Source: Leptospiraceae bacterium (lineage in GTDB: Bacteria; Spirochaetota; Leptospiria; Turneriellales; Turneriellaceae). From it: a stretch of DNA of 64,000 bases. The stretch spans positions 1 to 64,000 of the forward strand of contig JANWWS010000014.1 in NCBI GenBank assembly GCA_025055765.1, in the 5' to 3' direction. Both the position numbers and the translations under genes were made by a program. The notes beneath the pieces were generated by a model. That model was not told the DNA's origin, searched no databases, and saw nothing but the letters and a program-made list of their open reading frames with translations. Of this stretch, positions 1-64,000 are shown piece by piece (positions within the stretch are counted from its first letter, which is position 1; each line of letters begins with the position of its first letter).

Positions 1-2
1 TC

Positions 3-923
3 CCCCGCATTTTCCCCACACCGGAGGCAGAAAATAGGGTGATTTGTGTCACGGGGCGGGGCTCAACAAAAGAATTTTCTGTCATCATGACAGATATAAT
101 TCCCGACCTTGAAGTTATCTCCAAAAGCCAATGCTTCCCACGCTATCTTTATGAAGCTGAAAAAGAATCGCTCTTTGGCAAGGGGCACCCGGCGAAAAAA
201 CGCGATGCCATCACCGATGCGGGGTTGGAATATTTTCGTAAGGCCTATCCCGGCGAGAAGATCAGCAAAGACGACATCTTCTACTATACCTATGGCCTCT
301 TGCATTCGCCCGAATACCGCCGCCGCTATGCCAATAACCTCGCCAAAGAACTACCGCGCATCCCTTGTGTGAAATCCGCTGCCGATTTCTGGGCTTTTTG
401 CGAGGCTGGCCGCAAACTCGCCGAGCTGCACGTCGGCTATGAAAAAGTAAAACCCTGGCCTGTTGTGGAAATCCGCGGCCCCGCAAAAAAAGGCGCGGTG
501 CAAGAAATCCATAACAAAACCAAGGAAAAGGCGGCCATCGTTCTCGAAATCAAGAGCCCAGAGCTTGCGCCAGAAAAGCTCTACCATGTCGAAAAAATGC
601 GCTTTGCCAAAATTGCGGGCAAAACCGGCCGCGAAGGCGAAGAGCGCTCGACCATCGTCTTTAACCACCACATCACGCTGCGCGGCATTCCACTCGAAGC
701 CTACGACTATGTCGTCAACGGCAAATCCGCCATCGAGTGGATTATGGAGCGCTATCAAATCAAAGAAGACAAAGACTCTGGCATCGTGAACGACCCCAAT
801 TTGTGGGCCCTTGAGACTGCAAAAAACCCCCGCTACATTTTAGACCTCTTGCTGCGCATTGTCACCGTGAGTGTCGAAACGATGCGCCTTGTTCAAAGCT
901 TGCCAGCCTTCGAGCCCGGCTAG
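3..923 (+). CDS. Type ISP restriction-modification protein, C-terminal specificity domain (5' truncated by window edge)
   Basis: The reading frame is open to the left edge, so this is the 3' end of a larger gene. The first visible residues (RIFPTPEAENR, then VICVTGRG) continue into IPDLEVISKSQCFPRYLYE, which resembles the C-terminal specificity domain of Type ISP enzymes (LlaBIII/LlaGI group), single-chain helicase-methyltransferase-nuclease proteins. The domain normally recognises the DNA target. The ATG near 87 would begin inside the conserved block and is unlikely to be a true start. The gene is visibly richer in G+C than its neighbours, consistent with lateral transfer. The helicase, nuclease and methylase parts would lie outside the window, so whether the enzyme is intact cannot be judged. 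Confidence 0.8.
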   Translation, partial: PRIFPTPEAENRVICVTGRGSTKEFSVIMTDIIPDLEVISKSQCFPRYLYEAEKESLFGKGHPAKKRDAITDAGLEYFRKAYPGEKISKDDIFYYTYGLLHSPEYRRRYANNLAKELPRIPCVKSAADFWAFCEAGRKLAELHVGYEKVKPWPVVEIRGPAKKGAVQEIHNKTKEKAAIVLEIKSPELAPEKLYHVEKMRFAKIAGKTGREGEERSTIVFNHHITLRGIPLEAYDYVVNGKSAIEWIMERYQIKEDKDSGIVNDPNLWALETAKNPRYILDLLLRIVTVSVETMRLVQSLPAFEPG

Positions 924-1127
924 GCGGCTTAGTATTGTTGCGCATTGGGTTTTCGACATAGTAAGCTCGTAGCAGAACAATCCAAGCGTCAAGAAGGCAC
1001 TTTTACAAGCAGAGATAACTCAAAGCCTTGGCTTTGTGCGTAGATGCTCTAAAATCCAAGTACCACCGCTAAATTTGGACTGAGTCTATCTCTTGTAAGA
1101 ATGGCTGCTTTATGAGGAGGGATTTTT

Positions 1128-3170
1128 TCAGGAGAAACTACAGACTTGGAATTTAGCCAAAAAAGACTCATAGGACAGCCAATCTACCTCTTGGTATAAA
1201 AAGCTCTCTATTTCTAGAAGAAAACGGGATGGTTGATTGGTACCATCGTTATGGTGATCATTATTATAATTCTCTTCACTTCGGGTAAGAAATAAATAAT
1301 CTTTGGCGCGGGTTACTGCTACATAAAACAGACGACGTTCCTCTTCTAATCTTCCTTCTTTTAAGGCCCAATAATGGGGAAAAACATTTTCATCAAGTCC
1401 CGTGACAAATACGGCTTTAAATTCAAGCCCCTTGGCATTGTGTACGGTCATGAGATTTACGCAATCTAATTTTTCATGATGTCCTGCCACTTCTACAGCA
1501 GAGGTATAAAGGCTAATATGCTGTAGGTAATCGGAGAGCGTGGCTGTTGGATTCTCTGTGGTGTATGCTAGAATGGAATGTTGCAGCTCTGTTATATTAT
1601 GAAAGCGCTCCGAAAGGTAAAGGCTATCTTCTTTTTCATACAGAGGACCAAGTCCCGACATTTGCACTACTACATCACTGAAACGATAGAGGTCGATCCC
1701 TTGACTTAATAGCTCGCGACAATACTTTATGAACTTGGTAAACTTTACTAAAGCTTCCTGTATGTGACCATGGAAAACTCTCCTCTTGAGTAAATCCTCT
1801 ATAATTTCTAAGAAATTTTTATGGGGGTTTTTTGCCTTTTCTATTAAAATTTTATTTATACTCTTCTCTCCCACTCCTCGGGCTGGGGTGGTCAGAGCTC
1901 TTACGAAAGCAACTTCATCAAAAGGATTGTCGATAAATCTGAGGTATGCTAAGACATCTTTCACTTCTTTACGGTTAAAGAACGAAATACCCCCATGAAT
2001 CCGATAGGGTATTTTTTCATCTATTAAGGTTTGTTCAAAGTCGCGGGAATGAGCATGGATTCGGTAAAGTACCGCGATTTCAGAAAATGGCATGATTTCC
2101 CTAAGCTTTTTAATAATTGTTACTACCCATTCGCTTTGCATCTCGACATTCTTGGCTACAAGTAGGTAGGGCTTTTCACCTGTTTTCCTTGTGCTATACA
2201 GGGTTTTAGAATAACGAGAAAGATTATTTTGAATGACCCTATTAGCCAGGTCTAAAATGTATTGGGTGGATCTATAATTTTGCTCAAGCTTAATAACCTT
2301 GGCTTCTGGGTAGTCCTTTTGAAAGTCTAAAATATTACTTATATCCGCACCTCGCCAGCCATAAATAGATTGATCATCATCACCTACGACAAAGAGATTT
2401 CTTGTTGCTTGTGCCAGCATGTTTATTAGACGATATTGAGCATGGTTTGTATCTTGGTACTCATCAACTAAAAAGTAATGATATAAGTTTTGGTACTTTG
2501 CAAGTAAGGAACTGTCATCTTGTAAAAAAAGCACCGTCTTGTAGATCATATCCTCAAAATCTATGGCATTGGCCATGTCTTTTCTTTTCTCATAAATTTG
2601 ATAAATTTCAGGGGCATATAGTAAATATTCTTGATCAAGCTCATGAAAATTCTTTTGCATGCGTTTTCCTGCGATTATCTCCTGTGCTTGTAGGGGTGAA
2701 ATTAGGTTATTTTTCCACGACGCAATGAGACTCAGAAAATATTTTACTACATGCTTGGTTGAGTCACCCCGAGAAATTACTTGTGCCACAATTCGCTTCA
2801 TCACAGCTTCCTGGTCAGTCTCATCCCAAATAGTAAAATCGGTGCGGTGTTTAATTTTGGCAAAAATCTGCCGCAAAAGAAAAAGTCCAAAACTATGGTA
2901 GGTTAGGATCTTGGCTTCCTCGGCAGCGGAGCCTATAAGTTGCACGCATCTACTTTTCATCTCGAAAGCTGCCTTATTGGTGAAAGTAAGAGCGACAATT
3001 CTTCTAGGTTGTACTTCAGCCGCATGGGCTAAGTAGGCTATACGATGTACAAGGGTCCGGGTTTTCCCCGATCCAGCACCAGCTAGAGTCAGTACTGGAC
3101 CCTCAACTGTCTTTACCGCCTCCTTTTGGGCCGGATTGAGCCCCCCGAAAATCACGGATTCCCAGCTCAA
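1128..3170 (-). CDS. UvrD/PcrA-type superfamily 1 DNA helicase
   Basis: A 680-residue ATP-dependent 3'-5' DNA helicase for repair and replication restart. The SF1A motifs appear in order: Walker A GAGSGKT near residue 33, DEYQDT (motif II), GDDDQSIYGWRGA (III), LEQNYRS (IV), VHNAKGLEFKAVFV (V) and RRLFYVAVTRA (VI). It is somewhat shorter than typical PcrA/UvrD (about 720 residues), mostly at the C-terminus. The longest start is a TTG at 3170 (LSWESVIF), and a GTG five codons later is also possible; neither has a strong ribosome site. It stands alone on the minus strand between the restriction gene and a 600-base gap. UvrD, PcrA and Rep cannot be told apart safely here. Confidence 0.93.
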   Translation of the reverse strand: MSWESVIFGGLNPAQKEAVKTVEGPVLTLAGAGSGKTRTLVHRIAYLAHAAEVQPRRIVALTFTNKAAFEMKSRCVQLIGSAAEEAKILTYHSFGLFLLRQIFAKIKHRTDFTIWDETDQEAVMKRIVAQVISRGDSTKHVVKYFLSLIASWKNNLISPLQAQEIIAGKRMQKNFHELDQEYLLYAPEIYQIYEKRKDMANAIDFEDMIYKTVLFLQDDSSLLAKYQNLYHYFLVDEYQDTNHAQYRLINMLAQATRNLFVVGDDDQSIYGWRGADISNILDFQKDYPEAKVIKLEQNYRSTQYILDLANRVIQNNLSRYSKTLYSTRKTGEKPYLLVAKNVEMQSEWVVTIIKKLREIMPFSEIAVLYRIHAHSRDFEQTLIDEKIPYRIHGGISFFNRKEVKDVLAYLRFIDNPFDEVAFVRALTTPARGVGEKSINKILIEKAKNPHKNFLEIIEDLLKRRVFHGHIQEALVKFTKFIKYCRELLSQGIDLYRFSDVVVQMSGLGPLYEKEDSLYLSERFHNITELQHSILAYTTENPTATLSDYLQHISLYTSAVEVAGHHEKLDCVNLMTVHNAKGLEFKAVFVTGLDENVFPHYWALKEGRLEEERRLFYVAVTRAKDYLFLTRSEENYNNDHHNDGTNQPSRFLLEIESFLYQEVDWLSYESFLAKFQVCSFS

Positions 3171-3767
3171 AGGAGAACCTCTAAGAAGAAGAGATAAATT
3201 TCATGACAACTAATGTATAGCTTTTGTATATTTTGCATTGTAATATGTCAAGCAAAGCATAGGCAGAGTATCGTCAAGTCAAGCATGGATCTGAACACAT
3301 AATGGGTATTTTTGACCTCTAAGCCTTTTCCTCCTTCGCCAAGTTACACAAAAAGCAGGATGGATGGCATTTGTTTTAGCAGGGCAAGAGGTTGTCCCAA
3401 ATGCCTGTTTCTATATCAGGTCGTTTGAGATAGGGCACTTATCAAAACTCATGAGGGTTGCCCAAACGCCTCCCATTTTGCCATAGCTCTTTACTTCTTC
3501 TGGAATTCCATAGTCGGGGAACTTTCCTTAAGCACGGAAATGCCGCACCTCACCTTTCAAGGAAAGACATGCTCTGGGCACGAGGCGCTTTTCAGGTTCA
3601 CAGGTACCTTTTTTCCTGTGGTTTTAAGCTAGAAACTAGTAGAGAAGGGTCCAAAAAGCCAAGAGTAAAATCACTTGCCAGTGTGCCTGCCCCATCGAGA
3701 AAAGGATTGTCAATAGGGCGCTATCTTTTATACTAGCCTTACGACGCCATAGCCTTGAGGAGGATAT
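3171..3767. other. Intergenic region with no convincing gene
   Basis: About 600 bases separate the divergent helicase and HEAT-repeat genes. A 92-codon plus-strand frame (3458-3736) has no ribosome site and no recognisable protein character. Two similar stretches (near 3391, GGTTGTCCCAAATGCC, and 3448, GGGTTGCCCAAACGCC) look like a weak direct repeat. The only clear element is the promoter at the right end. Confidence 0.5.
3707..3734 (+). promoter_or_regulatory. Sigma-70-type promoter for the HEAT-repeat gene
   Basis: TTGTCA (3707-3712), a 16-base spacer and TATACT (3729-3734) form a near-consensus sigma-70 promoter. Transcription would start near 3741, leaving a short leader before the strong GAGGAGG ribosome site and the ATG at 3768. 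Confidence 0.6.
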
Positions 3768-4223
3768 ATGACAAAAAAGCTACGGTGGGGATCGGCCTTC
3801 ATTGTTTTGGTAAGTCTTCCCCTTTATGCCAATGTAGAAGAAAAACTAAAAGATCTCGAATCACCCGATGACAGCAAAGTCATTGCGGCAGCCCAGTGGC
3901 TTGGAAAAGAAGAAGAAAAAAAAGCGGTAGATCCCCTTATTCGGCTCGCCAAATCAGAGAGAAGCCCTCTCGTGCGCATCCACGCCATATCAGCCCTTGG
4001 GCTCATTAAAGAAAAGGGGAAGACCACAACAGAATTGCGCCAGTTAATTGAGCAAGAAAATCACAAAACGGTAGTCTACTCAGCTTTGGTTGCCATCCTA
4101 AATATTAAAGACACCGATAATGCTGATTTCCGCAGGGCCCTTGAAATCAGCGAACAAAAGCATCAGGATGATCCCTATATCCGAGACATTACACAGCGCA
4201 TTAGAAAAATTATCTCGAAATAA
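3768..4223 (+). CDS. Secreted HEAT-repeat protein
   Basis: A 151-residue protein with an N-terminal signal peptide (basic start, hydrophobic stretch AFIVLVSLPLYA, cleavage near residue 22). The rest is helical with HEAT-like pairs such as DPLIRLAKSERSPLVRIHAISALGLI and a second, looser repeat, suggesting a periplasmic protein-binding scaffold. The start is well supported by GAGGAGG seven bases upstream and by the promoter at 3707. The partner is unknown. It overlaps or is closely coupled to the next gene, also predicted to be exported. Confidence 0.75.
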   Translation: MTKKLRWGSAFIVLVSLPLYANVEEKLKDLESPDDSKVIAAAQWLGKEEEKKAVDPLIRLAKSERSPLVRIHAISALGLIKEKGKTTTELRQLIEQENHKTVVYSALVAILNIKDTDNADFRRALEISEQKHQDDPYIRDITQRIRKIISK

Positions 4224-5136
4224 GTCTTTAACCCGAATTTTTCTAAAAAAATTTTTCTTGCTGGCAGCTCTCCTACCTCTGCCAGCAAGGGCTGCTTTTA
4301 TTGAAACCCTTAGGCAACATGGGGTCGAAATCCAGGTCCATGCTCCCCTAATAGCCTTTCGCTACGGGAAAAGTGAAGACAAACCCCTGTGGGGGCGTAT
4401 TGTTTACTTAAACGGTACTATAAATCGCCTAGCCATATGGCATCGGCCAAGTGAGATTTTTGATTTTATGTCTCGTTTTTACGAAATTGAGAAAAAGCCA
4501 CTTACCGTAAATCCCTCCCTATCTTTGGAAGATACCGCCTATTATGAACTTGCCAAGAAAGATGAAAAAAAGATACTCTATTGTACGCAAGCCAAGAAAA
4601 AAGAGAGGATTTTTTTCTTATTTCTAGATTTTTGCTTTTTGCCCGTGGCTTATGAGCATAAAGATTCTATTTTAATGGCGTTTCTCGAGGCCTTTGCCAA
4701 GGAGGATCGTTGGCCTAAGGTCTTTACCCAAAATGTGGCAGTCTTCGATGATACCTCAGACCTCAAGCTTGCCCCCCTATGGTTGACGGTAATGCGTAGC
4801 CAAAGCCGCTCTTACTTTACGGACACCGCTGGTTTAGCTCAAATTGAGATTTATCGGGAAAGCATAAAAGAATATGAAAAGAGTGAGCAAGCAAGACGCC
4901 TGTGGGAAAAGACTATTGCAGAAAAAATGTCTCCCAACGAGCTAAGTAAACAAAAGCGGGAGCACCTTGTGAGCTGCTTACTATTTAAAAAAGAAGAGAG
5001 ATACCTAAGTCTTTGCTATACCTTCCGGGCTTTGGAGAGAATTGCCTTTGTGGCAAGTTTTCCAGAAAAACTCTATGCCCCAGAAGACTTTCAGAACTAC
5101 CAGATCCAGGTTCTAGGGGAATGGGCGCGTGAGTGA
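4168..5136 (+). CDS. Putative exported protein of unknown function
   Basis: No family recognised. The 322-residue product (from ATG 4168) contains a hydrophobic segment FFLLAALLPLPARAA about 30-45 residues in, which looks like a signal peptide, followed by a soluble domain rich in Lys, Glu and aromatic residues. The start is uncertain. ATG 4168 overlaps the HEAT gene by 56 bases and leaves an unusually long, charged stretch before the signal sequence, while ATG 4120 is still longer. The frame between the HEAT stop and the hydrophobic segment has no standard ATG. The end overlaps the next gene by 8 bases, so the three genes probably form an operon. Confidence 0.6.
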   Translation: MIPISETLHSALEKLSRNKSLTRIFLKKFFLLAALLPLPARAAFIETLRQHGVEIQVHAPLIAFRYGKSEDKPLWGRIVYLNGTINRLAIWHRPSEIFDFMSRFYEIEKKPLTVNPSLSLEDTAYYELAKKDEKKILYCTQAKKKERIFFLFLDFCFLPVAYEHKDSILMAFLEAFAKEDRWPKVFTQNVAVFDDTSDLKLAPLWLTVMRSQSRSYFTDTAGLAQIEIYRESIKEYEKSEQARRLWEKTIAEKMSPNELSKQKREHLVSCLLFKKEERYLSLCYTFRALERIAFVASFPEKLYAPEDFQNYQIQVLGEWARE

Positions 5137-5848
5137 TTTTTCGACAAGCGAACTTGAGCGCTATAGCCGGCAAATTCTGCTTTTTGGTCGCAAAGGGCAA
5201 GAAAAGTTAAAAAAAGCACGTGTAGGGTTAGTAGGGTTAGGGGGGCTTGGTTGCCCTGCCCTTCTTTATTTAAGTGCTGCTGGGGTGGGTTACATCCGCA
5301 TAGCCGAATTTGATATTGTAGAATGCCACAATCTCTCACGTCAAATTCTTTTCTCACAAGAAGATTGTGGCCAAAGAAAAGACCTGCAAGCCCAAAAAAA
5401 AATTAACCAACTCAACCCAAACGTAACCACGGCACTTTTTGGTAGGCTTCATGAGCAAAACATGGATGAATTTGCCCAAGATCTGCACCTCATTCTTGAA
5501 GGAAGTGACAATCTTGAGCTTAAATTTTTTTTAAATGATGCCTGCTATGCCTCAAAAATACCCCTTATTATAGGTGCTCTTGGGCCTGAGCAGGGTCATG
5601 TGTTCCCTGTTTTTTACCCCCATGCTTGCTACCGCTGCGTCTTTGTGGATGTTCCCAGTGAGGAAATACCAACTTGTGCCAGTGCTGGTGTCATAAGCCC
5701 TATGGCAGGAACACTGGGCAGCATGATGGCTTCCCTTGCTGTGCAGTTTCTCGCTATGGAAATGGTGCCCCAAGACCTCCTTGTGGTGGAGAAAACGCGT
5801 TGGCGCAGCATTCCCCTAAAGCTCAATCCCCGCTGCCCGCATCACTAG
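5129..5848 (+). CDS. MoeB/ThiF/HesA-family E1-like adenylyltransferase
   Basis: A 239-residue enzyme of the family that adenylates the C-terminal Gly-Gly of ubiquitin-like sulfur carriers (MoaD, ThiS), used for molybdopterin or thiazole synthesis. The start ERYSRQILLFG, the nucleotide loop GLGGLG (37-42) and the C-terminal region are typical of the family. CxxC at 167/170 is half of the usual zinc site. The second half is reduced to a single Cys236 followed by Pro-His-His, so a His may replace the fourth Cys. Cys183 (TCASAG) is at the usual catalytic-Cys position. The GTG start overlaps the upstream gene by 8 bases. No moaD or thiS is visible nearby, so the substrate is unknown. Its stop overlaps the lon stop on the other strand. 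Confidence 0.85.
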   Translation: MSDFSTSELERYSRQILLFGRKGQEKLKKARVGLVGLGGLGCPALLYLSAAGVGYIRIAEFDIVECHNLSRQILFSQEDCGQRKDLQAQKKINQLNPNVTTALFGRLHEQNMDEFAQDLHLILEGSDNLELKFFLNDACYASKIPLIIGALGPEQGHVFPVFYPHACYRCVFVDVPSEEIPTCASAGVISPMAGTLGSMMASLAVQFLAMEMVPQDLLVVEKTRWRSIPLKLNPRCPHH

Positions 5849-8229
5849 TTGGGCTCACGCCGGTTTTCCCCAGAAGCCCACACTCTCATGGGGAGGTTCA
5901 AGGGTAGATTTAAAGATCCTTCAAAGACATAGGGAAAGGCTTCGCGTATATTTTCTACAAAGACCACTCTTATTTTTTCTTTAATTTCCTCAGAAAGCTC
6001 CTCTACATCTTTCTTATTACCCTTAGGGCAGATAATTTGGGTAATTCCATAGCGCACGGCAGCTAAAATTTTTTCTTTAATTCCGCCCACAGGTAAGATA
6101 ATACCCCTAAGCGTGATTTCCCCCGTCATGGCGACATCATGGCGAATTGCTTTTTGTAAAAGAGCAGAGATTAGAGCTGTGGCAAGGGCTATACCAGCAG
6201 AAGGGCCATCCTTGGGTGTGGCTCCCTCCGCTACGTGGAGATAGATATCGTGCTTCTTAAAAAAATCTTCACTTAAGCCAAAATGCAAAGAAAGTGATCT
6301 TACGTAACCAAGAGCGGTGTTGGCAGACTCCTTCATAACCTGGCCTAGGTTACCAGTTAAGATCAGATCACCTTCGCCTGGTGAAATTGCTACCTCTACA
6401 GGAAGGACTTCTCCCCCCGTTTGAGTATAGGCAAGACCCCAAGCTTTGCCAACGACAGGCTTATTTTCACCCGGCAAACTGTCATACTCTTCCCGGCCAA
6501 GGTAGCGGCGAATTGTCTCTTTGTTCATAACCACTACTTTTTGGCTATAGGGATTCGCTACATATTCTAGGGCAATCTTACGGCAAAATTTAGCTAATTG
6601 GCGCTCCAGTTGACGCACGCCAGCTTCCCGCGTGTAATGGCGTATGATGTAGGCCAGGCTTTTCTCATTGTAGCGGATTTCCACATCATGGATACCTGTG
6701 TCTCTTACTTGGCGGGGTAAAAGAAAGGAACGGGCGATTTGAATCTTCTCGTTTTCTGTGTAACTAGAAAGCCTAATAATTTCAAGCCTATCTAAAAGCG
6801 GGTAAATAATGTCATCGGTTGAGTTAGCAGTAGCTACAAAAAGCACTTGGGAGAGATCAAGTCCAATTTCCAAATAGTGATCGGTAAATTCCTTGTTTTG
6901 TTCTGGGTCAAGGGCCTCAAGTAAGGCAGCGGCCGGATTTCCGCGAAAGTCGTGAGATAATTTATCGAGTTCATCAAGCAAGATAAGCGGGTTCATGGTC
7001 TTTGCTTGGGCTAGGGCAGAAGCAAGCCTCCCCGGAAGGGCACCTACGTAAGTACGCCTGTGGCCGCGTATTTCTGCCTCATCTCTTACCCCTCCCAAGG
7101 AGATGCGAATAAACTTACGCCCAATACATTCAGCAAGAGCACGCGCTAAAGATGTTTTTCCTACCCCAGGGGGGCCAACTAAACACAAAACGGAGTTGCC
7201 CCCTTGGGGGTTTAGCCGGCGCACAGCCAAAAATTCCAACATGCGCTCTTTTACTTTTTCAAGACCATAATGGCTTTGCTCGAGAGTTTGCCGGGCTAGT
7301 CTAAGATCTATTTTATCTTTACTGTAAACCCCCCAGGGTAGAGAAGCTAGAAATTCAATATAATTGCGCAAAATAGTGTATTCGGCAGAAAGCGGGGGGG
7401 TTTTTTCAAGTCTCTTTAATTCATTAAGCGCCTTTTGCCTCACCTCAGCAGGCACCCCCTCTTGCTCAAAACGGCGCCGAAAATTTTCTAGTTCACTATA
7501 ATCGCCCTCGCCCAGTTCCTCTTTAATTATGCGCAGCTGCTCGTGTAGATAATATTGGCGCTGCATTTTATCCATTTGCTCACGCACACGATTTTGAATA
7601 GAATTTTCCAGCTCTGCAATCTCTAGTTGACGTTCCAAAGCAAAGCGTACTTTTTCCATCCTCTCTGCAATATTTAAAGTCTCTAAGATCATTTGTTTTT
7701 GCTCATGTGGTAATTTTAGAGAGTGGGCTATGGAATCGACGAATACGGAGGGATCCTTTTTTCCTCTAAGTTCTACCAAAAAATCAGGATGGAATTCCCT
7801 TTTGGTTTGGTTGTAATTTTCCAGTAATTGAATTAGTTCTTCCACACCTTGCTGTACTAAAGCTTTTTCCTCTTGTCGCAGGATGTCTTCTACAGGTTCG
7901 ACGACCACTTCTTGAAAAGAAGGATGGTCTATAAACTCACGCACCACCACGCGCTTTATAGCTTCAATTAAAACTTTATAAGTGCCATCGGGCATCTTTA
8001 ATAGCTGCAAAATTTCTGCAAGAACCCCAATTTCAAAAAGATCTTTTGCCTCTACCAGCACCACCTCACTTTCTCTCTGGGCCACGAGCACAATTTGGCG
8101 GTTTTGGTCCATGGCTTGTCTGACCGCTTCCATGGACTTCTCGCGACCCACAAAAAGAGAGGCGACATTATGAGGGAAGACCACCGTGTCCCGTAAGGGC
8201 AAAAGAGGATATTGCTTAAGATTTGCCAT
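5845..8229 (-). CDS. lon: ATP-dependent protease Lon
   Basis: A 794-residue LonA protease that degrades misfolded and regulatory proteins in the cytoplasm. It has the N-terminal substrate domain ([12 protein letters not shown]), a central coiled region, an AAA+ module with Walker [10 protein letters not shown] and the sensor region, and a C-terminal Ser-Lys protease domain with PKDGPSAG (catalytic Ser677) and GGIKEK (catalytic Lys718). Length and architecture are normal. It is the last gene of a minus-strand clpP-clpX-lon series, 17 bases after clpX. Its TAG stop (5845-5847) overlaps the TAG of the converging MoeB-like gene (5846-5848), leaving no room for a separate terminator. Confidence 0.97.
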
Positions 8230-8246
8230 GTCTTAAGGTACTAAAA

Positions 8247-9593
8247 TTATGATATTTTCCCTAGGTCTTTGGGCACTATAAGAAAATTATCGTCCATGGC
8301 CGATTCCGCCTTAGCAGATTTCACCACCCGGGGGACTTTGTCAAAGCCATGCACAATTTTTGGTTTTTCTTTTCCTTGAACGGATTCTTTAGTAACAATA
8401 ACCTCTTGTACATCCGCCATACCGGGGATTTCATACATTAGGTCCGTCATCAATTCCTCGAGGATGGCGCGCAGTCCCCTTGCCCCGGTTCCCCTCTTTA
8501 GCCCTAAGGCAGCTATTTCCCGAATAGCCTCTTCTTCAAATGTCAATTTTACGCCTTCAAAATCAAAAATAGCCTGGTATTGCTTTATGAGGGCGTTGCG
8601 TGGCTTTGTGAGAATATTCACCAGGCTGTCTAGATCCAACGGATCTAGGGTTTTAATTACAGGAAGGCGCCCAATGAATTCGGGTATAAGGCCAAATTTC
8701 ATTAGATCTTCGGGGGTAACGTACTTCAGGTATTTCATTTTTTCGTCTTTTTTTCGCGACATGGGGGTAGAATCAAAGCCCATGGGGGATTTATCTACCC
8801 GGTTTCGAATAATGTCTTCGAGCCCTTCAAAAGCGCCACCACAAATGAAGAGTATATTGCGCGTGTTCATGAGCAAGAATTCTTGGTGGGGATGTTTTCG
8901 CCCCCCTACTGGCGGTACCGAAGCAATCGTTCCCTCCAGAATTTTAAGCAAAGCCTGTTGAACCCCTTCGCCAGAAACATCGCGTGTTATGCTGGGATTG
9001 TCACCCTTGCGCGCAATCTTATCTATTTCATCGATGTAGATAATGCCCATTTCCGCTTTCGCTAGATCTTGACCTGCGTTTTGGTAAAGGCGTAAGAGTA
9101 TATTTTCTACATCCTCGCCTACATAGCCAGCTTCGGTAAGAGCCGTTGCGTCCGCAATGGCCATGGGTACCTGCAATATACGGGCTAAGGTCTGTGCAAG
9201 TAGGGTTTTCCCACTACCCGTGGGGCCAATGAGCAAGATATTTGATTTGTCTATCTCTACTTCCGCAAACCTTTTCGCTTTCTTCCCTTTCTTGTCATGC
9301 TGGATGCGTTTATAGTGGTTATAGACAGCTACCGAGAGCGCTTTTTTGGCATCCTCCTGGCCAATAACATATTCGTCTAAGAACGCCTTTATTTCAGAGG
9401 GAAGGGGTAGACGCTGTATACCTGGGATCTGACCCTTGTTTGTTTCATCTTCCTGCAAGATGTGGTGGCAAAGTTGAACGCATTCATCGCAAATAAAGAC
9501 ACCCGGCCCTGCTATAAGGCGGTTTACTTCTGACTGCTCCTTTCCACAAAAGGAACAGAAATATTGTTCTTCCGTTGCCTTTTGCTTACTCAT
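8247..9593 (-). CDS. clpX: ATP-dependent Clp protease ATP-binding subunit ClpX
   Basis: A 448-residue AAA+ unfoldase that feeds proteins to ClpP. The N-terminal zinc finger has Cys13, Cys16, Cys35 and Cys38 (CSFCGKEQ and FICDEC). Walker A is GPTGSGKT and Walker [12 protein letters not shown]. The C-terminal part carries the RGLRAILE sensor-2 region. An IGF-type ClpP-docking tripeptide would be expected in the '[12 protein letters not shown]' neighbourhood, but the loop here does not show a clear IGF. That may be relevant because the adjacent ClpP is also atypical. The ATG overlaps the clpP stop by 4 bases, so the two are translationally coupled. Confidence 0.96.
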
Positions 9594-10186
9594 TTGTTCC
9601 CCGTATTGCGGCTTTCAATGACGCTGTCAATAAGTCCGTACTCGAGAGCTTGTGCCGCATCCATATAGAAATCTCTTTCGGTATCGTATTCGACTTTCTC
9701 AAGTGCCTGACCGGTATGTTGGGCATAAAGGCGATTCACCGTATCTCGAACCCTTAACACTTCCTTTGCTTGGATTTCGATATCCTTTGCCTGCCCTGTA
9801 GCCCCCCCCAGCGGTTGATGTATATGGATGCGGGCATGGGGCAATGCCGAGCGTTTTCCCTTGGTTCCTGCGGCTAAGATGAGAGCGGCTATGTTAGAAG
9901 CCTGACCTAGGCAAACAGTGCGTACATCTGGCTTAATATACTGCATGGTGTCATATATAGCAAGACCCGCTGAAATATAACCCCCTGGTGAATTAATATA
10001 AAGAAAAACATCTTTCTCAGGGTCCTCCGACTCTAAGAAGAGCATTTGGGCGATGACAATATTGGCATAGGCATCGTCAATGGGATAACCTAGGAAAATA
10101 ATTCTGTCTTTTAACAGTCGAGAGTAGATATCGTATTGTCTTTCTCCCCGACTTGTTTGTTCAATAACAATAGGTGCGTAAGGCAT
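9590..10186 (-). CDS. clpP: ClpP-family subunit with Asn at the catalytic Ser position
   Basis: A 198-residue ClpP homologue with almost every family hallmark ([11 protein letters not shown]-like start, [20 protein letters not shown]). Catalytic His123 and Asp172 are present. Where ungapped alignment with E. coli ClpP (GQAASMGA) puts the nucleophilic Ser, this protein reads GQASNIAA, so position 98 is Asn and a Ser lies one residue earlier. It may be a ClpR-like non-catalytic subunit or use the shifted Ser. I start it at ATG 10186 because that matches the family N-terminus; a TTG at 10210 would add eight residues. Neither has a good ribosome site. It leads the clpP-clpX-lon operon. Confidence 0.9.
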
Positions 10187-10369
10187 AGGGTAAAAATTAT
10201 CGGCAAGCAATATAGTAAACCATTATTCACCCACACTTTTGCTCGCTCTTTTCTTGCGTGACATACCACCGATATGCCTAATCTTTCTTTTCCAGCCCTA
10301 CTCAAATTTAATCCTTATCTAATGTATTGGCCATTTTTTGAGATGGAAAATAGGAGTTGCCAACGAGAG

Positions 10370-10990
10370 GAGCAGCAGGTAAGATCAAAATTTGTGACCA
10401 CTGCCATTCTCCTCTGCCCCTAAATGCGGTTTTGGATGGTGAAAAATTCTTGTGTTGCCAAATGTGGCGGCTTGTTCATGGAATTTTGCAAGAGACCACT
10501 CAGTGTACCACAATTGAGGGTGGTAAAAGGTAAGAGCCCGCTTTGATCCGAAGCCTTTCCCTTTTTTATGCCGAAGAGACGTTAAGGGAAATTTGTGGTT
10601 ACTACAGTCCCGATCTTGCCCTGGGAGCCTTCTCTACACCGTCGATTCATGGCTCTTCTCACATCAGGATTATGGAGCCGTTGCCACCCCGAAACGAAGG
10701 GGTGCTCTCAAGCCGGGTGTGCTAGGCTATGAGGTTGATTTGCGCTAGGAAGCCATTAACGATCCCAAGAAATCCCAAGAAAGAGAAAATTACTCTTAAA
10801 ATTAGCTGTAGCTGGCTTTGTCTTCGGCAATATTATGTTGCTCTCTTTACCAGAATATTTTGATCCTAATTTAGAAAGGCCTTTCAGGCTACTTTTTACC
10901 ACACTGAATTTTAGACTTATCTTGCGGTACTTTTCTTTAGCGCCTCGGAGCTTCTTCAATCGGCTACTTGGCTCTTAGCCACCTGGAGTA
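10370..10990 (+). pseudogene. Eroded CcoI/FixI-type copper-transporting P-type ATPase (N-terminal part only)
   Basis: No intact frame remains, but three family blocks appear in order on the plus strand. First comes KICDHCHSPLPLN with LCC shortly after, matching the CxHCxxP...FCCxGC N-terminus of cbb3-oxidase copper ATPases. Around 10630-10720, IHGSSHIRIMEPLPPRNEG and VLSSRV match the metal-binding region IHCxxCxWxxExLPxxNEGVxSSRV with both Cys replaced. Around 10795-10890, LKLAVAGFVFGNIMLLSLPE and YFDP match the first membrane segment after it. Stops and frame changes separate the blocks, and the ATPase core is missing. This fills most of the 880-base gap between clpP and dnaG; the rest (10187-10369) holds nothing I recognise. 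Confidence 0.7.
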
Positions 10991-11066
10991 TTCTTCCACA
11001 GCTTGTGATGGGCTTTGGGGCATAATCTTAAGCTGGCGTAGTTTTGGGGGAGATCACCAAGATTAT

Positions 11067-12887
11067 TTATATGGCACGCGAAGAGCGCAAGGTTCTATCA
11101 ATTTTTTGGATTTTACTTACAATTTCTTGAACTAAAGCTAAATCTTCCTCGTTGTTTTTGTATACGAGCTCTTGTTGGATTTTTTGTAGTTTTCGTTCTA
11201 ATTTTTGTTTTTGTATAAGCAAAACTTCATTTAAGAAAAGATTCCTTATCTCACTTGGCTCAAGTTGGTGTTTTGCTTCCAGGTCATCATTAAGCTCTGA
11301 TAGTGCAAGCTGCGCTAAAAAAGCTAACATGGTCTGCGAGGTAAAAACCAAGGTAAGTTCAGGTCCGTCTCGCAAGGATACCGGCTGGCCAGCCTGGAAG
11401 CGGTCTTTTAGGTATGCAAATAGTTTTCTTGCCTCTTCGGTGGAGGGCTCGTATTGTTCTAAAAGAGTAGTTTCTGCTAACAAAAAGGGGAAGTGGAGCA
11501 AGAAAAGTAAAATCCGCTCGTCGTTAAAGTATGGTTTTTCCTTTGAGGAGGTTTGTGCCACCTTTGTTTCTTGGGACAGTTTTTGCCGGCGGCGAAATTC
11601 TTGCTTTAAAACCTCAAGGGAACTATCTAGTTCATCGGAGGCAGCGCGCAAATACTCTTCCTTCTCAATTTCATTCTCCAAATCAGCGACATATTCTAAA
11701 AAGGCCAGAAGTGCTTGTTTTTTCTCAGCTAATTTTGAGATATTGTAGCGATATTTAAAAAAATACCACAAAACAAATTCTCTTTCTTCCCAAGCTTTAT
11801 CTAAAAAAAGAAGGATTTCCTCGTAGTTTTTGGTGCGGGAAAGGTCAAAGGGGTCAATTTTTGCCTGTGCATCTTGCAAAACGACGACCCGTCCCTCAAG
11901 CCCTAACTGCCTGGTTATTTTTAGTGATCGCAGAGCGGCCCCAAAGCCAGCGGCGTCTTGATCAAAAAAAAACAAAACACGGTTGGTATAGCGTTTTAAG
12001 GTTTTTGCCTGCTCCAGAGTAAAGGCGGTACCGAGAGGGGCTACTACGTTTGCTATTTTTTTTTCCCATAAGCCCACCACATCAAAATAGCCTTCCACTA
12101 GTACTGCCTGTCCGGCCTTGCGAATTTCGTCGCGCGCTTCGTATAGGTGAAAAAGAGAGTTTTTCTTTTGAAATACCTTACTTTCGGGAGAGTTAATGTA
12201 TTTGCCCACGTTTTCCTTTTCACTGATGATGCGACCCCCAAAAGCAATTGTTTTGCCGGAGAGATCTTTTATGGGAAAAATAAGGCGGTCCCAAAAGTGG
12301 TTATAGCTCGTGGAATCTTCTTGGTTTTCGCGAATGAGGCCAAGTTTCCTAAGATACTCGTAGTTTTTTTGCCACAAGCTACTGTTATTGCCAAAACGCT
12401 GGGCTAGCCGCTTCTCTAAAAATCGGCTCTCTGATGGAGCATAGCCCATTTCGAAATGGCTAATGGCATCCTGAGATACCCCCCTTTGGCGTAGGTATTC
12501 CTGGGCCGGTGAGCCCACTAAGGCTTGGCGGTATTCTTCTTTCACCCATTCTAAAAGAGCTAGGATTTCCTTTCTTTCTGAGTCTTGTGTGGGTGTTTCA
12601 AAAGCAAAAGAGGAGAGCTTGATGCCCGCAAAGTCAGCTAAGATCCTTAGTGCCGCGGGAAAATCTACATTTTCGTAGAGTTGGACAAAGGTAATGAGAT
12701 TTCCCCCCTTGCCACAGCCAAAACATTTAAATATACCACGCTCGGGAGATACAGCAAAGGATGGGGTTTTTTCTCGGTGAAAAGGGCACAGACCCCACAA
12801 ATTTCTTCCACGCCGTTTTAGGGATACGTAGCGGCCAATATAACTTTCAAGTGGGATAGCCTGCAAAAGACGCTGAGCATCTCCCAT
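11067..12887 (-). CDS. dnaG: DNA primase DnaG
   Basis: A 606-residue primase that makes RNA primers at the replication fork. The N-terminal zinc-binding domain has Cys34, His37, Cys55 and Cys58 (LCPFHREKTPSF, FKCFGCGKGG). The catalytic core includes the RNAP-basic motif FWDRLIFPIKD and the Toprim motif EGYFDVVGL, with the DQDAAG metal-binding stretch. The C-terminal part is the DnaB-interacting helicase-binding region. Length and order are normal. It follows rpsU by 18 bases on the same strand, the conserved rpsU-dnaG arrangement of the macromolecular synthesis operon. rpoD is not visible downstream; instead the gap holds the copper-ATPase pseudogene. Confidence 0.97.
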   Translation of the reverse strand: MGDAQRLLQAIPLESYIGRYVSLKRRGRNLWGLCPFHREKTPSFAVSPERGIFKCFGCGKGGNLITFVQLYENVDFPAALRILADFAGIKLSSFAFETPTQDSERKEILALLEWVKEEYRQALVGSPAQEYLRQRGVSQDAISHFEMGYAPSESRFLEKRLAQRFGNNSSLWQKNYEYLRKLGLIRENQEDSTSYNHFWDRLIFPIKDLSGKTIAFGGRIISEKENVGKYINSPESKVFQKKNSLFHLYEARDEIRKAGQAVLVEGYFDVVGLWEKKIANVVAPLGTAFTLEQAKTLKRYTNRVLFFFDQDAAGFGAALRSLKITRQLGLEGRVVVLQDAQAKIDPFDLSRTKNYEEILLFLDKAWEEREFVLWYFFKYRYNISKLAEKKQALLAFLEYVADLENEIEKEEYLRAASDELDSSLEVLKQEFRRRQKLSQETKVAQTSSKEKPYFNDERILLFLLHFPFLLAETTLLEQYEPSTEEARKLFAYLKDRFQAGQPVSLRDGPELTLVFTSQTMLAFLAQLALSELNDDLEAKHQLEPSEIRNLFLNEVLLIQKQKLERKLQKIQQELVYKNNEEDLALVQEIVSKIQKIDRTLRSSRAI

Positions 12888-12905
12888 GGAGATGTAGCAG
12901 GCCTT

Positions 12906-13127
12906 TTAGCCGTCACCGTAAAGAAATTTTTTACGCTCTCTTTTACGTATAGCTGCTTCCCTTGCCCTTTTTTTTATCACACTTGGCTTCTCGTAAAACT
13001 CCCTTTTTTTGAGTTCGGTAAGGATTCCCGAGTTAGCCACCTCGCGTTTAAAGCGCTTTAAAGCAGCTTCAATGGGTTCATTCTCCTTTACCTCAACCCC
13101 CGTAGTGAAATAGGAGTAGATATCCAT
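12906..13127 (-). CDS. rpsU: 30S ribosomal protein S21
   Basis: A 73-residue basic protein of the small ribosomal subunit that takes part in mRNA binding at initiation. [20 protein letters not shown] and the Arg/Lys-rich tail ([12 protein letters not shown]) are typical of bS21. The ATG at 13127 adds about ten residues ([10 protein letters not shown]) before the usual start; no alternative start codon sits at the canonical position, so the extension is probably real. It is followed closely by dnaG. Confidence 0.95.
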
Positions 13128-13240
13128 ATTCTAAGGCGAATCTATATTTTCCCATCTGGCGGTCAAGCAAATTTGCGACTTGTTCGACCGCGGTTGGGGA
13201 AAAGGCTTGACAATTTTCCGCTTTTGGGTTAGAAAAAACT

Positions 13241-13573
13241 ATGGCAAGACAGAGGCAGGGCTTGCTTCAAAAAGAAAAACAGGTCCGGACTAAGAAAAAA
13301 ATAGCTCACCCGAAGCAGTATGCCGTCATTATGCATAACGATGATTATACGCCCATGGAATTTGTCGTCGATATCCTCCGTTTGTATTTTGACAAGGATT
13401 TGGTGGAGGCCACGGCGACTATGTGGAAAGTCCACACCGAGGGTTGGGCAGTATGTGGGGTATACCCAAAGGAAATCGCCGAGACCAGGGTAGAGATGGT
13501 GCATGAAGAAGCGAAAAAACAGGGTTATCCCCTGCGTTGTTCCTTAAGGCCGGAGGGCAGAGATGATGAATAA
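13241..13573 (+). CDS. clpS: ATP-dependent Clp protease adaptor ClpS
   Basis: A 110-residue N-recognin that delivers N-degron substrates to ClpA-ClpP. The core HNDDYTPMEFVVDIL, the middle KVHTEGWAVCGVYPKEIAETR and the C-terminal LRCSLRPE are classic ClpS. The N-terminus carries about 25 extra basic residues (MARQRQGLLQKEKQVRTKKK), as is common. It overlaps clpA by 11 bases, so the adaptor and its unfoldase are translationally coupled. Confidence 0.95.
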   Translation: MARQRQGLLQKEKQVRTKKKIAHPKQYAVIMHNDDYTPMEFVVDILRLYFDKDLVEATATMWKVHTEGWAVCGVYPKEIAETRVEMVHEEAKKQGYPLRCSLRPEGRDDE

Positions 13574-15920
13574 GGAAGCACAGCAGGTAATTGAGGCGGC
13601 GCGCAAAGAGGCTTTAAGACAAAATCATCGCTTCATAACCTTAGAACACCTGTTGTGGGCCATTATGGGTTCATCAACCGGGAAAGACATTTTAGAAAAC
13701 TGCCTTGTTGATCTCAAGCGGCTCAAAAGCGAAGTAAGCGATTATATGAAGGGACTTGAAAAAATACCTCGATCAGGAATGCAACCCTTAGAGACCGTAG
13801 CCTTTCGGCGAGTTATTGAAAATGCAATAAGGCATGTCCATTTTTCAAGCAAGAAACAGGCGGATGTGGGGGACCTCCTAGTATATCTCTACGAAGAAAA
13901 AGATAGCTATGCTCTATTTTTTTTACAAAGACAGGGTTTAGAGAAATTAGATATTTTGAGATACATTTCCCATGGGATCAGCAAGGCGCAAATTTATGCC
14001 GAGGAAAGCGAAGATGATAGTGATAGCTTACTTGATATCATGAATGAGATGGATGAGGTATGGCATGACACATCGGAGAAATCTAAAGAATCCCTCCATC
14101 AAGACGCAGAGAAAGAAAAGCAAAGCAAAAGGAGGCTCTCCCAAGATGAAAAGATTTTAAATAGGCTTGCTGTAAACTTAAGTGAGCTTGCCAGAAAAGG
14201 TAAGTTTGATCCATTAATTGGGCGCACAAGGGAGCTAAGGCGTACCATTGAGGTACTTTGTCGCAGGCGTAAGAACAATGTTGTCTATGTGGGGGATCCA
14301 GGGGTTGGCAAAACAGCCCTAGCGGAAGGTCTTGCTTCTTTGCTTATTTCTGACAAGGCTCCTCCCAAACTTCAGGGTTATGAGGTATTCTCCATAGACA
14401 TGGGTACAATAATAGCCGGTACACGCTATCGGGGTGACTTTGAGGAGAGACTCCTCCAACTCTTTAGTGCTTTAGAGAGAAGAGGCAAAAGCATTGTGTT
14501 CATTGATGAAATCCACACCGTGGTGGGGGCAGGGCTTGGAGGAAGTGGCTCCTTAGATGCAGCCAATATCTTAAAGCCAGTCTTACTGAAAGGTCAAATT
14601 AAATTTATTGGAGCTACTACCTTTGAAGAATATCGTCGCTATTTTGAAAAAGATCGTGCTTTAAGCCGCCGGTTCGAGAAAATTGATGTAGCTGAGCCAA
14701 CACGGCAAGAGACCTTGGCTATTTTAAAAAATCTAAAAAAAGCTTACGAGGATTTCCATAAGGTAAGCTTTACTCACGATGCTCTTGAGGCCTGCGTCGA
14801 TTTATCTGTCCGTTACATCCCCGAAAGATTTTTGCCTGATAAAGCCATAGACTTGCTCGATGAGGCGGGTGCCTTTGTGGCCTTGGCAGGTAAGAAATCC
14901 GTTGTGGGCAAGAGGGATATAGAGAAATTGGTGGCTCGCTACACCGGTAAATCGGAAAAAAGCTTAAGCCAAACGAAAAACGATAGACTCAAAAGCCTAA
15001 AGGAAAAATTAAAAGAGGTGGTTTTAGGCCAAGATGAAGCTATTGAGGCCATTGTTACCGCCATATGGCGCGCCGAGGCAGGTCTTATGCGGGAGAACAA
15101 ACCCGTGGGCAGTTTTCTTTTTATTGGACCAACGGGCGTAGGTAAAACCGAACTTGCCCGACAAATCGCCAAGCACTTGGACATCCCCCTTATACGTTTT
15201 GACATGAGCGAATACAGTGAAAAACATACTATTTCAAGATTCTTGGGAGCACCACCAGGCTATGTGGGCTTTGATCAAGGAGCACAGCTTACGGATGCCA
15301 TAAGAAAAAACCCCCGTTGTGTGCTGCTTTTAGATGAAATGGAAAAGGCCCACAGCGATATCTTTCATGCCTTTCTACAGGTTATGGACAATGCACAACT
15401 AACAGATGCTACGGGGCGCAAAGCGGATTTCCGCAATGTTATCTTAATTATGACCTCAAATGTAGGCTCTCGGGAAATGGGACATTTGCGCATTGGGTTT
15501 GCAGGTAAGGAAGGAGGTTTCGAGTATGGCGATCCGCGTCAGGAGTTGAAAAACACCTTCCCGCCTGAGTTTTTAAACCGCCTCGACAAGGTAGTTGTCT
15601 TTGGGCGCTTAAAGAAAGAGACGATCTTAGCTATTGCTAGAAAACTCTTAGCCGAGCTTGAGGAAAAACTTAAAGAGAAAAAAATACGACTCAGAGCAGA
15701 TGAGAAGGCGTTGCAGTACCTAGCAGAGAAGGGATATGATGAGAATTTTGGAGCACGACCTATGGCCCGATTAATTCAAGATGAAATTACAAACAAAATA
15801 ACACAGGAAATTCTTTTTGGCAACTTACGAAAGGGCGGTGAAGTACAGTTAAGCGCAAGCGAGGGTCAGCTTACTTTTCTTTTTCTTGGGCGAGTCTCTG
15901 GCGCAGGTCGTGCAAAATAG
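13563..15920 (+). CDS. clpA: ATP-dependent Clp protease ATP-binding subunit ClpA
   Basis: A 785-residue double-AAA+ unfoldase. It has the N-terminal Clp repeat domain (roughly 1-145), D1 with Walker A GDPGVGKTA near residue 245, the IDEIHTVVGAG Walker B, D2 with GPTGVGKTE near 527, and LLDEMEKAHSDIF. The lack of a long middle coiled domain separates it from ClpB, and the upstream clpS identifies it as ClpA. The D2 region should carry a ClpP-docking loop; I see HLRIGFAGKE, whose IGF fits that loop. The last 50 bases overlap the converging gene on the minus strand. Confidence 0.95.
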   Translation: MMNKEAQQVIEAARKEALRQNHRFITLEHLLWAIMGSSTGKDILENCLVDLKRLKSEVSDYMKGLEKIPRSGMQPLETVAFRRVIENAIRHVHFSSKKQADVGDLLVYLYEEKDSYALFFLQRQGLEKLDILRYISHGISKAQIYAEESEDDSDSLLDIMNEMDEVWHDTSEKSKESLHQDAEKEKQSKRRLSQDEKILNRLAVNLSELARKGKFDPLIGRTRELRRTIEVLCRRRKNNVVYVGDPGVGKTALAEGLASLLISDKAPPKLQGYEVFSIDMGTIIAGTRYRGDFEERLLQLFSALERRGKSIVFIDEIHTVVGAGLGGSGSLDAANILKPVLLKGQIKFIGATTFEEYRRYFEKDRALSRRFEKIDVAEPTRQETLAILKNLKKAYEDFHKVSFTHDALEACVDLSVRYIPERFLPDKAIDLLDEAGAFVALAGKKSVVGKRDIEKLVARYTGKSEKSLSQTKNDRLKSLKEKLKEVVLGQDEAIEAIVTAIWRAEAGLMRENKPVGSFLFIGPTGVGKTELARQIAKHLDIPLIRFDMSEYSEKHTISRFLGAPPGYVGFDQGAQLTDAIRKNPRCVLLLDEMEKAHSDIFHAFLQVMDNAQLTDATGRKADFRNVILIMTSNVGSREMGHLRIGFAGKEGGFEYGDPRQELKNTFPPEFLNRLDKVVVFGRLKKETILAIARKLLAELEEKLKEKKIRLRADEKALQYLAEKGYDENFGARPMARLIQDEITNKITQEILFGNLRKGGEVQLSASEGQLTFLFLGRVSGAGRAK

Positions 15921-16542
15921 ATGGTTTGGCCACGGCATTTGTAAAGAGCAGGAAGCGAACAGCACTGCGCCAAATATTCAGGATATCTTCGGTGGTTAGG
16001 TGAGGTATTTGGCCTCGTTGGGGGTGCAATATTTGGTTGCGCACTTCTTTGGCTTCTGCAAGCACATGCAAGACCTCTTCAAAATCTTGTCGGTTGTGGA
16101 TATAATTATAAACACTAAGCCCCTTGCCTAAGAGTAAAAAATCAAAAAGATTAGCACCTCTCTCTCTTGAGCTGTAAACCAAGGAGCGTACCTCAGCCTT
16201 CTCCTCTTCATCCCAAACTTCATAAACAAAAGTGTCCGTGATTTCTTCTAAGATAGCCATGATTTGCACTAAAAATAAGGGATATAGTTGTTTAAGATTT
16301 TTCTTAATTGCTCTTTCGAAAACCTCCCTGGGGATGTATTCATAATTGGGCTCATCTTCCAGTCTTTTTGTTGTACTTAATATTTCACTGGCGTTCTGGT
16401 GGAGCCAATTTTGGAGCAAAATTTGTTCCCGGATATAGCGAAGCTCCGTGTATTTTCTTTGAAAAAAGGAATTACGAAGTGAGTGGATTGGAATTTCACT
16501 TAGCTCCTCGTCGCTTAGCGATGCAATGGGATAGAGGCTCAT
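15871..16542 (-). CDS. Conserved-looking hypothetical protein
   Basis: No family recognised. A 223-residue, largely helical cytoplasmic protein with no signal or membrane segment, with a start like SLYPIASLSDEELSEIPI and a C-terminal stretch containing EAKEVRNQILHPQRG. An Arg/His-containing 'RNxxxHP' like this occurs in some HEPN-type proteins, but the resemblance is too short to assign a function. I place the start at ATG 16542, preceded by GAGGA, because a longer frame would run into the tRNA gene. The 3' end overlaps clpA by 50 bases in convergent orientation. Confidence 0.65.
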   Translation of the reverse strand: MSLYPIASLSDEELSEIPIHSLRNSFFQRKYTELRYIREQILLQNWLHQNASEILSTTKRLEDEPNYEYIPREVFERAIKKNLKQLYPLFLVQIMAILEEITDTFVYEVWDEEEKAEVRSLVYSSRERGANLFDFLLLGKGLSVYNYIHNRQDFEEVLHVLAEAKEVRNQILHPQRGQIPHLTTEDILNIWRSAVRFLLFTNAVAKPSILHDLRQRLAQEKEK

Positions 16543-16563
16543 AGGTCCTCGTTTCGAGCTTTT

Positions 16564-16637
16564 TGGGCCCACCAGGATTTGAACCTGGGACCCGCCGATT
16601 ATGAGTCGGCTGCTCTAACCAGCTGAGCTATGGGCCC
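16564..16637 (-). tRNA. tRNA with CAU anticodon (elongator Met or lysidine-type Ile2)
   Basis: The minus strand folds as a full cloverleaf of 74 bases: acceptor GGGCCCA paired with TGGGCCC, D-arm GCTCAGCTGGTTAGAGC, anticodon stem GCCGA/TCGGC with loop CTCATAA, T-arm CCAGG-TTCAAAT-CCTGG, and discriminator A. CCA is not encoded; the stem is followed by AAA. A CAU anticodon leaves Met and Ile2 (modified by TilS) open. The absence of initiator features (the A-stem starts G-C paired) excludes the initiator tRNA. Confidence 0.93.
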
Positions 16638-16756
16638 TTACCTCATCCACGGAGGAGGTTTCAGGGGGTCAAGTTTAAAAATACTCCCTTCCCAATCTAC
16701 TAGGCAAGAGATTTTTGTCTCTTAAGAAGCGATTGCTATGATCGATGACAAATACC

Positions 16757-16785
16757 TTGACAAATTGAAAATAATTCTCAATCTC
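16757..16785 (+). promoter_or_regulatory. Fur box overlapping the tonB promoter
   Basis: TTGAAAATAATTCTCAA (16765-16781) is a near-perfect 17-base palindrome close to the usual Fur target (TTGAGAATnATTCTCAA type). It lies directly after a consensus -35 TTGACA (16757-16762) and runs into a poor -10. Binding there would block RNA polymerase, so the TonB gene 19 bases downstream is probably repressed when iron is plentiful. Confidence 0.65.
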
Positions 16786-16799
16786 GTTCTCAGTCGTAC

Positions 16800-17363
16800 A
16801 TGGTGGGTCAACTAAGACGTTTACGGTCAATTCACCCCTTTTTCCTGGTTTCCTGTCTTATTCATGCGGCAGTTGGTTTTGCCTATTGGTCAAAACCTAA
16901 GCAAGACGATCTTCTCTTTCTAAGTGTAAAATTAACTCAGGCAACGAACGCCACTTACCCTTCGCAGAGAGAAAGAAGAGCTCTGGCGGTGCACCATAGG
17001 GAAAACCTGGGTTCGTCGCCGCAAAAGCTAACGGGAGAGATCTTGGCCTCTAAGCTCACCTATGAAATGTTGCTTGCCTCGCAACTGGAAAAACACCGTT
17101 ATTATCCTGTAATGGCTCTTCGCCTGCGCCAGGAGGGAACTTGTGTGGTGCGAATGTATCTAGATCTCAATGGCCATGTAGTGAAAAAAGAACTTGCCAA
17201 AAGCTGTGGTCAGCCTATCCTAGATGAAGCTGCTCTTGACATTGTAGCAAAAGCAGAGCCTTTTCCCCCTTTACCAGAGCCCTATCGGGAGTATTTAGAA
17301 AAATCAGGTGAGAAAAGCTGTGTCTTCTTCGCCCCCATTGGTTTTCAACTTAGCCAACGCTAA
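16800..17363 (+). CDS. TonB-family energy transducer (short)
   Basis: A 187-residue inner-membrane protein that would pass proton-motive energy to outer-membrane receptors. It has one N-terminal membrane segment (PFFLVSCLIHAAVGFAYW, residues 13-30), a short periplasmic linker, and a C-terminal TonB domain. That domain begins HRYYPVMALRLRQEG, continues VVRMYLDLNGHV, and includes LDEAALDIVAKAEPFPPLPE. It lacks the long Pro-rich region of classical TonB. The ATG at 16800 has no obvious ribosome site. The upstream Fur box points to iron-responsive control. exbB and exbD are not adjacent. It ends 4 bases into the stop of the converging nucleoside phosphorylase. Confidence 0.85.
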   Translation: MVGQLRRLRSIHPFFLVSCLIHAAVGFAYWSKPKQDDLLFLSVKLTQATNATYPSQRERRALAVHHRENLGSSPQKLTGEILASKLTYEMLLASQLEKHRYYPVMALRLRQEGTCVVRMYLDLNGHVVKKELAKSCGQPILDEAALDIVAKAEPFPPLPEPYREYLEKSGEKSCVFFAPIGFQLSQR

Positions 17364-18751
17364 GCTACGGTTTTTATGATATAATCTTGCCAGATAGGTG
17401 GTTCAGGGCCAAGAACAAAAGCTTTGCCAAGAAAATTCTCGCAAAGCGCCGATTCCTCTCGAGACATCCCTGGCTTATAGATACGGCAGATAGGCTCCCC
17501 CTTGGCGAGCTTTTTCCCCTCGCAGGCGAGCATTTCCATCCCTACAAGAGGTTCGATGGTGTCTTTCGCCACCCGGCGACCGGCTCCTAAGCGAACTAGG
17601 AGCTCCCCTAAAAGCTGGCCATGGCATGATACAAGATACCCCTCTTGGGGGGAAACAAATTCTACGGCTGTCTCATAGAGTTCATGCATCTCTTGAAGAG
17701 AAGCCGAAAGCTTTTCCAAATCCCCACCTTGAAAGCGCACAGCACGGTAGAAATGTTCCAAAAGTTCTCCACTTGCCCACTTCGATTCAAGGAGGTTAAG
17801 AGCATCATTGCGGTTAAGTCCATGCGATAAAGAAAGCATTTCGCATGCCAATGCTGTCGTTACTAAAATTAAGTTATCTTCGACAGAATTTATTTGCAGT
17901 ACTGGTTGTGTCTTGGCCAGATGGCTTTTCCATTTTTGTTGAAAAAGATGGAAGTAGCGAGAATCGGGTTTCATGAATTCGAGAGCTTCATATATCTCAC
18001 AGAGATTTCCAACCATTTTCCCCAAGGGAAAGTCCATGCGGGTGATGAGTGCCCTGCAGGCCACACCGGCTGCTTTGGCGGTTTCCACCAAGGAATAGGC
18101 AAGTTCCTCTGCTTCGCTTTGCGTTTTCATAAAGGCTCCCGTACCACACTTTATATCTAGCACAAGGCCATTTAGGTCCTCTGAGAGCTTCTTACTTAAA
18201 ATAGAGGCTGTGATTAGGGAAATCTCTTCTACGGTTTCTGTCACGTCTCGTAGGGCATAGAGCTTTTTATCTGCGGGAGCAATTTCTTCACTTTGCCCGG
18301 CAAAAAAAAAGCCATGCTCTTGCAGCGCCTTCAGGGATGAGTCACGGCTTAGTTCCACAGAAAATCCTGGTATACTTTCCAATTTATCTAAAGTACCACC
18401 AGTAAAACCAAGTCCTCTGCCCGAGATCATGGGAACTAAGGCTCCACAACTGGCAAGCCAGGGGGCTAATATGATGGATGTTTTATCACCAATGCCTCCA
18501 CTAGAGTGCTTGTCTATGACAAAACGCTGAAAATGAGATAATTGCAAAGGCTTGCCACTGTCACGCATGGCCAAAGTGAGTTCCCGCCGTTCCGGGACCT
18601 GCATACCTCGAAAAAAGATGGCCATAAGAAGGGCTGAGCTTTGGTAGTCGGGGATACTTCCATCCACCACACCACGTATCCAAAAACGGATTTCTTCAGA
18701 AGAAAGACTTTGCCCCTCCCTTTTCTTGCGTATTATGTCCTTCATTAACAT
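17360..18751 (-). CDS. Thymidine / pyrimidine-nucleoside phosphorylase
   Basis: A 463-residue enzyme that splits thymidine (and possibly uridine) with phosphate to the base and (deoxy)ribose-1-phosphate. Signature stretches are DKHSSGGIGDKTS near residue 80 (phosphate site), SGRGLGFTGGTLDKLESIPGF, and LDIKCGTGAFM. The three-domain layout and length fit DeoA/Pdp. It starts MLMKDIIRKKREG; Met3 is an equally good start. It lies 8 bases downstream of the SDR gene on the same strand and could be in one transcript with it and fumarase. DeoA and Pdp cannot be separated confidently by eye. Confidence 0.92.
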   Translation of the reverse strand: MLMKDIIRKKREGQSLSSEEIRFWIRGVVDGSIPDYQSSALLMAIFFRGMQVPERRELTLAMRDSGKPLQLSHFQRFVIDKHSSGGIGDKTSIILAPWLASCGALVPMISGRGLGFTGGTLDKLESIPGFSVELSRDSSLKALQEHGFFFAGQSEEIAPADKKLYALRDVTETVEEISLITASILSKKLSEDLNGLVLDIKCGTGAFMKTQSEAEELAYSLVETAKAAGVACRALITRMDFPLGKMVGNLCEIYEALEFMKPDSRYFHLFQQKWKSHLAKTQPVLQINSVEDNLILVTTALACEMLSLSHGLNRNDALNLLESKWASGELLEHFYRAVRFQGGDLEKLSASLQEMHELYETAVEFVSPQEGYLVSCHGQLLGELLVRLGAGRRVAKDTIEPLVGMEMLACEGKKLAKGEPICRIYKPGMSREESALCENFLGKAFVLGPEPPIWQDYIIKTVA

Positions 18752-18758
18752 AAAAGTC

Positions 18759-19520
18759 CTAATGCGCGCTTAGCCCTCCATCCACAACAAAAACCTGTCC
18801 TGTAACATAGGAAGCAGCCTCACTTGCTAAAAAGAGAGCTACACCAACAACATCCTTGCTTTCGCCTAATCTCCCCAAAGGTATATTTTGCAATACCTGT
18901 TGAATTACTTGAGGGCGCTTTTTCATGACCTCTGTCATATCCGTGTCAATAAAGCCTGGAGCCAAAGCATTAACGCGAAAATGGTTTTTGGCCCACTCTA
19001 AAGCTAAAGCCTTTGTCAGCTGAATAACCCCTCCCTTTGTGGCACAGTAAACTGCCGCAAGGGGTGTGGCAATAAGCCCTAAAACAGAAGCCATGTTAAT
19101 GATGTTTCCACCTTTGTTTCTTTGCTTTTGGTAGTAGATTTGACAGACATGAAAAACGGCTTTCAAATTGGTGTCGATAAGGTCATTGATTTCACTTTCC
19201 TTGAGGAGGGAGGCTGGGCTATGAGTGGCAATGCCTGCATTATTCACTACGGTATGGATTATGGGGTGTTTTTCGTAAATGGTTTCAAAGACTTTTTCAA
19301 GTTGATCGCGAAAGCGTACATCGCATAAGAGGGGATGAATCCCTTCTTGAGTAAGTTCCGGGAATTGGTCTTCGCGGCGTACGGTTCCGTAGACAAGAGC
19401 ACCCGCGTCTTGAAATCCACGTGCTAGGGCACGGCCTATCCCGCGAGAGGTTCCGGTAATCAACACCACCTGGTCTTTTAGGAATTGTCGAAAAGGCAAG
19501 TGCTGGCTTAACGAGTCCAT
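18759..19520 (-). CDS. Short-chain dehydrogenase/reductase (FabG-like)
   Basis: A 253-residue NAD(P)-dependent oxidoreductase of the classical SDR fold. The cofactor motif is TGTSRGIG (residues 23-30), followed by VVNNAG, the catalytic Ser in NMASVLGL and YCATK (Tyr/Lys). The C-terminal VTGQVFVVDGG is typical of 3-oxoacyl-ACP reductase-like members. About 15 extra residues precede the Rossmann strand. The substrate is not predictable; no fatty-acid synthesis genes are next to it. It sits between fumarase (3 bases upstream) and the nucleoside phosphorylase on the same strand. Confidence 0.88.
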   Translation of the reverse strand: MDSLSQHLPFRQFLKDQVVLITGTSRGIGRALARGFQDAGALVYGTVRREDQFPELTQEGIHPLLCDVRFRDQLEKVFETIYEKHPIIHTVVNNAGIATHSPASLLKESEINDLIDTNLKAVFHVCQIYYQKQRNKGGNIINMASVLGLIATPLAAVYCATKGGVIQLTKALALEWAKNHFRVNALAPGFIDTDMTEVMKKRPQVIQQVLQNIPLGRLGESKDVVGVALFLASEAASYVTGQVFVVDGGLSAH

Positions 19521-19523
19521 GTG

Positions 19524-21032
19524 CTATGTGAGCGAAGCAATTTTTTGACGCCAAGTAGCAGGGCCAATCTTATGAATGGAATTGCCTTCTACATCCACGG
19601 CTACTGTCACCGGCATATCCTGGACCTCAAATTCATAAATAGCCTCCATCCCTAAATCGGCAAAGGCAACAACCCTGGCTTTTTTTATAGCCTTGGCTAC
19701 TAAATATGCTGCCCCACCAACGGCAATGAGATAGACAGCACGGTGTTTTTTTATCGCCTCAATAGCCTTATCTCCCCGCTCAGCTTTGCCAATCATGCCA
19801 ATGATGCCAGTCTTTTCTAACATCATATCGGTAAACTTATCCATACGGGTGGCGGTTGTAGGTCCCGCTGGGCCAACTACCTCATCTCTCACCGCATCGA
19901 CGGGACCAACATAGTAGATAAATTTGTTGTGGAAATCCACACCCGGTGGTAAACCCTGCCCACGTTCGAACAAATCGGCAATTCGCTTATGAGCGGCATC
20001 CCGCCCAGTAAGCAGCCGACCACTCAAGAGCAGGGTTTCTCCAACCTTAAAAGTGGCGATTTCCTCCCGTGTAATAGTATCTAAATTAACTCTGCGGCCT
20101 TGCTGGGCACTCCAGGGGATCTGTGGCCAGTCTTGCAAATTGGGAGGATCTAAGTAGACAGGGCCTGAGCCATTTAAGGTAAAATGAGCATGGCGGGTAG
20201 CTGCACAGTTGGGGATAATCGCTACGGGCAGAGAGGCAGCATGGGTTGGGTAGTCACGTACCTTAACATCAAGGACAGTGGTCAGCCCTCCCAGTCCTTG
20301 TGCGCCAATACCCAGGCGGTTTACCTTTTCGTAGATTTCCAAGCGCAGCTCCTCCAGGCGATTGCGAGGTCCTCTTGCCTTTAGTTCGTGGATGTCGATG
20401 GGTTCCATAAGGGCTTCTTTTGCCATAACCATAGCTTTTTCGGGTGTTCCCCCAATGCCAATGCCCAAGATGCCAGGCGGGCACCAGCCAGCACCCATTT
20501 TGGGGACCATGTCAAGCACCCAATCCACAATACTGTCAGAAGGATTCAGCATGGCAAACTTGGCTTTATTTTCGGACCCACCGCCCTTGGCAGCTACGGT
20601 AAAATGTACCTCTTTCCCCGGCACAATTCTCGTATGTATAACGGCTGGTGTGTTATCTTTTGTGTTCTTGCGAGCTCCCGCTGGGTCACTTACAATGGAG
20701 GCTCGCAAGGGGTTGTCTTGGTTTAAATAAGCACGACGCACTCCTTCATGGATCATCTCTTCTAAGGAGACACCCTCTTCCCATTCTACTTGCATGCCCA
20801 CATCAACAAAGACCACTACTATGCCCGTGTCTTGACAAATGGGCCTCTTACCCAGAGCCGCCAGACGTGAATTGATGAGTATCTGGGCAATGGCATCTTT
20901 GGCTGCTGGGGATTCTTCTTTTTCGTAGGCCTCTTTCATGGCTCTAACAAAATCAGGTGGATGGTAGTAAGATATATATTGTAAAGCTGCTGCGACCGAT
21001 TCAATAACATCCTCTTTGCGGATTTGTGCCAT
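19524..21032 (-). CDS. Class I (iron-sulfur) fumarate hydratase
   Basis: A 502-residue enzyme that interconverts fumarate and malate in the TCA cycle. The alpha and beta parts are fused as in FumA/FumB. The three cluster-binding cysteines appear in PICQDTG (Cys66), GWCPPG and PNCAATRH, and the beta part starts around INLDTIT-like and DAAHKRI. The reading frame extends 12 codons further upstream, but the Met of MAQIRKEDV is the natural start. Oxygen-labile class I fumarase suggests a microaerobic or anaerobic-tolerant lifestyle, which is inference. It is the first gene of the minus-strand series 21032-17360. Confidence 0.95.
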   Translation of the reverse strand: MAQIRKEDVIESVAAALQYISYYHPPDFVRAMKEAYEKEESPAAKDAIAQILINSRLAALGKRPICQDTGIVVVFVDVGMQVEWEEGVSLEEMIHEGVRRAYLNQDNPLRASIVSDPAGARKNTKDNTPAVIHTRIVPGKEVHFTVAAKGGGSENKAKFAMLNPSDSIVDWVLDMVPKMGAGWCPPGILGIGIGGTPEKAMVMAKEALMEPIDIHELKARGPRNRLEELRLEIYEKVNRLGIGAQGLGGLTTVLDVKVRDYPTHAASLPVAIIPNCAATRHAHFTLNGSGPVYLDPPNLQDWPQIPWSAQQGRRVNLDTITREEIATFKVGETLLLSGRLLTGRDAAHKRIADLFERGQGLPPGVDFHNKFIYYVGPVDAVRDEVVGPAGPTTATRMDKFTDMMLEKTGIIGMIGKAERGDKAIEAIKKHRAVYLIAVGGAAYLVAKAIKKARVVAFADLGMEAIYEFEVQDMPVTVAVDVEGNSIHKIGPATWRQKIASLT

Positions 21033-21104
21033 GGCCTCTCTTGGCAAATAGGCACAGCTTGGCAACATTTATGGGCTTACTTGACTCTGCAAGGGTTACT
21101 CACA

Positions 21105-22130
21105 ATGATACCCCTTATGAAGGCCTGGATTATTCCTCAATGGGGACTCGAGAATTTAAGGATAGAGACAAGGCAAGATCCCAAACCTGGAAGCGGAGAA
21201 ATATTGATAAAAATGAAAGCCGTTTCCTTAAACTACCGAGACCTACTCATTGTCGAGGGAAAATATAACCCTCGCATGAAGCTGCCTTTTATACCACTCT
21301 CGGACGGAGTAGGTGAGATTGTGGCCATAGGTGAGGGAGTGGAGCGATTTCGCCTAGGTCAGCGAGTATGCCCAATCTTTGCTCCTAGGTGGTTAGCCGG
21401 TCCCCCAAGCGTGGCGGAGCTTCGCCATAGCTTAGGAGGACCTCTTGATGGTACTCTTTGTGAATACATGGTTCTGCCAGAAACCGCGGTGGTTGAGCCC
21501 CCCGAGCACCTCTCTGATGAAGAGGCTGCTACCCTCGCCTGTGCCGGCGTAACTGCCTTTAGTGCTCTATTTGTCTATGGCAAGGTAAAAGCAGGGGATG
21601 TGGTCGTGGTTCTAGGCACGGGGGGAGTTTCTGTCTTTGCTCTTCAATTCGCCAAGATAGCCGGAGCTACGGTTATCATTACCTCGAGTAGTGATGAAAA
21701 ACTCAGAAAAATGAAGGAATTAGGGGCCGATTACACTATTAACTACCGTGAGAAACCGGAATGGTCAAAAGAAGTAAGGCGAATTACAGAAAATAGGGGG
21801 GCTGACTATGTGGTGGAGGTAGGAGGTAGTGCCACCCTCAAGGAGTCCCTGAAAGCCATACGAATGGATGGTACGATTGCTCTTATTGGAATCCTTTCTG
21901 GTTCATCTGGAGAAGTCAATCTATTGCCGGTATTGATGCAAAATATCCGTATCCAAGGAATTCTCGTGGGCTCCCGGCATACTTTTGAGGAAATGAATAG
22001 AGCCATTTCTGTCTCTCATTTAAGGCCCCTGATAGATAAAGTCTTTGCTTTCGAAGAATTTCCGGAAGCACTAATTTATCTCAGGGATCAAAAACACACA
22101 GGGAAGGTGGTTTTGCGCATATCAGGCTAA
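21105..22130 (+). CDS. MDR-superfamily NAD(P)-dependent oxidoreductase
   Basis: A 341-residue medium-chain dehydrogenase/reductase of the quinone-oxidoreductase/YogA-like kind. The N-terminal GroES-like fold (VSLNYRDLLIVEGKY) is followed by the nucleotide motif VLGTGGVSVFALQFAK, then FPEALIYLRDQKHTGKVVL at the C-terminus. The catalytic zinc ligands and the four-Cys structural loop of true alcohol dehydrogenases are not evident, so a zinc-free reductase is likelier. I start it at MIPLMKAW (ATG 21105), preceded by AAGGG at about 10 bases; a longer frame runs into the fumarase promoter area. The substrate is unknown. Confidence 0.85.
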   Translation: MIPLMKAWIIPQWGLENLRIETRQDPKPGSGEILIKMKAVSLNYRDLLIVEGKYNPRMKLPFIPLSDGVGEIVAIGEGVERFRLGQRVCPIFAPRWLAGPPSVAELRHSLGGPLDGTLCEYMVLPETAVVEPPEHLSDEEAATLACAGVTAFSALFVYGKVKAGDVVVVLGTGGVSVFALQFAKIAGATVIITSSSDEKLRKMKELGADYTINYREKPEWSKEVRRITENRGADYVVEVGGSATLKESLKAIRMDGTIALIGILSGSSGEVNLLPVLMQNIRIQGILVGSRHTFEEMNRAISVSHLRPLIDKVFAFEEFPEALIYLRDQKHTGKVVLRISG

Positions 22131-22233
22131 GAGAGCCTAGGGCCCTAAAACGTTGAATCCCAGAAAGGCTTTTTTATCTGTTATACGGAAAATACAGTGG
22201 AGTCGAGTTTCCTCGTTTTCCATGGAAACAGGG

Positions 22234-22713
22234 TCAAGTTTTTTTTCTCTTTAGTCTATCCTTGTCGATCCATTCCTTGCGCGTTATGTAAAAAATTGTT
22301 TCTTTGTCGTTGTGGAAAAACACAGCAATTTTCCCCTTAGGGGGGAGCTCTATGGGCACATTTTTCACTACACGGTATGGTCCTCCTGGTACGATAAGCC
22401 TATACTCCTTTTTGCCTGCGTGGGTTACAATCTCCCGCAGGTTTTTCGGATCCGTAAACAAAACATAGGCTTTTGGTTCTGTAAGATCAAAGTAGCTCTT
22501 TTGGCGAAGCGCAAAGGCAGAGAGGATGGCCAATAGACCAACGAGAAAAAACGAATATACAAACTTACCCGGCCCAATAAGAAAAAGAAGCGGCATGCCC
22601 AAAACGATGACCGTTATTCCAAAAACCAACAAACGGTCTGCCAATGGTCGGTTGGGTTCTAAGACCCGTCGGCGTATTTCAAGTTCTCGCTCGTTTAGGG
22701 TGATTGGTTGCAT
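22234..22713 (-). CDS. Small membrane protein of unknown function
   Basis: No family recognised. A 159-residue protein with two adjacent membrane segments (LLVFGITVIVLGMPLLFLIG, then VYSFFLVGLLAILSAFAL, residues about 28-68) and a soluble C-terminal domain rich in Lys and aromatic residues ending in KDRLKRKKT. It is transcribed like the two genes upstream of it (cytochrome/FG-GAP and NrdJ), 41 bases after the former. Confidence 0.6.
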   Translation of the reverse strand: MQPITLNERELEIRRRVLEPNRPLADRLLVFGITVIVLGMPLLFLIGPGKFVYSFFLVGLLAILSAFALRQKSYFDLTEPKAYVLFTDPKNLREIVTHAGKKEYRLIVPGGPYRVVKNVPIELPPKGKIAVFFHNDKETIFYITRKEWIDKDRLKRKKT

Positions 22714-22754
22714 GGGCTATAGTGAAAGTTTATGATAAAGTGGCGATTGTGTTT

Positions 22755-24296
22755 TTAAGGTAGGTAGGTGTTTTCTAAATAGAGGAGGGCATCGGTGGTT
22801 CGAAAGGGATGTTCGTATATCTGACCGTTTACCTTTTGCCTTAAAGGAAGGCTCACTTGTCCAAGCAAAAGATCACTGGCTCCGTCTTTATTTATGTCAG
22901 CAGAAAAAACTACGCTAAAACGACCTTCTGTCACAAGAGTCTGCGCAGAAAAGTGATAATTTCCTTCATTGAGCAAGAGAATAGCAGATTGGGGCGGATT
23001 TCGTCGCAAATCAGGATAATAGCTCGCTACTGCTATATCTGGTCGCCTGTCCATGTTAAAATCCCCAATAGCTGCGTTAAAGGCACCGGGGTAATGGAAA
23101 AAAAATGTTTTTTCGAGATTTTCGCCCCGTAAAGAGTAGATATAAATTCCAGCTTCCTCTTTTATTGGGTTATAGGGACCAGCATCGGCATTATCTCCTG
23201 CAATCAAAAGAAAATCCTCTTGGTTATCTAAATTAAAGTCTGCTGAGAGAAGGCGCGTAAATCCCATTGTTGGGGGAAAGCGCAGCAAGGTCTTTCTGTG
23301 CCAAATTCCTTTTTCATAGAAAAGGAATTCTAGGGACTCGTCGGCGCCTGCACGCAAGATAAAAAAACCGTCTTTTTGATTATAACGTTGGGGCAGAATA
23401 TCCACCGCCCCATCGGCTGTGAGAACAGGCAGTCTTTCCGTTCCCCCAGTGCAGAGCGAGGGGTGAAACCAGATACCCCCACGGAGGGGATAGCCAAAGT
23501 CAAGTTCCAAAGCGTCGTGGCAGCTATCCCCATCAATGTCTGAGATATAAACCCCTGCTATTCTCCCAAGCCCCTTTTTCATGGGGAAAAGTTTGTCCCC
23601 ACTCCAAAACCAGAGCTCTCCCTGCTGGGACTGTGGGGATGTGCCCAGAAGATCCCCAATCAAGCTAATATAGCCGCCCTTCGAGCCAAACTGTAAGCGA
23701 ACAGGGGGACTTGGGAGGGCAATACGTTTGTAAGATTTATCGACCAAGTTATGGATTTCCAAGGCCCGGTTTGCGGCATCGCCCAGATAAAGCTCGTTGT
23801 TATGGAAGGCTATTAGGGAAAGAGCCTGGGCTTTTGTGGCAACTAACTTTTTCTGTCTAAAAAGCTTGGTATATGGGTAGAGAGGTAGGGGTCGCGGCGG
23901 CTCAACCCGTGCCATAGCCAGGTAATAGTTACGGATCAAGGAGAAATCCCTTTGTGGCATAAACCCTGCGCTGCCTAGTTTACCGATATATTGCAGGAGC
24001 TGTCGCCTGATTTGGTAATGGTTTAAGTAGCCCGGGTCGAAAGATAGTCTCCTCTGGCTACTTATACCATAGAAAAGTCCCATGTAGGCCAGCACGTACT
24101 CCCATTCTTCTTGTGCCAGGCTTTGTGGTTTGGGTACGACATGGCAGGCAGAACAATACTTCTGGGATGCCCTTTCCCCCTGAATGATGGCCCACCAGGA
24201 GACATCCAGTTTTTCGTTATGGAAATCCTGGTAATTTACCCTGGCGCAGAAGCTAGCGAGAATGGTAAGACAAAGAAAGAGGCAGCGGGGCCCCAT
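22755..24296 (-). CDS. Secreted c-type cytochrome domain fused to FG-GAP/VCBS propeller
   Basis: A 513-residue exported protein. A signal peptide ([18 protein letters not shown]) is followed by one haem-attachment motif CSACH near residue 48, then a beta-propeller with calcium-binding-type repeats: DIDGDSCHDALE, DFNLDNQEDFLL, DFNMDRRPDIAV and DINKDGASDLLL. The repeats are of the FG-GAP/VCBS kind, which bind ligands or partners outside the cytoplasm. The haem domain is short, and no distal Met is obvious, so electron transfer is only presumed. Its ATG overlaps the stop of NrdJ by one base, suggesting co-transcription, although a shared function is not evident. Confidence 0.8.
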   Translation of the reverse strand: MGPRCLFLCLTILASFCARVNYQDFHNEKLDVSWWAIIQGERASQKYCSACHVVPKPQSLAQEEWEYVLAYMGLFYGISSQRRLSFDPGYLNHYQIRRQLLQYIGKLGSAGFMPQRDFSLIRNYYLAMARVEPPRPLPLYPYTKLFRQKKLVATKAQALSLIAFHNNELYLGDAANRALEIHNLVDKSYKRIALPSPPVRLQFGSKGGYISLIGDLLGTSPQSQQGELWFWSGDKLFPMKKGLGRIAGVYISDIDGDSCHDALELDFGYPLRGGIWFHPSLCTGGTERLPVLTADGAVDILPQRYNQKDGFFILRAGADESLEFLFYEKGIWHRKTLLRFPPTMGFTRLLSADFNLDNQEDFLLIAGDNADAGPYNPIKEEAGIYIYSLRGENLEKTFFFHYPGAFNAAIGDFNMDRRPDIAVASYYPDLRRNPPQSAILLLNEGNYHFSAQTLVTEGRFSVVFSADINKDGASDLLLGQVSLPLRQKVNGQIYEHPFRTTDALLYLENTYLP

Positions 24297-27200
24297 TAGC
24301 TACACCCTGTGGTAGCACCACAGGTATCGCATTTTAGGCAGGCCCCACTGCGAACCAAGGTGAGGGAGTTACATTCTGGACAAGGGTCTCCCGTATAACC
24401 CTTGGCGCGAGCTTCCTCCATATTTTTTTGAGTAAGAAGTCCTGATTTACCGGCAACGGTTGATACAGCTTCTCTCTCCAGTATATGGAATTCGTCATTA
24501 TCTTCCCTTTTAAAAGAAAGACTTGTGGGTGACTTTTCAAGGAGAATTTCTTCTGCAGGAACGTGGGCGAGATCGTCTCGGCCAAGGTAGTTTATCGCTA
24601 GATCCCTAAAAATAAAATCCATGACGGAAGTGACCATTTTAATCCGATCATGCCCTTGCACAGGGCCATTGGGTTCAAATTTTGTGAAGATAAAAGCATC
24701 GACGAATTTCTCAAGGGGTACTCCGTATTGCAATCCTAAAGAGATGGCGATGGCGAAGCCGTTCATGAGAGAGCGGAACGCTGCTCCCTCTTTATACATA
24801 TCGAGAAAGATTTCGCCTAAAGTGCCATCCTCATATTCTCCTGTGCGTAAGAAAATCTTATGGCCCCCAATGATGGCTTTTTGCGTATAGCCTTTACGGC
24901 GGTTGGGGAGCATCTTGCGTTGGCCAATATAGCGAATCACCACCTTTTCTGCCAGTTTTTCTGCTTTGGTTACAAGAGGTGCTGAGGCCATTTCTTTAAT
25001 GTCCTCTTCCGTTGTGTCATAGAGTGATTCCCCCCAAGCCGAGAGGGGTTGGGAAAGCTTGGAGCCATCTCGGTAGAGTGCATTAGCCTTAAGCATAAGT
25101 TTCCACGAGGTAAGGTAGGCTTGTTTGACATCCTCGACGGTGGCTTCATGGGGCATGTTTATGGTTTTAGAGATAGCACCAGATAAAAAGGGTTGCGCTG
25201 CTGCCATTATATAGAGATGGGCTTGGAGTGGTATATATCGCTGGCCTTTTTTGCCACATTTATTAGCGCAGTCAAAAACAGGTAGATGCTCTTCTTTGAG
25301 GTAAGGAGCTCCTTCGAGCGTCATAGTACCGCAGATAACTTCAGAGGCTTTATCGATTTCCTCTTGGGTAAAACCCAAATGCCGCAGTAAATGGAAGTCA
25401 GGTTTTTCAAAGACCTCGCGTGGTATCTTTAGATGGTTTTCTAGAAAAGCGTCGCCTATGGTATAGCGGTTGAAGACATAACTAAGATCAAAGGCTGTGG
25501 GTAGATTTTTTTCGAGGTTTTCTAGTACCTCATCGGTAAAGCCTCTTTTTTTCAGGCTTTCGGTATTGATATAGGGGGCATCTTTAAAAGTAGCTGTACC
25601 CACAGCGTATTCGACAATTTTTCGAATTTGCTCCTGTGGGTATCCTAAGTTTTTTAGGGCAAGAGGTACAGAACGGTTAATGATGCGGAAGTAGCCTCCG
25701 CCAGCAAGTTTCTTAAATTTTACAAGGGCAAAATCGGGTTCAATACCCGTAGTGTCACAATCCATAACAAGCCCAATGGTACCCGTGGGGGCAATTACAG
25801 TGGTTTGTGCGTTGCGATAACCGTATTTTTCTCCCCATTCTAAAGCTTCATCCCATGCTTTTTGTGCTTCTAGTAGAAGATCTCTTGGGGCATATTTGGG
25901 GTTTATGCCCATAGGTTTTATCGTAAGCCCTTCGTATTCTTCTGGGGGAGCATTATAGGCTGCTCTTCTGTGGTTGCGTATTACGCGCAGCATGTGTTCT
26001 CGGTTTTTCTCAAAACCGGGAAAGGGACCAAGATAACGGGCCATTTCGGCAGAGGTGCGGTAGGCTATGCCTGTTAAAATGGCTGTTAGGCAGCCTGTGA
26101 GGGCATAGGCTTGAGGAGAGGCGTAGGGAATGCCCATAACCATGAGGAGGGTTCCCAGGTTGGCATAGCCAAGACCCAATGTCCGAAATTTGTACGAGAG
26201 TTCGGCTATTTTTTGAGAAGGGTATTGGGCCATAAGTACGGATATTTCAAGTACTATGGTCCAAAGCCGAATGGCATGGCGATAGGCCTCTATGTTTATT
26301 TTATTTTTTTCTTCATCGTAAAAGCGCATGAGATTTAAGGACGCTAAATTGCAGGCCGTATCGTCTAAAAACATGTACTCGCTGCATGGATTGGAAGCAT
26401 TGATGCGGCCATCCGCAGGGCAGGTATGCCATTCGTTGATAGTAGTATCAAATTGTACTCCAGGGTCAGCACAGGACCAGGCTGCATAGCACAGCTTATC
26501 GAATAGCTCACGTGCAGAGACTACCTTGGCTACTTTCTTGTCCGTCCGGCGGTAAAGTTCCCATGGGCGGTCCTCTTCCACGGCTTTTAAGAAGGCATTG
26601 GTGAGTCTAACAGAATTGTTGGAGTTTTGGCCAGTGACCGATTGGTAGGCCTTGCTTGTCCAGTCGGTATCGTACTCCTCGAATTCCATATGGGTGTAAC
26701 CCTGTTTAGCTAAAGATAGAACACGTTCAATGTAGTTAAATGGGATGTGGTATTGGCGAGCTTTGCGCAAACTTTGCGCGAGAGCCTCGTTTTTACGAGG
26801 ATCAAGAAGGGAGGGTTGGTCCTGGCAGCCTTTAACTGCCTGAAAGATTTCTTCTATGGTTTTCTTTATAGCCTTAGAACCTGCGACAAGTGAGGCAACC
26901 TTTGCTTCTTCAACCACCTTCCAATTAATAAACTCTTCAATATCAGGATGGTCCATATCAAGACAGACCATTTTAGCAGCTCTGCGTGTGGTGCCCCCAG
27001 ATTTTATAGCTCCCGCAGCAGCATCTCCGATTTTTAAGAAACTCATAAGACCGGAGCTTTTGCCTCCTCCCGAGAGAGGCTCATTTTCTGCCCGCAGGCG
27101 CGAAAAGTTTGTGCCCGTACCAGAGCCGTATTTGAAGAGACGGGCTTCGCGAATCCATAGATCCATAATGCCGCCAGGGTTAACGAGATCATCTTCAATG

Positions 27201-27808
27201 GATTGGATAAAACAGGCATGGGGTTGGGGGTGCTCGTATGCAGATTTAGACTTAACAAGTTTTCCGGTGTCGGGATCGACATAATAATGCCCTTGGGAGG
27301 GGCCGTCAAGGCCATAGGCCCAATGTAAACCAGTGTTGAACCATTGAGGAGAATTGGGTGCTGCCATTTGATGCATTAGCATGTAACGAAGCTCATCATA
27401 AAAGGCGCGTGCATCTTCTTCTGTATCAAAATAGCCATATTTGTAGCCCCAGTATGTCCATGTACCTGCCATACGATGCATTACCTGCCGCGCACTACTT
27501 TCTCTACCGTATCTCTCTTCTTCAGGAAGGCGGGCCAAAGCCTCTTCATCGCTCACGGATCTCTGTAACCACTCAGGTATGCCCTCTTCGGGGACTCTTT
27601 TAGTAATGCGGGGGACTCCTGCTTTGCGGAAATACTTTTGGGCTAAGACATCGGTGGCTACCTGTGACCAAAATGAAGGGACTTCGACATCCGTTGCTTC
27701 AAAAACACAGCTGCCATCGGGATTAGTAATACGCGATGTCCTTTTCTCAAAGAGAATGCCTGCGTAGACATCTTCTCCCTGCCGGGTGAAATATCTGGGA
27801 ATTTTCAT
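24296..27808 (-). CDS. nrdJ: Vitamin B12-dependent (class II) ribonucleotide reductase
   Basis: A 1170-residue adenosylcobalamin-dependent enzyme that reduces ribonucleotides for DNA synthesis and works with or without oxygen. Visible features are GSGTGTNFS near residue 230, the active-site loop [20 protein letters not shown] (Asn, Cys, Glu) near 475, [15 protein letters not shown], and a Cys-rich tail (CPECNS, CLKCDTC, TGCS) that acts as the redox shuttle or zinc site. The length matches the large NrdJ subgroup. AAAGGAGG sits just upstream of the ATG at 27808. No cobalamin riboswitch is recognisable in the leader. Confidence 0.96.
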
Positions 27809-27845
27809 AATACCTCCTTTCTATTTTTATGCCCTTCTTTTGTAA

Positions 27846-27875
27846 AGTATATTTTCCCCATGGAAAAAGCAAGAA
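27846..27875 (-). promoter_or_regulatory. Candidate nrdJ promoter with a palindrome in the spacer
   Basis: On the minus strand TTCTTG (27875-27870), an 18-base spacer and TATACT (27851-27846) form a plausible promoter for nrdJ. The spacer contains TTTTCC-CCAT-GGAAAA (27852-27867 as read on the plus strand), an inverted repeat that could be an operator. It does not match the NrdR-box consensus. Confidence 0.4.
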
Positions 27876-28859
27876 CTAACGACAGAATTATGTCTCATTC
27901 TTCGTTCTGCCCTTCACGCTCTAGCCTTGGGACGGGGGAGAAATATGCTAATTTTCTTTTTCGTCGTCAAGTTTTTTGAATTTTGCGACAAAGAGTAACC
28001 ACCCACCCATGGCTTTACAAATTATGTCACATTTTAGAATGCCGCTAAGTTTGGCGGCAAGCTTCGCTGCGTAGGATTTCCATAATTTCGCAGCGCTAAT
28101 CCGGAATTTTTTGCAAGAAAGGGCCAAAACAGCCTCACATAAGCCCTTAACTACTAGCCGAATTTGATATTTCGGCTAGCCTTAGATCACTCGCAAGAAT
28201 TGTTGAATGGGTTAATCTGCAGCAGCTGGCCGGTCTGCCAAGATGCAAGTCTGCAGCACCATAAATAGCTTGCTGTAAAGCGGGGGCAACTACTTATTCT
28301 CTTGTGTTCGAGGGCCGCCCTTAAGCACGTGCACAAGGCAAAATCAACAAATGGAAGGAGATAAATACCATCGCTACATTGGCATGCGCCTGCTAGGTGG
28401 TTCCAAAACACAACAGTCCAACCTGCTCTTCTTATTCTCCCAAACCCGCAAGGACCGAGTAGCAGGTAATGCGGGCTTAACAGCCGTGTTCGGGAGAAAA
28501 CGGCTCTTTACCCTGCTTTATGGCGCAGGGATGTGGACGGTTGTGTTTTGGGATCCTGGGGAGCTTTGCTCCCCAAAAGAGCTTTACCGAGGGCGTCTAA
28601 ACATTTTGGCCGCGCAGTAAGACAAGTTGCAACACCCTGCAGACTATTAGCCAGCTCGACACGAGCAAGTTTGGCTTGTGCGCACACCTCAAGAGTCGAT
28701 ACCGGCAAGTCAAATTTGCGCACCACCTTCAGCGCTTGTTGCTCTAACCCATTTGGCGCATCAGTGTGTTTCCAAGTTGAAAAAGACCCGAACACATTTC
28801 CAGGAAGTGCCTGTAGTGGGCCAGATTTGTCACGCAACACAGGCGAAGGATTTTGTGGC
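27876..28859. other. Non-coding stretch with decayed mobile DNA, no intact gene
   Basis: Several open frames on both strands overlap one another and none has a ribosome site or family character. Around 28400-28470 the plus strand reads FLFSQTRKDRV, which faintly resembles the central part of an IS66 TnpB (phenylalanine-rich strand, then RRDR). Given the IS66 TnpC remains just downstream, a decayed tnpB is possible, but the match is too weak to call. Confidence 0.35.
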
Positions 28860-29080
28860 CCTTTGATAATGGTAAAGCTGGTTTTACTCGTAAGCAACCC
28901 GCACATCCCTTTGGACAACAACAACGTAGCAGAGAATGCAATTCGTCCTTTTAGGCTGGGTCGCAAAGAGCTCAGGCAAGTGTTATGTTTTATTCCCTTG
29001 TGGCAACCGCACGATTAGGTGGCCACGAACCATAGAGATAGTTGTGCCACTTGTTTGACCATCTAGCTATGCACGCATTC
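28860..29080 (+). mobile_element. Remnant of an IS66-family transposase (3' end, frameshifted)
   Basis: The plus strand encodes PLDNNNVAENAIRPFRLGRK, a close match to the C-terminal IS66 transposase motif (DNNxxExAIRPFxLGRK). After a frame change comes FYSLVATARLGGHEP, matching the following block (YSLVxTAKxNGxEP). Stop codons then interrupt the frame before a CHLFDHL stretch. Only the last 70 or so residues remain. No terminal inverted repeats or target duplications could be identified by eye. Confidence 0.75.
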
Positions 29081-29290
29081 GGGAAGAAATCCGTAAACGA
29101 ATGCCCTTCCACTTACCGCCGTCGCGATTGGGCTCTAGCTTTTTTCACCATATAAACTAGGAAACCAAAATTTTGGGCGTTGATGGCGGGCTGGGAGTTC
29201 ACTAGGGTTTTTTTCATCTTTGGTTAGGTGGTTACGAGAGAGACACCCCTAATAGTCTTGACAAACCCATTGCCTATACTATCGGGGAAG

Positions 29291-30094
29291 ATGATTCGCA
29301 TTTTGCTTCTCTTTTGCCTGGTTTTTGCGCTTTGGGGTCAAACTAATGAGCCTTCCTTCTACAACGAGACCTTTGTTTACACAATACAATGGAAGGGTAT
29401 GAATGTGGGCATAGTAAAAATGCAGACAAAAAAAGGGGAAAACTCGATGCTAAAAACTCTCGCCAAAGTAACCTCCCTTGATGTCATGAAGAGCATTTAT
29501 TATGTACAAGGTAGCTTTGGCTCGGTATGGAATTACCTAACCCGCCGGCCAAACTATGCGTTTGAAGAAATCTACCAAGGGGAAACTTACCAAAAAAGGT
29601 CCTTTCGCTTTGAGGGAAGAACCGTTTCCGTGGAAAAGCATGAGCAGACATTTTCGGAGACAAGCTTTCCGCATACAGGGCCTTTAAAACGGGATTTCAA
29701 AGACAAATATACCAAAGAAATTAATGAGAGCACACAAGACCTTTTGGGTGCCTTTTACCTCATAAGGTCGGAGGGGAAAAGCCCCAAAGTAGGGGATGTC
29801 AAACAATTGTATGTTTTGCCTGCTGGCTCTGAAAAAATTCTTATTTTAAAGGTTCTCGACAAGAAAGTCATAGATGCCCCCTTTTTCGGGAGAAAAGAAA
29901 TTTTCCATGTCAAAACGGCGCTGGCTAATCCCAAAGATGCAAGGCCTGATGAGGGAAACCTCTTTTTTAATACGAAAAGCCAAATTGAAATGCTCATTAC
30001 TAATGATAACAACTTTGTGCCAGTCCAAATTTGGGCAGAAGTGCCCGTCATAGGCCGTGTCGATGTTATTTTGGCGCGCTATAGCCAGCCATAG
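29291..30094 (+). CDS. DUF3108-like secreted protein
   Basis: A 267-residue exported protein with an N-terminal signal peptide (MIRILLLFCLVFALWGQ). The body has the pattern of DUF3108 proteins: ETFVYTIQWKGMNVGIVKMQ near the start, a central YQGETYQKRSFRFEGRTV, and a C-terminal strand-rich half (VPVQIWAEVPVIGRV). The biochemical role is unknown; a lipid- or envelope-associated beta fold is usually assumed. ATG 29291 is chosen because GGGGA precedes it and it gives a proper signal peptide; the frame extends 21 codons further into the IS66 debris. It precedes ppdK by 46 bases. Confidence 0.75.
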   Translation: MIRILLLFCLVFALWGQTNEPSFYNETFVYTIQWKGMNVGIVKMQTKKGENSMLKTLAKVTSLDVMKSIYYVQGSFGSVWNYLTRRPNYAFEEIYQGETYQKRSFRFEGRTVSVEKHEQTFSETSFPHTGPLKRDFKDKYTKEINESTQDLLGAFYLIRSEGKSPKVGDVKQLYVLPAGSEKILILKVLDKKVIDAPFFGRKEIFHVKTALANPKDARPDEGNLFFNTKSQIEMLITNDNNFVPVQIWAEVPVIGRVDVILARYSQP

Positions 30095-30140
30095 GCTTTT
30101 TGCTTTACGCTTTGTTTTTCTCTAACGACTGGTCGGATAT

Positions 30141-32843
30141 ATGGGCAAGAAGTATGTCTACTTTTTTGGCGCAGGACTAACCGAAGGTAGGGCTAGCGAC
30201 AAGCTCCTTTTGGGTGGGAAAGGAGCCAACTTAGCTGAGATGACTCTTCTTGGGATCCCTGTCCCCCCGGGTTTTACTATCTCAACCGAGGCATGTACTT
30301 ATTTTTATGAGAACGAACACCGTTTTCCACCCGAACTAATGGAACAAATTAAGGAAAATCTAGAAAAACTAAGTGGAAAGACGGGAAAAGTCTTCGGGGA
30401 TGCAAAAAACCCTCTCTTAGTATCCGTACGCTCTGGCGCCCCTGTCTCCATGCCAGGGATGATGGACACCATATTGAATCTAGGCCTAAATAAAGAAACC
30501 GTACGGGGCCTTATGGAAAAGACAGGGAACCCACGTTTTGCTTATGACTCTTACCGCCGTTTTATTCAAATGTTTAGCCAGGTGGTGCTCTCCCTTGAAC
30601 ATGATGATTTTGAGCACATGCTTGATAACATAAAGAAAAAATATCACCGCTTGGAAGACAAAGATCTTAGTGCCGAAGAACTGCAGGAACTTGTGGAAAA
30701 CTATTTAGCCTATGTGCGCGAAAAGACTGGGCAGGATTTTCCTCAAGATGTGATGGTGCAACTTGAAATGGCAATTAGAGCTGTATTTTTATCTTGGATG
30801 AATCCACGGGCAGTGACTTACCGCAAGCTGCACGATATCTCGGAAAAACTAGGAACAGCCGTTACCGTGCAAGCCATGGTATTTGGCAACATGGGGGATG
30901 ATAGTGGAACAGGGGTTGGTTTCACTCGTAGCCCTATAAATGGAGAAAAGCGCTTTTTTGCGGAATTTCTCATGAACGCTCAGGGAGAAGATGTGGTGGC
31001 AGGCATCCGTACACCGTTTCATATTGAAAAGCTCTGCGAGATTATGCCCTCCGTATACGAAGAGCTTCACAGCGTTGCGCAAAAATTAGAGGCCCACTAT
31101 AGGGATATGCAGGATATTGAATTTACTATTGAAAACAAAAAACTCTATCTCTTACAGACCAGGACAGGCAAGCGCACTGCCTTTGCTGCTGTCCGGATTG
31201 CTGTGGAAATGGTGGAGGAGGGACTTATAGACGAAAAAACAGCGGTTAAGAGAGTCGATCCTGCAAGTCTGCCTTCTCTTTTGGCGAATATTTTTGATGA
31301 AGCGGATAAAGCAAGGGCTAAAAAAGAGGGAAAGGTTATGGCGAGGGGTTTGCCTGCGGGACCAGGAGCCGCCTCAGGGAAGATGGTTTTTAGCGCGGAA
31401 AAAGCGGTTGAGTGGGCCAAGAAGGGGGAGCAAGTAATTTTAGTGCGGATTGAGACCTCCCCCGAAGACATCTCCGGCATGCACTCTGCTTTGGGAATCC
31501 TCACTGCTCGTGGTGGTATGACAAGCCACGCGGCGGTAGTAGCAAGGGGGATGAACAAGCCATGTATTGTTGGTTGCGCCTCCCTAATGATTAACTACAA
31601 AACCGGCATCCTACAGGTGCGCGGCGAAGATGGCAAACTCTTTGAGTTAAAAGAAGGAGATTATATTAGTATCGATGGCTTCACGGGAGAAGTTCTATCC
31701 GCTCATTTAAGAACAATTCCCTCAGAAATCGAGCAAGTATTTATTGAAAAAACACTCCCCATAGAGAAGTCTTTGCTAGCCCAACACTACCAAAAGCTTA
31801 TGGAATGGGCCGACCGTTTTGCCCGCCTTAAAGTGCGCACCAACGCTGATACCGAGAGAGATGCTCGTGTGGCGCGTAGTTACGGGGCCCAGGGAATTGG
31901 CCTTTGCCGAACCGAACACATGTTTTTTGCAGAAGACCGTATCTTAGCCGTGCGGCAGATGATCCTTGCGGATACGGAGGAGGAAAGGCGTGAGGCTATA
32001 CAAAGACTTTTGCCTTACCAAAGAGAAGATTTTAAAGCCATCTTTCGGGTGATGGCCTCTCTTCCTGTAACCATAAGATTGTTGGATCCTCCCCTCCATG
32101 AGTTCTTGCCACAAGATGAGGAGGTTATTAGCGAGCTTGCTATGGCCCTTAGAAAAGAAGTTCGTGCCATTAAACAAAAAATTGATGAATTAAAAGAGTT
32201 TAACCCTATGCTGGGCCATCGTGGTTGCCGCTTGGGTATATCTTATCCCGAAATTACGGAAATGCAGGCCAGGGCTATTTTTGAGGCAGCCACAGAACTT
32301 ACAAAGGAGGGTTATGAGGTTTATCCAGAAATCATGGTACCCCTTGTGGGGCATTGGAAGGAACTCAAACACCAAGAAGAGCTTATCCGTAAAGTGGCAG
32401 ACGAGGTTGCCCAGGAAAGTGGGGTAAAGGTGAGTTATATTTTGGGCACCATGATTGAGGTACCCCGTGCCGCCATTACGGCAGATGAGATTGCTGAGTA
32501 TGCTGAGTTTTTTAGCTTTGGAACAAATGACCTAACCCAGATGGGGGCTGGCTTTTCCCGCGATGACTCAGAGCACTTTTTGCCTCGTTACCTTGAGCTT
32601 GGGATTTACGAAAAAAACCCCTTTCAGGTTTTAGACCGTGAAGGCATTGGCAAGTTAATAAAGATAGCCTGTGAGCTTGGGCGTAAGACAAGGCCTGATA
32701 TAAAACTAGGTGTGTGTGGCGAGCATGGTGGAGATCCATCTTCCATAGCCTTCTGCCATGAAATTGGTCTCGATTATGTTTCCTGCAGCCCCTATCGTGT
32801 GCCTATCGCCCGGCTTGCTGCGGCCCAGGCAGCTCTGTCCTAA
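30141..32843 (+). CDS. ppdK: Pyruvate, phosphate dikinase
   Basis: A 900-residue enzyme that interconverts pyruvate, ATP and phosphate with phosphoenolpyruvate, AMP and pyrophosphate. The N-terminal nucleotide-binding domain starts LGGKGANLAEM, with VSVRSGAPVSMPGMMDT. The central phosphohistidine domain has GGMTSHAAVVARGM (catalytic His). The C-terminal PEP-binding barrel has RTEHMFF, RLLDPPLHEFLP and LGVCGEHGGDP (catalytic Cys). Length is normal. It gives a reversible link between pyruvate and PEP. It shares one base with the lptC start (TAATG), so the two are translationally coupled. Confidence 0.97.
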   Translation: MGKKYVYFFGAGLTEGRASDKLLLGGKGANLAEMTLLGIPVPPGFTISTEACTYFYENEHRFPPELMEQIKENLEKLSGKTGKVFGDAKNPLLVSVRSGAPVSMPGMMDTILNLGLNKETVRGLMEKTGNPRFAYDSYRRFIQMFSQVVLSLEHDDFEHMLDNIKKKYHRLEDKDLSAEELQELVENYLAYVREKTGQDFPQDVMVQLEMAIRAVFLSWMNPRAVTYRKLHDISEKLGTAVTVQAMVFGNMGDDSGTGVGFTRSPINGEKRFFAEFLMNAQGEDVVAGIRTPFHIEKLCEIMPSVYEELHSVAQKLEAHYRDMQDIEFTIENKKLYLLQTRTGKRTAFAAVRIAVEMVEEGLIDEKTAVKRVDPASLPSLLANIFDEADKARAKKEGKVMARGLPAGPGAASGKMVFSAEKAVEWAKKGEQVILVRIETSPEDISGMHSALGILTARGGMTSHAAVVARGMNKPCIVGCASLMINYKTGILQVRGEDGKLFELKEGDYISIDGFTGEVLSAHLRTIPSEIEQVFIEKTLPIEKSLLAQHYQKLMEWADRFARLKVRTNADTERDARVARSYGAQGIGLCRTEHMFFAEDRILAVRQMILADTEEERREAIQRLLPYQREDFKAIFRVMASLPVTIRLLDPPLHEFLPQDEEVISELAMALRKEVRAIKQKIDELKEFNPMLGHRGCRLGISYPEITEMQARAIFEAATELTKEGYEVYPEIMVPLVGHWKELKHQEELIRKVADEVAQESGVKVSYILGTMIEVPRAAITADEIAEYAEFFSFGTNDLTQMGAGFSRDDSEHFLPRYLELGIYEKNPFQVLDREGIGKLIKIACELGRKTRPDIKLGVCGEHGGDPSSIAFCHEIGLDYVSCSPYRVPIARLAAAQAALS

Positions 32844-33373
32844 TGCGTAGCTCTTGTCTTGGGTTAGGCCTGATATTCCTGAGCTGCCAACAAAGCCCCC
32901 CACTCCTCGTGAGAGAGCCGGATGCGATTCTACACCAGTTTACGGCCAAGAACTACCGCAATAACGAACTAGACTGGTTCCTTACTGCCGAAAGAGGGGA
33001 GCTCTATCTTGGTGACAAGGAAAATCATCTCTTCGGTGTGCATATTATCCATTATGAAAATGGCAAAAGGGCTACAGAAATTAGCTCTAGAAGAGCCATA
33101 CAAAAAGAAAACGAAAAGACCCTTCTCCTTGAGGAGGATGTCATAGTTCGTTCCATAACTGGTCGCACTCTCTACGCCCAGGAACTTATTTGGTATGAGA
33201 ATGAGCAACTACTGGTCAGCCACAAACCTGTGAAAATTAGCTTACCATCGGGTGATATTATTGAAGGCCAATCTCTTAAGGCTGACAAGCGACTTAATAA
33301 AATTACCCTTAAGGAAGGCCGTGGCGTTCATCCAACCTACGAAGAAGATGGCTCACGAGAGAGAAACTCTTAA
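32843..33373 (+). CDS. lptC: LptC-like lipoprotein of the LPS export bridge
   Basis: A 176-residue lipoprotein (lipobox LIFLSC, lipidated Cys15) with the repetitive beta-strand pattern of LptC: NNELDWFLTAERGELY, then RRAIQKENEKTLLLEEDVIV and DIIEGQSLKADKRLNKITLKEG. LptC passes LPS from the inner-membrane LptBFG complex to LptA. The family diverges strongly, so assignment rests on length, lipobox and strand pattern. The ATG overlaps the ppdK stop by one base, and murJ starts inside its 3' end, so the gene sits in an envelope-linked operon. Confidence 0.7.
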   Translation: MRSSCLGLGLIFLSCQQSPPLLVREPDAILHQFTAKNYRNNELDWFLTAERGELYLGDKENHLFGVHIIHYENGKRATEISSRRAIQKENEKTLLLEEDVIVRSITGRTLYAQELIWYENEQLLVSHKPVKISLPSGDIIEGQSLKADKRLNKITLKEGRGVHPTYEEDGSRERNS

Positions 33374-34934
33374 AAAGACGGCCGTTTTCTCATTTTTTAC
33401 CGTTCTTTCTCGTATTTTGGGACTTGGGCGTGATATGCTCAAGGCCTATGCCTTTGGTACAAACCTCTACGCAGTGGCCTTTGATGTGGCCTTTCGGCTC
33501 CCCAATATGCTGCGTAATCTGGTAGCCGAAGGGGCTCTTTCCCAGGCTTTTGTCCCACTATACGAGACCTACCGTCAAAAAAGCCAAGAAGAAGCGCGGA
33601 AAGCGGCAGGGGTAGTCGTTCAGTTTATGGTATTGATTTTGGGCTCATTTACCTTGCTCTTTGTATTTTTGGCACCGTATCTAGTTCCCTTTTTTGTGGC
33701 TCATGACTCATTGGAGAAAATACAGCTTACCGTAGAGCTAAGCCGAATTCTTTTTCCCTACATAGTGTTGATGAGTATCGCAGCCATCTACATGGCTGTG
33801 GAATATAGCCACGGTATTTTTTGGGCTCCTGCCTTTGGTCCAGCTCTCCTAAATCTTGTGACAATAATCTTTTTTGGGGGCTATCTTTGGTTGGCCAAAA
33901 TTTTACATAAAGATGAGGCTGCGGCAAAGCTAATCTATGTTTTTGCCTTTATTACACTATTTGCCGGCCTGATTCAACTTCTCTTTCAAATGGCAAGCGC
34001 CCATCTACGCCGTATAGGTCCTCTATATGGTGGTTTCGTAAAGCATCGGATCATTGGGCAGCTTTTTACCATGATGCTGCCAGCCGTTTTTTCCTCCGGA
34101 ATCCATGAAATTGGCCAACTTATCGATATATATCTGGCCACCTCTTTGGAAAACAAGGTTCCAGGTGCTGTATCGGCTCTTACTTACGCCCATAGACTGA
34201 TCCATCTGCCCATGGGGGTCTTTGGTGTCGCCCTTTCGACAGCAGCCCTGCCCCAATTATCTCGGTTTTTTGCAGCCAATGAAGAAGAAAAATTCCGAGA
34301 GAATTTATTGTTTTCTCTAAAGGCAAATGTCTTTCTTATATTGCCAGCGGTATTAGGTCTTATTGTCTTTGGTCAACCCATTGTGGGGCTTATTTTTGAG
34401 AGAGGAGAGTTCCAGAAAGCTTCTACAGAAATTACCGCCTATGCCTTACAGTTTTACGCTCCAGGAATTTTAGCTTTTTCCCTCCAAAAACTTTTTAGCT
34501 CTTCCTTTTATGCCCAAAAAGATACCAAGACACCTGCCATTATTAGTGCCCTAGTGTTGGTCCTAAATATCTCATTCTCTATTTTTTTTATGCAGTTTTT
34601 ACGGCATGGCGGCCTTGCTCTAGGCTCCTCTCTTGCAGCCTATGGGGGAGTTTTCCTCTATGTCCGGCGATATTCCCAAAGAGGACTATTAAAAAACACG
34701 GCGTTTTTTAAAAAAAGTGCGCCCATTTGGTTGTTAAATCTTATTTTTTTACTTTTTCTGCTTTTGCTAAGAAGTTTTTTCATGTCGTTTTCGTATCTCG
34801 TGCAACTAATGCTTTCAATTCCCTTAGCTGTCGGTTTCTATTGGTTTGCAGGGCGCTATCTAAAAATAGAAGAAGTCTCTCTGCTTGAGGATCTTTTGGC
34901 TAAACTATGGCAAAAAATTAGACAGCTTAGCTAG
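33348..34934 (+). CDS. murJ: Lipid II flippase MurJ
   Basis: A 528-residue integral membrane protein of the MATE-like MviN family that moves lipid II across the inner membrane for peptidoglycan synthesis. The N-terminus is typical (SRILGLGRDMLKAYAFGT, RLPNMLRNLVAEGALSQAFVP) and is followed by about 14 hydrophobic segments. The second half has the usual LPMGVFGVALSTAALPQLSR and SSSFYAQKDTKTP. I start it at ATG 33348 (MAHERETL), which overlaps lptC by 26 bases; a longer frame would overlap far more and adds nothing family-like. It ends 8 bases into the converging lyase gene. Confidence 0.94.
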   Translation: MAHERETLKKTAVFSFFTVLSRILGLGRDMLKAYAFGTNLYAVAFDVAFRLPNMLRNLVAEGALSQAFVPLYETYRQKSQEEARKAAGVVVQFMVLILGSFTLLFVFLAPYLVPFFVAHDSLEKIQLTVELSRILFPYIVLMSIAAIYMAVEYSHGIFWAPAFGPALLNLVTIIFFGGYLWLAKILHKDEAAAKLIYVFAFITLFAGLIQLLFQMASAHLRRIGPLYGGFVKHRIIGQLFTMMLPAVFSSGIHEIGQLIDIYLATSLENKVPGAVSALTYAHRLIHLPMGVFGVALSTAALPQLSRFFAANEEEKFRENLLFSLKANVFLILPAVLGLIVFGQPIVGLIFERGEFQKASTEITAYALQFYAPGILAFSLQKLFSSSFYAQKDTKTPAIISALVLVLNISFSIFFMQFLRHGGLALGSSLAAYGGVFLYVRRYSQRGLLKNTAFFKKSAPIWLLNLIFLLFLLLLRSFFMSFSYLVQLMLSIPLAVGFYWFAGRYLKIEEVSLLEDLLAKLWQKIRQLS

Positions 34935-36411
34935 AAAAGAGAATTTTCCTTGCCAGGTTTTCAATATCCTCATTGAGGGCGCGGCTTTCTTTTATGGGGG
35001 GATAGCCATAAAGGTAAGGGGGGAACTTTTCGCAGCCCAAGTGGCATAAACCTGCCTGAGCTAAGTGATAATATTGATTTAAGGCGATGTTTAAGATAGC
35101 TAGGATCTTTGCTAAGAGATCGGTCTGTTGTAAGGCGCGCCGACTGGCCAGAGCTGCCATAGGCACAATGTCTTGGTTGTGTGTGTTTGTGGGTATGCTT
35201 AAAGTAGCATGGGGATAACACAAAGAGCGCATCTCTGCTACAAGAGCTGTGGCCAATAGCTGGGCGCCGGCTAGGGCTGATTCTCGTCCAGGTTCAAAGG
35301 CAAGCATGGCAGGGGCCTGACTGGAAGCGGGATTCAAAAGATAAAAAAGTTGCCTTTCGGCTAGGATTCCTGTTTGGGTTAACAAAGCATTGAGTCTATC
35401 TGCAGCAAAGGCAAGATTTTGGCCAAAAAAATTTCCACCATGGACAACCGCTACCTGACCATCTCTTTCTTCAAAAAAAAGGGGGTTGTCAGAGACACCA
35501 TTGACTTCCTCCTCGACAATCCTCAAAATGTGGGAGAGCTCCCCGCGAGCTGCACCCAGTATCTGAGGGGCGCAGCGCAAACTGTAGACCTCTTGCAATG
35601 ATCGCGAAGAATTCTCTATACCTAAAGTATGCTCAAGTATGAAAGCAGCACTTTGTTTTTGCCCCTCATGTTGTCGCACCTGATGATAACGGGGGTCTAA
35701 GGCAGAGCGGCGAGCTCCCAAAAGACTATAAAGGGCAGCGGTTAGCTTTTCTGCAAACAAAATGAGTCGGCGCCCCCTTATCGCAGCAAGAGCTAGTATA
35801 GCACAGGAAAAAGAAATTCCATTTACTAGGGCTAGGGCATCCCGGCTCGAATAGTCTATCTTTTGTAAGCTTAAATCCCTCATTACCTGGCAGGCATCTT
35901 TTTCATAACCATAAAAAAATCCCCGACCCTGAAAGGTTCGAAATAAATGACTTAGAGGTATAAGATCTCCTGAGGCACCCAAACTGCCAAGCTCAGGGAT
36001 TTGAGGAATAAGCCCCTCTTGTAGGAAGGGCACAAATTTTTCGGGGAGATCTGGGGTTATACCGGAATAGCCTTGGCAGACATTATGGAGTCGCAAAATT
36101 AAAGTAAGTTGGGCAATTTCCCTTTCTACTACACAGCCGCTACCGCATGCGAGATGCTCAAGTAAATTGCGTGCCTGCTCTTCTTCCCCACCGGAGCTAT
36201 AATCCACAAGGGCACCATAACCTGTATGTGTGCCGTAGATGGGTATTTTTTGGTGTAAGGCCCTTTGATAAAGAACATAGGATTTTTCCAAAGCCAAGGG
36301 GGTCTGGGGAGAAAAAGAGAGTTCTATCTTGGGGCTTTGCGCTATTTTCTCAAGCTCAAATATCTCTAAATGAGCACCAAAGCCAATTTCAACTTGCTCT
36401 ACGGCACTCAT
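34927..36411 (-). CDS. Aromatic amino-acid ammonia-lyase, probably tyrosine ammonia-lyase (PYP chromophore supply)
   Basis: A 494-residue member of the HAL/PAL/TAL family. The MIO cofactor triad is Ala146-Ser147-Gly148 in GSLGASGDLIPLSH; the catalytic Tyr lies in IYGTHTGYG near residue 59. The selectivity pair is His86-Leu87 (NLLEHLACG), as in tyrosine ammonia-lyases, rather than Ser-His (histidine) or Phe-Leu (phenylalanine). The predicted reaction is tyrosine to p-coumarate plus ammonia. It is the last gene of the PYP operon and overlaps the ligase gene by 23 bases. No other hut genes are present. The tyrosine assignment is inference from the pair plus context. Confidence 0.88.
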   Translation of the reverse strand: MSAVEQVEIGFGAHLEIFELEKIAQSPKIELSFSPQTPLALEKSYVLYQRALHQKIPIYGTHTGYGALVDYSSGGEEEQARNLLEHLACGSGCVVEREIAQLTLILRLHNVCQGYSGITPDLPEKFVPFLQEGLIPQIPELGSLGASGDLIPLSHLFRTFQGRGFFYGYEKDACQVMRDLSLQKIDYSSRDALALVNGISFSCAILALAAIRGRRLILFAEKLTAALYSLLGARRSALDPRYHQVRQHEGQKQSAAFILEHTLGIENSSRSLQEVYSLRCAPQILGAARGELSHILRIVEEEVNGVSDNPLFFEERDGQVAVVHGGNFFGQNLAFAADRLNALLTQTGILAERQLFYLLNPASSQAPAMLAFEPGRESALAGAQLLATALVAEMRSLCYPHATLSIPTNTHNQDIVPMAALASRRALQQTDLLAKILAILNIALNQYYHLAQAGLCHLGCEKFPPYLYGYPPIKESRALNEDIENLARKILFSS

Positions 36412-37765
36412 GGGAGAGAATTTTTTCTAATGATGGTTGTCTTAAGAGGGCACCTTTGTTGTCGCGCACAAAATGCTCTCTTGGACAATAGCGTAACTCG
36501 GCACGTATTTTAGGAAAATGTCTTTTTAAGAGATTTACAATCTTTTCCTGAACCTCGAGCTTTGCTTCTTCTTCGCTTATAAATAACAAGATACCTTCTT
36601 GGGGATGGGCACTAACTAAAACACAACAAGAATAGATTACTTCCTTTTGAATGAGGCTCTCTAAAAAAGAAGCTGGGAAAAACCTACCATTAGAGAGTTT
36701 TATTTCTCCCTGACCACGACCTAAGAAATAGAGTCCTTCTGGCAAAGACTGCGCAAAATCACCCGTGTTGTGCCAAAGATCCTCAAAGAGCTGCAGACCA
36801 TGGGAGGTGAAATATCCTAAAGCACGGTTTTTGCCGCGAAAGAAAAGCTTTTTACCAAAGAGTCTTGTCTCACATCCCACCGGCTGACCGAGGTAATTAG
36901 GTTGGAAAAACCCCACCTTCCCCAAGGTGATCCCCGGCGAAGCCTCGGTTTGACCGTAACCAATGCGCAATCGGCTCCCCCTTAGCTTCTCGCAAAGTTC
37001 TTGGGAAACTGGGGCCCCGCCCACCACACCGGTGGTTAATTTCCGTAAAAAACCCTCACCTGCTTTGCATGAGTAAAGCCTCTCGATCATGAGTGGCACA
37101 GCAAATAGGCCATTACAATGGTATTCTTGTGCCCAGGATAGCGCCATTTCAGGGTCTCTTGCTCCCAAAGGTGGTCGCACAAACGTGCTTTGGGCTAGGA
37201 TCCCTGCCAGGAGCTCAAGGACCAATCCAAAGCAGTGACTCCAGGGCAGGAGAGAAAGTAGCCGCGCTTGGGCTAGACCAAGTTTTGGTAGATGGGAGGC
37301 CAACACCGCAAGAAGATTTCCTTCAGAAATAGCTACAATCTTCCTCTCCCCTGTCGACCCTGAGGTCAAAAGAAGTAAGCTTATTTCAGGATATAAGGGA
37401 AGGGAGTTTTTTCTTTTGGGAGGAAGCCTCTTGGGCAAGGTTCCATCTTCTACTTCCTCACAAGAGAGGTCTAAAAACAAAGTCGGATCTACTTTACCTA
37501 AATAGACATGGGGTTCTTTTTCGGGTAGGGGACAAAAAGTATAACCCCGTCGTAAACTAGCCAGAAGGAGAGCCAGGAAAGCCACAGAAGGTCTTGCCGC
37601 TACAGCCAGGCGTGCTCCTACGGGCAAAGAGAGACTTTGCAGCTCTTTTTCCCAAAGCCTTACTGCCCAATAAAGACTCGCACCAGGGATAACGGTGTCT
37701 GAAAATATAAAAAGGGGCTTAGCCTGCCCCTTAATGGCTTTGGTCAGATGCCTTGCCAAAGACAT
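36389..37765 (-). CDS. AMP-binding acid:CoA ligase, probable p-coumarate-CoA ligase for PYP
   Basis: A 458-residue member of the acyl-adenylate-forming superfamily. It has the ATP-binding motif LLTSGSTGERK near residue 130, the A5-type motif GYGQTEASP near 270, the A7 aspartate in LWHNTGDFA and A8-like LGRGQGEIKLSNGRF. It is shorter than typical 4-coumarate:CoA ligases (over 500 residues), mainly at the N-terminus. The expected role is to activate p-coumarate to the CoA thioester that loads onto PYP. The start shares one base with the PYP stop (TGATG on the minus strand), so synthesis of the two is coupled. Substrate specificity is inferred from context only. Confidence 0.85.
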   Translation of the reverse strand: MSLARHLTKAIKGQAKPLFIFSDTVIPGASLYWAVRLWEKELQSLSLPVGARLAVAARPSVAFLALLLASLRRGYTFCPLPEKEPHVYLGKVDPTLFLDLSCEEVEDGTLPKRLPPKRKNSLPLYPEISLLLLTSGSTGERKIVAISEGNLLAVLASHLPKLGLAQARLLSLLPWSHCFGLVLELLAGILAQSTFVRPPLGARDPEMALSWAQEYHCNGLFAVPLMIERLYSCKAGEGFLRKLTTGVVGGAPVSQELCEKLRGSRLRIGYGQTEASPGITLGKVGFFQPNYLGQPVGCETRLFGKKLFFRGKNRALGYFTSHGLQLFEDLWHNTGDFAQSLPEGLYFLGRGQGEIKLSNGRFFPASFLESLIQKEVIYSCCVLVSAHPQEGILLFISEEEAKLEVQEKIVNLLKRHFPKIRAELRYCPREHFVRDNKGALLRQPSLEKILSHECRRAS

Positions 37766-38184
37766 CAGCGTTTTTGTACGAGAATAAAGTTACTGCCGGA
37801 TAGCTTATCCCGATAAAGATGCACGTTTACATTGGTGGGGCGCATTTTATAGGTAAAGGTGTAGAGAAAAAGATGATTTAAATCCCCCCTTTTTACACCT
37901 TCTTTAAAGGTCCCATAGAAAAGGTGATTGTTGGTACAAGGGGCGATTTCCTTAAAGAAGTTCTTGCCCTCTGCCTGACTCGGCGGGATTGAGGCAAGTT
38001 CTGATTCATAGCGATTATAAATTAAAATTGTGCCATGATCGTCTACCTTAACCACGCCAAAGTCCAGACTATCGAGCTCGTTACGACTCATCTGGGCTAA
38101 TTTCGTCAAAATTTCAGGACGAACAAAACTCTGCCCCGCAAGACTCTTTGCTTTCTCACGTGCTCTAGTAACTAAATCTTGCAT
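37765..38184 (-). CDS. pyp: Photoactive yellow protein (PYP) blue-light sensor
   Basis: A 139-residue PAS-fold photoreceptor. It aligns without gaps through the core of Halorhodospira PYP: LDFGVV...GTILIYN, GKNFFKEIAPCT, FYGTFKEGV and YTFTYKMRPTNVNVH. Cys83 matches the p-coumaroyl-binding Cys69; Tyr56, Glu60, Tyr108 and Met114 match Tyr42, Glu46, Tyr94 and Met100. Positions equivalent to Thr50 and Arg52 are Ala64 and Ile66, which should alter the hydrogen-bond network and chromophore gating. The N-terminal cap is about 14 residues longer. AGGAGGG precedes the ATG. It lies between a coiled-coil gene (8 bases upstream) and the ligase gene. It should be cytoplasmic. Confidence 0.95.
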   Translation of the reverse strand: MQDLVTRAREKAKSLAGQSFVRPEILTKLAQMSRNELDSLDFGVVKVDDHGTILIYNRYESELASIPPSQAEGKNFFKEIAPCTNNHLFYGTFKEGVKRGDLNHLFLYTFTYKMRPTNVNVHLYRDKLSGSNFILVQKR

Positions 38185-38192
38185 AATCCCTC

Positions 38193-38450
38193 CTATTGTT
38201 TTTTGCGTCTAACGATCACCTGGTCACACCCGGTAACCAATAGCGTTTTTCCTTCAAAACGAAGCTCCAATTCTGTCTCCTCATGCTGCTCTTTTTCTGC
38301 ATATAGGGTTGCAAGCTGCTCCTCTAAGCTCTTGACCATAGCCACGAGCTCTTGCGGATCGCTTGTCCCAAGTTCTCTCTCCAGGAACTCCTTTTCCTGA
38401 TAAAGCAACACGAGTTGGCCTTCCATACTGCCTGATTCAGGGATTTCCAT
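38193..38450 (-). CDS. Small coiled-coil protein leading the PYP operon (unknown)
   Basis: No family recognised. The 85-residue product has a helical, heptad-like middle (residues about 10-56; VLLYQEKEFLEREL, then ELVAMVKSLEEQLATLYAEK) and a short beta-like, basic tail (LELRFEGKTLLVTG...VIVRRKKQ) with one Cys75. It lacks a signal or membrane segment. ATG 38450 is preceded by a perfect AGGAGG; a longer frame upstream crosses the promoter and is rejected. It is the first gene of the PYP operon, only 8 bases before pyp, so it may be a PYP partner, oligomeriser or output protein, which is inference. Confidence 0.85.
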   Translation of the reverse strand: MEIPESGSMEGQLVLLYQEKEFLERELGTSDPQELVAMVKSLEEQLATLYAEKEQHEETELELRFEGKTLLVTGCDQVIVRRKKQ

Positions 38451-38465
38451 AATACCTCCTGAATC

Positions 38466-38494
38466 AAAATACAAATTTGTCCAATGTTTGTCAA
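38466..38494 (-). promoter_or_regulatory. Sigma-70 promoter of the PYP operon
   Basis: On the minus strand a perfect -35 TTGACA (38494-38489), a 17-base spacer and TATTTT (38471-38466) precede the coiled-coil gene. The predicted start of transcription near 38459 leaves a leader of only about 9 bases and would touch the AGGAGG site, so the real start may lie a few bases upstream. Confidence 0.6.
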
Positions 38495-38508
38495 AAATTT
38501 TGGACAAA
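38476..38508. promoter_or_regulatory. Inverted repeat, candidate operator of the PYP operon
   Basis: TTTGTCCAA (38476-38484) and TTGGACAAA (38500-38508) are perfect 9-base inverted arms separated by 15 bases. One arm fills the -35/-10 spacer and the other sits just upstream of the -35. A third, imperfect half-site (GTTTGTCAAA, 38486-38495) lies between them. This layout suits a repressor or light/redox-responsive regulator acting on the operon, and possibly on the divergent gene at 38601. Confidence 0.5.
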
Positions 38509-38600
38509 ATTTGGAATGTCTGGGAGATTTTCGGCACTTTTGCCCTTTTCATGGCATATTTCTTTTGCAGTGATACCCAAGGGGAGAGCGGAAAATTCTT

Positions 38601-39293
38601 ATGGAAAAACGAGCCGAAAAGCATACCGAAGCCCGCGCAAGCAATGTATTGGGGATTGGCATAAGTAAACTCTCTGAACTAGAAGAAAAGGTAAAAGCCT
38701 TTCGCACTATTAATCTTAATGCCAAAAAAAGGCGCTTCATCATTGCTCGTGAGCCCATATTAGACTCTGATGGAAAGGTGGTAGTTAACAAAGGAGAAGA
38801 GATAGATTTAGCCAAGGTGATTTATCTAAAAAGGCATTACAAACCCGACCATGTGTTTAAAACCTTTCAGCCGGATGAGGGAATTGTTCTGGTGTCTGAT
38901 ATGGGCACTCCTGCGGGGGTGCAGCTGACCATGGACCTCGTAACCCAAATCATGAACATAGGAGGAGGTGCCTACGAAGCTTTTATCGACAGAGTGGATA
39001 GCTTTAAAGAAATGAGCAATCTTTTAACGAAAACCTTGTTCCCTAAATTAGCTATTGTCGGCTATTTACCACGAGAAAGACTGCAAGAAGAAATTATTCA
39101 TTTTAGCCAAATCAGTAGAATGGATCCATATATCCGAATGATTGAGGTTATCCATACCACAATTAAACCTGCTCCCGTCATACCCCGATTAAAACAGGTG
39201 ATCATAACACCGGGAGATAGAGAATCGTGGGCTCGCTTTGTTTTGGAGGTAATTGCCGAATACACGAAGAACTACTCTATTGAGGAGCGCTAG
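38601..39293 (+). CDS. Hypothetical protein divergent from the PYP operon
   Basis: No family recognised. A 230-residue soluble, charged protein with an early helical segment (SKLSELEEKVKAFRTINL) and mixed alpha/beta content, including MGTPAGVQLTMDLVTQIMNIGGGAYE and a C-terminal WARFVLEVIAEYTKNYSIEER. There is no signal peptide or membrane segment. A GGGGAGAG ribosome site precedes the ATG. Its promoter region faces the PYP operon across 150 bases and contains the inverted repeat, so co-regulation is possible. It is followed 4 bases later by a secreted protein gene. Confidence 0.65.
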   Translation: MEKRAEKHTEARASNVLGIGISKLSELEEKVKAFRTINLNAKKRRFIIAREPILDSDGKVVVNKGEEIDLAKVIYLKRHYKPDHVFKTFQPDEGIVLVSDMGTPAGVQLTMDLVTQIMNIGGGAYEAFIDRVDSFKEMSNLLTKTLFPKLAIVGYLPRERLQEEIIHFSQISRMDPYIRMIEVIHTTIKPAPVIPRLKQVIITPGDRESWARFVLEVIAEYTKNYSIEER

Positions 39294-39297
39294 GCTC

Positions 39298-40314
39298 ATG
39301 AGCGCCCTCCTAGTCTTCCAGCTATTTTTGGCTCCTCTTGTGAGCCCAGGCTACGGCTATGACACCAAAAGACAAAAATATTTTTATGGCGAGCTTTATT
39401 ACTCCCCACCAAGCTGCCAAGATCATGCTCTAGTCCTTACCCCAAGAGGTGGGTTTGCCATTAGTTTGTGTGGTGGGTCCTGGCAGATTTTTGGCACACA
39501 ACAAACCCCCTATGAGCTGGAGGCCCTTGCCCGGGAGTGGCATACCACTCTTTATTATTTAAGAGATCAAGAATATCTATGGTATTTTCCCTTAGAGGAT
39601 CGAGATCGGCTGCTTTATCTGAACCCCAAAGGCATTGCGGAGATTAGGGATTTCCGAACCATGGAAGGGGGGTGGTTAATATCCCTCAAAGGAGATTGGT
39701 ACCTTATCTATGCGATTAAGGAAAGCCACGCGCAGGTGCACCAAATCACCCCTATGCCGTCCCTACAGGAGGGTATGGAAAACCCTTGGCTTTACCTGAG
39801 TTCTGCCGGATATCTCCCAGGGCAGGGACTGTTAGCACTTATTTTTTATTATGGAGGACAAAAAACTCTGGCTCTTTACGGTACCCAGGATTCTCGTTGG
39901 TATCTCCATCCCGTCTCTTTTTTATGGAGAGAAGAAAAAGCCGCGCTTCAAGCTGGGAAAAATGTCATCTTTCGGTTAGCGCTCTCCCCAGCTCCCAATC
40001 GTATTTACTATACTATCTTACGGGGGGGTGAGGAAGTGGGTAGAACGGAAATCCATAACGAGGGAGAAAACGGCTTCTTCGCGATGAGCCTTCCAGAAGG
40101 CAGGCATGTCTTTCAAGTAAAACGCTACCGTTCCCAACAAGGGAAGGGGGGTACCCATTTTGCCCTGGATAAAAATATATTGCAGCCAGAACCTGTTTCC
40201 GTGAACCTACTAGCAGGCCAAAATGTACTACTTTTCCTGCGCAAGGGCCGAAAAGAAGAGAATAAGGCATATGTTCTTGACTACACTTATCTTGGGCATT
40301 TCCTTGATCAGTAA
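39298..40314 (+). CDS. Exported protein of unknown function
   Basis: No family recognised. A 338-residue product with a signal peptide (ALLVFQLFLAPLVSPGYG) and a beta-rich body with many aromatic residues. Repeating stretches such as LYLNPKGIAEIRDF, GWLISLKGDWYLIYAI and LYLSSAGYLPGQGLLALI suggest a propeller or repeated beta-sheet fold. The last 100 residues (VIFRLALSPAPNRIYYTIL, EGRHVFQVKRY) could be an Ig-like domain. ATG 39298 gives a clean signal peptide; longer frames do not. The end overlaps the next gene by 44 bases. Likely periplasmic. Confidence 0.6.
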   Translation: MSALLVFQLFLAPLVSPGYGYDTKRQKYFYGELYYSPPSCQDHALVLTPRGGFAISLCGGSWQIFGTQQTPYELEALAREWHTTLYYLRDQEYLWYFPLEDRDRLLYLNPKGIAEIRDFRTMEGGWLISLKGDWYLIYAIKESHAQVHQITPMPSLQEGMENPWLYLSSAGYLPGQGLLALIFYYGGQKTLALYGTQDSRWYLHPVSFLWREEKAALQAGKNVIFRLALSPAPNRIYYTILRGGEEVGRTEIHNEGENGFFAMSLPEGRHVFQVKRYRSQQGKGGTHFALDKNILQPEPVSVNLLAGQNVLLFLRKGRKEENKAYVLDYTYLGHFLDQ

Positions 40315-40960
40315 GGCTCTCCCAGCTCAAGAAAAAGAAAAAGCTTTTTCGCAAGCTCAAAAAGCTTTTGAAGTAGGATTTAGCTACCATGAAGCGGGCA
40401 ATCTTGAAAAAGCGCGCGAATATTACGAGAGAGCTATTGCCTACGACCGCACTTTTGTCTCCGCTTACATAAACTTAGGCAACATTGAATCCCAGCTTTT
40501 GCGCTACGACATAGCCGAAAACTACTACAAAATAGCAATTAGCTTAAATCCTCATCATGCCGATGCCTACTACAACTTAGGTGCCCTCTACCAACTTCAG
40601 GAAAAATACACCCTGGCTATTCAAAATTTTGAAAAAACAATAAGTCTCAATAACAACTACAAACAAGCCTATGTAAATTTAGCTACATGTTATATGCGCC
40701 TATACCTGAAATCCTATGATCGTCAGTTGTTAAAGCTTGCACGTGAGAGTTTGGTAACAGCCGGTAAAATTGACCGGCAATATGGTCATGTCTATTTTAA
40801 TCTAGGTATGCTCTACGAACTTGAAAACCAACCTGGCCTAGCACTAAGCCATTACCGCCAAGCTCTGCGTTACTATGACGACAGCTCACCTCAACAGGAA
40901 AAGACACGAAACCGCATTCTTTACCTTGAAAAAAAGATTGCCCAAGAGGTGGCACCCTGA
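40271..40960 (+). CDS. Exported TPR-repeat protein
   Basis: A 229-residue protein with a signal peptide (LTTLILGISLISKALPAQ) and about five tetratricopeptide repeats between residues 25 and 210, for example GNLEKAREYYERAIAYDRTF, HHADAYYNLGALYQLQEKY and YGHVYFNLGMLYELENQPGL. TPRs mediate protein-protein contact; the partner is unknown. Translation probably begins inside the previous gene, with a 44-base overlap. It belongs to the plus-strand series from 38601 that ends in the GT22-like membrane protein. Confidence 0.8.
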   Translation: MFLTTLILGISLISKALPAQEKEKAFSQAQKAFEVGFSYHEAGNLEKAREYYERAIAYDRTFVSAYINLGNIESQLLRYDIAENYYKIAISLNPHHADAYYNLGALYQLQEKYTLAIQNFEKTISLNNNYKQAYVNLATCYMRLYLKSYDRQLLKLARESLVTAGKIDRQYGHVYFNLGMLYELENQPGLALSHYRQALRYYDDSSPQQEKTRNRILYLEKKIAQEVAP

Positions 40961-40974
40961 CTTTTAGACATACT

Positions 40975-42429
40975 TTGCGACAAGTTTTCCAAAAGGCCCG
41001 CATTCTTTACCATGAAAACCCATTGGCTTTTATTCTTTTGTGTGGTTTTCTCTTGCGCAGCATGGCAGCTTGGTACAATTATACGCCTTTGGGTGAAGAC
41101 GACTATGTCAATGTTATCGGGCCAGCTTTGCAACACTACCAAACAGGTAAACCTTTAGAGATAATAGAGATTCGCCTACCTATATTTCCGCGAATTTTCT
41201 ATTTTTTACTTTTACCTTGGAAATTGTTTGGTATCGAAAATGTGCGTTTTCTTGTCTCCTGGGGTCTTTTTGCAGTAGGACTTTTTTCCCTAGTAGGGGT
41301 ATGGGCGATCTATCGTTTCGGCCAGGTCGTAATACCAGGCCAGGAAAAAAGTCTCGCCTGGCTCTATGCAGCCCATTATTTACTACCCCTTTATGGTACA
41401 AGGACTTTCCAAGAAAGCTTTACTCTTGCGACAGTTCCCCTTGGGCTTTATTTCTTGTACAAAAAAGAAAGCTATCCACGGCAATTTTTTTGGGGTGGAT
41501 TTATTTTGGGCATCACTGCCATCATCCGACACCAGGCTATCCTTATACCTCTAGTTTTTGCCTTCTTTTATCTTTGGGAGACTTTTGCTAAAAAATTAGA
41601 TAAAAAGTACCTTTTTGCTTATTTAGGGGGGGGATTTGTCTCCTTTATGCTATTAGTTATGCTTGATGTAAGCGAGGGGAGAGCCCCTCTCTCTACCCCC
41701 CTTGCCTACTTCCGCTATAATTTTAGTACCAATGTGGAAAAGAGTGAATATGGAATTTATCCCTGGTACAACTACCTTTTAGTGATGTTAGCAGTATTCA
41801 TCCCTCCTTTTTCTCTCGGCCTTTTGCCCGCCTTTCTTCGGGGAGTGGTACGCTTTAAGCTATGGGGGATCGCGGTAATTTTCTTTGTGCTTATCCATAA
41901 TCTCATTGCCAATAAAATGGAACGTTTTTTACTCCCCGTCTTGCCTTTCTTTTTTGTACTTACTTTGGGGGGAATAAAAGACTATTTCTATGAAAAATTT
42001 TCCTGGCGCGCTTTTTGGATGGTAAACATAGTATTACTAGCACCTATTGTCTTTAGCCGCAGCCAGCTCAACATCCTCGATGCTGCTATGTACCTGCGCC
42101 ATTCCCCTCATCGCGTGGTGCTTTATCAAATTGAACTGTGGAAACAAGGCTATCTTGGCTATGATCGCAAGGCACCCATCTACATAGAAAAAGATCCTAA
42201 TCATCTCTTAGAGGCCTTAAAGGCGGAAAAAGAGAAATATTACCATCTTTTAACATTGGGACCGCTCAAGGAGGAGCTGCTCTCCCGTCTTAACCAAGAA
42301 GGTTACCCCTGTTTTCTTGAGAAAACCTTTAAACCTTCCTGGCAAGAGAAACTGGTTATTTCTGTAAACCCGGGACCCAATCGCAGGCGCGATACGACCT
42401 ATCTCTATCTCTGTGGGATGACAAAATAA
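40975..42429 (+). CDS. Membrane glycosyltransferase, GT22 (ALG9/PIG-B-like) family
   Basis: A 484-residue polytopic protein with about 10 membrane segments and GT-C hallmarks: an acidic first loop (GEDDYVNVIG), an early luminal motif RTFQESFTL, and NKMERFLLPVLPFF, equivalent to the HKExRFxxP motif of ALG9/PIG-B mannosyltransferases. Such enzymes move a sugar from a polyprenyl-phosphate donor to a glycan or lipid in the periplasm. The soluble tail has no known domain. Start codon TTG 40975 is uncertain and lacks a strong ribosome site. Donor and acceptor are unknown. Confidence 0.75.
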   Translation: MRQVFQKARILYHENPLAFILLCGFLLRSMAAWYNYTPLGEDDYVNVIGPALQHYQTGKPLEIIEIRLPIFPRIFYFLLLPWKLFGIENVRFLVSWGLFAVGLFSLVGVWAIYRFGQVVIPGQEKSLAWLYAAHYLLPLYGTRTFQESFTLATVPLGLYFLYKKESYPRQFFWGGFILGITAIIRHQAILIPLVFAFFYLWETFAKKLDKKYLFAYLGGGFVSFMLLVMLDVSEGRAPLSTPLAYFRYNFSTNVEKSEYGIYPWYNYLLVMLAVFIPPFSLGLLPAFLRGVVRFKLWGIAVIFFVLIHNLIANKMERFLLPVLPFFFVLTLGGIKDYFYEKFSWRAFWMVNIVLLAPIVFSRSQLNILDAAMYLRHSPHRVVLYQIELWKQGYLGYDRKAPIYIEKDPNHLLEALKAEKEKYYHLLTLGPLKEELLSRLNQEGYPCFLEKTFKPSWQEKLVISVNPGPNRRRDTTYLYLCGMTK

Positions 42430-42465
42430 AAGGCAACTTCCTGTTAAAATAATAAAATTAGCAAT

Positions 42466-43290
42466 ATGCGAGAGATACAGAAAATTTTTAGAGGGAGAGA
42501 AACTATTGATGGTGGGGGGGTAAAATTGCGCCGGTTGCTCACTCCCCAAGCGTATAGAGAGGCCGACCCCTTCCTGCTTGTTGATGAATTCCATAATGAT
42601 GATCCTTCGACATACATAGCAGGCTTTCCTCCACACCCTCACCGCGGTTTTGAAACCATTACCTACCTCTTAGCTGGTCGTATTCACCACCGAGATTCGC
42701 GTGGCCATGAAGGTCATCTAGGTCCGCTTAGCCTCCAATGGATGACTGCAGGAAGTGGTATCGTCCACAGCGAAATGCCAGAGCAAGAAGATGGCTTACT
42801 ATGGGGCTATCAGATCTGGCTAAACCTAAGTACCGCGCAGAAGATGACCAAGCCTCGTTACCAGGATATTCCCGCCGAAGATATACCTGAGGTAGAGGAA
42901 GGCCCACTGAGGATAAGGGTCCTGGCAGGCGAGTATAAAGAAAAGAAATCCCCTGTCATGACCTTTTTTCCTGTGCTTTATTTGGATCTTTCCTTTTCCG
43001 AAGAAAGTTTCTTCTATTTAAGCCTGCCGGTAGGCGATACCGTACTTGTTATCTGCATAGAGGGGAATGTGGAAATTGGCGAGCGACGACAACAATTGGT
43101 GATGGGGGAGTTAGCTCTCCTAGGTGAGGGTGAGGGAATTGGCCTTTACTCCAAGAAGGGGAGATTGCTCTTGTTAAGTGCCCCCCCTCTGCGAGAGCCA
43201 ATGGTAGCGCACGGTCCTTTCGTCATGAACTCCCGAGAAGAAATAGAGCAAGCTTATCGTGATTACGCAGCGGGGCTCTTCGAGGTGTAG
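42466..43290 (+). CDS. Pirin-family cupin protein
   Basis: A 274-residue double-cupin protein. Metal-binding residues are visible in FPPHPHRGFETITYL (His, His), HHRDSRGHEG and GIVHSEMPE (His, Glu), as in pirins and the YhhW/quercetin 2,3-dioxygenase group. The C-terminal cupin half is less conserved. Catalytic activity is not predictable for the family. The 3' end overlaps tgt on the other strand by 28 bases. The upstream gap (42430-42465) is AT-rich and probably holds the promoter. Confidence 0.88.
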   Translation: MREIQKIFRGRETIDGGGVKLRRLLTPQAYREADPFLLVDEFHNDDPSTYIAGFPPHPHRGFETITYLLAGRIHHRDSRGHEGHLGPLSLQWMTAGSGIVHSEMPEQEDGLLWGYQIWLNLSTAQKMTKPRYQDIPAEDIPEVEEGPLRIRVLAGEYKEKKSPVMTFFPVLYLDLSFSEESFFYLSLPVGDTVLVICIEGNVEIGERRQQLVMGELALLGEGEGIGLYSKKGRLLLLSAPPLREPMVAHGPFVMNSREEIEQAYRDYAAGLFEV

Positions 43291-44399
43291 ACTTTTAAGT
43301 AGCCCTCTTTAAAGCTCGTCCAACGGTCCTCAAATATGGCTAAACGCATGCTGTCCATGAAATGGTACATAAAATAAAGGTTATGATAAGTACTTAGCAT
43401 GTAAGCCAGGATTTCCCTACTTTTATGCAGGTGGCGTAAATAAGCGAGAGTATAGCGTTGACACACAGGGCAGCCGCACCTTGGGTCAGGAGGATCGGCC
43501 CTGTCCTTAAATTTTTCGTTACGCAAGTTGATCTTACCTTCAGAGGTTAAAAGTTGGCCATTCCGGGCGTTGCGGGTGGGTAGGACACAGTCGAACATGT
43601 CTACCCCAGACTCCACAGCAGCGAGGATCTCTGGTATCGAACCCACCCCCATAAGATACCTTGGTTTTTCAACGGGTAGGAGAGCACAAGTAAAGCGTAA
43701 TGCCTTCAAAAACTCCTCATTTTTTTCGCCTACGGAAAGACCACCAATGGCAAAACCTGGCAATGGTAAGGTCGTCACAAACTGCACCGACTTTTCTCGA
43801 AATTCTTCTTCTACCCCGCCTTGTATTATCCCAAAGAGACTTTGCTTTTCGTTCATGCCAGAACTGATATAATACTCTACAGAGTCTTGAAGCCAGCGAT
43901 GGGTTCTCTCAAGTGCCAGGGAAAGCCGTTCGGGAGTGGCGGGATACTCAGCACAATCATCTAGGGGCATGACAATATCACTTTCTAAAATTCTTTGGAT
44001 TTCCAGTACTTTGCGAGGATTAAAATAATGCCGAGAACCATCCCAATGGGAGCGAAAAAGCACACCATCATCGCGATATTCCCTCAAGGAGGACAAGGAA
44101 AAAGCTTGAAAGCCTCCAGAGTCCGTCAAAAGAGCATAGGGCCAGGCCATAAATTTTTTCAATCCGCCTAGTTTCGCCATAAGTTCTAACCCTGGCCTAA
44201 GATAGAGGTGGTAAGTATTGGCTAGGATGAGCCGATACCCTATGCTCTCTAGATCTTCTTGACCCATGGCTTTCACACTCCCTTGGGTGCCAACAGGCAT
44301 AAAAAGTGGCGTCTTCACCTCAAGCCCTGTTTCAAATCGCAAAAGACCTGCCCTCGGACCAGTAGTGCCCTTTTGCAAGAAAAAGTAGAAGCGGGCCAT
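43263..44399 (-). CDS. tgt: tRNA-guanine transglycosylase
   Basis: A 378-residue enzyme that replaces guanine 34 with preQ1 in Asp, Asn, His and Tyr tRNAs, on the queuosine pathway. It has the TIM-barrel signatures MPVGTQGSVKAM near the start, LTDSGGFQAFSLSSL with the catalytic Asp, FGIIQGGVEEEFR, GGLSVGEKNEEF, VLPTRNARNG and the zinc site CGCPVCQRYTLAYLRHLH. Length is normal. It is transcribed after the outer-membrane barrel gene, 1 base apart, and converges on the pirin gene. Confidence 0.96.
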   Translation of the reverse strand: MARFYFFLQKGTTGPRAGLLRFETGLEVKTPLFMPVGTQGSVKAMGQEDLESIGYRLILANTYHLYLRPGLELMAKLGGLKKFMAWPYALLTDSGGFQAFSLSSLREYRDDGVLFRSHWDGSRHYFNPRKVLEIQRILESDIVMPLDDCAEYPATPERLSLALERTHRWLQDSVEYYISSGMNEKQSLFGIIQGGVEEEFREKSVQFVTTLPLPGFAIGGLSVGEKNEEFLKALRFTCALLPVEKPRYLMGVGSIPEILAAVESGVDMFDCVLPTRNARNGQLLTSEGKINLRNEKFKDRADPPDPRCGCPVCQRYTLAYLRHLHKSREILAYMLSTYHNLYFMYHFMDSMRLAIFEDRWTSFKEGYLKVYTSKSPAA

Positions 44400-44400
44400 T

Positions 44401-46056
44401 TTATAAAGAAATGCTCATCCCTCCGAAAATAAGTAGACCAGAGGTTCGGTAAGGATACACCAGAATGTAATTTTCATTGAGCAGATTTTCCCCTCGAAAA
44501 AAAAGGCTTACAGTTGGGTTTAGTTTCTTCTCAATCCCTGCATGCAAGAGAAAAAAGGGAGCCAGGGTTTGATTTGCATCAGGCACGTATCGCTCGTACT
44601 GGGCATTGCTTTCAAGATAGAAAATCCAACTACCAGGGGTCAAACTAGCTTTGGCAAAAAAAGAAAATGGGGTTCTCAGTGTTACCCGTTCAAGTTGGTA
44701 TTCATATCGTGGCCCTAATTCCACCGAAAAAATATCCTGGACGGAGTGCTCCCAACCTACCTCCGCAAAAGCAAAACGAAACAATCTCTCTCTTGCGGAA
44801 AGGAGTTCTGAAGAACGATCAAAGTTTCGATCCCAATAACGCAGGTAATGAACATATCCCACATTCATCTTGAGAGTGTTGGCCCTACCTAGGCGAAGAC
44901 TGTTCTTTGAACTAGCTGACCAAACGTCCTCTGGCTGTACATAGTGTACAGGCAAAGAATAATGACGATCCAAAAAATCAGCCTGCATAGGGGGGATGCG
45001 GCCAATCCTTTGGATTTCAAGCCTGCTATACCAGGAGCCTAAAAAGCTATCAATCGCTAGTATAGGCCCCCAAACAGGACGCATAGTCTGCGCAAAAAAT
45101 ACCTGGACGCCAAATGTGAAATCTATCTGCCAGGGCAGGCGTTGGTTGCCCACCACGGTGCGATATAAAGGTAGGACGTCCTGCAACTTAAAATCACCAG
45201 CTCGGTAGTATTGCCTGGGGCGATTTTGATATAGATAATTCTCAGCATACCAGAGGCTAGCCGAAAGCTGTAGAGCATTTCGGTTACTAAAAATATACTG
45301 CCAATCAAATCCACCTGTAAGTCGTAGAAAAGTAGAATCATCTCGCAAACGCTCGGTGGTGTTTTCCTCAACAGAAGAGCTAATATATTCCCCCCCCAGA
45401 TCTATGGTAAGTCTTTGAAATTCGGAGGACCTAATTTGTTGGTTTAACTCGAAAAAGCCCCCCCTGCGGAACTGCTGTACATAGGCAGGATTTTCCTGCA
45501 AACCTCTGAGATAATCCTTATAAGTCATCTTGAGTAGCATTTTGTAGCTTTCGGTAAAATGAAACCCTGATGAAACTAATAGTCGGTCTGAGGAATACTC
45601 GGAATTGGGGATGGTCCTAAGGTCTCGCCCTTCCGAATCGTATTTGAGCCGATTATATTCAATAAGGTAAACACCAAAGTTGTCTCTTTTGGTGACATAA
45701 ATATCTGCCGAGAGATTGTGATAGCTTCCATAGTGGGCTCTCAGTTGAGCTTGGCGCTGGGCTTCGGGGGGTTTTTGCTTTTCATTGCGGGCAATCTCTG
45801 GGAGAGACTCCTGCCAAGGGGGGGTGGTAGGGATTTCCATACCATCTGGTTTGGCCTCTTCCTTCTGGTGCTGGAACAATAGCTCATCCTCACCCTCGAC
45901 AACAACCTTTTCGTCCCATTTTTTCTCTGGATCGCCCTTGTTATGCGTTTCCTTCTCTATCGATTCTGCAGGAAGTTCTTCTTCAAGAGAGGTCCTGGCT
46001 TTGCTTTGGGCAAAAAGAAGAGTTGTACATAAGAGGAAATTGCTCAAAGGACGCAT
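44401..46056 (-). CDS. Outer-membrane beta-barrel, TonB-receptor-like but lacking a plug domain
   Basis: A 551-residue exported protein (signal peptide PLSNFLLCTTLLFAQSKA). After an acidic, low-complexity stretch (SLEEELPAESIEKETHNKGD) come alternating beta-strands with aromatic girdles, such as YKMLLKMTYKDYL and SWYSRLEIQRI. It ends in FFRGENLLNENYILVYPYRT...GGMSISL, the pattern of TonB-dependent receptor barrels. No plug domain or TonB box is evident, so it may be a truncated receptor or a barrel with another role. I start it at ATG 46056 because the longer frame has no signal peptide at its start. tgt follows directly. Confidence 0.75.
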   Translation of the reverse strand: MRPLSNFLLCTTLLFAQSKARTSLEEELPAESIEKETHNKGDPEKKWDEKVVVEGEDELLFQHQKEEAKPDGMEIPTTPPWQESLPEIARNEKQKPPEAQRQAQLRAHYGSYHNLSADIYVTKRDNFGVYLIEYNRLKYDSEGRDLRTIPNSEYSSDRLLVSSGFHFTESYKMLLKMTYKDYLRGLQENPAYVQQFRRGGFFELNQQIRSSEFQRLTIDLGGEYISSSVEENTTERLRDDSTFLRLTGGFDWQYIFSNRNALQLSASLWYAENYLYQNRPRQYYRAGDFKLQDVLPLYRTVVGNQRLPWQIDFTFGVQVFFAQTMRPVWGPILAIDSFLGSWYSRLEIQRIGRIPPMQADFLDRHYSLPVHYVQPEDVWSASSKNSLRLGRANTLKMNVGYVHYLRYWDRNFDRSSELLSARERLFRFAFAEVGWEHSVQDIFSVELGPRYEYQLERVTLRTPFSFFAKASLTPGSWIFYLESNAQYERYVPDANQTLAPFFLLHAGIEKKLNPTVSLFFRGENLLNENYILVYPYRTSGLLIFGGMSISL

Positions 46057-46144
46057 TGGCGCGAGAAGAAGTCCCCACCTGAAGTGTAAAGAAAATTCAA
46101 GAAAGCTTTCACATTCTGGTGTCGCCAAGGAAAACCTCCACGAA

Positions 46145-46160
46145 TTTTGCCACGGCAAAA
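46145..46160. promoter_or_regulatory. Palindrome TTTTGCC-AC-GGCAAAA in a divergent intergenic region
   Basis: A 16-base inverted repeat with 2 central bases, between the barrel gene (minus) and the tandem ribbon-helix-helix gene (plus). A related site, TTTTTGGCAAAA (46283-46294), lies close to the promoter of the latter. Short palindromes of this size are typical ribbon-helix-helix operators; the link is inference. Confidence 0.35.
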
Positions 46161-46322
46161 AACTGAGCCGCCAAGAGGATGTGTTGTGGAAATCCTATGG
46201 AGCTTTGGCTTATGTGAACTCACGAAAAAAAGTTTTTTTAAAAAATTCCCTTTTAAGAAAATTTTCTTCAAAATTCTGCAAATTTTTGGCAAAATCGGGG
46301 TTTTATATAAACAGGAGGGTCT

Positions 46323-46883
46323 ATGATTTTGAAAAATAACAAGGGTCTTTGGGATCTACGTCTTAATCCGGCTCTTATGGCCAAAGTGCGGGTGGCGGCA
46401 GCCAAATCAAACACAAGCATGTCGGCCATTGTGCGCTTTTGTGCCTTTAAACTTGCCCGCAAGAAAGTGGTTGATCTTAATAAGATGCGGGATCTGGCTC
46501 AGAAGCTGAGGGAGAAAAACCAGAGGAATCCTGTTCCTGCTCGTGAGCTTTGCCGTCTCAATGTGGTGCTTCATGGGGAGGATGAGCGGCTTTTCTGTGA
46601 GCTTAAATATCGTTTTGGTCTTACCACGAGTATGGTCTTGCGAATAGCGTTGGTGCGTTATTTGGACAATTTTCTCGCGGGATTGATTCCATATTGGAGG
46701 TTATTTTGGTACGGTACCAAGTTTGTGGTCAGGCACAAGTGTTATTATTCCACGGTGGTCGGGATCCCTATCATGGATTTTCATAGTAAGGAGTTATTTT
46801 CGCCAGAAGATTACCACGGTAAGCCCCCCGGGGAATTACCGATGTATCTACGCTACTATTGGCAACGCCGTCAAAAGGTCTGA
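46323..46883 (+). CDS. Tandem ribbon-helix-helix-like DNA-binding protein
   Basis: A 186-residue basic protein with two related modules. The first (LRLNPALMAKVRVAAAKSNT, then SMSAIVRFCAFKLAR, residues about 12-48) and the second (CRLNVVLHGEDERLFCELKY, then TTSMVLRIALVRYLD, about 77-118) each show a beta-strand followed by two helices, the ribbon-helix-helix layout. The C-terminal 70 residues are aromatic-rich and unknown. ATG 46323 has AGGAGG upstream. It may be a transcriptional regulator. The exact family is not known to me, and the second repeat is divergent. Confidence 0.65.
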   Translation: MILKNNKGLWDLRLNPALMAKVRVAAAKSNTSMSAIVRFCAFKLARKKVVDLNKMRDLAQKLREKNQRNPVPARELCRLNVVLHGEDERLFCELKYRFGLTTSMVLRIALVRYLDNFLAGLIPYWRLFWYGTKFVVRHKCYYSTVVGIPIMDFHSKELFSPEDYHGKPPGELPMYLRYYWQRRQKV

Positions 46884-47203
46884 GGCTGCCTTTGGGGGGG
46901 ACACTCAGATAAACCTCGCAGTTAGTTTTTCTTTTGCCAGAGGGCGAAGGGTAATACCCTTTTCTAAGATGTTGTTTTTTTGGGGGAATTAAATACTAGG
47001 GGATTATCCACGTTATTTTATGGTTTTAAGAGAATGCAGGCTAATGGGTATGCACCATATATTACTTCAGCAAAGGATAGTAGTAACCCCATAACCGGAA
47101 AGTCAAATTTTTGAAAAAAAGTTGAGGATTTCCATAGTAGGCGCATTACCTATCAAGATAAGAAACTCATTTACAAAGTGATTTTAATGCTTTACTGAGG
47201 CTC
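46884..47203. other. Intergenic region with a possible terminator
   Basis: About 320 bases without a gene. AAGGGT-AAT-ACCCTTTT (46947-46963) is a small hairpin with a short T-run that could terminate the upstream gene. Further on the region is AT-rich (around 47100-47200), suitable for a promoter of the PAS-Fis gene, but no clear -35/-10 pair was found. Confidence 0.4.
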
Positions 47204-48328
47204 ATGTCCCGTGCCTTAAAGGAGGCTTTGCTCGGTGTATTTTTTTCTCATGGAGTGCAAGCCGCTCTGAAGCTACTGCAGGGTAAAATTGAAGGTGTGG
47301 TATTTCGTCAAGATCTTGTGCGCAATTTAAGCGATATAGCTCTCGCGGACAGCTCCCATGTTCCCGTGGAACCCATTCAGGATGTGGAAAACCTGTTGCA
47401 GGTATTGGAACGCTATGGGTTAATAAAGGATGGTCAAAAGGTTTTGCCGGTTCTAAATACAACCTTTGAGTTGGAGCAATTTTGGGGGCGGGCGGATATA
47501 GTTAGAGCTTGTGAGGCGGTACCTCGGATCAGTGCTTGGCAGGTTCCACGCTTAGAGCGTTCTCGTTTGGAAGTGAAGTCGTCACCAGAAGATGTCGCTT
47601 TAAAGAGTCAATTATTGAGTGAAGGGAAGAGGCAGCTAGAGATAAAGATCGAGCGTCGTCGACCCGAACTTACGCATGCTCCTCCAATGGCCAGTAGCAG
47701 GGATGGAGAAAGCGAGAAGGATCAGCGCACGGAGATGGTGGGATCGCTAATACAAGATGATGCTCATCGATCTAAACTATCCGAGAGGCTCCGGCAGGAG
47801 GTCGAGATAGGAAAGTTGGCTGTCTGGGCACTTGAGACTCTCCCCTATCCGATATTAGCTGTGGATTTCCAGGGAAAAGAACTTTTCCACAACAAAGAAT
47901 GGGAAGCCCTCCAGTTAAAGAATGTATCTCCTGTCGCACCTGGGGATGTCTATGAAGCTGCTAAAAAGGTAATCTCTAGGCGAGCGGTTGAGGGGCGTTT
48001 GGAGGCAGGAGATGTTATGGAAATCCCGAACTTTTTAGCAAAGCATAGGATTTTTTTCCGGGCCATGAGGGCTAGGAGCCGGGTTCTGGGCTACCTTTTC
48101 TGGGTTCTACCCGAAAAAGAAGAACCATATATTGGAAGAGAAATTCAGGAAAAACAGGAAGATTTTTTAGGTAAAACTCTGCCTGAAATCTTAGCCGAGG
48201 TGGAAAAAAAAGCGCTTCTATGGGCCTATGAGCAAGCAGATGGCAACAAATCTAATGCAGCTATGCTTTTAGGTATTCCTAGGCAAACTTATGGCTATCG
48301 CTTAAAACGCTATCTAGGGGAGACCTAG
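47204..48328 (+). CDS. PAS-like and Fis-type helix-turn-helix regulator without AAA+ domain
   Basis: A 374-residue probable transcription factor. The N-terminal 90 residues are unrecognised (helical, with a wHTH-like SDIALADSSHVPVEP), followed by a charged linker. A PAS-like domain sits around 205-300 (LETLPYPILAVDFQGKELFHNKEWEAL). The C-terminal 45 residues form a Fis-type helix-turn-helix (ALLWAYEQADGNKSNAAMLL, then GIPRQTYGYRLKRYL). NtrC-type proteins have an AAA+ domain between such ends; none is here. It ends 15 bases into the converging EAL gene. Confidence 0.75.
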   Translation: MSRALKEALLGVFFSHGVQAALKLLQGKIEGVVFRQDLVRNLSDIALADSSHVPVEPIQDVENLLQVLERYGLIKDGQKVLPVLNTTFELEQFWGRADIVRACEAVPRISAWQVPRLERSRLEVKSSPEDVALKSQLLSEGKRQLEIKIERRRPELTHAPPMASSRDGESEKDQRTEMVGSLIQDDAHRSKLSERLRQEVEIGKLAVWALETLPYPILAVDFQGKELFHNKEWEALQLKNVSPVAPGDVYEAAKKVISRRAVEGRLEAGDVMEIPNFLAKHRIFFRAMRARSRVLGYLFWVLPEKEEPYIGREIQEKQEDFLGKTLPEILAEVEKKALLWAYEQADGNKSNAAMLLGIPRQTYGYRLKRYLGET

Positions 48329-49624
48329 TCGTTTCAGTCCACTTTCCTCAAGATGGGCTACTGAAAAATCAAGACAAAGAATAGTTCCGGGATTGAATTG
48401 GTAAAGGAGAGTGACAATACTTTCCCCCGTGGTAATGTCTCGATAAGGCTCGGATATGGCTCTATTTTTTTCGAGAATATCTTTTTGGGCAATGAAATAC
48501 TGGAAGTAAGGGCGCCAGGACCAATCCTTCCCTATGTATGTCCGTTCTTCCTCCCAATAAAGACTCTCTCCGTTTTGGCGCAACCGGTAATTGGGGCTAA
48601 TCTGAATTCCATAGTCGTTGACCACAAAGGCAAGGCGCATGAAGCGATGCCAATAAGGCGGTATATTTTCCGGATTGCAAGGTTCGAGGGAGGCTATTCC
48701 GTTTATTTGGACCTTGCGAAAGTAAGTCTCCGCTTTCTTTACGAAGTGATCTGCTAAAGTTTCACGAAATAGCAGGAGAGCGCGGACCTCTTCTAGTTTT
48801 CGCGTTCGGAAATCCTTAAGAAATTCCTCAACGGTGATGTCAAGGAAGAAAAGCGATTGTATTTCAAAAGACGGGTGTCCAAAAAAGTAACCCTGCACGT
48901 AGCGGGCGCCAATATCTAGTGCCGCGTAGAAGTCTTGTTCGGTTTCCACCCCCTCCAGAAGTAAGATAGAGCCGATTTTATCACAGAGATGGGCAATGGA
49001 GTGCAGGATTTCCCTAACAATCAGGTCGGAAAAGCCCTTCTGTATAAGGTGCAAGTCTAATTTAATATAATGGGGTCGCATAAGCGCAATGCGGTGTACA
49101 TTAGAAAATCCTGCCCCAAAGTCGTCGATGGCAATAGAAAAACCCTTGCTTTTGAGAAAGCATATCACTTGGTCAAATCTCTCGGGGCTTAACCCAAATT
49201 CCCCTTCCGTGATTTCTAATACCACAGAAGAGGGAGGGATGCCATACTTTTCAATTAATTTTAGGATGGGCAGAGCTTGCTCCAGATTTTCTTCAGGGTT
49301 AAGCACCTCAAGCCAGCGCGGCATGATGTTTAAGAAGAGTTTGCGTTTGTAGTAAAGGCCAGATTTCGCAAAACGTCTAATGGCATCTTCACGAACAGCC
49401 AAATCCACACTGTAGAGTTCATGGAGGGGGATGTCGTGTCGTAGAAAAATTTTACCTAAGGAGACCGTTTTGCCCTCTTTTGTTTTTCCTCTTGCGAGGG
49501 CCTCGTAGCCCACTATTTGTTTATCTTCGATAGATAGTATAGGCTGGAAGAAAGCAAAGGGCCTTCCTTGAAGTTCCTTGTCGAACTGGGCTAGATCGAT
49601 ATCCTCCCGATATCCGACAAACAT
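48314..49624 (-). CDS. EAL-domain c-di-GMP phosphodiesterase with C-terminal sensor region
   Basis: A 436-residue cytoplasmic enzyme predicted to hydrolyse c-di-GMP. The EAL signature is GYEALARG (Glu41), followed by VVLEITEGE, AIDDFGAGFSN (metal-binding Asp pair), YIKLDLHLI (Lys) and LLEGVETEQDF (Glu), so the metal and catalytic residues appear complete. After residue 250 comes a helical linker and a C-terminal domain (about 300-430; IPPYWHRFMRLAFVVNDYGIQIS, EERTYIGKDWSWRPYFQYF) that looks like a Cache/PAS-type sensor. No membrane segment is obvious. It may be co-transcribed with the IscU-pentapeptide and tenA genes, 25 bases downstream of the former. Confidence 0.88.
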   Translation of the reverse strand: MFVGYREDIDLAQFDKELQGRPFAFFQPILSIEDKQIVGYEALARGKTKEGKTVSLGKIFLRHDIPLHELYSVDLAVREDAIRRFAKSGLYYKRKLFLNIMPRWLEVLNPEENLEQALPILKLIEKYGIPPSSVVLEITEGEFGLSPERFDQVICFLKSKGFSIAIDDFGAGFSNVHRIALMRPHYIKLDLHLIQKGFSDLIVREILHSIAHLCDKIGSILLLEGVETEQDFYAALDIGARYVQGYFFGHPSFEIQSLFFLDITVEEFLKDFRTRKLEEVRALLLFRETLADHFVKKAETYFRKVQINGIASLEPCNPENIPPYWHRFMRLAFVVNDYGIQISPNYRLRQNGESLYWEEERTYIGKDWSWRPYFQYFIAQKDILEKNRAISEPYRDITTGESIVTLLYQFNPGTILCLDFSVAHLEESGLKRLGLP

Positions 49625-49649
49625 AGCATCTCATGGCTTTTTCGGTGGG

Positions 49650-50426
49650 CTATTGGGCCTTTAGATAAATCTCTTTACCTTGTTGGCGCATCTGGGAAAA
49701 AATGTCAAGATATTTTTGGTCAACTCTTGTGCCCACATCGTAGAGTGCATTCTTAAAAGAGGCCCCATCTAATTTCGAACCAGTAAGTTTTGTAAAGCGC
49801 AGATCGGCATTTTCAAAGCAAGCATGGGTGAGATCGCAATTGTTAAGATAAGCTCCCGTAAGCTTAGCGTGCGAAAAATTAGCTCCTGTAAGTTTTGAGC
49901 CACTAAAGAAGGTGTGTTCAAGCCTGGCGTTGGTGAAATCCACATAACTTAAATCCATATGGTCTAAATTAGCTTTGCGGAGGTCAGCGTTAGCGAGGGA
50001 GCCCTTTTCCCTTAAAAGTTCGAGTATTTTCTTTTTTGAAATAAAGTCCTTATCGCTTAGGCCAGTTCCATTTTCATAATCCCGGATGGCTTTCTGGAGG
50101 GCCTTAATTGCCGTCTCGGCATAATTTTTCCGTCTTTCGGGATAGCCATCTATGTAGCTTTCCATTAATTCAGGTGTTATGGCTAAAGCCTCATTGAGGC
50201 GCTTGCCTTTAGCTAGATCGCAAATAATGGATAGGGAGACAAGAGAGAAGCTGCACCCAGTGGTGGTGTAGCGAATGTCTTCTATGCGATCATCCTTGAT
50301 TTTCAGATAGAGGCGGTAACCATCCCCGCAGCCCGCGTTTTTGTATTCGGAGACGACGGATGGTTGCTCAAGTTCTCCGTAATAAGGCCGCTGTTCCACC
50401 AAAGTGTTGAATTTTTCGAAATTCAT
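49650..50426 (-). CDS. IscU/NifU-like domain fused to pentapeptide repeats; third cluster cysteine absent
   Basis: A 258-residue fusion. Residues about 15-115 resemble the iron-sulfur scaffold IscU: NAGCGDGYRLYLKIKDDRIE (Cys33, Asp35), TTGCSFSLVSLSIICDLAKG (Cys58, extra Cys69) and AETAIKALQKAI. The third scaffold cysteine (IscU Cys106) falls on an Arg near residue 99. Residues about 146-226 are pentapeptide repeats (ADLRKANLDHMDL, GANFSHAKLTGAYLN), which form a quadrilateral beta-helix. Scaffold activity is doubtful. It lies between tenA (43 bases upstream) and the EAL gene, and may be on the riboswitch transcript. What the fusion does is unknown. Confidence 0.75.
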   Translation of the reverse strand: MNFEKFNTLVEQRPYYGELEQPSVVSEYKNAGCGDGYRLYLKIKDDRIEDIRYTTTGCSFSLVSLSIICDLAKGKRLNEALAITPELMESYIDGYPERRKNYAETAIKALQKAIRDYENGTGLSDKDFISKKKILELLREKGSLANADLRKANLDHMDLSYVDFTNARLEHTFFSGSKLTGANFSHAKLTGAYLNNCDLTHACFENADLRFTKLTGSKLDGASFKNALYDVGTRVDQKYLDIFSQMRQQGKEIYLKAQ

Positions 50427-50469
50427 AGAAAAAAGCTATTATGAGATTATGGGTTTGGCCACAAAATGC

Positions 50470-51162
50470 CTAAACAGGCCATTTTTGGTTGGTGTAGGCG
50501 GCCTCCCAGAATAAGTATTCGTACCGGGCGCTCATGACAAAAGCTTCCACGGCCCTTTGGCAAGTAGAGGCATCGCTTTCCTCGGAGAAGCGCTGGAGTC
50601 GCTCGAGCAGGTTTTCCATATAGTCATTAAATTGGGGGTTTGAATACATTCTGAGCCAATTGGCATAGGGATGGTCATCGGGGATCGTTTTGAGTTCTTG
50701 CAAGAGATGTTGTCCGAGGTCAATATAGAGCCAGGGGCATGGGGTTATGGCAGCTACTGCTTCTAAGAGAGAACCTCGTTGGGCTGTGGCTACCATATGG
50801 TTTTGGTAGGCCGCGTTGTTTAAGGTTAACTCAAGCTCTGCGATATCTTTTTCATTATATCCTAAAGTTTTTCCGTAGCCAGCATGGAGTTCACCCTCAA
50901 CCACGAGGGCAAGGCGAGCCGCCTCGATGAACCATAGCTTATCCTTAGGTTGGCGGCAGCGCACAGCAATAAGAGAGGTGGCATCGGCGAAGGCTTCTAA
51001 ATAGCGGGCATCATGCATTTGGTAAAAACGGAATTTTTGTTTGTCGAGAGTACCTTTGGCTAGTTCGCGTACGAAGGGATGCTCGAATGAGGCTTTCCAA
51101 GCCTGATCGGCAGCCTGCCGGCATCTTTGGGCGAAAGGGGGGATATGGTACGAGGTTTTCAT
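50470..51162 (-). CDS. tenA: TenA-family aminopyrimidine aminohydrolase (thiaminase II)
   Basis: A 230-residue all-helical enzyme that salvages thiamine breakdown products by hydrolysing aminopyrimidine. Family stretches include HPFVRELAKGTLDKQKFRFY, QMHDARYLEAFADAT, the Glu/Cys-rich active-site region (AITPCPWLYIDLGQ) and the tail FVMSARYEYLFWEAAY. I start it at ATG 51162, preceded by AGGAGG; an upstream frame would run through the ribosome site. A TPP riboswitch directly upstream supports the thiamine role. Two further genes follow on the same strand within 45 bases each. Confidence 0.93.
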   Translation of the reverse strand: MKTSYHIPPFAQRCRQAADQAWKASFEHPFVRELAKGTLDKQKFRFYQMHDARYLEAFADATSLIAVRCRQPKDKLWFIEAARLALVVEGELHAGYGKTLGYNEKDIAELELTLNNAAYQNHMVATAQRGSLLEAVAAITPCPWLYIDLGQHLLQELKTIPDDHPYANWLRMYSNPQFNDYMENLLERLQRFSEESDASTCQRAVEAFVMSARYEYLFWEAAYTNQKWPV

Positions 51163-51166
51163 AGAG

Positions 51167-51209
51167 CCTCCTGCATTTTTAATAGTCAAGAAGAGACAAA
51201 TGCAGGAAG
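51167..51209 (-). promoter_or_regulatory. Ribosome-site-sequestering stem downstream of the TPP aptamer
   Basis: On the RNA, CTTCCTGCATTT (51209-51198) pairs with AAATGCAGGAGG (51178-51167) around an 18-base loop. The second arm contains the AGGAGG of tenA. The stem would hide the ribosome site when formed, so the riboswitch most likely acts on translation. The 9-base core is perfectly complementary. Confidence 0.65.
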
Positions 51210-51225
51210 CAATGTGGCCAAGAGA

Positions 51226-51304
51226 CTTCCTACGCCGGTATTACCCGGATCAGGTTCAAGGGTCTTCGCCTATTGCGAATCTCAGCCTTTCGGCTCCCCT
51301 GCTC
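51226..51304 (-). promoter_or_regulatory. TPP (thiamine) riboswitch aptamer
   Basis: On the minus strand, GCAGGGGAGCC, then GGCTGAGA, then GACCCTTGAACCTGATCC, GGGTAATACCGGCGTAGGAAG: the complete conserved order of the THI element, including the pyrimidine-sensor GGCTGAGA and the pyrophosphate-sensor CCTGATCCGGGTAATACCGG. It lies between the histidine-kinase stop and tenA and should switch tenA off when thiamine pyrophosphate is abundant. Confidence 0.95.
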
Positions 51305-51356
51305 TTTGCCTCTTCTTGAGGCGATAGAAGGCAAGCTAGTTTATTAGTCAATCTTT

Positions 51357-53870
51357 TTAAGATGTTTGGGAGATAAGTTTCGCGATGAGTTGCAAGAATT
51401 CTTCTTTGCGGAAGGGTTTAATAAGATAGGTATCGCAACCGCTTTCTAATAGTAGGTTGATCTCTCTGGGCGTGGCGTAAGCGGTTATAGCAGCGACAGG
51501 GGTATGAGGACGTCCCAGGTCTTTTTCTAATCGGCGGATTTCGCGGGTTGCCTCAAAGCCGTCCATGAGAGGCATTTGCATATCCATGAGCACGAGATCC
51601 ACATTTTCTTCTTGAAAAAGCTTTAAGCTTTCAAGGCCGTTGTGGGCCTTTATTATACGGTGGGGGGTATTTGTTAGGAATCTTTCCATGAGGAGGAGGT
51701 TATCTTCGTTGTCTTCTGCTATTAGGATGGTTTTGGGGCGGCTGGGCGGTGATTCTGGTGTCGCTTTCGCTTCTGGGATGGGCATAGTGGTTTGTTGGTA
51801 GGGTATAGTCACTTTAAAGGTGCTTCCTTGTCCAGGCTCTGATTGGACGCTGATCCATCCCCCTATTTTTTCGAGAAGCTTGCGGGTTAGGGCAAGGCCA
51901 ACCCCAGTTCCCGCGAATTCTTTTGTATAGGAACTATCCCCCTGCCTGAATCTCTCAAAAATTTTTCCCTGTAGCTCTTTTTCAATCCCGCAACCGCTGT
52001 CGCTGACCTCAATTTGTAAAAATCGTTCTCCCTGTTCGCTTGCCTTGCTCACGCGGATTTCCACATAGCCTTGGGATGTAAATTTCACGGCATTGCTTAG
52101 GAGATTAAGCAAGATTTGCCGCAGTGCGCGAAAATCACACATTATGACAGGAGGTAGATCCGTAGCGAGGGAAAGGTTAAGTCTAAGTCCTTTGCGAAGG
52201 GCCTCTTGGGCATAAAAATCCCTTATTTGCTCGAAGAAGGGGTGAAGTAAGATAGGAGCCTCATGAGTCTTGCTTTTCCCTTGTTCTAAGAGGGAAAGCT
52301 CCAGGATGTCTTCTACGAGTTCTTTAAGATGTGTGATAGCTCTGTGCATTTTCTCGAGATAAAATTTTTCTTCTTCACTTTGTACCTTGCCCAACAAGAG
52401 ATCGGCGTAGCCCGAAATAGCATTAAGCGGAGTACGGATTTCATGGCTCATATTTGCTAAAAATTCAGATTTCGTTTGGTTGGCTTCCTCTGCTGCCTTC
52501 CGAGCGGCCAAAATCTCTTCCTCGTATTTACGCCTTTGGGTTATCTCCTCAGCAAAAATAGCTATGCCCTTTACAATCTCCTCTTCGCGAATAGGATGGT
52601 AATTAATCCCATAGATAGAATCTGCAGCTTCTGTATTTGGTACATGAATTTCATAATAGACACTTTTACCAGAAAGGCATTCGTAAAGTTTACCCCTTAC
52701 GAGATCGCGCCAGGCTTCTGGTATGAGTTGCACAAAATCTCGAACGTTTTCGGAAAAAGGAAACCCATGGCGGGAAAAGCTCTTTCGAAAGGCCTCATTC
52801 ATAAAAACGATTTCCAGATTATCATTAAGCGAGACTACGAGGTGCGGGATGTTATCTATGATGGCTTTAAGTTGAAGACGTTCCTCATCAAGTTTTCTTT
52901 GGACTTCTTTTAACGAGGTTATGTTAGAGGCAGCGGCTACTACGGCATGGATTTCCCCACCTCCACTGCGCACTGGGACGAGAGAAACTTCAAAATAATT
53001 TGGTTTCCCTTTTTTGCCCCCTATCTCTAGCTCAAAGAAAACTTTTTGACCAGTAAGTGCTTTCTGAAAATTTTCCTTAAATATTTCGCCTGCTGGTGCG
53101 GGTAAGAGGTTGGAGATAGTTTTTTCTTTAGGGGTTTTCTTTTGAGTAAGAAATCGCATGAGGGCTGCTCCTCGTTTGTCTTGGAGCAAAATTTCTTCGT
53201 TTGGTTTTAGAATGGCGAGAAAGAGGATGCCAGAATCGATAATGGCTTTTTGGTAGCTACTGTAGCGAGTAAGTTCTTCATGATATTCACGTGCTAGACG
53301 AAAGAAAAGAGCAAATATTAACCCCAAAAGCAAAAGGTTGGGGATAAGAATAAAGGGTGCAAGTTCCTGTTCGGTTTGCGTGAGGTCCAGGGTATGGCAT
53401 AGAATTTGGAGAAAAGGATGGTTACGAAGAGAAAATACCAAAAGATTGAAAAAGCTTGTAGCTGTTAGGAAGAAAAAGCCAGCCTTAAGTCCATGTACAA
53501 AAAATACATAGCTTAAGATGAGTATCTGTACCATGAGAGTAGAAGTAAGGATGTAGCCACAGCCCACAGAGAGATGCGAAAAATAAACAAGGGCAAGTTC
53601 TAAGATAGCAAATAGGAGGCTAAAACGATGAAAATGCCCCCACTGTGCCATGGCAAATGGCAATAAGAAGACAATGATTGAGATAGCTAAATATGTGAGG
53701 GAGTAAACGGGGGGAGTATAGAAGAAAGCCAATGGCAGTTGCACGGCATGGAAAATGATAGCGGTGGCAAGCATGCGGAATGAGTAGCGAACGCGAAGAG
53801 CTTCGTTTGGCGGTAGTTGGGAGAGGCTTTTTTCTAGGAAAAATTTTTCCACAATGAAAGGTTTTAGCAT
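51357..53870 (-). CDS. Hybrid sensor histidine kinase/response regulator
   Basis: An 837-residue inner-membrane sensor. About six hydrophobic segments occupy residues 30-205, followed by two PAS-type domains (about 220-330 and 335-455). The HisKA dimerisation domain has [11 protein letters not shown] (phospho-accepting His476), and the ATPase domain shows [16 protein letters not shown], and [14 protein letters not shown]. The C-terminal receiver has LVLMDMQMP (Asp763) and a Thr/Lys pair (AITAY, IKPF). The signal is unknown; a separate output regulator is not nearby. It is followed 52 bases later by the TPP riboswitch on the same strand. Confidence 0.92.
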
Positions 53871-53899
53871 GCGGCCTAGGAGTCAAACCATAAAAAAAA

Positions 53900-53926
53900 T
53901 TGACGGTTTATCCCTGCTTCTATAAA
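53900..53926 (+). promoter_or_regulatory. groESL promoter
   Basis: TTGACG (53900-53905) and TATAAA (53921-53926) with a 15-base spacer, just before the CIRCE element. The spacer is short, so the exact -35 is uncertain. Confidence 0.45.
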
Positions 53927-53953
53927 TTGGCACTCGGATAACTTGAGTGCTAA
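53927..53953 (+). promoter_or_regulatory. CIRCE element (HrcA operator) of groESL
   Basis: TTGGCACTC (53927-53935), nine bases, and GAGTGCTAA (53945-53953): the heat-shock CIRCE inverted repeat with one mismatch (consensus TTAGCACTC-N9-GAGTGCTAA). It directly follows the -10, as expected for repression by HrcA. A second smaller inverted repeat CACTCT/AGAGTG (53954-53971) follows immediately. Confidence 0.92.
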
Positions 53954-54009
53954 CACTCTAAATAAAGAGTGATAGCATTCGTAAGAAAAAACTGGTAAAG
54001 GAGAGAACT

Positions 54010-54297
54010 ATGGCGATTAAACCACTAGGGGATAGAGTGCTCATTAAGCCTTTAGCCGAAAAGGAAGAAAAAATCGGCAACATTTACATCCCCGATACGG
54101 CCAAGGAAAAACCCAATGAGGGGGAAGTGGTAGCCGTAGGACCGGGGAAGGTAACGGATGACGGCAAAACCGTCCCCATGCAAGTGAAAGTGGGGCAACG
54201 TGTTTTGTACGGAAAATATTCCGGTACCGAAATCAAGGAAGGTGGTCAGGAGTATCTGATCGTAAGAGAATCAGACATCCTGGCGATCATAGAATAA
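54010..54297 (+). CDS. groES: Co-chaperonin GroES
   Basis: A 95-residue subunit of the lid that caps the GroEL folding chamber. The sequence is textbook GroES: start [20 protein letters not shown], mobile-loop region [27 protein letters not shown], and [20 protein letters not shown] at the end. GGAGAG lies upstream of ATG 54010. It is the first gene of a CIRCE-controlled heat-shock operon with groEL. Confidence 0.98.
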
Positions 54298-54303
54298 CAA
54301 TAG

Positions 54304-55962
<1,659 letters not shown>

Positions 55963-55986
55963 TAGCTTGCCCAAGCCTACACTTAC

Positions 55987-56014
55987 AAAGCCGCAGCTTG
56001 GCTGCGGCTTTTTT
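55987..56014 (+). terminator. Rho-independent terminator of groESL
   Basis: AAAGCCGCAG, a 5-base loop, and CTGCGGCTTTTTT: a GC-rich stem followed by a T-run, 25 bases after the groEL stop. The T-run overlaps the stop of the converging YdcH gene. Confidence 0.92.
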
Positions 56015-56252
56015 ATGCCCTCTTTAAGATGTGAAAAAGCTCATCTTTTAGGTAGAGGCGCTTTTTCTTTAGGTCCTCAAGATAGGCGTCGGAAGCCCCT
56101 TCTTCACCTCGCTCGATGCGTAAAATCTGCCAATTTATGTTCTCGTATTCTTCAAAGAGCCTCGCAAAATGCCGATCGCTCCGCTTTAAATTGTGGATTT
56201 TTTCTTTCCACTCCGGAAATTCTGCGGCCAGTTCGTGGGATTCATGGATCAT
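56013..56252 (-). CDS. YdcH/DUF465-like small protein
   Basis: A 79-residue, entirely helical charged protein. The N-terminus IHESHELAAEFPEWKEKIHN, the middle RHFARLFEEYENINWQILRIE and the C-terminal LEDLKKKRLYLKDELFHIL are typical of DUF465 (YdcH) proteins, whose function is unknown. The reading frame continues upstream, but ATG 56252 has GCAGGAGC before it and gives the usual family start. It converges on groEL and its stop lies in the groEL terminator. Confidence 0.85.
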   Translation of the reverse strand: MIHESHELAAEFPEWKEKIHNLKRSDRHFARLFEEYENINWQILRIERGEEGASDAYLEDLKKKRLYLKDELFHILKRA

Positions 56253-56382
56253 ATTCAGCTCCTGCAGGAATGTTAGTGCAGGAAAGCTAGTCTGGGAGGG
56301 CAAGGAAAATCCTAATTTTCATGTGAAGAGAGGAGAACAATTTAGTTGAAGCCATGACTCTCCTTCTGCTTTGAACCAGGCT

Positions 56383-57045
56383 ATGGCCAACAAGCGGCGG
56401 ATTGTGGTAACTTCAGGACCGACGCGTGAGTTTATCGACCCTATCCGCTTTATTTCAAACCCTTCCACGGGAAAAATGGGATACCACATAGCAAAAGCGG
56501 CGGTAGCGAGGGGATATGAGGTGGTCTATATTGTGGGACCCGGCGATCCCCAATATTGTGATGTGGTTGGGGCTAAAACAAAACGGGTTATCTCTACGGA
56601 AGACATGCTGAAGGAGGTCTTGCGATCCCTGAAAAAGCAGGCCATACTTATCATGGCAGCGGCCCCGGCTGATTATCGCCCTGAAAAAAGAAGTCCCGTG
56701 AAATTAAAGAAAACAGAATCTCCCGAGCTAAAGCTCATCCCCAATCCAGACATATTAAAGACGATAAACGAGAAGGGACTTAAGGATAAGCTAGGGCTAT
56801 TTCTCGTTGGTTTTGCCGCGGAAACCCATAATGGGGAAAACTATGCCCTAAAAAAACTAGAGGAAAAAAATCTTGACATTATTTTTCTCAACGATCTTTC
56901 ACGCAAGGACAGTGGTTTTGCTGTGGAGACAAACCAGCTGACCCTCTTTACCCGGGAGGGTAGGAAAGAAAAATGGAAAACTGACTCAAAGGAGAAATTA
57001 GGAGAAAAGATTATTTCTACTCTTGAAAGCTATTTTTTCCGCTAG
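56383..57045 (+). CDS. coaB: Phosphopantothenate-cysteine ligase, stand-alone CoaB
   Basis: A 220-residue enzyme of coenzyme A synthesis that joins cysteine to 4'-phosphopantothenate. It matches the CoaB half of the usual CoaBC (Dfp) protein: VTSGPTREFIDPIRFISNPSTGKMGY, AAAPADYRPE near residue 95, KLIPNPDIL and VGFAAETHN, with the end FFLNDLSR-like IFLNDLSRKDSGF. The decarboxylase half (CoaC) is absent here and must be elsewhere. The ATG at 56383 is preferred; a TTG lies 12 bases upstream. The next gene follows by 5 bases. Confidence 0.9.
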   Translation: MANKRRIVVTSGPTREFIDPIRFISNPSTGKMGYHIAKAAVARGYEVVYIVGPGDPQYCDVVGAKTKRVISTEDMLKEVLRSLKKQAILIMAAAPADYRPEKRSPVKLKKTESPELKLIPNPDILKTINEKGLKDKLGLFLVGFAAETHNGENYALKKLEEKNLDIIFLNDLSRKDSGFAVETNQLTLFTREGRKEKWKTDSKEKLGEKIISTLESYFFR

Positions 57046-57050
57046 TTGTT

Positions 57051-57743
57051 ATGGATTTCCTAGAAAAAGAGCTAGGAGGGCTCAGAGCTCTTGTACTTAA
57101 GGGAGACGAAGACAAGGCCATTTCCCTTTTTCATGGCTATGGAGCCAGTATGGAAGATCTGGCTCCCTTGGCTCAGTACATCCGACAAGTAAGTAATGCG
57201 ACCCTCTATTTCCCAAACGCCCCTTTAAGTATAGACATAGGCTATGGCTATGTAGGCTATGCCTGGTTTCCGATAGACTTTGCCGAGATAGAGGCCTTAC
57301 AAAGGGAAGGGAAGGCGAGGGATCTTTCCCGGGCTTTTCCCCATGGTTTTGCTCAGGCGCGACTTTATGTAGACAACTTTTACCGTGCCGTGGGTGCGTT
57401 GCACAAAAAACAAATGGTTGGGGGATTCTCGCAGGGGGCTATGCTGGCCACCGATCTTATGCTTCGTAGCGAGCACGAACTAGGTGGACTACTCATTCTT
57501 TCAGGTACTCTCGTGGCCGAAAGCGAATGGCGGTTACTTGCGGCAAAAAAGCCCCCCTTCTCCTTTTTTCAAAGTCATGGGAGGCATGACCCCATATTGC
57601 CCTTTTCTATGGCCCAAAGGCTCTTTGAGCTACTCGAAGAAGCCAATCATCAAGGGAGGTTTGTCGAGTTTGCAGGCGGCCATGAGATACCGCCTATGGT
57701 CTTGGAAGAGATGCTTCTTTATATTCAGCAAATTTTCCCGTGA
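57051..57743 (+). CDS. Alpha/beta-hydrolase esterase (carboxylesterase/phospholipase-like)
   Basis: A 230-residue cytoplasmic serine hydrolase. The oxyanion region SLFHGYGASMEDLAPL, the nucleophile elbow GGFSQGAM, the acid in QSHGRHDPILPF and the catalytic His in GGHEIPP define the triad. It is like small carboxylesterases/phospholipases (YpfH/EstB group). No signal peptide is present. The natural substrate is unknown. It is 5 bases after coaB and converges on the flagellin gene. Confidence 0.85.
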   Translation: MDFLEKELGGLRALVLKGDEDKAISLFHGYGASMEDLAPLAQYIRQVSNATLYFPNAPLSIDIGYGYVGYAWFPIDFAEIEALQREGKARDLSRAFPHGFAQARLYVDNFYRAVGALHKKQMVGGFSQGAMLATDLMLRSEHELGGLLILSGTLVAESEWRLLAAKKPPFSFFQSHGRHDPILPFSMAQRLFELLEEANHQGRFVEFAGGHEIPPMVLEEMLLYIQQIFP

Positions 57744-57758
57744 AGAGAGTCGAGCGAC

Positions 57759-57783
57759 AAAAAAAGCCGCCCGTAGGCGGCTT
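57759..57783 (-). terminator. Rho-independent terminator of the flagellin gene
   Basis: Reading the minus strand, AAGCCGCC, a 4-base loop and GGCGGCTT, followed by a T-run, 5 bases past the flagellin stop. On the plus strand the A-run precedes the stem instead of a T-run following it, so it mainly serves flaB. Confidence 0.85.
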
Positions 57784-57788
57784 AGAGC

Positions 57789-58640
57789 TTAGACCTTATC
57801 CAAAAGCTGCAGCACTAAGGCGCCTGAGAGGTTTGCCTGTGCCAGCATCGCCGTACCACTCTGCAGCCGGATTTGGTTTTTGGTAAATTCTAATAGCTCG
57901 AGGGCCATGTCGGTGTCCCGTATACGAGAGTCTGCGCCCACCATGTTTTCCCAGGCTACCCTGAGAGCTTCAATGGTAGTTTCTAGGCGGTTATAGTAGG
58001 CACCTAGATCAGCCCTATTCCTTTGGAGTCGGTCAAGGGCTGTGTCTACCGTCCCGATGAGGTTATTGGCTTGTGCCACCGTGGTTAAGCGGTTTCCCGG
58101 CCCTCCTGGTCTGTCAAAACCAAAAGAGCGTGCGTTCATGGTGGCAATGTACGCCCGGATCCGCTGGTTTTGGTTTGGCCCCACATGAAAGAACATGGAG
58201 GCAACTTTCGAGTTACGAGCAAAGTTACCGGTGAGGATTTTAAGCCGGTTAAACTCTGCTGTTGTGGAAATCCGGTCCACCTCTTGGATGAGCTGGGAAA
58301 CCTCGACCTGTATCTGTAGTCTATCCGCCTCGGAGTAAATACCGTTGGCGGCTTGGACCGACAGAACCCGTATGCGCTGCAGAATATCGTTTACCTGCGA
58401 CATGTTGCCTTCGGCAACCTGGATAAACGAAAGCCCTGTTAGGGCGTTTCGCTCGGCTTGTTGCAGACCCCTTATCTGCGTGCGCATTTTCTCCGATACC
58501 GCGAGGTTGGTGGCGTCGTCTCCCGCACGGTTAATGCGCTCGCCCGAGGAGAGACGCTCAATGGACTTATCCAGCCCCCTTGAGGCCTCGCCTAGTTGGC
58601 GAGTCACAAAAAGCGCCGACAGGTTGTTGTTTATTTGCAT
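57789..58640 (-). CDS. flaB: Flagellin FlaB (periplasmic flagellar core protein)
   Basis: A 283-residue flagellin. The N-terminus MQINNNLSALFVTRQLGEAS, the conserved RISSGERINRAGDDATNLA-like region, and the C-terminus NQIRLQSGTAMLAQANLSGA match spirochaete FlaB, the core of the periplasmic filament. It has no variable outer domain or signal peptide, as in that family. I start it at ATG 58640 after GGGAGGAGG; the longer frame would translate the structured leader. It is followed by a strong terminator. Confidence 0.95.
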   Translation of the reverse strand: MQINNNLSALFVTRQLGEASRGLDKSIERLSSGERINRAGDDATNLAVSEKMRTQIRGLQQAERNALTGLSFIQVAEGNMSQVNDILQRIRVLSVQAANGIYSEADRLQIQVEVSQLIQEVDRISTTAEFNRLKILTGNFARNSKVASMFFHVGPNQNQRIRAYIATMNARSFGFDRPGGPGNRLTTVAQANNLIGTVDTALDRLQRNRADLGAYYNRLETTIEALRVAWENMVGADSRIRDTDMALELLEFTKNQIRLQSGTAMLAQANLSGALVLQLLDKV

Positions 58641-58662
58641 AGCCTCCTCCCTGGCATTTTTT

Positions 58663-58807
58663 CCGCACCATCCTAGTGCGGCGGCCCTTAGGCCGGACAG
58701 AACCACAGTTGGCCCCGGCCGGCCCAAAAGCCACCAGAGTCTTTCAAAGAGCTGGGGGATACCCCCCCTTAACGGTTTTTTTCGGCAACGCCAAAAGAAA
58801 AACTCAA
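58663..58807 (-). promoter_or_regulatory. Structured flaB leader and candidate sigma-28-like promoter
   Basis: TTGAGTTT (58807-58800) and GCCGAAAA (58786-58779), read on the minus strand, resemble the sigma-28 pair TAAAGTTT/GCCGATAA, but the spacer is 13 rather than 11 bases, so it is a weak candidate. Between it and the gene, CCGCAC-N7-GTGCGG (58663-58681) and GGCCCTTAGGCC (58683-58694) form hairpins in the leader. Confidence 0.4.
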
Positions 58808-58894
58808 CATCTCTTGGCTAAAAATAAGCCAAGTTGCGAAAAAATAACTCAAGGTGATTCAACTTATAGCCTCATTAGATATACTTGAAAAAAT

Positions 58895-59539
58895 TTACTG
58901 CTCTGCACATAACAGAGGGAAGTCGACTGCTCCACAGCCATGATGGCTTTCTGAGATAAAGGGACCAATGCCCTGTTGGTATAGGGCGGTACCTAAAGCG
59001 GCATTTCCGTTTGTGCCGTCCGCACCCCCGCTGCCATTGTGCCAGGCTTGGCCTCCTTGAGGGCAAAGCCTGGCGGTGTCGGTTGTCCAATCGTCTTTCA
59101 AGCCAGACCAGAAACGACACTCTTCGAGTGGGAGGATAACACAATTCTTTACCGGATTTTGCAGAGCTTGGGTAAAAATAGGCTTATTCGTATCGGTTTT
59201 GCCTACAATAGTTCCTTCTTTATTACGGTAAGTGGTGTTCGCTTTTAGGACCCAATCCACGGATTCATTTGCTCCCGAGCAAAAGGGGGTGCTACAGGCC
59301 CTTCGAGTTGTGCCATCGACAAGAAAGGCTTTATAGTTGCCGGGAGGTTTTTGTGGGTCGTTGTTGCACTTATGATCGGCACCAACGATGCCGCCTAGAT
59401 TTCCCCTGAACTTTAGGCTTGTAAGGTAAAGGATCTTGATTACTCCTTGGTCTGCAGATTTTTCGTCATCATTCGCGCAAGCAAAAAGGACGGTCATTAA
59501 GAATATAGACAGAGAGAGACGAAAGATTTTCCTATCCAT
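58895..59539 (-). CDS. DUF1554 lipoprotein (leptospiral type)
   Basis: A 214-residue lipoprotein with lipobox VLFAC near residue 20. After a short acidic stretch (ANDDEKSADQ) comes the DUF1554 pattern: LTSLKFRGNLGGIVGADHKC, DGTTRRACSTP, WVLKANTTYRNKEG, ECRFWSGLKDDWTT and a Cys-rich end (SHHGCGAVDFPLLC). This family is known to me mainly from Leptospira surface proteins; its function is unknown. It may help place the organism. It lies between flaB and ispG on the minus strand. Confidence 0.85.
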   Translation of the reverse strand: MDRKIFRLSLSIFLMTVLFACANDDEKSADQGVIKILYLTSLKFRGNLGGIVGADHKCNNDPQKPPGNYKAFLVDGTTRRACSTPFCSGANESVDWVLKANTTYRNKEGTIVGKTDTNKPIFTQALQNPVKNCVILPLEECRFWSGLKDDWTTDTARLCPQGGQAWHNGSGGADGTNGNAALGTALYQQGIGPFISESHHGCGAVDFPLLCAEQ

Positions 59540-59638
59540 ACTACCCCCTGTATTCCCATGACGTAGCCCATGGCGCTGTCAAGTAAAAATGTGGCCAAGC
59601 CTCTCGCCAAAATTCTTTTTTTGTTGTAAGTTTAGCCC

Positions 59639-60745
59639 ATGGATTTCCCAGAAAAGCAAGAAGCGAGAGTAATCCCGCGAAGAAAAAGCCGCACCGTTTG
59701 GGTGGGTAAGGTACCAGTTGGCTATCCCCATCCTATACCCGTACAGTCAATGACCAAGACAAAAACCGCCGATTGGAAAGCCACGGTGGAGCAAATCCGA
59801 AAATACGAAGAGGCAGGCTGTCAAATTGTAAGGGTAACCGCCAATAGCGAAGAGGCTGCTTTAGCGTTAAAAAAAATTAAAGAAAACATCTCGATCCCCT
59901 TAGTGGCGGACATTCATTTTCAACATAAGCTGGCAATAATGGCAATTGAAGCTGGCGTGGACAAAATCCGTATCAACCCCGGTAATATTGGCAACGAGGC
60001 GAAGATTGCTGAAGTTTTAAAGCGGGCCAAGGACGCGGGAATTCCCATCCGCATTGGAGTTAATGCGGGTTCGCTAGAAAAAGACCTTTTGCGTAAGTAT
60101 GGCTACCCCACGGCCGAGGCTATGGTGGAAAGCGCCATACGCCATGTGGAAATTTGTCATAAATATGACTTTCATGATATTGTCATTTCCTTAAAGTCTT
60201 CGGATGTCTATATGATGATTGAGGCCTACAGAAAGATGGCAAAACTTGTCGATTATCCCTTTCATTTAGGTGTTACCGAAGCGGGAACCACCTTCCAAGG
60301 AACCATTAAATCAGCGATTGGCATTGGCACTCTTTTGGCCGAGGGGATAGGGGATACGATAAGGGTTAGTCTAACCGATGATGGGGTCGAGGAAATTCGG
60401 GTAGGACGGGAAATCCTGCGTTCTCTTGGACTGGTAAGCTATGGTGTCACTTTAGTTTCCTGCCCAACATGTGGTAGGCTCGAAGTTGATTTGTTTAAAA
60501 TTGCCCGAGAAGTAGAAGAAGCTGTGAAAAACATCCGTACCCCGCTTAAGGTGGCTGTTATGGGCTGCTTGGTAAATGGTCCTGGGGAGGCCAAAGATGC
60601 CGACATTGGTATTTCTGCAGGGCGAGAATCGGCCATACTTTATGTGAAAGGTGAGTCTAGAGGTAAGATTGAAGAAAAGGATATTATCCCCCGCTTACTT
60701 GAGGAAATCTATCGCTTAGAAAAAGAATTGGTTCCCAAAGAATAA
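59639..60745 (+). CDS. ispG: 4-hydroxy-3-methylbut-2-enyl diphosphate synthase IspG (GcpE)
   Basis: A 368-residue iron-sulfur enzyme of the non-mevalonate isoprenoid pathway. Features are VPVQSMTKTKTADW-type start, LVADIHFQHKLAI, IRINPGNIG, IRIGVNAGSLEKDLL, DFHDIVISLKSS, FHLGVTEAGT and the cluster cysteines in SCPTCGRLEVD and GCLVNGPGEA. The length is that of the short, single-domain bacterial IspG without the plant-type insert. It begins a plus-strand pair with the DUF2937-like gene (4 bases apart). Confidence 0.96.
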   Translation: MDFPEKQEARVIPRRKSRTVWVGKVPVGYPHPIPVQSMTKTKTADWKATVEQIRKYEEAGCQIVRVTANSEEAALALKKIKENISIPLVADIHFQHKLAIMAIEAGVDKIRINPGNIGNEAKIAEVLKRAKDAGIPIRIGVNAGSLEKDLLRKYGYPTAEAMVESAIRHVEICHKYDFHDIVISLKSSDVYMMIEAYRKMAKLVDYPFHLGVTEAGTTFQGTIKSAIGIGTLLAEGIGDTIRVSLTDDGVEEIRVGREILRSLGLVSYGVTLVSCPTCGRLEVDLFKIAREVEEAVKNIRTPLKVAVMGCLVNGPGEAKDADIGISAGRESAILYVKGESRGKIEEKDIIPRLLEEIYRLEKELVPKE

Positions 60746-60749
60746 AAGC

Positions 60750-61265
60750 ATGTTGCAGAAATTCTACCTATTCTTGAAGGGGGTTATCGAGCATCTCATG
60801 GTAGTGGCCATGACCCTTCTTTTTTGGCAGTTCCCCCAACTTTACCAGCAATACCTAGATGCTCTCACAGGGGCTCATTATGAAGCCAGAAAAGCTCTAT
60901 CTCTGCTTGAGGAAAGTGCACGAGAGAGAGGCAAGAGTCTTAGGGATTATATAGAAAAGCATTTAAAAAGCCAGGACAATGATTTTCGCACATCGGGAAA
61001 AAACATGGAAAAAGCCCTTCAAAGGGAGAGTTTTTATCGTTCGGCACTTGATAAATTAAAAAGAGCCCCCTTTTATTTGTGGTGGTGGTATTTTATTATC
61101 TATGTAGAGTTCGGCCTTTTACGCGAGATTTCTTTTCAACCAGGGATTCCTCTTTCAACCGCAGGTCTTTTCTATGCAGCTTTCGGTATGCTTACGGGTA
61201 TGGGTATTTCCTATCTTGTATTTGGTATTTGGGGCTCTTTTTTTACGAAAAAGACTAGAATATAA
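60750..61265 (+). CDS. DUF2937-like membrane protein
   Basis: A 171-residue protein with an N-terminal hydrophobic segment, a helical, charged middle (HYEARKALSLLEESARERGK, EKALQRESFYRSALDKL) and two membrane segments at the end (YLWWWYFIIYVEFGLL and GLFYAAFGMLTGMGISYLVFGIW). The layout resembles DUF2937, but this is only a loose resemblance. The function is unknown. It overlaps the converging YIP1 gene by 11 bases. Confidence 0.55.
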   Translation: MLQKFYLFLKGVIEHLMVVAMTLLFWQFPQLYQQYLDALTGAHYEARKALSLLEESARERGKSLRDYIEKHLKSQDNDFRTSGKNMEKALQRESFYRSALDKLKRAPFYLWWWYFIIYVEFGLLREISFQPGIPLSTAGLFYAAFGMLTGMGISYLVFGIWGSFFTKKTRI

Positions 61266-61833
61266 GATTTACGAGAAACGACAGGATTAAAAAAAGCGTG
61301 GAGGTAAGGAAAAATACCAAGAGACTTGCTATAATGACCGTTGCTATCCAAAAAAAGCGGCGTTTTCCGGCAATACCGTAGAGATGTTCGGCACCGCTGG
61401 CCATCAAATGGAAAAAATAAAAGAGGCACAGGATAACGAGAAAGCCTCCCATATAAGGGATGGGTAAGAAAATAAGCGCATAGGCTAGGGGGTAGGCGGC
61501 AAAAAAAGTAAGTTTCATGCCACTTTTCGGGGGGGCTATGTTTCCTAAAAGCTCGGTTGCTTCTTCTGCGATAAGGCCTAAGATATAGAGAGCCAATATA
61601 AAAAAAAGGAAAAGCAAAAGGGGTGCTACAAGCCCTTGAGTTAAAAGATGACGGCTTAGGCCATGGCGTATCCATGTGGCCAGAAAAAAACTAACTATTA
61701 AAAGCAGGCCAACCGGGATATGGTAGCGCCGCAGTAGCCCAAGTAGGGAGGGTAGGTATTCCTGCTTAATGATTTCCCATTCCCGAACAGGGCTTTGAAA
61801 AAGACCTCGTAAGCGCTCCACCATCGGCGGCAT
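61255..61833 (-). CDS. YIP1-family membrane protein
   Basis: A 192-residue polytopic protein with about five membrane segments (VGLLLIVSFFLATWI, LLLFLFFILALYILGLI, FAAYPLAYALIFLPIPY, LVILCLFYFFHLMASGAEHL, IASLLVFFLTSTLFLILSFL). The spacing and the N-terminal MVERLRGLFQSPVREWEIIK fit the Yip1 domain of bacterial membrane proteins with unknown function. ATG 61833 is preferred because AAGGTGGGG lies just upstream; the frame extends further. Confidence 0.6.
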   Translation of the reverse strand: MPPMVERLRGLFQSPVREWEIIKQEYLPSLLGLLRRYHIPVGLLLIVSFFLATWIRHGLSRHLLTQGLVAPLLLFLFFILALYILGLIAEEATELLGNIAPPKSGMKLTFFAAYPLAYALIFLPIPYMGGFLVILCLFYFFHLMASGAEHLYGIAGKRRFFWIATVIIASLLVFFLTSTLFLILSFLVNLIF

Positions 61834-61963
61834 ACCCCACCTTGGGGGAGGCTTCTCGTGTGAAAACAAAAATCAATGTGCTTGTCTGGCTCGGGCAAAG
61901 ATGTCCTGTAAGTTTTTTGGGAAATCCTGTTGACAAAGCCAAAGACACTTATTTTGTCACATC

Positions 61964-63370
61964 ATGCAGAAGAAACCCTCCTTGCCAGCCCTATTACAGC
62001 TCACCTATGCCCTAGGCCAGTTGGGATGGTCTACTCTCGTGAATGTTATTGGCATCCAGCTCATTTACTTTTATATCCCGCCAGAAAATGCTGGGATTGC
62101 CTACTTTATCACCCAAGCTACCTTTTGGGGGATTTTTAATGCGGTATCCTTAATCGCTGCCAGTGGGCGCTTGTGGGATGCTGTGACAGATCCTTTAATT
62201 GCTCATTTTAGTGATCATAGCCGACACCGCAAGGGAAGACGGATCCCCTTCTTGCTCTACGGCTCTTTGCCTGCCGCACTTTTTTGTGCCCTTATGTTTT
62301 TTCCCCCTGTACCCCAGGTTAGCTTTTGGAATCTTCTCTGGCTTCTTGTTACCCAAACTCTCTTTTATTTGTTTTTAACCGTCTATGTTACCCCATACTT
62401 TGCCTTACTGGCGGAATTGGGCCACTCAGCGAGAGAAAGGTTGAATCTCTCGACATGGATTTCCATAACGTACGCCTTGGGCATTATTGTAGCAGCCCAA
62501 GCACCTGCCCTAGCGGGAAGGCTTCAGGAGGTCCTTAATCTTTCTCCAGCAGGGGGATTTCAGGCTGCGGTCGTGGTTTTGGCTGTCGTGGCTTTTGTGT
62601 TTATGCTTTTGCCGCCCCTGACAATTGAGGAGGGTAAATACTGTGAGGTGGTGCCATCCGAGGTACCCATGCTTGAGGCCGTAAAAAGGACCTTCCGCAA
62701 CAGGAATTTTCTTTTTTATGTCATTGCCGATTTTGCTTATTTTGCGGCTCTCAGCATCATCATGACTGGCCTTTTGTATTACACTACGGTTCTCCTTTTC
62801 CCCGAAAACCAGACGAAGGGCAAAGAGCTTATTGGTGTTCTCCTTGCTTTAATGGTGGTGGTCTCTTTTTTGTTTTATCCCGTGGTCAACCTCTTAGCCC
62901 GTCGCTTAGGTAAAAAAGTGCTCGTGGTTTTTGCCCTTATTTTTTATGGTTTTGACTTTGCTGGTGTCTGGTTTTTGGGGAAAAGCCCTCTAAATGATTT
63001 TTTATCCCGAGAAATGCAAGCATATCTCTTGATTATCCTCGCTTCTATCCCCATTTCCTTTCTTGGCATCTTGCCCAATGCCATTCTCGCAGATATTGCG
63101 GAGCATGATGCTCTTAAAAGCGGGGTTCGCCAGGAGGGGATGTATTTTGCAGCGCGGACCTTTATGCAAAAAATGGGGCAAACCTTTGGCATTTTAGTAT
63201 TCGCTATGCTCACTATTTTGGGAAAAGATCCTGGAAATGATCTCGGCATTCGACTGAGCGGGGTTGTGGGCTTTTTGCTGTCTGTTGGCGCAGGTTTTGT
63301 TTTTACTCTCTACCGAGAAAAAGAATTGCTAGAAGAGACAGCGAAATTAGAGAAAGCGCATTATGCTTGA
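61964..63370 (+). CDS. GPH/MFS-type sugar-cation symporter
   Basis: A 468-residue polytopic transporter with about 12 membrane segments. The family region [20 protein letters not shown], with the following [15 protein letters not shown], is the conserved loop of the glycoside-pentoside-hexuronide (MelB-like) group and the related MFS_2 carriers. A long central loop and [14 protein letters not shown] occur in the second half. The transported molecule is unknown; MFS_2 members also carry lipids. It overlaps the next MFS gene by 8 bases, so the two are co-transcribed. Confidence 0.85.
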
Positions 63371-64000
63371 AAAAATTGGCCTGGGAGATTTAGAGCAGGC
63401 TTCTGCCCGAGAAAAATTTACTTTTTTTGGAGTTCTTTTTTTAACATTCTTTTTGTTTGCTGACCAAAATGTGGCTGCCGCCAATCTTTCACGTATTGGA
63501 GCTGAGTTTGGCTTTACTCAAGAGAAAGACTACCGTTGGTACATTGGCTCGCTTGTATCGCTATGTTTCTTTGCTCTCGGGGGGCTGCTTTCGGTTTATG
63601 CAGGGGTGTTAAACGATAAATTTTCCGCGAAGGGCAGGCTCTATACCCTGATATTAGTTTCTTTTATGGGTGAGCTTGCTTGTGCCGCAAGTGGGCTTGC
63701 TCCCAATTATGCCGTATATCTTGCCACACGAACTTTGACAGGGGTTGGTCTAGGGGGGATATACCCCCTCATTTTTTCGGCTATGGGGGATTACTTTCGG
63801 CCCGCCAATAGGCCAATCGCATCGGGCTATTTAGGCCTTGCTATGGGGTTGGGGATTGCCCTTGGCCAACTCATAGGTGGTTTTTTAGCGCACAGCGAAT
63901 TTTTAGGGCTAAGTGGTTGGCGTATTGCCTTTATCCTCATGGCCCTTCCCTCCTTTCCTCTTTTACTCTTGCTTTTATTATGGGGGAAACTTCCCGAAAG
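63363..64000 (+). CDS. MFS transporter (3' end beyond window)
   Basis: The frame stays open to the right edge, so 212 residues are visible. It begins ATG 63363, overlapping the previous stop by 8 bases. Membrane segments include [44 protein letters not shown], and the MFS motif region [13 protein letters not shown]; further on come [20 protein letters not shown] and [16 protein letters not shown]. It resembles SPNS-like lipid/sphingosine transporters ([11 protein letters not shown]), although the substrate cannot be called from half a sequence. Confidence 0.85.

Follow-up and report, generated by a model that had tools for sequence, protein, structure and literature searches.

Operons of the type pyp-pCL-TAL, in which photoactive yellow protein (PYP) is encoded together with a ligase and a lyase, have been described in Halorhodospira and their enzymes tested (PMC12826048), so that a complete PYP operon, proposed as a novel system in the initial annotation, has known precedents. 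TAL genes occur in just 5% of predicted pyp operons according to a 2025 review (PMC12826048), and a 2022 study (PMC9664959) found one no more than five genes away for at least 10% of pyp genes, i.e., a complete gene set for sensor and chromophore, found at approximately 5 to 10% of pyp loci, is uncommon but not new. The initial annotation was also unaware of any characterised spirochaete case, but Spirochaetota and Bacteroidota make up most of PYP clade B (PMC9664959, Xing et al. 2022), and for the clade B protein of Leptospira biflexa an absorption maximum of 457 nm and a photocycle of 0.35 s have been published (PMC12826048, Table 1). A claim to the first spirochaete PYP was consequently rejected (PMC12826048, PMC9664959). 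The signal transduction chain of PYP is regarded as an important gap in knowledge (2025 review, PMC12826048).

The locus of the current study lies in a window of 64,000 nucleotides (the whole stretch of DNA that was analysed), which stems from an assembly of 2.51 Mb with 99.4% completeness. Four tightly packed genes, all of them already recognised in the initial annotation and recovered in place, run on the minus strand from position 38450 down to 34927 in the order A, PYP, ligase and lyase. The features are as follows.

38476..38508, no strand: palindrome TTTGTCCAA-N15-TTGGACAAA, overlapping the candidate promoter, a possible operator (one further genomic copy)
38466..38494, minus strand: candidate promoter TTGACA-17-TATTTT, ahead of gene A (10 of 12 consensus matches)
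38193..38450, minus strand: gene A, 85 aa, PYP-linked, proposed PYP signalling adaptor (homologues beside PYP genes)
37765..38184, minus strand: photoactive yellow protein, 139 aa, with Tyr56, Glu60 and Cys83 (TIGR02373, PDB PYP matches, residue check)
36389..37765, minus strand: AMP-forming acid:CoA ligase, 458 aa, predicted p-coumarate:CoA ligase (Pfam AMP-binding, motifs, lineage alignment)
34927..36411, minus strand: MIO aromatic amino-acid lyase, 494 aa, with His86-Leu87, predicted tyrosine ammonia-lyase (PF00221, selectivity pair)

This operon is a compact case in which the sensor and the synthesis of its chromophore are encoded together. Start and stop codons, described as overlapping throughout, do so at the PYP/ligase junction, where one base is held in common (TGATG), and between the ligase and lyase genes, which overlap by 23 bp, but 8 bp separate A from PYP. 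The end of the lyase gene overlaps a convergent murJ gene by 8 bp. On the other side, a divergent 230-aa ORF (38601-39293) adjoins gene A; it could be assigned to no family of Pfam or NCBIfam at their cut-offs. The order pyp, ligase, lyase and the key chromophore residues are those of the Halorhodospira halophila operon (PMC12826048), which is, however, described as three genes, whereas in the window A precedes pyp. A plasmid operon of Indioceanicola profundi shares the order pyp, ligase, lyase and likewise has a His-Leu pair in its lyase, but it lacks the A motif and is followed by genes for another, divergent PYP-like protein and for a GGDEF protein. The former (L108:9435-9809), annotated as hypothetical, conserves Cys, Tyr and Glu. 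In the Leptospiraceae loci sampled, lyase and ligase genes are mostly located away from pyp, and the gene of a second PYP-linked helical protein, B, and sometimes that of a chemoreceptor lie nearby; the window, in contrast, holds the compact A-PYP-ligase-lyase unit, and B was not detected in its genome.

The sensor itself was correctly identified. PDB entries of PYP match it with an E value of 6.6e-32, and the three residues singled out in the initial annotation, Tyr56, Glu60 and Cys83, are all present and align with Y42, E46 and C69 of Hhal PYP in a position check. Against the NCBIfam model TIGR02373 the protein scores 118.6 bits (E 1.7e-34) and does not reach the curated cut-off of 143.05, as is the case for every PYP of the class Leptospirae; the missed cut-off weighs little because the TIGRFAM model has four seed sequences and low coverage, as pointed out by Xing et al. 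(PMC9664959). Among the other residues of the published pocket (PMC12826048), Phe62, Ala67, Pro68 and Phe96 are kept, and Ile31 and Val66 are exchanged for Val and Ile, respectively. Position 50 is occupied by Ala, as in L. biflexa, which belongs to the same spirochaete class. In measured PYPs, Ala at this position tends, not without exceptions, to accompany red-shifted absorption (PMC12826048), and the sequence thus suggests absorption at the red end, comparable to the maximum of L. biflexa, as far as this trend holds. Variant PYPs were observed in two relatives, i.e., two tandem A-PYP pairs with Phe at position 42 of both PYPs in G024 (L033:6289-7952), and one of two PYPs with Gln at 46, Gly at 67 and Val at 68 in G040 (L025:6958-7383). 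In the PYP tree, the window protein groups with those of two genomes of the same family (G003 and G004; support 88/83). The Leptospiraceae PYPs cluster, a Bacteriovoracia PYP branches next to them, and most deep forks are without resolution.

Gene A was counted as the fourth gene of the operon in the initial annotation, but no discussion was devoted to it, and it is apparently the main new element, i.e., an undescribed companion tightly linked to PYP. Homologues of A adjoin all 18 PYP genes in 16 Leptospirae genomes, upstream in 17 cases and downstream in a single one (G040b), where A is fused to B; each of the two tandem PYPs of G024 has an A of its own. Every Leptospiraceae PYP found has an adjoining A gene, as does the PYP of the window. 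An A relative is also located directly downstream of the Bacteriovoracia PYP, and PYP and A appear to have moved jointly between Leptospirae and Bacteriovoracia, the latter being represented by a MAG contig. At E<=1e-4, matches to A were obtained in 15 of 393 phylum genomes, all of them PYP carriers, and in the sixteenth PYP genome (G047) A scored 3e-4 in the class search. The weight of A lies in this distribution: it stands beside PYP in every PYP genome of the class and was otherwise not found in the phylum sample.

The core of A is a repeated motif, SLE.QL..LY.EKE, in which Q, L and Y are invariant or nearly so, with the caveat that chance matches are possible among coiled-coil sequences. 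The Leptospiraceae versions share motif and position, but their N-terminus differs and the beta tail is absent, and their homology therefore rests partly on position. An AlphaFold2 model (mean pLDDT 82) predicts a helical hairpin (residues 9-26 and 32-59) followed by a beta-hairpin (62-73). Comparison with Pfam and NCBIfam placed A in no family at the cut-offs (HalOD1 matched weakly, with an E value of 0.12), Foldseek retrieved nothing significant for the model from the PDB, and tblastn against plasmids gave no match. The main texts of two large PYP surveys make no mention of a coiled coil; their supplements or Meyer et al. 2012 may hold prior notice. Proteins of about 265 to 274 aa without linkage to PYP (L100, L104 and L105) also terminate in a beta tail resembling the one of A (IDGNTVSILTHRKIIVRK), and a similar tail was observed at the end of the B proteins from the same genus.

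Gene content, motifs, linkage and co-occurrence are directly shown by the sequences, and chromophore binding, the response to light and the role of A are inferred. The arrangement of the operon is consistent with the following mechanism. The lyase would convert tyrosine into p-coumaric acid, the ligase would turn the latter into its CoA thioester, and PYP would bind the chromophore at Cys83. Judging from the characterised PYP family, blue light would then isomerise the chromophore, Glu60 would lose its proton and PYP would change its shape. A would act as a dedicated partner that recognises dark or lit PYP and relays the signal. Its binding to PYP is suggested by linkage, and the function of a PYP signalling partner is for this protein the somewhat favoured one. 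A self-sufficient blue-light operon with A as signal relay is the best explanation of the whole and, in our estimation, a probable one; whether A, with B where present, represents a previously unrecognised PYP-specific signalling adaptor is about evenly balanced. Points that speak against this explanation are the NCBIfam scores of the lyase below the cut-offs, the rearranged lysine motif at the C-terminus of the ligase, the lack of a solved structure resembling A, and an operon that contains no chemoreceptor gene in a genome in which B was not found. If true, A (and B) would answer, at least in the spirochaete clade, how a single-domain PYP relays its light signal, and for the signalling of this heavily studied photoreceptor A is a specific candidate that can readily be expressed.

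A chaperone or assembly factor, which helps apo-PYP to fold or to take the chromophore from the ligase, could occupy the same position, since A lies directly ahead of PYP, belongs to the same unit as ligase and lyase in the window and is linked more strictly to PYP than to any single output gene. Such a function is nevertheless unlikely: the genes of PYP, ligase and lyase suffice to produce Hhal holo-PYP, with no A present (Kyndt 2003, as cited in PMC9664959), the A motif is absent from three proteobacterial plasmid PYP loci, and in Leptospiraceae A stays beside PYP though ligase and lyase genes are often elsewhere.

Which output A serves as a signalling partner is assigned with less confidence than this function itself. 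In G025, G047 and G040a, A is immediately preceded by a chemoreceptor gene (order chemoreceptor-A-PYP; that of G047 was called by similarity to the one of G025), and in G020 a divergent chemoreceptor gene lies beside A. B is present in 13 of 16 PYP genomes and in 0 of 32 others; its structure model is all-helical and confident, and a Foldseek comparison with the PDB gave no significant match. A natural fusion of the two PYP-associated proteins, with A on the C-terminal side of B, was found in G040 (L028:7332-8069). In relatives with the order chemoreceptor-A-PYP-B, the output would probably be the chemoreceptor. No chemoreceptor gene lies beside the window operon, which hence differs from the Leptospira-type PYP-chemoreceptor module, but six chemoreceptors, none of which contains the LY.EKE pattern, are encoded elsewhere in the genome, unlinked to the operon; here, A would need to act in trans on one of them or on another target. 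The split receptor CetA/CetB of Campylobacter, in which a separate PAS sensor stands beside a chemoreceptor without a sensory domain, was drawn upon by Xing et al. as an analogy for the Leptospira PYP (PMC9664959). The comparison concerns the mode of action only, since an A-type protein does not figure in that account and a chemoreceptor is lacking from the window operon.

Other neighbours of A and PYP point to lipids. Five relatives from a single genus (G028, G033, G038, G041 and G043) have a fatty-acid methylase gene ahead of the A-PYP unit, and contigs that extend far enough also carry genes for DUF1365 and a flavin oxidoreductase still further upstream (Pfam-checked in G033). The set resembles bacterial furan-fatty-acid genes (PMC7380195). 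The perfect palindrome of the window overlaps the candidate promoter of A, which is a consensus match only, as 0.6 such matches are expected per shuffled region. Elsewhere in the genome the palindrome has a single match, with one mismatch, 60 bp upstream of a fatty-acid desaturase gene; approximately 0.003 such matches are expected. This copy (L135:5243-5275, corresponding to G000:C3:35242-35274) is situated between the desaturase gene (L135:4304-5182, minus strand) and a divergent small ORF (5297-5521, plus strand). The main role of the operon might accordingly be to control membrane lipids or protection against photo-oxidation, and not movement, with PYP and A acting on a transcription regulator and the palindrome tying the operon to the desaturase. 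We consider this improbable, because two matches were likewise returned by a reversed control pattern when up to three mismatches were allowed, no regulator was identified, the Leptospiraceae loci point to chemoreceptors and a common operator would tell what controls the operon but not what the sensor targets. Under the preferred reading of A as signal relay, the chemoreceptor neighbours, the fatty-acid gene neighbours and the desaturase palindrome taken together mean that the output could be movement, lipid protection or both.

The supply of the chromophore depends on the two enzymes of the operon. The ligase matches Pfam AMP-binding with 95 bits and contains the P-loop TSGSTGERK at residue 134, YGQTEASPG at 270 and TGD within NTGDF at 333. 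In place of the canonical C-terminal G-K lysine motif, which is found in both proteobacterial PYP ligases aligned, it reads K-G-x-x-x-R; this variant looks like a lineage trait because it is common to the aligned PYP-type ligases of Leptospirae except that of G020. A p-coumarate:CoA ligase activity is predicted. The lyase matches Pfam Lyase_aromatic (PF00221) with 381.7 bits, carries the MIO triad Ala-Ser-Gly at residues 146-148 and is the sole PF00221 protein of the genome. Its residues His86-Leu87 align with the His-Leu pair of the Rhodobacter sphaeroides TAL (2o6y), whose His89 is reported to set the preference for tyrosine (PMC9002059; PMC8773403). On the basis of this one pair and of the linkage, tyrosine is the predicted substrate.

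In a survey of 61 genomes (the window genome and 60 relatives, 16 with and 45 without PYP), the lyase was present in 14 of the 16 PYP genomes, always with His-Leu; it was not detected in G037 and G043, both just 75 to 77% complete. None of the 45 PYP-less genomes has a His-Leu lyase, and the four among them with lyases read Ser-His, Phe-His or Tyr-His at the selectivity position. The Fisher p value for the co-occurrence of His-Leu lyase and PYP, 5e-12, is a description and not a strict test because the genomes share kinship. That the lyase is instead a histidine (or phenylalanine) ammonia-lyase of catabolism, located beside PYP by accident, would agree with its best NCBIfam matches (histidine ammonia-lyase of the HutH subfamily with 308 bits, then tyrosine aminomutase, all below cut-offs), but it is very improbable given the tyrosine-type selectivity pair, the restriction of this pair to PYP genomes, the overlap with the ligase gene and the lack of a second lyase in the genome.

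The self-sufficient PYP operon postulated in the initial annotation is well supported, since the key residues are intact, the only aromatic lyase has the TAL pair and the ligase belongs to the unit; an operon whose holo-PYP would carry self-made p-coumarate is, as judged from the sequence, very likely. As to whether ligase and lyase always accompany PYP, the association largely holds at the level of genomes (PYP-type ligase in 15 of 16 and His-Leu lyase, as stated, in all but two), but the genes do not always adjoin pyp. The remaining genome, G020, has a different, proteobacteria-like ligase, and beside the ligase gene that adjoins PYP it contains an ORF resembling an acyl carrier protein (L030:7494-7799; Pfam PP-binding).

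Follow-up and report, generated by a model that had tools for sequence, protein, structure and literature searches.

A helical repeat protein encoded beside photoactive yellow protein in a Leptospiraceae bacterium, a candidate PYP partner

We describe an 85-residue protein, encoded immediately ahead of the photoactive yellow protein (PYP) gene in a Leptospiraceae bacterium, that is best explained by its sequence as a two-unit member of a previously undescribed PYP-associated repeat family. Relatives of this protein adjoin, or are fused to, PYP in two phyla, and gene fusions point onwards to the chemotaxis kinase complex. We therefore lean towards the view that this is a dedicated PYP partner that would feed the chemotaxis kinase complex, i.e., that would serve phototaxis, with binding to PYP, gating by light and the phototaxis output all predicted from gene context. 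PYP, the PAS prototype, is a textbook photoreceptor. The available text of PMC13250908 calls the signalling partner of H. halophila PYP unidentified, and that of PMC12826048 calls the PYP signal chain an important knowledge gap. The present protein is a small, single-operon candidate for this long-standing question and comes with a second candidate partner. Throughout, the window is the whole stretch of DNA analysed, 64,000 nucleotides of contig JANWWS010000014.1.

Results

The small gene has an ATG at 38450 and a stop codon at 38193, giving 85 codons on the minus strand, and pyp starts at 38184, 8 bases past this stop (Table 1). A preliminary description of this DNA had placed the gene in the same way and had given it a ribosome-binding site of its own, and both points are confirmed. 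The AGGAGG of pyp itself (38189-38194) overlaps the stop codon of the small gene. The order is small gene, pyp, AMP-binding ligase and aromatic ammonia lyase; the last two genes overlap end to start, and the end of the lyase gene abuts murJ on the opposite strand. An operon promoter had also been proposed ahead of the small gene. A promoter-like sequence is present there, but the evidence for it is weak, with 0.5 such sites expected by chance from shuffled sequences. A transcript starting from this site would give the small gene a very short leader. A divergent gene of 230 codons lies upstream of the operon (window 38601-39293), and its product has no Pfam match. A longer frame for the small gene (38193-38624) was dropped: both the Shine-Dalgarno sequence and the homologues agree with a start at the 38450 ATG, and the extension runs into the divergent gene. 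The small gene is single-copy in its own genome. It is a real gene, judging by its homologues, which occupy the equivalent place in two other genera of its own family (46-52% identity) and in another family (40-45%).

Table 1. Features of the pyp operon region in the window
Feature	Position	Strand	Remarks
85-aa PYP-associated repeat protein (P0001)	38193..38450	-	pyp operon gene 1; homologues known
Shine-Dalgarno AGGAGG of the small gene	38455..38460	-	4 nt before ATG
Sigma-70-like promoter TTGACA-17-TATTTT	38466..38494	-	weak; 0.5 sites expected by chance (shuffles)
Photoactive yellow protein, 139 aa	37765..38184	-	Y56, E60, C83 conserved; extra N-terminal stretch
AMP-binding ligase, presumed p-coumarate CoA ligase (pCL)	36389..37765	-	PF00501 5.4e-27; role suggested by operon context
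Aromatic ammonia lyase, presumed tyrosine ammonia lyase (TAL)	34927..36411	-	PF00221 6e-114; substrate suggested by operon context
Repeat unit 1, residues 9-27	38370..38426	-	helix 9-26 in model
Repeat unit 2, residues 28-59	38274..38369	-	helix 32-59 in model
C-terminal beta-hairpin, residues 60-83	38202..38273	-	conserved G74, R81, K82; related hairpin on DUF proteins

The PYP of the window matches NCBIfam TIGR02373 with an E-value of 1.7e-34, at a score (118.6 bits) below the cut-off of 143.05. Its C83, Y56 and E60 align with the chromophore cysteine and the pocket tyrosine and glutamate of the H. halophila protein, roles that we partly take as given. These roles are otherwise drawn from the available text of PMC12826048. 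As the three pocket residues are kept and solved PYPs are matched at 6.6e-32 (phmmer), the protein is a genuine PYP.

The small protein contains two copies of a unit of ~33 residues (10 of 20 positions identical at an offset of 33, equalled in 0 of 2000 shuffles), each with the core QL..LY.EKE. An AlphaFold2 model from 10 sequences, with a pLDDT of 82, places helices at residues 9-26 and 32-59 and strands at 62-66 and 69-73, forming a hairpin (62-73); its pTM is 0.49 and the packing of the helices is therefore not fixed by the model. Ten short homologues share, besides the start methionine, invariant residues at Q12, L13, L16, Y17, E21, L23, E26, E43, Q45, L46, L49, Y50, G74 and R81. The earlier reading of this protein as a coiled coil with a short basic tail was thus partly right: the helical part is more specifically two ~33-residue repeats, and the tail is better read as the end of a conserved beta-hairpin. 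No family in Pfam or NCBIfam (curated cut-offs) or among PDB sequences was matched, in agreement with the preliminary description; a search of PDB folds gave no convincing match, and 19 relatives had no Pfam or NCBIfam family in common. A match to Pfam HalOD1 (E 0.12; 12.9 of the 26.3 bits required) was discarded as chance. We define the PYP-associated repeat family by at least one QL..LY.EKE unit and a gene beside, or fused to, pyp; the window protein has two units and its gene lies 8 bp from pyp.

In the window's class (48 genomes sampled), PYP occurs in 16 genomes at 18 loci, and the repeat protein adjoins pyp at all 18. A second set consisted of 290 genomes around a 'Bacteriovoracia' genome, G062, of a Bdellovibrionota-type phylum; 11 have PYP, and 10 of these 11 loci carry the repeat, either next to pyp or fused to it. 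The total is 28 of 29 loci, with one ORF per locus and E-values of 1.2e-4 to 1.6e-37, although the genomes are related and the counts are not independent. The profile was built from the window's class alone, so that the 18 class loci supplied it and the other 10 did not. Conserved co-occurrence with PYP had been chosen beforehand as the point on which the proposed partnership could fail, and it was strongly borne out. Pairwise identities of repeat proteins and of PYPs are also correlated in a mirror-tree comparison (r = 0.92), which we do not take as proof because shared descent alone yields such a value.

The form of the protein varies. Two units and a hairpin are found in the window's family (f1) and in genera of family f6, and three or four units and a hairpin in G040. 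The forms of family f5 have no more than three units, carry an N-terminal extension and lack the hairpin. In G024 the repeat-pyp pair is duplicated in tandem (L091:5289-6952), and the two PYPs are ~55% identical. In the second phylum, five genomes (G062, G502, G517, G636, G642) have a separate repeat protein of 124-187 aa encoded directly 3' of pyp, and five others (G528, G629, G652, G662, G678) have one or two units fused to the N terminus of PYP. An AlphaFold model of one such natural fusion has a helical pair (34-57, 63-83) ahead of a confident PYP fold. The remaining pyp genome, G655, has neither the repeat nor the second protein described below. Its PYP (L157:5838-6197; 119 aa) is divergent, and by eye the frames around it resemble those of histidine kinases and response regulators.

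The repeat can be recognised specifically. A unit profile trained on the class, run against 363 ORFs from 12 loci of the second phylum, matched only proteins encoded next to pyp, one of which appears twice because its locus is present in duplicate, and the five PYPs with a fused repeat (E 7.7e-7 to 7.2e-5), with the next-best ORF at 0.42. Among 434 ORFs at six pyp loci of Pseudomonadota, a negative control drawn from 6 of 12 plasmid records, the best E-value was 1.2. Across 392 genomes of the window's phylum (PYP itself was searched for in the class plus 61 genomes), a profile of the short form matched 22 at E <= 0.01: the 16 class genomes with pyp, each with a best E-value of 3.2e-4 or lower, and six others at 0.0035-0.0097. 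These six spirochaete matches, in unrelated frames of non-pyp genomes, were discarded as generic coiled-coil matches, as were matches in 16 genomes without pyp (E 1.6e-5 to 9.7e-4), mostly to ORFs of 300-1400 aa.

A second protein accompanies most of these loci. It is an unnamed helical protein of 136-182 aa, labelled DUF here; in most of f5 its gene comes after pyp, in parts of f6 after pCL. In the two sets together, DUF was found in 23 of 27 genomes with pyp and in 0 of 311 without it, with a profile whose rows came from 9 of the 23 DUF genomes, the other 14 contributing none. In the class these are 13 of 48 genomes (E <= 0.01), all within the 16 that have PYP, and in the second set 10 of 290 (E <= 0.001), which is every PYP genome except G655. 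The window's genome, which is 99.4% complete, yielded no DUF at E <= 0.01 with one profile or at E <= 10 with another, and none was detected in G041 and G043 (77-78% complete). In G004, whose PYP is 75% identical to that of the window, the DUF gene sits between the lyase gene and murJ; as these two abut in the window, DUF looks to have been lost there.

A C-terminal hairpin is present on both the repeat protein and DUF in G003, G004, G024, G028, G033, G038 and G040:C3, and repeat forms without a hairpin pair with a DUF without one. Among 722 ORFs, all those that a hairpin profile matched at E <= 0.1 encode either repeat proteins or DUF-like ones. On the DUFs themselves it scored E < 0.01 in G028, G033 and G038, 0.095 in G040:C3 and 8.1 in G024, and the hairpins on the G003 and G004 DUFs were judged by eye. 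As a guess from sequence, the two hairpins could form a joint beta-sheet, although the pattern also tracks lineage.

Fusions extend these associations to chemotaxis. Besides the repeat-PYP fusions, a repeat-DUF fusion occurs once: at G040:C9 a 245-aa protein adjoining pyp combines DUF, three repeats and a hairpin. DUF is fused to a CheA-like kinase five times and, with weaker support, to a CheW-like domain. Each of the five fused-type genomes has, directly upstream of its repeat-PYP gene, a gene for a 684-731-aa protein with DUF at its end; of the three scanned in full, all have Hpt and HATPase domains and one has a CheW match just above the cut-off. Four separate-type genomes encode a 481-485-aa protein with an N-terminal DUF and a CheW-like end, in which CheW is matched in three and exceeds the cut-off in one. 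The standalone and CheA-fused DUFs align with an hhalign E-value of 1.9e-6 and a probability of 90. Taken together, the fusions repeat-PYP, repeat-DUF and DUF-CheA/CheW suggest a chain PYP - repeat - DUF - CheA/CheW. At 4 of the 18 loci of the class (G020, G025, G047, G040:C3) the gene of the repeat protein has a chemoreceptor gene as its neighbour, in partial agreement with Xing et al. (PMC9664959), the available text of which reports that Leptospira PYPs are always beside chemoreceptors without sensory domains. Next to the pyp operon of the window no chemotaxis gene was seen. CheA and CheW genes lie elsewhere in the genome, which has five CheW-domain matches, two of them in ORFs of 649 and 925 aa taken as CheA; this genome thus has the CheA/CheW part of a PYP-linked chemotaxis module and no detected DUF.

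Discussion

The preliminary description had proposed that the small protein is a partner or signal output for PYP, and this idea is partly supported by the repeat-PYP fusions and by the chain of fusions that reaches CheA/CheW. The repeat units, DUF as another partner and the link to chemotaxis are additions to it. A possible mechanism is as follows. The pCL and TAL genes of the operon would make the chromophore, and blue light would change PYP. The repeat helices, which in some genomes are fused just before the PYP N terminus, may read this change by docking on PYP in one light state, most likely near its N-terminal region. In most relatives DUF would then connect the repeat protein with CheA/CheW or with a chemoreceptor close by, and the similar beta-hairpins may join the two proteins. 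As DUF was not detected in the window's organism, the repeat protein may act there alone or on an unseen partner. We give about even chances to this reading in full, in which the repeat protein is a natural signalling partner of PYP, of the kind long sought, and a light-gated helical adaptor, with or without DUF, into CheA/CheW in two phyla.

It is also conceivable, if unlikely, that the output of PYP in the window's organism goes to a non-chemotaxis target, such as gene expression or c-di-GMP, and that the chemotaxis link belongs only to other lineages. The genome has neither a detected DUF nor a chemotaxis gene seen beside the operon, and the neighbours of Pseudomonadota PYPs are GGDEF and EAL proteins and histidine kinases, as the available text of PMC12826048 also reports. 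However, no GGDEF, EAL or regulator was present among six operon-region genes scanned, and the fusions point to CheA/CheW. We think it rather improbable that the protein is an assembly factor, which would help apo-PYP to fold, to dimerise or to take the chromophore from pCL and would have no signalling role. Its gene shares the window operon with pyp and the pCL-like and TAL-like genes and precedes pyp, as that of a chaperone could; yet at G040:C9, where pyp adjoins the repeat-DUF fusion, neither pCL nor TAL was recognisable by eye within 14 kb, Pseudomonadota PYPs manage without a repeat (none at six loci), and the repeat-PYP fusion comes after a CheA-like gene. A generic coiled-coil hitchhiker, whose likeness among neighbours is merely one of composition, would fit the helical, charged sequence and the weak matches to long coiled-coil-like frames, but is very hard to reconcile with the invariant residues (Q, L, Y, E, G and R), the fixed site beside pyp, the single match per locus and the confinement of non-pyp matches to six of 392 genomes at the weak E-values above, and is already contradicted by the profile results at the 12 second-phylum loci and overall. 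The preferred reading remains that of a PYP partner leading to chemotaxis.

Known systems resemble this arrangement in part. A separate protein that interacts with PYP has reportedly been found by Kim et al. in 2021, for Rc-PYP of Rhodobacter capsulatus. It is likened to the repeat protein by description only, and differs in that no repeat was present at the six Pseudomonadota pyp loci. In CetA/CetB energy taxis of Campylobacter jejuni, a soluble PAS-fold sensor acts with a separate chemoreceptor signalling protein, and in its available text the study of Xing et al. 2022 (PMC9664959) proposes such a scheme for Leptospira PYP; there PAS protein and receptor pair directly, whereas here the repeat protein and DUF would be additional links and DUF is fused to CheA/CheW. 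The MCP-PYP fusion of Nitrincola alkalilacustris likewise ties PYP to chemotaxis, but as a direct receptor fusion for which the available text of PMC12826048 reports no repeat protein. The Halorhodospira operon has the identical order of pyp, pCL and TAL, although no repeat gene ahead of pyp is mentioned in the same text. The repeat protein is not mentioned in the available texts of PMC12826048, PMC9664959 and PMC13250908; 'coil' is absent from the main text of PMC12826048, and one 'coiled-coil' is counted somewhere in that record. Earlier notice of the protein may exist in subscription papers (Meyer 2012, Kim 2021) or in supplements.

If the preferred reading is true, PYP, repeat protein, DUF and kinase would form a four-part phototaxis input module, new with respect to the published texts as far as these were available. 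The natural fusions suggest which parts touch, and recombinant proteins make the partner question directly testable. A natural light-gated PYP-binding helix, if real, would be of use in optogenetics as well.

Some further proteins deserve mention. In each of the five genomes with a fused repeat-PYP gene, that gene is followed by one for a 164-174-aa protein (L148:3039-3557, L149:6421-6942, L150:6320-6814, L151:6725-7249, L152:6043-6558), and the one scanned had no Pfam match. Two proteins encoded directly upstream of pyp in two genomes (L153:4698-5894, 398 aa; L154:7243-8550, 435 aa) look alike, the first having no Pfam match. In the window's class, G043, G041 and G033 encode, away from pyp, proteins of 264-272 aa (L087:1020-1838, L088:1222-2016 and L089:2207-3013, respectively) with a like hairpin at the end and a weakly DUF-like helical start, which by sequence are possibly a paralogue of the second partner.
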